Positions 1 through 64,000 of a DNA stretch of 64,000 bases are shown piece after piece (the first letter of the stretch is position 1; each line of letters begins with the position of its first letter). The position numbers and the translations under genes were made by a program. The stretch comes from Apostichopus japonicus (lineage: Eukaryota > Echinodermata > Holothuroidea > Aspidochirotida > Stichopodidae). A model generated the notes under the pieces. The model made no database searches. It was not told the DNA's origin and saw only the letters and a program-made list of their open reading frames with translations. Location: positions 29,669,989 through 29,733,988 of the forward strand of contig NC_092572.1 of the NCBI RefSeq assembly GCF_037975245.1, given 5' to 3'.

Positions 1-749
1 ATGTAGTAAACGCTTGTCCTTAATCGTATATAACCTGATAATCAAATTTGGAACGACTTTTAGGACATCCTTGCAGATTTTCATATTAATATTTCCAGAA
101 ACGTTCCCTATGGATTGGATATATTCATTTCCGGTTCGAGGTCATGCTCACGTTGATTGGAATTTCTGCAATATTCCTTTATCATGACAAAGTTGCTTTT
201 AAGTCTACGAAGGGCTTAATATCGACGGGACTACACGTTCTAACGTTATGGAGATAATGATGACATTTTGGTTGAATTTGTTGCTTTATACGCCACCAAA
301 CTATGGTATAAAGCAAATAGCTTTCTATGAAATGGTTCGCTGCAACATATATTTTGAGGTGGGGTGGGGTGGTGTGGGGTGTTTGGCGGGGCGGGTGGTT
401 AAGTTAACTCATTATGAACGAATATGGTCAAAACGAATTATATACCCGAATGACCCCCTTAACATGATCGACAGTTCTTTATGGGGTGGAAGGGGGGGGG
501 GGAGGGGGAGGAGTTTGTATCCACAAAATACGTATTAGAGAAGTAACCCACACGCATCAACGATATTTTATGGAGTATAATAAGCTATAACTGAATTATA
601 TTATAGTACTGTCATAGAAGCCATAACGATACCGATATGGAGTTCTCATTTATGACACCGATATATATTATTAACCCCCTGTGCATATGTCTTAGATATT
701 AACTCGAACGTGAGAAAAGACAAACCTTCGCCAATAGTGACAATTAAGT

Positions 750-757
750 TGACGTCA
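750..757. promoter_or_regulatory. Perfect CRE octamer TGACGTCA
   Basis: TGACGTCA is the palindromic full cAMP-response element bound by CREB/ATF dimers. It lies 3.8 kb upstream of the SIK start codon. SIK1 in vertebrates is a known CREB target. Confidence 0.5.
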
Positions 758-1780
758 CGAATAAAAGTGAAAATGAACTCGAATATACACAAATAATCCA
801 CGGTTATACGAAGGCGCGCCACCATATGCAAGAACCCTATTATTTTAATGACACGTCATAACACCTATAGGAAACTGTAACATATTTTAATAGTATCCTT
901 ACAACATATATATGTATTCACCAGGTCCGCCGGCACGACAGTAACCCACGTCAATGAAAAGTATTTATAGTTTTCTATATCTGGTATAGTGATGATCGTA
1001 AATTACAAAGATAGCAACTTCTCTTATGTAAGTTTTCACGAATCCAGGCCAGTCATTACGCTTTCAGTTTAGGATTCACATTTTTAAGTTTCGACAAATG
1101 AAAAGGGGGAAAAAAACACACCCCCCACCCCCAAAACAGAGACTTCAAGTTAACCACTGTCAAAAAGTAACATCACTTGTAATATCTTCGATGGCAGAGA
1201 AATGTGACCATTTTGAAACTGGTGGAAGAATACAATGGAAGAAAGAAGCATAATTCTGGATTGTAATATTTTGCAAAGGGAGGAATGGGGAAGGGGAGGG
1301 GAGGGGAGAGGAGGGGATTTACACCATATGGAAAGGGGGTTGTATAATGATGAAGAGACGTGGTTCCATCGTTGCCACGAAATTTTACTTGCAGATTAAC
1401 CTTACGACCATGCATTGTCAATAGACGAAACGACCGTCCATTGGTCTATTCCAAGCACGTGAAACTGTACACACACGCAGGTACCACAACACTACCAAAC
1501 TTTCGAGCACTCAAGAGATGTTTGTAAATAAAGGACTCGGCTAAAAAATTGTGTGTTCTGGGTTTGCGACGGTGAGATTGTGAGACTGAGGGGTCGTTGG
1601 TGCGATATATATCCGGTTACGAGGGGACAAGGAGTGGGGATTTAAATTTACAGCATAGGCATGACTCAGTACCTTAAAGTGTTAAAAACAGAAACTTGTC
1701 CCAGTACGTGTATCCGCTGACACGATTGACTGAACACGCAGGTGGTGCAATAATGATGCTGAGTGGAAAAATTATCACGG

Positions 1781-1788
1781 TGACGTCA
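1781..1788. promoter_or_regulatory. Perfect CRE octamer TGACGTCA
   Basis: A second full CRE, in the context cacggTGACGTCActtt, upstream of SIK. Function is inferred from the motif and gene identity only. Confidence 0.5.
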
Positions 1789-2640
1789 CTTTATCTTCAT
1801 GATCTTGAATAGTACAGAGAAAGTCAAGTTTTCTGTTGTCGGAAGCACGAGCTTATGCATGACGATGATTATGACATTTATCGGCAAACATCGCGTTAAC
1901 CTATTGCCTTAATTGTGTTCGCTGTGTTTCACGTGATATTAATTGCTGTAGTGCATTACAACTGTGTGAAAATTTATTCTCCTTCGTTTTCCATCTTTTT
2001 TTTTAGCAGTGTAGCCTTTATGGCTGCAGTGTAATCAGTGGTATCATTCCTTTACGGTGCAATGATAATGATATGTTATATAGGGATAAAAGAATGTATT
2101 ATGTTGAAAAGATAGTGGCATTTCATTGAACTTCAACAGAATCCCCCAGTCATCAAAAATGGATCATGATTAGATATAGATTCCACTTTGGAAGTACAAT
2201 AGGCCATTTTCACTGTTAGGTTTCACTGTGACATCTTGATTACATCAAACCTCATTTGCATGGCTTGATAACTTACTGGGATTCATCTAGTGAAGACCAG
2301 GAAATAAACATAATGTAAGTGAAGGTTGCTATTAAAGACACCAAAAAATGGCGGGGGTTCTTCGTGTGATCTATACAGAATGACTTGCTCACAGTCCTTC
2401 GCAACACAGTCACTCAGACCCTAGGTAGCGTAACTCCATAAAAGAAGTAACATTATATTAAATGGTGCTGGAGCATTAATAGATTTTCCAGGCACGAGTT
2501 GGCCTTGGTGTTCGCAAGACTCTTACAGTGAGTGAAAAATAGAAGAGACTCATTAACATAACATTTTAATATTGCTCTTCCGATACGCTTACAGTTTACT
2601 ACACAGTTTTTCAGCGCTGATTCGTTGCTATGGAACCTTT

Positions 2641-2745
2641 TGCGTCACGAACCTTTCAGGTCGCCATAGTAACTAAACTGATCAACGCGATCCACACAGG
2701 CTTGTTCAAGGACGATACTGAAATGACGTCATAGAGAGTGACGTA
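2641..2745. promoter_or_regulatory. CRE cluster: TGCGTCA, TGACGTCA and TGACGTA within 105 bases
   Basis: TGCGTCA (2641-2647), the full palindrome TGACGTCA (2724-2731) and TGACGTA (2739-2745) are packed together at the edge of a CpG-richer patch. This is the most promoter-like stretch upstream of SIK, about 1.8 kb before the coding exon. Confidence 0.5.
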
Positions 2746-3081
2746 TAGTACCCCCTGCCGAGCTGGAGTATGCCTGAGCTATTACACAAACAATGTGTAT
2801 ACGGTGTGGACATTTAACACTGGTGAAGAATGCGGTCGCAAGCGGCGAAATTACGTGGATATCTCCCAAGCGGCTGGCTCGCGAGGGGAAATTCTATCCT
2901 GTGTTGATTTTATGGAGCCCTTTTAGCCATCTCGGGTAAATGTCTGACGCTGGGAAGATACCAGGAACGAATTTGCATTCTAAAATTTTTATGTTCGTAT
3001 TGCGGGAACCACAACGAACCCCGTACCTGTGCAATCCGAAAAGCAATGCTGGATAGCTGATACTGCAAGTTAATTATTTAG
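2746..3081 (+). other. SIK: Candidate noncoding first exon of SIK
   Basis: Downstream of the CRE cluster the sequence is unusually CpG-rich (gcggtcgcaagcggcgaaat, ggctggctcgcgagggg). Two possible donors follow: ctcgg/gtaaat after 2935 and tttag/gtaagc after 3081, the second close to consensus. One would splice to the acceptor at 4507. A 62-codon frame starting at 2738 would be an upstream ORF if transcribed. Transcript data are needed to choose. Confidence 0.3.
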
Positions 3082-4425
3082 GTAAGCCGAAATCCGCTTA
3101 TTCCTTTTGTGATTAACTGTCGGTGAGACCGCCCACAAACCATGAGCTTCAATAAATAAGCTAAAATTTTGTTCTCATGTGAGCTCAGATACAAAGGATT
3201 TCCACTCTGAAATTACGGTCGGATTTTTTTTTTCATGTACAAAATATCTCGCCACCTGGTAGTATTTTGTATAACGTGAACTGGCGCGTACTGGAAATTG
3301 GCGCAGTGTAAAGATTTTCTAGTCTCTCCAAAACAAATGTACATGCGACTTACTGCAAGTTTTCACGCATTATAGCATGCAACTGGTAATTGAAAAATGT
3401 ATATATTTCAGATTTTGTGATTCAGACGTATGCAGATCAGACATCATGAATATGTTCATAGCATATGTGTCGTGTTTATTGTGCACTTATTTGACCATGG
3501 TCCCATTAAAAAATAGTACAACTAAAGCATGATCCGCTACATTTATTTTTAATATCTGTTGGACATAATTTGTACCTGTTAGGGCGATCGTCTCACCACA
3601 AACTGTGATCATGAATAATTCTGTAGTAAATAAAGTTGAGGTGCGGCAATTTCCAGTACTCATTAGATTGAATGTTAAGTCGTACAGCTAACAGTAACCC
3701 TAACAGTTAAAATGTAGTATACTATAACATCAGTGTGCCAAATAACCAACATCTTTAATTCTACAAGATGCCCGGAAATGACCGTAACTTTTACGACAAG
3801 CCGTGTCTGTGTCAGCTAAGATGCTACAGAATGCCTTCTTGGAATATTTAAAAGGTTTATTTACTGAAATATTAACGTTCCAATCATTAAGTGCGCCAAG
3901 TAACATGCCACCTAGCTATAACGTTACCATTTATCCTAGTCAGTTTGCGTGGTTGAATGGCTATGTGTCATCGTTAGCATAGCAATTTGTTGATTCGCCT
4001 TACGTCAATCGAGCGACCACAAGCCTCTGTATTTCAACCTGGTACTCTTGACGTAGGTTCGATGTACATTAAGTGAGTCAGGAATTTTTATCTTGACAGT
4101 GTGGATTCGAATTTAGCAGAATATTTCACAGCTGTTTGGTCTATGTCCTATGTGGCTATCATGCAGCTTAGGATTATCATTGATGTTAAGCCTATGTGTA
4201 TTACCACAGTGAACATATGTACTATGAACTGTGCGTACTAGAGCTGTAAAATATACTAAACCTAATGCAGGATTGGACTCCAAAGTATCTTTCTTGTGAA
4301 ATTGGATCAGATAAACCAAAGTGGATATATTATAGTTTCCACAGATTGCAGTTATTACAATTGTGTATACTAATTTTTTGTTTTTTGATATTTTGCGATC
4401 TGAGTGTACATAGTGCCCCCATTAG

Positions 4426-43000
<38,575 letters not shown>

Positions 43001-43570
43001 AAGAAACAAACAAAACGAAACAAAATAAACACAGGAAGAAGAAGAAGCAGTGGCTGGCTGGCTCAGCCTTTCATGGTTGATATAATAGCGTTATGTACCC
43101 CTTGCACTCGCGTGTGGCGTTGTTAGTTAGGGTATTCAAGTTTGTGCTAGCATCATCGCAGGGCACCATTTCGTTGTGACACCAGTTGTATTTCGTTGCT
43201 AACCTGTCGTTATCTAGGAAGGTTTATACAGAGTATCCACAGTTACTTCTGCTCATCGGCTTGTTAAAACCACGTTAGAGGCTTTGGTATGTTCTCATGA
43301 TTGTTTTGGTTTTTGTCACTTTCTTGTACTTTTAACCTAGGTTATTATGATGCAGTAATTTTTCCTCTCTGTATGTTTTGCCTTTTTGTTACTGGTTCTA
43401 GACACACCCCACAGATATTTATTCGGAAGAAGTTAAAGAGTACCTCACTATTTTGAAGTTATCACCGTGCATTGTATAAACAGTAGTAGATGAAGCAAAG
43501 CAGATATGCACAGTTGCCATAGTTACAGGATTGTAAAATCACCCACACTCCTTACATATATCAAAAAAAG

Positions 43571-43576
43571 AATAAA
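43571..43576 (+). terminator. SIK: First AATAAA after the SIK stop with an A-rich follow-up
   Basis: AATAAA lies 571 bases after the stop codon, in an A-rich context. It is the earliest reasonable polyadenylation hexamer apart from one-base variants, but SIK messages often have long 3' UTRs, so later sites may be used. Confidence 0.25.
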
Positions 43577-44835
43577 AAAAAATCATGTGCTTTGTCTGGA
43601 TGTAGATTACGTTACCAAAAACCTGTGTTACTGTCTTAAGACTGTAATACATATGCAATGCCAGGAGTCTCACCAATCATGCAAAAACCTCATTGGATGG
43701 ATTATAAGGACCCTGTTCATAGGGAAAAATTTAAAGCTTAAATTTCATGTCACAGTTTTATAGGATCTGCACTTTGTCCTCTAAAATAGCTAAGAAAACT
43801 GTGAATACATCTTCACTTTTGCCTTTCTAGCAATTTGCTGATATTGCATAGCATGTTTGCCATGCGATGACAGATCAATGTTTGGCCAGGTTCATACATA
43901 ATAGATCATTCACTGTGCTATCAGCATCATTCAAAATACTGCCAATTCCAACTGCCAGCTCAATAATGCCAGTTCAACTTCCGGTGCAATCAGTCTAAAA
44001 TGGCCAGCAAAAGATACTTTGAATAGTTTTAAAATAAGGTTTGGTTTATGGTCAAATGTAATTCCACTTATGCTTACACTTTCCTGGTTCCATCACCTTA
44101 AATCTAGCACTTCACACAATATTTCAACTGCAAAGCATCTTTTCACTAAAACAGCATTTTTCAACACACATGTTTTGTTTTCGTTTTTTTTGGTGCGTTA
44201 TGGGTGGTATGTTAGTGTAGAATCTAAGTATATTCCATTTTTAGAGTGAAGGTATATTAGCAGGGTTATGTAATTTTGACAGGTTTGAGAATACAAGAAA
44301 AAAAGAAAGTCCAAGCTTCACTATATTATGTGTGATTCAAGTTCGGTGGTATTTTGCCAAAAAAATTTACCATCTTAAAATTGACAGAAATTTATTGTGA
44401 GTACTTTTCGGGAGATTTTGACGATCGTTACTCTTGCCGGACACTGACTTTTTAAAAGTAAACAGTTTCAGTCAGGAATATTGCTTGGGGGAGGGGGAGG
44501 GGGATTGTGTGTGATAAAAAAGCTATTGAAGTTAGAAGACGAGTGACCATTTTCTGATTATCTTGCATATCTGGATTCAATGCTGGTGATCGTTGAAAAC
44601 CTTGTGGGACTAATAAAGAACTCAGCTCACAAGACACAGCTCAAAGTAGTTCAATAGTACAGTATGTCACATTATCATCAGGTGTGGGTTTCCTTGTCCA
44701 TCAAGATACTTGAATATATATAGCCCTGCTGTTCTACACAGTCCCAAGTAAGGTGGTGGAAATAGTAGAAGGAAAGATTGTTCATCATAGAGGTCTTTAA
44801 GGGAAACCTTTTATGATCAACCTCTGTGCGTAGAT

Positions 44836-44843
44836 TGACGTCA
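44836..44843. promoter_or_regulatory. Perfect CRE octamer TGACGTCA, 3' of SIK
   Basis: The context is tagatTGACGTCAagttc. It is 1.8 kb after the SIK stop codon. Motif match only. Confidence 0.3.
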
Positions 44844-47172
44844 AGTTCATCAAACATGAAATTTATAACCAAACAAGGTATTCTCAAAAAAGTTGTGTAA
44901 CATTGTTCTTTTTAAGAAAAAAAGTGCTTTGCCCTTCCCAGGAATTAAACATGAAATGTTAGAAAACTCCTGTATCTACTGCAGTCGTCAACTCTTTGCT
45001 TCGTTTAAAGCATTGTCCAACAGCTCTTGCATTACAAAATTAAAATGAAATTGTTGATGAATTTTTCAAACTACAAAAAAAAAGAAAAAAGAAACTGAAG
45101 AGGGATTTCATACGAGTGCAATTTCCAGTTTAGAGTGACTGGTTTTTTTGTTGCTAGTGCAAACCTTTTAGTTGGTTTTGGTTTATTCTTTGGAAAATGT
45201 TAGGAGACAATTTCAACAACATTATATCTGAGTTGTCCTGTCAACTCCAGAAATGAAAAATTAAAATGAACCAATTTGGTCCTGTCATAACGATAGCAGG
45301 GTTTGTTTAAAGTGTTATCTCAGGTTTTCTTGTAAAGACCAAACAAATATGTTACAAAAAGTGTAAGGTCTCTTCAAGTTCCAAGAGTGCTTGCAAGTAA
45401 TTGATAAAACATTGACATTTTAAAGACTATACAGCAGTTTAAGTCCTTGCATGTCACCATATATGATTCTTAACTGTTAAGTCAAGTTATACCTAAAAAA
45501 AAGAAAGTACAAAATTCAAAAGTTGAACATAAAATTACTACTTATTAAAAGACTATGAAAACTCATATAACTTACTTCATAGGAACACTGCCTTTGGTAT
45601 AAACCAGAACTGAGCAATTGTTTTTTTTTCTCATTGTTTATTCGTGGTGCAATTCATTGTTTCTCAATTTAAAATCAACTTTTCCAGACATTTATGACAA
45701 AAGAATTATTTCCACCACCTGCATTTACTTTGCCAAACAATGGTTCTAACAGTTTTTGTGTTTTTCTAGAACCATTCATTGTTAGTTCCTGTACTCTTGG
45801 ATTCAACTGGTCGTCGATCAACTCACTAAATTAATGTTTAACTTTTTTTATTGTACAATTTTCAAAACTGCAATTTTTTTCCCCAAGTATTGTCATTTTT
45901 TATGTGCAATGCATTTTTCATCTCTTTTATGATATTTTATGATTCTTGACATGAACTTTAACAGAGTACTTATTTATTGCACGTATGAAGACATTGCTGC
46001 ATTCAAAGTGGCTGTTTAGGCTACCCACCTGCACAGTTTCTGAGTGCAAAGTGTCCCTACACTATCAATTGTTTCATTTTTGTGTTAATGTGTGTGGAGA
46101 GCTCGTGTGTTTCCAGAGAAAGCAAAATCATCGCTCTGGTCGACGATTTGATAGAAAGCGAATTCATTTATACAATATGAATGGAAGTTTAAATATATAA
46201 GTGAATCAAAAGATTTAGCTGAAAGGAAAACCAATTTTTTAATTGTACTTGAATACCAAGGTTTGCATTCCATGTATTCATTTCTGTAAATTCAGTTTAG
46301 AATTCATTTTTTAAATCCAATCTTTATTTTTCGCTCAGTATTCTCTCTAGCATCGTGTCTGTCAAGTTGTGGTTTTGATGCAGTAGTTTTAGAGATGAGA
46401 AGGATTAAAATGGAAAATAATTCACATTGTCACTTTGAAGAGGGAAAGCTCAGCCTTAAAAACAATTGCTTTGTTTTTTTTTATTAGAGTGATTGTGCCC
46501 AAGATTGTCACATATTCAAATAAAGCAACCCTCAGGACTGACCAATGAGAGGAAATCTTGTGGAGTGTAATAGGAACATCTCCTGTACAAGTTGGGTAAA
46601 TTTCTAGAATACTGCCACAAATAAACCCAACAAATTCATGAATCTGATCTGCTTAAACTTATTGCAAAATTGAAACCTCAAAATCATACATTATTGATTC
46701 ATCTGTTTTGCGCAACAAAACAACTGTTTATGCAACTAAATCTGCATCATATAACAAGATGGTGTGTGTATTGGAAGGGGTGGGGAGAGGGAGGGGGGAG
46801 GCTCAGGAATGAAAGGGGATGGTAGACTTTGTTTTCTTGCTTGGTACTTGGAAAGAGAAATAAGTATAATGTAATAAAGGTCAGTGACATGAATATGCAG
46901 GAGAGGATAATGTTGGATCATGAATATGCAGGAGAGGATATTGTTGGATCATGTCATTCATCAGCAGTGTTATTAAGGGTTCTAAAAGTGTGCTAAACTA
47001 TTCAACACTTTCTCTTCTTCTGCAGAATTGTCAATGCTGCTCATTTTTGTCACCAAATCCAATAATTAATCAAACTATAATTAATCAAAGTATTAGGCGA
47101 CTTCTGAACTAATGTAATAATTTTCTTGCATTAATTATACCCACAGATTTAGATCCTCTTGTCCAACTGATT

Positions 47173-47260
47173 GGTCAATGCTTCTATATAGTGTTCAATG
47201 CTTCTATATAGTGTTCAATGCTTCTATATAGTGTTCAATGCTTCTATATAGTGTACAATG
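47173..47260 (+). repeat. Four tandem copies of a 20-base unit
   Basis: GTTCAATGCTTCTATATAGT repeats four times with almost no variation. Confidence 0.95.
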
Positions 47261-49097
47261 TAATCCTGACTGAATTCCTCTAATCGTATTTACAACGTGT
47301 GTAGGATCATCAAAGCAGACTCTATCCCACCCCCCCAAACTTTTCCTCCTCCCCATCCCCACCTCCCACCCCCACCATAATGTCACTGGACTAGCAAGAC
47401 CAACGTCCTATTATGCTTGTTTGTCTGAAACAAATTGACTGCCTTTGCCGTACCTCCCCCTCTGTCACCCTTGTGAAATAGTCCAGTTTGTCCCTCTGCC
47501 ATCCCCTTGGGACAGGTGAGGAAAAATAAAACAGTGGTAAAATAGAATGCAGAATAGAGAATGTGAGCAGATTGTCCATCTGCAAGTTTCTGTAGTAGGT
47601 TACTTGATCAGATGTGAAGCATATTTGGTAGTACTTTTAAAGTTTATTTGTTATCTCCTGAATTCTTTATCTTTCTTTCCTATCTCTCTGATCAGTGCAA
47701 ATTTAGTTGCCTCCCCCCAACCTCAAATCCCCCCCCCTTCCCAATAAAAAAGAACTGAATAATGTGAACATTGTTGCTTTTAATTTTTCTGTTTTTCATT
47801 TTATTTTCTTGTTCTTGGCATAAATTAAAGAATTATCTGATATTTTTTCTTCTTTTTTTAATCGTTCTGTTGTTGTACTTTATTTGCTAGTCAATCAGTA
47901 GACCCTTGGCAACCCGTTTCTCTTTTGAAAAATGCTCTCGAAAAATTCCATTGGAGAATTGAGAAATGATGGATGTATATAGAAAGTTGTGGAGTTGTCA
48001 TGATTGTAATAGACGCCAAACATCTTTTAACCAGCACTAATAGTTAATATACTACGTTTTATTGTTTGTAATGGACAACTACATTTTGTCCATCTGCATT
48101 CAATGAATTTGTTTTAGGTGTACATTTGAGAGATCTTTTTGAAAACATGTATTTCATTCTGTTTTATCTTTGTTTTTTTTTTCATTATTTCTGAGGATGT
48201 ATTTTACCAATGAATGTATATATTACTTGGAGACTGGTTCGAGTATAGGGAGAAAGACAATGTATGTTAATATTAAAAGTAGTCCCAGGACAAGAAGTTT
48301 ATTATGGAAAGTAGATAAAGGGAAAAAAAGGCTTAAGGGAACCATTGTGCAATCTCATGCAATTTCATGCCACACTATGTATGGCATTTAATATATGACT
48401 AAATATGGCAAATTTAGTGGTCTCACTGAATGGCCAGAATTGGTCCAGTGAGGAAGATGGAAGAATTGAAGAGTAGGGATGGTGGAGACATCGGCAACAT
48501 GTGACATATGGAAGGAAGGGAGGGGAAGTTACACGGGGGTGAAGCGGAGGGGTATGGATGATACATGTCCCACCCCTGGGGATATGCTCAACCAATGTGC
48601 TGCAACTCTAAATGCACAAATTTTATTTAGCATTTTTTTTCTTTCATAATGGTTGTAAACGTAAGGAATTACATTTAAATGCAGCTGTGTTTGAGCCTTT
48701 TCAGAGTATGAATCTGTCTTGCCATCAAATTTTAGCATGATACAGGAGTAATTCAATGTCTGTCGATTTCTACTCTTTGAATTCAGTTTTGAACTTTCTA
48801 GCAAACTTGTTCCCTGGGTAACAGTAGAATGTGGATGGTGAGATGTGAACACAGGTGACCAGGTTTGGACTTATTGGAGGGTAATACTGGATCGGTTGTC
48901 ATTCCACAAGATGTGTGAATGTAGCTCATACGACATAAGTTATAATTATAGCATATATCTGGATGTATGTTTGGACACTCAAATCATTTTGTCAGCGTAG
49001 TCACTTTCTCTACCATAAATATTTTACCTCATAGACCAAATGGTAGAGTTTAAGTATCGGTGACAAAGATTGTAGTTTGGGGTCATTGGCAGGGAGG

Positions 49098-49175
49098 GGG
49101 AAGGGGAGTGGCTACTGGGAAGGGGAGTGGCTACTGGGAAGGGGAGTGGCTACTGGGAAGGGAAGTGGCTACTGT
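49098..49175 (+). repeat. Four tandem copies of a 19-base G-rich unit
   Basis: GGAAGGGGAGTGGCTACTG repeats four times; the last copy has ggaagggaag. Confidence 0.9.
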
Positions 49176-51276
49176 CTTGTATATTCTGTATCTACTTAAA
49201 GTATATTTTTTGATGAAAGGGAATTCCTGTCAGCTGACTCTAAAGGTATTTTTCGATGTGTTTATTGTAAGTTTTAAGAGCATGGGAACTTGCTTTTCTT
49301 CTTTATAATAAAGAAGAGAACGCTACATGCAGTGGGATTGTAGTGATCAAGATTCACCTTCAGCTCATTGTCATGGCAACTGGTTAGGAATGAGGGCAGC
49401 ATTGGCTTAATTTGTTGCTAGTAGTGGAGAGAGTAGAGGGAGCTAGATAAATAGACAGAAAGATAGGCATTTGTATTTTCACCTTTTTTTAAGGCGAGTA
49501 TTTGAGTTTGCAAAACTTGTTGAAATACTTAAAGCAAGTTAGGAAACAGTTTTCTGAACAATGTCAAAGTACTGGCATGTATATTTACAAACTCGAATAA
49601 CTGATTAAGTAGCAAATCTGGACAACTCAAGATTGTGTTTGAAATTACTTGTCAAATTACTTGTTTTCACTTATGTTGATAGAAAATCAATGATTACTCT
49701 ATTCTGCTCGTATGGTCACAAATGCTATTTTCATTTCAAAACAAGAGGCACAGTTTTTATGTGTGAGGTACAAAAATAATAAAGTACTATTGTTATAACA
49801 AGTTTCTTTTCCAGTGTTATTGTGAAAACTAGGCAATGATAGGTGATATCCTGGATAGCAATCGTGATAAGTGGGACACCAACATTTTTGGTTAAAAAAA
49901 AAACTGCTATGAATGTTCAACAATACAGTTGGTATGTAAGAAATATTTGACATCTCAAGGCATAAAATAACACTAAGGATTTTTATCTGTGGATTAAATC
50001 TTGGACATTTCAGTTTCTGGACAAAGGATGCATTAAGTTTATGGGGAATGATAAAGTATCTAGGTATCGATATTTGTGCATGGTACAGATTTGGGCTTGA
50101 TCAGTTTGTATTTTGGATGGTAATACTGGTTACCGAGGTAATATGTAGTAGCATGAAGTACTGTAGAATTTGGTTTTATTATTGAATGGTAGAAATGAAA
50201 TACCCACAGAAGAGTGGAACATCCCTTGAAGTGTGAATATTCATTAGTTAATATCTTCCAGAACAGCCCATTCATGTAGTAGGGATAATACAAGAGGTCA
50301 CATTATATAATGTTGTAGTAAGGAGAGAGGTATTCTTTCAAATGAAGGTCGAGGAAGAGATACACGAATAAAGAAATGAGAAGAAATGATATATTTTGTC
50401 CATGAATCGTTCTATTTTATTCTCTGTTTATAAATGATCAGCATCCTCCTGCCCCAAAAAAGATATTTGCCATGTCAAAACAAACATATTAATAACAATT
50501 TAAGTCATTAGATTGACTTATTTTTTACTTTATTTCAATATCGAAAGTGCTTGAAACGGCCAACAAATTTGGAACATTCCAAGTTGCATTAAACTATGTT
50601 TAATACTAGTGTGAAAAGTGTCCAAATGACAATATGTTGAGGATTGAATCAAATTCATTCATAATTTGCTAGGAAATCCTTATTTGGTGAAACATCAGGC
50701 ATATGTGTTAGTTTGATGAATTGCAATATGATGAATTGCAATATTGCATTAAAGCCAGCCGCACACCGCATGACTGATCGCGCCCAGACTTATTTGACTT
50801 GACCGGCGTGACCTAGGTTTTGATTGTGAAATCCCACGGACATACAACCGTCGCCTACAATCAGCTCCATTTGTTAATACAGTACAGCTTTAGTCCGATC
50901 AACTGCTGACTGCCAGTCGTGAAAACGCTTCATGTTCCCGACTGAAGCTGATGTGACTTCAAACTGGCAAAATCTTGATCAGGTGATTATCTTACGCACA
51001 TGCACCCTGTCCGACCATCCCGGAGATTCTTGTACTGACGGTTGAGTTGAGTTTAGAAGTGATCAGTCCTGCAGTGTTTGGTCGGCTGTCAGTGCTGTCA
51101 AAACCTTAAGATAATTCCCTGCAATTTTGCAGTAATTCATACTTTCTGTTGCCAAATGTTGAATTGACAAGATTAATATTGATCTGTTTATCATTTTGCT
51201 ACAAATGTTGTAACGACAACATCCTGGCGTGTGAACAGTCCTGATTGTTTTGCTGCAAAATATTACATTGCTGTGA

Positions 51277-51282
51277 TTTATT
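51277..51282 (-). terminator. MRPL41: Candidate MRPL41 polyadenylation hexamer
   Basis: The first AATAAA on the minus strand downstream of the MRPL41 stop codon lies here, about 345 bases past it. There is no transcript support. Confidence 0.25.
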
Positions 51283-51625
51283 AAGTGAATAAAAATGTTG
51301 AATTCCTCACTTATGAGGTATTTGTCAGTCTGTTGCAAGATCGACACTATATGTACAAGTAAGATTTTAATATTTTTATGGCATCTTAAAGTTTCCGTAA
51401 TCAGACACTACGCAGGTTTGGATAAAACGCAGAGCACATGCACAAAGATGCAAGTTTAAGAATTCAACTGAATTAATACAAAACTCCAATACAGTCTGAT
51501 GGCTGACAAGCTTTGGAATTGCTCCTTGTCCGTATCTGAGACGTTGGCAAGCATCTCCACCTCCTTGATTAGTGTGCAAGACTTTGATACCAAGTATGAC
51601 ATGAGTTCCGTTATAGCGCCCTCTA

Positions 51626-51787
51626 TCACCTTTCTTCTGCATCCGTCGTTTCTACTCGTGATTTATCTTTGGGGCCTGATTTGAAGTTTTCTGTAATTTG
51701 AGGGGCGAGGCAGGCGTCAAATATTTCTTTGGCTGTGACAGGTTCCTCTGTATTGTCAGGACATCTCAGCGAGACGTATGGCATTAA
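51626..51787 (-). CDS. MRPL41: MRPL41 exon 4 (terminal, residues 74-126)
   Basis: The acceptor cattctatcctacag is followed in phase 0 by LMPYVSLRCPDNTEEPVTAK, then EIFDACLAPQITENFKSG and a charged end (KSRVETTDAEER) before TGA at 51628-51626. It matches the C-terminal half of human MRPL41 but ends about 20 residues earlier. Confidence 0.88.
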   Translation of the reverse strand, partial: LMPYVSLRCPDNTEEPVTAKEIFDACLAPQITENFKSGPKDKSRVETTDAEER

Positions 51788-54700
51788 CTGTAGGATAGAA
51801 TGAAGGGATAGTATAAGAGCCATAAGGGATGCTGAACACGGCATAAACACCTGGCTATTGACGATGGTAAAAAAACTGGTCGCGAACTCTACAGGGTAAA
51901 TAGGGATGGGAATATCTGAGGTCACTTATGCAAATCAAATCTCTACAAAGAATAACAAAACACCGAAATGATCTATTTTTCCTCCCAAAATGTGGATACA
52001 TTTTCAATTGTCAGTTTCGAAAATATTCAAAATACAAACTTGCGTCACCAAGGTAACTGCTGACGATGGTTAGAATCCCTTTGTAGCCGGATATTGCTTT
52101 GTCCTCTCTTACAATACAATAGGCTGCACTTGACATAATTGACTAGAAACCGGAAATTGTGCCCAACAAAACAAAACGTACATGCCTGTGTTAGATAACA
52201 AACACACCCTGACTATATTGAGAGTTTTTCTCTAGTTCTTCTTTGGGTTAAAACCTAAGAGGATTATGAAGCTGCAAATCATAAAAACCAAAGACATTGT
52301 GGGTGGTCCCCACGACACTAAGAAGGTTTGTCCATTTACGTCACTCACAAGCATGGCTTCTGTCAAATCCTCTACTTTCATTGAAATCTTTCAATCATTG
52401 TTTTTTTCTTCAAATTCCTTTAATACCTCAAGAGTACACGTTTTGTTTTCGTCTTTGGGGGCGGGGGCAGGTTAGAGGATGGAGGGGTGATATTTGTTAT
52501 TAATAAATGACCTAATTCAGATTTACTGGGAGAAAATCATATCACGTTCTTAACTCTGACATAACACCTGGTGTTTTATGAAGGTATACTGCATTGTACA
52601 TACGCACATTGTATACATTGTACGTACATTGTATGTACATTGTGTGTAGTGTTCTACTTGCTTTACAGAAAGAGAAAATAACTGACAAGTAGGACCGTCG
52701 ACTGTCTTGGGAAAAGAAAAGAAAAAACCTTTTTTTCAGCTAAGATAACATATATATGCAATCTGACTGTCTAGATGTGACAAAAGTAACTGAGCATGCA
52801 TAAATAAACATAAACAAACAAACAAACTCATGGACAGACAAACCAATCAATGAGTCTGAAGAAAACACTGCAGAAGACACTCCTCATGCATCAGTAGACC
52901 AGATATATGTGCCTCTTAAGGGGTAACTGGTGGGAGGCGTACTGGATGTGAGTGGTTAGGTGCTTCAGATTGCAAGCTAACAGCTTTGGTCAATGCTCAA
53001 ATGAGGAGAGGGAGGAAGGGGGTGGGGGAAGGGGGTGGGGGATTTGTGTGAGAGTCATGCTCACAGTGTGAATGATGAGGTTGAGGGGCAGTGGAAGAAC
53101 AGGCAAACTTGGTGAGTGTGTGGAGCAGAGTTACGGAGAGGAACTGAAATTGAAGTGGGGAAGAGATTGTTGTTAACATTTTAAACACCCCCCTCCCCCC
53201 TCCCCCACCATCTATATAGGTTCCAACATTCATCACATAATTTGACAAATTAGAGAACCAAATTTTCTTTTTTAGTTGAAAGGAATCATCACCAATGTTC
53301 TGATTAACCTTTTGCAGGTTCAAATTGGCTAAGGTCTTTCATGACTAAGTTTTGAGGTTTCCCGAGGGTCAAACATAAACAGCGAACACAGCGAAGTGAG
53401 GTATATAAAAGAGAGAAAAAAAGGGTTTCAGTTGAAATACCGTGATGGCATTAATTCTTGAAATCTGCTGTTTCCAAATGCATTAACAACCATTTCACCA
53501 AAGTTTACTCACAGCAAAGTCTTTCAAATCTGGTACCACCAACTCCGGAATCATTTCTTTGTAAATCTTGAACTTTCCTGTGAGTGAGAAATAGACCACA
53601 TGAAAATGGCAACTTTTTGCAAGTTTACCAAATACCATCCATCTTAACGATGGTATAAAAGAAGTCAATCTCTCCACAACTACCCAGTGTACAATACATA
53701 CAGCAGTATCAAACCTCTGATCTATCAAATCTACGCTATTTAGATAAGATTGCGATTGCTTGACCGAACATACCCGTCAAACTTTATTCAATCCAAAGAG
53801 AGAACTGCTGGACAGTTCCATGATCCAATGACTATTATGGACATTATTGTTATGTTAATTTCATTCACATACTGTAAATATGACCGTACAAGCATTGATC
53901 AAAATTCAAGTTTCTTTATCAACTTCTTTATGAGATTGGAAAAGAGCGACGACTAATACCCCAATCTCTGCCCTCCCTCCCCCCTCCCCACCCTTACCCC
54001 ACACTCAGTAGAGGAAAACAGAACACCAAAGGGCATCTTAATTCCTTGCCAAATTTGCAGATCCACACATCAAGTGTAGAGTGTTCCAAGTTTTACTTTT
54101 GGAGCTATTGTGATTACAACAGTTAAATCACAATTAGAGCTCTTGACATTCGACATCCACAGAAGAACAATAGGGATTCTGTACTCAATACTATAGATCC
54201 ACACACCAAGAACGGCTTTCATGCAAGCTTACTTTTGGCGTGCTTACAGGGTTTTTAGACCTCACATGACCTTCAGCCTCCAAAGTAAACCTTACAGTTC
54301 TTGCAAACACAAAATTGTCCAGATCTACATACAGTACAAGCATACATATAAGTATCAACTACATGCAAGCCACACACTGTGAGTTATAGTGTTTACAAGA
54401 CTTTTAGGCTTTGACCAATGCTGACCTCAGATGACCTCCACTATTTTCAATAGCATTCATGTACTCACTAAGAAGGATCTAAGAATGAACTTCATCCAAG
54501 CTTCACTTTGTGAGTCATCCTGGTAACAAGGTTTTCAGAATTTGACCTGTTGACCTTTGACCTCCACCAATTTCAATAGGGTTCTTGCACTCACCAAGAG
54601 GGATCTACACCCATGTATGAACTTCATCCAAGCTTCACTTTGTGAGTTATCATGGTTACAAGGTTTTCTGTTGTCTATGAATAGTACAGTACACACTGAT

Positions 54701-57700
54701 AATACATTACTGCTACTTACCACCAACGTTCAGCCCAACAGCTTGACCTCCACGGGCTGAGGAAAATGAAAAAACATAGACAAGAAATTACTGAGACATC
54801 TATTTTGGGAATTCTTCTATTTTGGGAATTTCCAGAAAAAAATGTAATTTACTGCAACTGAATACATTTTTTCATATTTATTCAAACTATTCCAAATTCA
54901 AGACTTCAAGTATTTCACAATTCATTTAAGATATTTCATTAAAGATATTTAGGAATCTCCAAAGTGATGGAGCATTACACCAATTTATACCTATTTGGGG
55001 GTATTTAGTCTTACCATGCTACGTAAATGTGATGTTAATAACTAGTTGTTTACTAGATGGCCTCCAAATGCTCATTTTAATTGTCCAAGCAGGAATTTGG
55101 TCTTCTCAGACAAACGTTTAACTTTTAACCTGTATGTCCAGTTTGTCTAGTTTATAACTTCTCTAAAAACAATTCTTTTTTTTTTAATAGAAAACAGTAT
55201 TATTTTCAAAAAATTGGTGGAAGTTGATAGAATTATTGTACTGGGCATTCGGCTGTAAATGAGAAAAAGAAAGTGTCCACATTTAATCATCAAAGTTAAG
55301 TAGATTGTTAAACTTGTTTGTCTTTTGAAGAATATCAGTGGTTGAATTTAAAGTTATTTATGCACAATATTGATCACAAGGAGTTAGACAATTCCTTGTT
55401 TTTCTCTTGACAATGAAAACTCTGCAAAATATTCTGGGCATATAGATAACAGAAAATGGAACTTTTATAGTTTCACACATGTTCAAATCATCTAAAAGAA
55501 CATTTACATGAGTGATTACACTTCAGGTGGCATACTCCTATTAGAGTCTATATCCATCTGCCCAAATTGTTCTCCTTCAGGAAAAGTGCCAAAAAGCAGC
55601 AGGAGAACATTTTTGTTGACCTGTTATCAATCAGGATCTAGTTTGTGGGGGCTTGCATGTTGAAGAGCATGAATGGAAGTACATGTGGTGAAAAAAATTG
55701 AGGCAATTTCAGACCCCTTTAGGCCTCCCAGGAGCAGCGTACGAAAATTGTTTACTACTGAGTGAAGAGGTTTGTTTACAAGTGGAAAAAACTTCAGGCT
55801 CTGATAGCAAAAATCTGCACTGTCATGGTACAGAAAATTGATGATGCCATGAAAGGCCAACTTGTCAGCTATCTGGTGATGGGTAGCGTTTAGCTAGTGA
55901 AAACTTCTACCTAGACTTAGAGACCACATTACTTTTGTGATTTAGTAATTTTGTGAATTAGTGTGTAAGTCAATGGGGCTTTTAATAGGCGTATGCTACG
56001 TTCAGCATTTATTCCTTTCCATCAAATTACTTCTCTGGTGACCCGTTTCACGTCCAATTGGCTACAACCCCATTGCGTATTAAAACACTCCATCATATGA
56101 ACATTATCTCTATAACCCCAGAGTTGTGTTCAGAGCCAAATTTCTCTTACATAATCGACCTGTCAAACAAAGTACAGTAGCAATTTATCGCTCAAAACAC
56201 TCAGCAGAATGGAAGGAAATGATCACACACAGTACCCTTGCCAAGGAACAACACAGGATGATGCTGGTAACAATTCCTGATATAGCACTTGGTCAAACTC
56301 CGTGGAGAGAAAAACAAACTTTTTGTTTACTAATAAATATCTATATGAGTTTTTCCTATGTATCTATTTTTCTGTTTATCTTATTTATTTATCTATTTAT
56401 TAGTTTATCTATTTATAAGACTTATTTAGTGAACAAAGGACAAGAGTGAACACCATGTACACTTAGGTAATTAACTTGATTACAAAAGGAGGAGTACAAA
56501 AGATACATATATATATATATTGGGCTTGTATTACTGTATCTATGATATAATGTAAATATAGAATTAAGTCAGTCACCCATCCACTCCCCTACCCTGTCAA
56601 GCTATGAAGTTCCTTGTAAAATTGAGGAAATCAATGCATAGCACCAACTAATTGAGTAAATGAATCAATGCTGTAGTTGATCAATGAAACTGCCACAATT
56701 CTTCTTTTGATTGAATTTGATGTAATTTACTGTAGGTGCAATCACGACCAATCAACTTCTCAACAAACAATGGACATACAGTAGGTCTTAGTAAAATAGC
56801 ATGAATCATTTTGATAAAAACATGTTTTTGTGGCTCGAATTATAAGAAGTACCGAGAATAAGTAGGCCTGCAATGGCAGGATAAGTTGACCAAATAGAAC
56901 TTGACATCGCCAAAACTGTGCCACTCTGAGTTTTAGCTGCAGTTTGTTAGAAATTTAAAACATCTTTAGATTTTCATGGTGATTTTTTTCCATTGTTAAG
57001 GTTATATATTTCTAATGGAACATCATTAGCATAGTTGCAAATTAGTAGAAATGTTGGGAGTATTTAGTGGCGAAATGATTGCCAAAATTAGCTGAAAATG
57101 TTACGTTTAGACTCCAGCCAGATAATGTATTTTGTTCCAATGGCTTAAACTGGGAGTTTATACAGCAAAGGGACCATGATTTGAATGTACACCTGATGTC
57201 ATTTCTTTCTGAAAAAGACTTCAAGCATTCCATGATGCATAGTGTTCATTATATGGTCTTTATGTTAGGGCCAATGTAACTTAGTGGTTCATTTTAAGTG
57301 TTTGAACGCAGGCCAAAAACATTCCCTTTTCATGCCAAATTTATGTTGGTTTACGTTTGACACTGACATTTTGCGAGACATGTCTTAGAATTTCACTACC
57401 AGTCAGCAGCTTTGCAGTTTGTATCTCCAAAATTCATTTTTCATCAAGCATTGTTTTTGTCTTTCAGGATGGAGTTTGATAGAAATTTCAGAATATGTTG
57501 TTGGTATCATTCATTTTGTTTGTTGGTAAGGCTAAATTTCTTTCTTGACTGAGATTTTAAAACATAAAGAAACTGACCGTTTTTATTAGTCTTGCATTAT
57601 CGGCTACTGTAGTGTAGGCTATGCTAATTCTTTTAAAAATGGCGAGGCAAAACTTTCGGGTCGAAAATAAGGAAAATTATCATATTTCTAGCCAATCACA

Positions 57701-58438
57701 GATGTGCTCTGCTTTATTGGCTCCAATTATAGCGCGCTATAGCTAGGAAAGTTTTGTGATTACGTTATTGACCTGACACGGTCGATAATCAACCTTAGGC
57801 TTTACAAAATTAGCCTCCATAGCTTCTTAACACCATTCATTAGGCTCTTTCAGTCTTTGTGTAAACACGGTGTGGAAATATGGTCATGTCTACAGTGTAG
57901 TTAATCATACAGCATTCACACAAAGACCCTCATTCAAGAAAAATATTGTGGCAGGCATTGCAGGCAAATTGGTAAAAAGAGGTCATTTAACGAGCATGGC
58001 AGGTCAATTATGTTATTTCAAGAAACATTTCCCATGATAGCGTGCCACAGTTGGGGTCTATACAGCAGACCTTTAACATCACTTTTTACCACGCAATTGG
58101 TATGGTGCCGCAACAACATGTATGCATAGACTAAGCTTACTTTAGTTGATAAATTGTAGTATAGAATTTGCCTAGGTTTGTAGCGTAATTTAGGCTAATT
58201 TGCAATAGGCACACATCGTACATGTTATGATATAGCCTACATTAGGCCTAGTGTTACTAGTTAGATATTAACTAGTATTACACTAAAGTAGGCCTAAGTT
58301 ACATTGTCCGATCAACTCACAAGGATGAAACCGCTTAGTTCCCATTTTGCTAGTAATTCTGGCATAGCGGTTGCTTCCTTGGTAAACAAAACATGTTGAG
58401 AAAAACCTGTGACAATTTCCAAACCGAACACAAGCCAT
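51626..58438 (-). CDS. MRPL41: Mitochondrial large-subunit ribosomal protein L41, complete, 4 exons
   Basis: Four exons on the minus strand (58438-58321, 54756-54721, 53577-53513, 51787-51626) join at GT-AG sites into 126 residues; human MRPL41 is 137. The recognisable core is KEMIPELVVPDLKDFALMPYVS, cognate to human KEMVPEFVVPDL and LKPYVS, followed by EEPVTAKEIFDACLAPQI and ENFKSG. Upstream comes TSKMGTKRFHPSRGGQAVG, matching the human TSKRG/GRGAKG region. The first 25 residues (MACVRFGNCHRFF) are basic and lack acidic residues, as expected of a mitochondrial targeting signal. The protein is a component of the mitoribosome large subunit. No continuous reading frame shows it, because two of the exons are only 36 and 65 bases long. 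Confidence 0.88.
51788..53512 (-). other. MRPL41: MRPL41 intron 3 (1.7 kb)
   Basis: It contains a G-rich tract at 53000-53041, a C-rich run at 53188-53207 and a tacgtacattg patch at 52590-52650. No gene is seen inside. Confidence 0.8.
53513..53577 (-). CDS. MRPL41: MRPL41 exon 3
   Basis: The exon lies between acceptor ctatttctcactcacag and donor gtgagt; it has 65 bases. It encodes KFKIYKEMIPELVVPDLKDF and a final Ala. The core IPELVVPDL is the most diagnostic part of the family. Confidence 0.9.
53578..54720 (-). other. MRPL41: MRPL41 intron 2 (1.1 kb) with degenerate 130-base repeats
   Basis: 54045-54690 contains about four diverged copies of a unit with CAAGCTTCACTTTGTGAGT, GTAACAAGGTTTT, TTGACCTCCACCAATTTCA and CTCACCAAGAGGGATCTA. 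One copy carries a perfect DR1 sequence, TGACCTTTGACCT (54551-54563). Confidence 0.8.
54721..54756 (-). CDS. MRPL41: MRPL41 exon 2 (36-base microexon)
   Basis: The acceptor ttttttcattttcctcag and donor gtaagt are both strong. The 36 bases encode RGGQAVGLNVG plus split codons at both ends; they fill exactly the gap between the KRFHP and KFKIYKEM exons in the right phase. The block aligns with GRGAKGIGFLTSG of human MRPL41. Confidence 0.85.
54757..58320 (-). other. MRPL41: MRPL41 intron 1 (3.6 kb)
   Basis: It is AT-rich and mostly unremarkable. A TATC/TTTA-rich low-complexity stretch lies at 56340-56425 and a short (TA)n at 56506-56521. A 78-codon minus-strand frame at 55627-55860 has no recognised relatives and no supporting splice sites. 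Confidence 0.7.
58321..58438 (-). CDS. MRPL41: MRPL41 exon 1 (coding part, residues 1-39 and first base of 40)
   Basis: The start codon at 58438-58436 has G at -3 and G at +4, a good initiation context. The exon encodes MACVRFGNCHRFFSTCFVYQ and continues to TSKMGTKRFHP. The donor is CCTT/gtgagt at 58320. The split codon T/CC gives Ser with exon 2. The reading frame stays open upstream of this Met, so the start is chosen by context and by the transit-peptide look. Confidence 0.8.
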
Positions 58439-58800
58439 TACCACAGAACATAAAATACAATAGCCTGAGTTGAATAGAGTGATCATATAGTAATTACGTA
58501 ATAGTTCGCGCACATGGGTTACGTTGGTCAAAGGTCATATCCAAGGCAACCTAAGACCGTGGTATGTATACACAACTTGGCTGTCGCAACACTAACTCGT
58601 AACGCTGCTTGTACTGTACTATACTACGCAGAAAATGGTAGTAAAAGATGGGATCGTTGAACAATCTCTGGTCTCTGTGTTAGGATGTTGTTCTGTTTAC
58701 TTATCGATTGGCGTAGAAAACGCCAAATGATGTCTGTATAATCATCGGTGTTCGTAACTAGGAGATACAATGCCTAACTTGTAAGTTATTGCAGGTTACA
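58439..58800. promoter_or_regulatory. Likely shared promoter region of MRPL41 (-) and the downstream gene (+)
   Basis: MRPL41 starts at 58438 on the minus strand. On the + strand a consensus donor (aactt/gtaagt, 58781) could close a noncoding first exon of the downstream gene, whose coding exon has an acceptor at 62589. Between them lie a DR1 element (58525-58537) and moderately CpG-rich DNA (gttcgcgcac, ctcgtaacgctgc, ttatcgattggcgtag). The head-to-head order is seen; shared use is inferred. Confidence 0.45.
58525..58537 (+). promoter_or_regulatory. DR1 nuclear-receptor element TGGTCAAAGGTCA
   Basis: Two half-sites (TGGTCA, AGGTCA) are separated by one base, the DR1 arrangement bound by HNF4, RXR/PPAR-type and COUP-TF receptors. 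It lies about 87 bases upstream of the MRPL41 start codon. Such receptors often control mitochondrial genes. Confidence 0.5.
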
Positions 58801-59330
58801 CCTTAATTTATGTAGTAAATTCTAGCGTAAGCTTTTCCATTTGCGGTTGGAATTAATGATTTGTCCCGTCAGTGGCCTTACTGAAACAGTATGGAATTGA
58901 AAATCACAAATTATACAAGTGGAGGTAGGTTTTAGACATTCACAGTTAGTATAAGCCTAACGTTAGGTCATACATATGCTGTTTAGCACAGCAGTTCTAT
59001 TTAAGGACTTCACGTTACCACTAAGAAATATATTTTACTTTTAAGAAGTGCTGGTAAGTAAGCACTAACGTTACTAAGTTTTAGTATAAGCCTTGACCAG
59101 ACCCAGTAGAAATCTGGATAGTCCTAAAGCAAAGGACTAATATTCTCTAAGCTGGGATATTATTGAATTATAGAACCTACAGTATGCTTAATGCTACTAG
59201 GGCCTTTGTACATATCCTCATCACAAAGCAAACAATCATGTGTGGCAGAGACTGTATCAATTTCTGAAACTTAGGGCTTAGATCACTATGTGGCAAGAGG
59301 AAAATTAATATATGGCTTAATTAATTCAGC

Positions 59331-59580
59331 AAAGTGGCTATTTTTATCACCAGGAGTAACAATAATTTTCGGTTACGCATGCGCAGTTTCTTTTTTAACA
59401 TGGCTATTTTTACGACCAGGAGTTTATTTTTACGACCAGGAGTAACAATAATTTCCATTTAGGGTTACCCCTACTGCATGTGCAGTTGCTTTCTTTACTG
59501 CGCATGCGTAACTGGAAATTCGCCGATGTCGTAAGAATAGTATATAATTGTTACTACTGGTCGTAAGAATAGCCACGGCC
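59331..59580. mobile_element. 250-base MITE with long inverted ends and 10-base target duplication
   Basis: The left end reads GTGGCTATTTTTATCACC then AGGAGTAACAAT; the complement of the right end reads GTGGCTATTCTTACGACC then AGTAGTAACAAT. TTAATTCAGC flanks both sides exactly (59321-59330, 59581-59590). A 10-base duplication fits Mutator-like elements; a TTAA-only target (piggyBac or Kolobok) is less likely given the ten matching bases. ACGCATGCGCA (59375-59385) and TGCGCATGCGTA (59499-59510) sit in the two arms. Confidence 0.85.
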
Positions 59581-59846
59581 TTAATTCAGCTCAAATTGAT
59601 CTCATATAGCCTAGGCTAGCTTAGTAATTCATGTGAAAAGATAAATACACAGTACAGGGCACAAGAAAACAGATTATGTAAACAAGGCTAATGACCATCA
59701 AGACAATGATACACAAGCAAACAGCATCAATTTAACAATAGATGCTTACAAAAAGTTTCTTTCATTTTAGAAAAGTTAGATCAAACAAAGCCTGAAACTA
59801 CCAAATTGTGATCGCAAGGTGATTTTCATGTCATTCATAACTACAG

Positions 59847-61365
59847 TAGGCCTGAGTCGGGTAGCAAAAGTCGGACCCTGGTACCTGTGATCATTACCTG
59901 GTCGGGTAAGGGGTACCCCAAACTCCAGATTGACCAAATATTGAAGAAAAAAAAATCGTGATTAAAAAAAAATGCGAAACTAGCAAAACATGTACATAAA
60001 TGGCAAATAATTTCAGTTATTCTCTGCACATGGTACATTCTGCTGAAAAATTTCTTGTGCAGAATATTTTTCTTCAATTTTAGGATAACAAATTTAAGAT
60101 GATGAAAGTAACATGAGAAATTATCAAATTTATCAAAGAAAGAAATAAGGATATGGTTCGACTGACTTCATGTCAGGAGAGTTAAGCTACTTATTATTTA
60201 CAGGAGGCAAGGGTGTATGTAAGTAGGGCTTATATAAAGAAATAAAAAGCGTTGGCAATCAACTGCTGGTGCTGGTGTAAAAAGGCAAGAATAAAGTAGA
60301 ATACAACAGGTTAATGGGAAAATATGACTGAAGATACTCCCTAAAGGATGAAACTTAGCGAGACCAAAATATAAGGTACCAAGGGCGTAGGAACCGGGGG
60401 GGCTGGGGGGGCGCTAGCCCCCCAGTGAAAAATATGGGGGGGCGGAAGTATCATTCCGCCCCCCCCCCTGCTCCGCAAGTCAGAAAACCCCTTTTTCATT
60501 TCCAAATGAGAAAAAAATCTCATTTGGAGCACCAAATTGCATTTAAGGCCAGGTGAAAATGCAAAATTCTTTACAAAATGGAGTGGGAGTTGAAGTGTGC
60601 TACTGTATATTGCACCAAATTGCATCTGAGGCCACCTGGAAATGCAAACAAATTCCAAAGGGGAGGGGGACACCCCCTCCCCTTAGACCCCTCCCCCAGG
60701 CCGGCCATCAGTCTTCAGCCCCCCCACTCAAAGGTACCTTCCTACGCCACTGTAAGGTACTGTAGCTCACCTTTTCTACCTTCCTGCCATATCCCAAACC
60801 ACAACCAAATAAGTAGGCCCTGTTTAACTAAAATTAATTATCTCCGCCACTCATACTACATCATCATTCCTAAGCTATCCTGATAATTAATCTAGTCACA
60901 GAGCTAAATTCTATCCTGCTAGAGTCATATTCTATCTTCTCCATCCTCCTAACTCATTTCAATCAGCTATTAATCAGTTCAGTAAGCCATTCTGCCCAAA
61001 AACAAAACACGGTATAAGTTTTGAAGTGGGAATGTACTGTAGCACTTATTTTATGTGCACTGTTGCAATTGATTGATGGTTGAAATTTTGAGTTTGGTGT
61101 TGAGTGATTTTATCCACACACGAAAACGAATCAAATGTTAAGAATGGGTCAAACTTGAAGTATTAAGTAATTAAAACTACTATCTACACTACAAGACAGT
61201 TATTTCATGAAATTAATCTTCCGTATTCGCGTGTCTTGGTTAATCAAAACATGCAGACCTTTGGAATTATTGAAATCATGAGAGCACTCGCGTAGTAGTT
61301 CCGTGCACTTTCGGTTAGGGTACCCGATTGTTCGGTCGGGTATCCGGGTACCCGGCTCAGGCCTA
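59847..61365. mobile_element. Possible 1.5-kb non-autonomous element bounded by inverted TAGGCCTGAG
   Basis: TAGGCCTGAGTCGGGTA (59847-59863) is met in inverse orientation at 61349-61365, whose complement reads TAGGCCTGAGCCGGGTA; both are followed inward by gggtaccc-type sequence. No open transposase lies between. It contains a nested hAT-like MITE (60380-60752). No clear target duplication was found, so it could also be two separate solo elements. Confidence 0.45.
60380..60752. mobile_element. hAT-like MITE, 373 bases, with perfect 8-base target duplication
   Basis: Flanks are TAAGGTAC at 60372-60379 and 60753-60760. The left end is CAAGGGCGTAGGAACC and the complement of the right end is CAGTGGCGTAGGAAGG. 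The interior carries long G and C runs and two related blocks around tgcaccaaattgcat and ggccacctggaaatgc. Frames inside are not genes. Confidence 0.9.
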
Positions 61366-61377
61366 CAACTAGTAAGG

Positions 61378-61650
61378 ATGTTTTCTGATGATGCCAAGTT
61401 TTATTCTACAGTCAGCTACGACAACGATAGAGCAGTCCTGCAACATGTTTACAATTTGCAACAGTGGTCTCAAGTGTGGCAGCTTTCCTTTGATATATTT
61501 ATAAATTTAATGTTATGCATTTTGGAAGGAGAATTACTAAACACCATTATTTTTTTCATGGTAATAGTGACATTAAAATACCATGTATTGCATAGCACAA
61601 GTGAAGAGAAAGACCTGGGGGTTTTATTCTCCTTCAATTTTTGCAAGTAG
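61378..61650 (+). pseudogene. Decayed non-LTR retrotransposon reverse-transcriptase fragment
   Basis: The + strand encodes MFSDDAKFYSTV at its start, the palm-domain YADD-type motif (here SDD), then LQHVYNLQQWSQVWQLSF. The matching VMHFGR motif is in another frame (near 61511), and EEKDLGV returns in the first frame near 61610. This order (ADDtKlY, LQ..L..Ws..W, vMh.G, EKDLGV) is typical of LINE reverse transcriptases such as CR1/L2/jockey. At least two frameshifts and stops show that it is dead. It is too short to name the clade. Confidence 0.8.
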
Positions 61651-62157
61651 ATTGGAAGTACTACAGTACAGTACAGTAGGTACAGTAGCCTAGACAGCCT
61701 AGGGCTTGTCTTGAATAAAGTCATTCTTTGAGACAAAAATCAATAATTTGATCAATGTTTATAGACTACTGTAGATGTAAATGAGTTAAGTTAGTTATAC
61801 CAAAGTATGTTTCTGCCAAAGAAATTTGTTACTTTCTGTTTGTTGGGTACAGATTATACTGTAAGCATGTTTGTTGCAATCACAATACAAACTCAAGGGG
61901 AATTTTAAACTGAGAAAGGGAGACTCATCGGGTGTTGATTTTGTTTTAAATAATAGTAGAACGGTCAGTCCTAATTATACCTTATGGACTATTTCGGGAT
62001 GTACAGTATATTAATAAAAGAAACCCTCATACAACCTATTGGATTAAAATATTATTTTGATACACCCTTTTTATTACTTTGACACACTATATACTACTTT
62101 GATACACCTGCAATGAAGATTAAGGGAGTGACAATAACAATGATAATACTGCAATAG
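61651..62157. other. Unannotated stretch between the RT fragment and the SINE
   Basis: AT-rich, with a tacagtacagtacagtagg run at 61663-61682 and a tttgatacacc repeat (three copies, 62056-62110). Nothing else is recognisable. Confidence 0.6.
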
Positions 62158-62523
62158 AGGAGGGCGTTGTGGTCAAGTGGTTAAGGCAGTGGACTTGTGA
62201 TCTAAGGATTACAGGTTCGAGCCCTGGCCAGATCATTGCGTTGTGTCCTTGGGCAAGGCGCTTTATCTCCATTGCCTCTCTTCACCCAGGTGTATAAATG
62301 GGGACTTGCGAGGTAACTTGTAAATATAGTTGCGTGCGCCCTATGGGAAGTCCCCCGGGGGACACGTGGCTGTGGTGCACTGTGGTGCCCCAGGAGAGAT
62401 TGTTTGAATGTGCACACTTTGGTGTGTAGGTGTGACAAGTTACCAATGACCAGGGTTAAGTTGTAAAAGTCGTGTGAAAGGGCCTTGGCCCTGTAATGCC
62501 CTATAATAATAATAATTAATAAT
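62158..62523 (+). mobile_element. tRNA-derived SINE upstream of the third gene
   Basis: The A box TGGTCAAGTGGTTAAGG and B box GGTTCGAGCCC (62214-62224) are better preserved than in the copy at 30104. The body shares ccttgggcaag, gctttatctc, gcctctcttcaccca and gaggtaacttg with that copy but then diverges (cgtgtgaaagggccttggcc) before an ATAATAATAATAAT tail, so the two belong to related subfamilies with different 3' ends. Confidence 0.85.
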
Positions 62524-62589
62524 GTATATTTTCACTTGTACAGAGGTGATGGTAATGCTGAGTTCTGTTTTCATTTCTCTCATGTACAG

Positions 62590-62647
62590 ACATTGCCCAT
62601 GGGATATGCAAGCCAATGATGCCACCTGAAAGCGTATAAACTTAAAC
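62590..62647 (+). other. 5' UTR part of the first coding exon of the downstream gene
   Basis: The pyrimidine-rich run ending in catgtacag at 62589 marks a splice acceptor. The 58 bases from there to the ATG carry an in-frame stop, so they are untranslated. This implies at least one noncoding exon further upstream. Confidence 0.5.
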
Positions 62648-64000
62648 ATGGAAGATCCCTTAGTGAGACAACCTAGTTCAGGGACCATCATATCTCACAA
62701 CGCTCACTTGCTTTTGGACCCTCAAGAAAATTCAGAAAACAATGGATCATTTAACAGAGACGACAATGGTCATGATCGGCCAGCAAGTGACTCCTCGCAG
62801 CTTAGTAGGGAAATGGATGCATCACCTATTGATGATGAAGGGAGGAATTCAGATGAAAGTCTGGACGAGGAGGCTAGATATCAAAAAGAACTTAAAGACA
62901 GGGTCAGAAGGTCATATGCAGACCTTGGAATGGAACCAGAAGGAATATTGCTGAAACAGGAGGAAGAGATAACTCCCCAGGACTCGATAAATATAAACGA
63001 AAACCTAAATTATGGCAAAATAAAAACTGCTAAAAGGAATGTAATCTCTAATGAGCTCATTGAGGAAGAACAGACAGGTGATGAACCACCGATTTCTTCT
63101 CAAGAGGCTGGAATACAAGATGATAATGTTTCTCCTCAGGGTGAATACTCAAAGGAAAGTGTAGCTGTTAACAAGTCTTTTGTCAAAGATGTAACTGATC
63201 ATCAGTTCAAAAAAAATGGGATTAATAATGTTTCCGATGAATATGCTTCTGCAGATGAGGTACGCAATGTGAATTCTGCAGCAGGGGAGAGAAGGGGGGA
63301 GGAATTATCAAACAATTACAAATCAGATGTACCTCCGTACCAGAGTGAACATGTTACATCTCCTGATGCTGCCAGGAGTAGACTTAGTCGCCAAAGTAAA
63401 ATACAAGACCAGGAGGAATCCGAAGGTAACAATATTTCAGATGGAAAGAATGTTCTAGGTCTTGAAGATCGGGTCAGGGATGACTCAGAGTCCGTTCAAA
63501 CATATGCAAATGTAGTACAAGATCAAGGACTTGTTGACCATTACTCAGAGCAGGGTCATGAATATGCAAATGATAACTCAGAGGACAGGAGAGCTGCGGG
63601 TGTGTACGGTGATGGATATGCAAATGATGTACCAGAGGACACTGCCAATGAGGGTGAACCTCATCCAGGAGAAGATGAATATTTAAGAGATAGTCTAGAA
63701 GAGGATGTGCCAAGAGATTATGAGATAGGTAGAGAACAGGAGTTAAGGAAAGGTCGGAGAGTTGATGAAGAAGATGCCTTCAGGGACAGCTTGGAGGACC
63801 AGACACAACAAGTTATACCCTCCAGGCTTGAAAATGGTATCCATGGTAATGTCAATAACAATGCACAGCCTGGTGGGAGTCCACCGGTGGGTAGCAAGTC
63901 CGATCGAACACATGCAAACATAGTACAAGATCAAGAACTTGTTAATGATTCCTCAGAGCAGGATGATGAATATGCAAATGATTACAGGGAGGACAGGGGA
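62648..64000 (+). CDS. Unrecognised acidic, Asn/Ser/Glu-rich protein, N-terminal exon, runs off the window
   Basis: One frame stays open for 451 codons from ATG 62648 to the window edge. An in-frame TGA at 62627 precedes it, the context aaacATGG is good, and an acceptor (tcatttctctcatgtacag, exon start 62590) lies just upstream. The protein begins MEDPLVRQPSSGTIISHN and is very rich in Glu, Asp, Asn, Ser and Gln, with a charged segment RYQKELKDRVRRSYADLGM at about residues 76-94. It looks disordered; no membrane segment or catalytic motif is visible. Residues near 285-317 (TYANVVQDQGLVDHYSEQ, then EYANDNSEDR) recur near 421-451 (THANIVQDQELVNDSSEQ, then EYANDYREDR), a unit of 136 residues; a partial YANDVPED copy lies between. 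I do not recognise the family. Length and base composition argue for a real exon. Confidence 0.75.
   Translation, partial: MEDPLVRQPSSGTIISHNAHLLLDPQENSENNGSFNRDDNGHDRPASDSSQLSREMDASPIDDEGRNSDESLDEEARYQKELKDRVRRSYADLGMEPEGILLKQEEEITPQDSININENLNYGKIKTAKRNVISNELIEEEQTGDEPPISSQEAGIQDDNVSPQGEYSKESVAVNKSFVKDVTDHQFKKNGINNVSDEYASADEVRNVNSAAGERRGEELSNNYKSDVPPYQSEHVTSPDAARSRLSRQSKIQDQEESEGNNISDGKNVLGLEDRVRDDSESVQTYANVVQDQGLVDHYSEQGHEYANDNSEDRRAAGVYGDGYANDVPEDTANEGEPHPGEDEYLRDSLEEDVPRDYEIGREQELRKGRRVDEEDAFRDSLEDQTQQVIPSRLENGIHGNVNNNAQPGGSPPVGSKSDRTHANIVQDQELVNDSSEQDDEYANDYREDRG

Follow-up and report, generated by a model that had tools for sequence, protein, structure and literature searches.

Why should a SIK kinase gene of Apostichopus japonicus be accompanied by seven perfect copies of the CRE octamer TGACGTCA? 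The initial annotation of the locus took them to suggest an ancient feedback loop between CREB and SIK, wired through many sites. Here the octamers are set against the window (i.e., the whole stretch of 64,000 nucleotides that was analysed), the rest of the genome and DNA of matched CpG content. The interpretation that we favor, with a probability of about 0.6, is more modest: the abundance of the octamer is a genome-wide property, an ordinary cluster of CREs of the CREB/CRTC type stands in what is probably the promoter of a SIK1/2-type gene, and the other octamers are mostly background.

The SIK gene and its neighbor

A SIK1 segment searched against the window gave eight matches, and the coding exons, once joined (Table 1), read through 928 residues with a stop at the end and no internal stop. 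Residues 1-647 of these 928 hold a kinase domain (Pkinase, 2.8e-77) and then a SIK UBA domain (UBA_SIK3, 5.6e-11), and a search of PDB sequences returned 22 at E up to 1e-90, the best two of them being SIK3 chains. These domains and nearest solved relatives confirm the earlier naming of the gene, which, judged from its sequence, is a SIK kinase. Over the kinase-UBA part, its identity to human sequences is 74% for SIK2, 69% for SIK1 and 66% for SIK3; we call it SIK1/2-type and apparently nearest to human SIK2, a label given by these identities. The spliced protein also carries a 10-residue peptide with the T-loop threonine, which we take to be the LKB1 site, and a C-terminal RRASDG, presumably the PKA/14-3-3 site of SIK1/2-type kinases. 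A splice-acceptor-like sequence ends at 4507, just before the ATG at 4522, so that a non-coding first exon likely lies further upstream. The SIK introns hold long minisatellite arrays, at 7728-8853 (53-base units), 32277-33038 (35-base units) and 33350-33958 (73-base units).

Exons of a SIK3-like kinase are found on the same contig, on the opposite strand (C12:29776499-29809892, minus strand). Both exons found would belong to one gene, the first coding exon of which lies about 76 kb beyond the window; the SIK1/2-type and SIK3-like genes stand tail to tail, the stop of the former being no more than about 63.5 kb away from the nearer exon found of the latter. A review (PMC10190946) places both human SIK2 and human SIK3 on chromosome 11, and by analogy the pairing seen here may be an old linkage.

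Table 1. Octamers, neighboring motifs and SIK coding exons, in window positions.
Position	Strand	Feature	Reading or basis
750..757	.	TGACGTCA (TTGACGTCAC), upstream of SIK, locally CpG-rich DNA	ACGTCA partner at 853
1781..1788	.	TGACGTCA with R..Y flanks (GTGACGTCAC), upstream of SIK, locally CpG-rich DNA	
2500..3100	+	most CpG-laden 400-bp windows upstream of SIK	probable promoter or first exon
2624..2637		weaker RFX X-box-like GTTGCTATGGAACC	
2641..2647	+	TGCGTCA	CRE-like partner of 2724
2660..2673	+	RFX X-box-like GTCGCCATAGTAAC	
2724..2731	.	TGACGTCA with R..Y flanks (ATGACGTCAT)	best candidate functional CRE
2739..2745	+	TGACGTA	CRE-like partner of 2724
4522..4704	+	SIK first coding exon, ATG at 4522	match to SIK1 segment and joined reading
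11190..11197	.	TGACGTCA (ATGACGTCAG), SIK intron, CpG-depleted DNA	background-like
14456..14572	+	SIK coding exon	
17785..17792	.	TGACGTCA (TTGACGTCAG), SIK intron	background-like
20568..20631	+	SIK coding exon	
22950..23065	+	SIK coding exon	
25675..25845	+	SIK coding exon, activation loop	
35736..35776	.	TGACGTCA at 35769 (GTGACGTCAA) with TGACGTT (35736) and TGACGCA (35745), SIK intron	weak candidate cluster
38365..38488	+	SIK coding exon	
39454..39671	+	SIK coding exon	
41207..43000	+	SIK last coding exon, includes RRASDG	
44836..44843	.	TGACGTCA (TTGACGTCAA), downstream of SIK stop, CpG-depleted DNA	background-like

The octamer in the window and in the genome

All seven octamers lie exactly where they had been reported, and their number is large or ordinary depending on what it is compared with. 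Dinucleotide shuffles contain a mean of 0.55 octamers per window and none of 100 reaches 7, whilst with one mismatch allowed the 28 CRE-like sites seen, against 18.3 expected, are equalled by 3 of 100 shuffles. The genome, however, carries 38,043 copies in 671,581,487 bases (35 contigs), i.e., one per 17.65 kb or 3.63 per 64 kb, at which rate the 7 copies seen have a Poisson P of 0.075 and the octamer density of the window is about 1.9 times that of the genome. In the first 1.85 Mb of contig C1, a reference stretch containing the first 100 octamers of that contig, at least 7 octamers occur in 9.5% of sliding 64-kb windows and in 2 of 28 non-overlapping ones. The excess over chance claimed for the locus therefore holds against shuffled DNA only. 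The accompanying baseline of about one octamer per 64 kb or less is contradicted by the genome count, and the count gives a rate below the one octamer per 9 kb that had been named as refuting the claim. Dinucleotide shuffling was dropped as a null for the octamer count, the octamer being in excess genome-wide.

This wider excess can be measured with words of identical dinucleotide content. The palindrome TGTCGACA has 5,730 genome copies, or 0.55 per 64 kb, which is precisely the shuffle expectation for TGACGTCA, and TCACGTGA has 11,680, so that TGACGTCA is 6.6-fold in excess over the first and 3.3-fold over the second. Since the 6.6-fold excess is found genome-wide, it is a property of the genome and not of SIK; a 64-kb stretch of this genome will ordinarily hold several octamers, and the window total is unremarkable because the genome carries the octamer several-fold above a matched neutral word. 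The same baseline makes a point of method, namely that the number of motifs near a gene of interest says little before it is compared with the rate in the same genome.

The bZIP palindrome has a preference for the flanks RTGACGTCAY, and octamers across this genome likewise favor A/G before and C/T after. Such R..Y flanks accompany 21,732 of the 38,043 genome octamers (57%), against an expectation of about 23-28% (the frequency of the base before TGAC or TGACG in sampled DNA, squared by hand); they also accompany 53 of 70 sampled octamers from the first 100 of C1, and 34 of the 47 sampled octamers without a repeat flag, such flags having been set by hand. The octamer excess thus resembles, for a large part, an excess of the 10-base bZIP palindrome, the difference being an octamer rate far above that of the matched neutral palindrome. 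Nothing on point was found in the literature, among the matches listed, on a genome-wide excess of either word; it deserves a separate look in its own right and, if the decamer reading is true, CRE-type control would be unusually pervasive in this animal. The octamer at C1:102441 is the center of a perfect 48-base palindrome.

Within the window only the octamers at 1781 and 2724 have R..Y flanks, 2 seen against 2.07 expected, whereas 5 lack them against 1.55 expected (P 0.02), a surplus that we cannot explain beyond chance. A strong flank contrast between window and genome, suggested by the 53 of 70 in the C1 sample, was weakened to P 0.13 once 2 of 7 was compared with the 57% of the whole genome.

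The upstream region of SIK

Three of the seven octamers (750, 1781 and 2724) precede the ATG within 3.8 kb, as first described, and they lie in DNA of a particular kind. From positions 1 to 4000 the CpG observed/expected ratio per kb is 1.17, 0.86, 0.80 and 0.96, with a dip at about 1900-2300, whilst the window median is 0.40 and most of the SIK body is at 0.2-0.6, the last SIK exon being an exception at 1.11; this mosaic would be the pattern expected of gene-body methylation. The octamer at 2724 lies where the upstream region is richest in CpG, and a candidate 5′ splice donor was read by eye near 3081. From CpG content and splice signals, the probable SIK promoter is placed at 2500-3100; no clear TATA box was seen by eye.

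One may ask whether all seven octamers are background and the upstream trio a chance clustering in CpG-richer DNA, with no role in the control of SIK. We regard this as possible but rather unlikely. The P of 0.075 for the total at the genome rate, the 9.5% of sliding windows that reach 7 and the R..Y flanks at 2 of 7 (P 0.13) are all in its favor. CpG matching speaks against it. This was done with nine fits, in which 70 octamer contexts (of 100 listed) were compared with control sets made of 40 systematic C1 controls, of 54 one-kb pieces (six blocks, other contigs) or of both, with P values that assume Poisson sites. Positions 1-4500 hold 3 octamers against 0.29-0.38 expected (bootstrap upper limits 0.40-0.57), with P 0.003-0.007, uncorrected and for a region picked after the sites had been seen. 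Outside these positions there are 4 against 1.7-2.5 expected (P 0.09-0.24); a stronger excess in CpG-poor DNA, indicated by a first estimate from 30 sites, was given up when 70 sites and 94 controls gave these latter values. Groups of three this tight are also found elsewhere, which counts against the interpretation that we favor: in the first 1.85 Mb of C1, 3 of 98 consecutive octamer triples equal the upstream trio in tightness, two of these three lying in one tandem array, and extrapolation from C1 would put their number in the whole genome in the hundreds.

Comparison with other sequences also bears on this question. Counting every TGACGT or ACGTCA, there are 8 sites in the 4.5 kb before the SIK ATG and 0-4 in each of 12 random 4.5-kb chunks, although these chunks have CpG observed/expected ratios of 0.26-0.98 and so are not CpG-matched. 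Upstream of four kinase matches the number of such sites is 6 (one a full octamer), 2, 1 and, for the SIK3-like gene, 1, the latter gene having no octamer in the 5.65 kb upstream of its ATG. The 6 sites of one control kinase, against 8 for SIK, count against the interpretation that we favor, whilst the SIK3-like contrast counts against an all-background origin. So does the company that the octamers keep: by the criterion used here, CRE-like partners lie within 105 bases of 3 of the 7 window octamers (750, 2724 and 35769, where the initial annotation had recognized partners at two sites) against 7 of 70 genome octamers (P 0.04), and two partners within that distance are found at 2 of 7 (2724 and 35769) against 4 of 70 (P 0.09).

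The cluster at 2641-2745 is accompanied by GTCGCCATAGTAAC and GTTGCTATGGAACC, both of which we take to be forms of the RFX X-box motif. X-box-like words are in excess window-wide, however (25 against a shuffle expectation of 10.2, 2.5-fold), and those beside 2724 are therefore weak evidence. Overlapping CRE/X-box words, TGCGTCACCAA(A/G)G(C/T)AAC, are present in CpG-poor DNA at 25004-25020 and 52041-52057.

CREB, CRTC and the control of SIK

As far as sequence can tell, the SIK promoter most likely has genuine CRE-type bZIP sites in the cluster at 2641-2745 and, probably, in the octamer at 1781. A CREB/CRTC-responsive nature of the cluster appears most likely because of the local clustering itself, the contrast with the SIK3-like gene, the CRTC match and the published Sik1 CRE. 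The CRTC match comes from a profile search of the genome, which gave one TORC_N match on contig C13 (E 1.2e-14, positions 2-38 of 63). As for the CRE, the review PMC10190946 describes Sik1 as driven by CREB via a highly conserved promoter CRE, and PMC6317279 has cAMP inhibiting the SIKs and thereby freeing CRTC. By extension, CREB/ATF dimers would occupy the palindrome at 2724, CRTC would join them once cAMP signalling inhibits SIK, SIK would then be transcribed, and the new SIK could re-phosphorylate CRTC and so close the feedback.

The likeness to the mammalian CREB-CRTC-SIK1 feedback, as far as PMC10190946 describes it, lies in a full CRE in promoter-like DNA of a SIK-family gene, in a kinase bearing RRASDG and in a genome with a CRTC-domain match. 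The differences are that the gene here is nearest to SIK2 by kinase-UBA identity and that, among the matches listed, it appears to be a single gene in the place of both SIK1 and SIK2. Against our interpretation stands that the gene is nearer to SIK2 than to SIK1, and that the CREB target described in vertebrates is SIK1. CREB target promoters are reported to carry several proximal CREs each, near a TATA box (PMC5740062), and CREs just upstream of the start (PMC2774331); the full CRE with half-sites nearby at 2724 resembles what these sources describe, and the lack of a clear TATA box by eye departs from the former. Among the papers listed, none bears on CREB, CRTC and SIK in sea urchin, amphioxus or lancelet. 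Should the promoter cluster prove functional, the feedback between CREB and SIK known for mammalian SIK1 would predate the duplication that gave SIK1 and SIK2. We put forward only tentatively the bolder version of this idea, in which 2641-2745 would be a working CREB/CRTC switch that predates the vertebrate SIK1/SIK2 split and was kept by SIK1, and would be one of many thousands of selected RTGACGTCAY decamers.

That most or even all of the seven octamers serve SIK as parts of an ancient loop, which is how the locus was initially understood, seems to us very improbable. This view can draw on the seven exact sites, on the two partner sites that 35769 also has, on the presence of both SIK and a CRTC match, and on a nominal excess of the total of 7 over CpG-matched expectation (P 0.005-0.026, or 0.018-0.087 at the bootstrap upper limit). 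The four octamers outside positions 1-4500, however, fit the CpG-matched background and have no R..Y flanks, and with 5 of the 7 octamers lacking these typical flanks, the claim of a loop wired through many sites is unsupported; the octamers at 11190, 17785, 35769 and 44836 are probably background.

A spread of the octamers by a transposable element or other repeat is barely credible, for although repeats or tandem arrays do contain some genome octamers, a genome search that skips very common words gave no further copy spanning any of the seven window octamers, the sole repeat found nearby is 2455-2626, and R..Y flanks persist in the octamer contexts without a repeat flag. Positions 600-3000 match themselves alone, as do the other four octamer contexts, save for 2455-2626. 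This segment ends right beside the CRE cluster and has one inverted copy on contig C16, broken into two pieces of 90% and 93% identity; it was rejected as a source of the octamer, being a short broken duplication without one. Elsewhere in the window, at 61282-61650 on the plus strand, an open frame resembles, by eye, a piece of the reverse transcriptase of a non-LTR retrotransposon.
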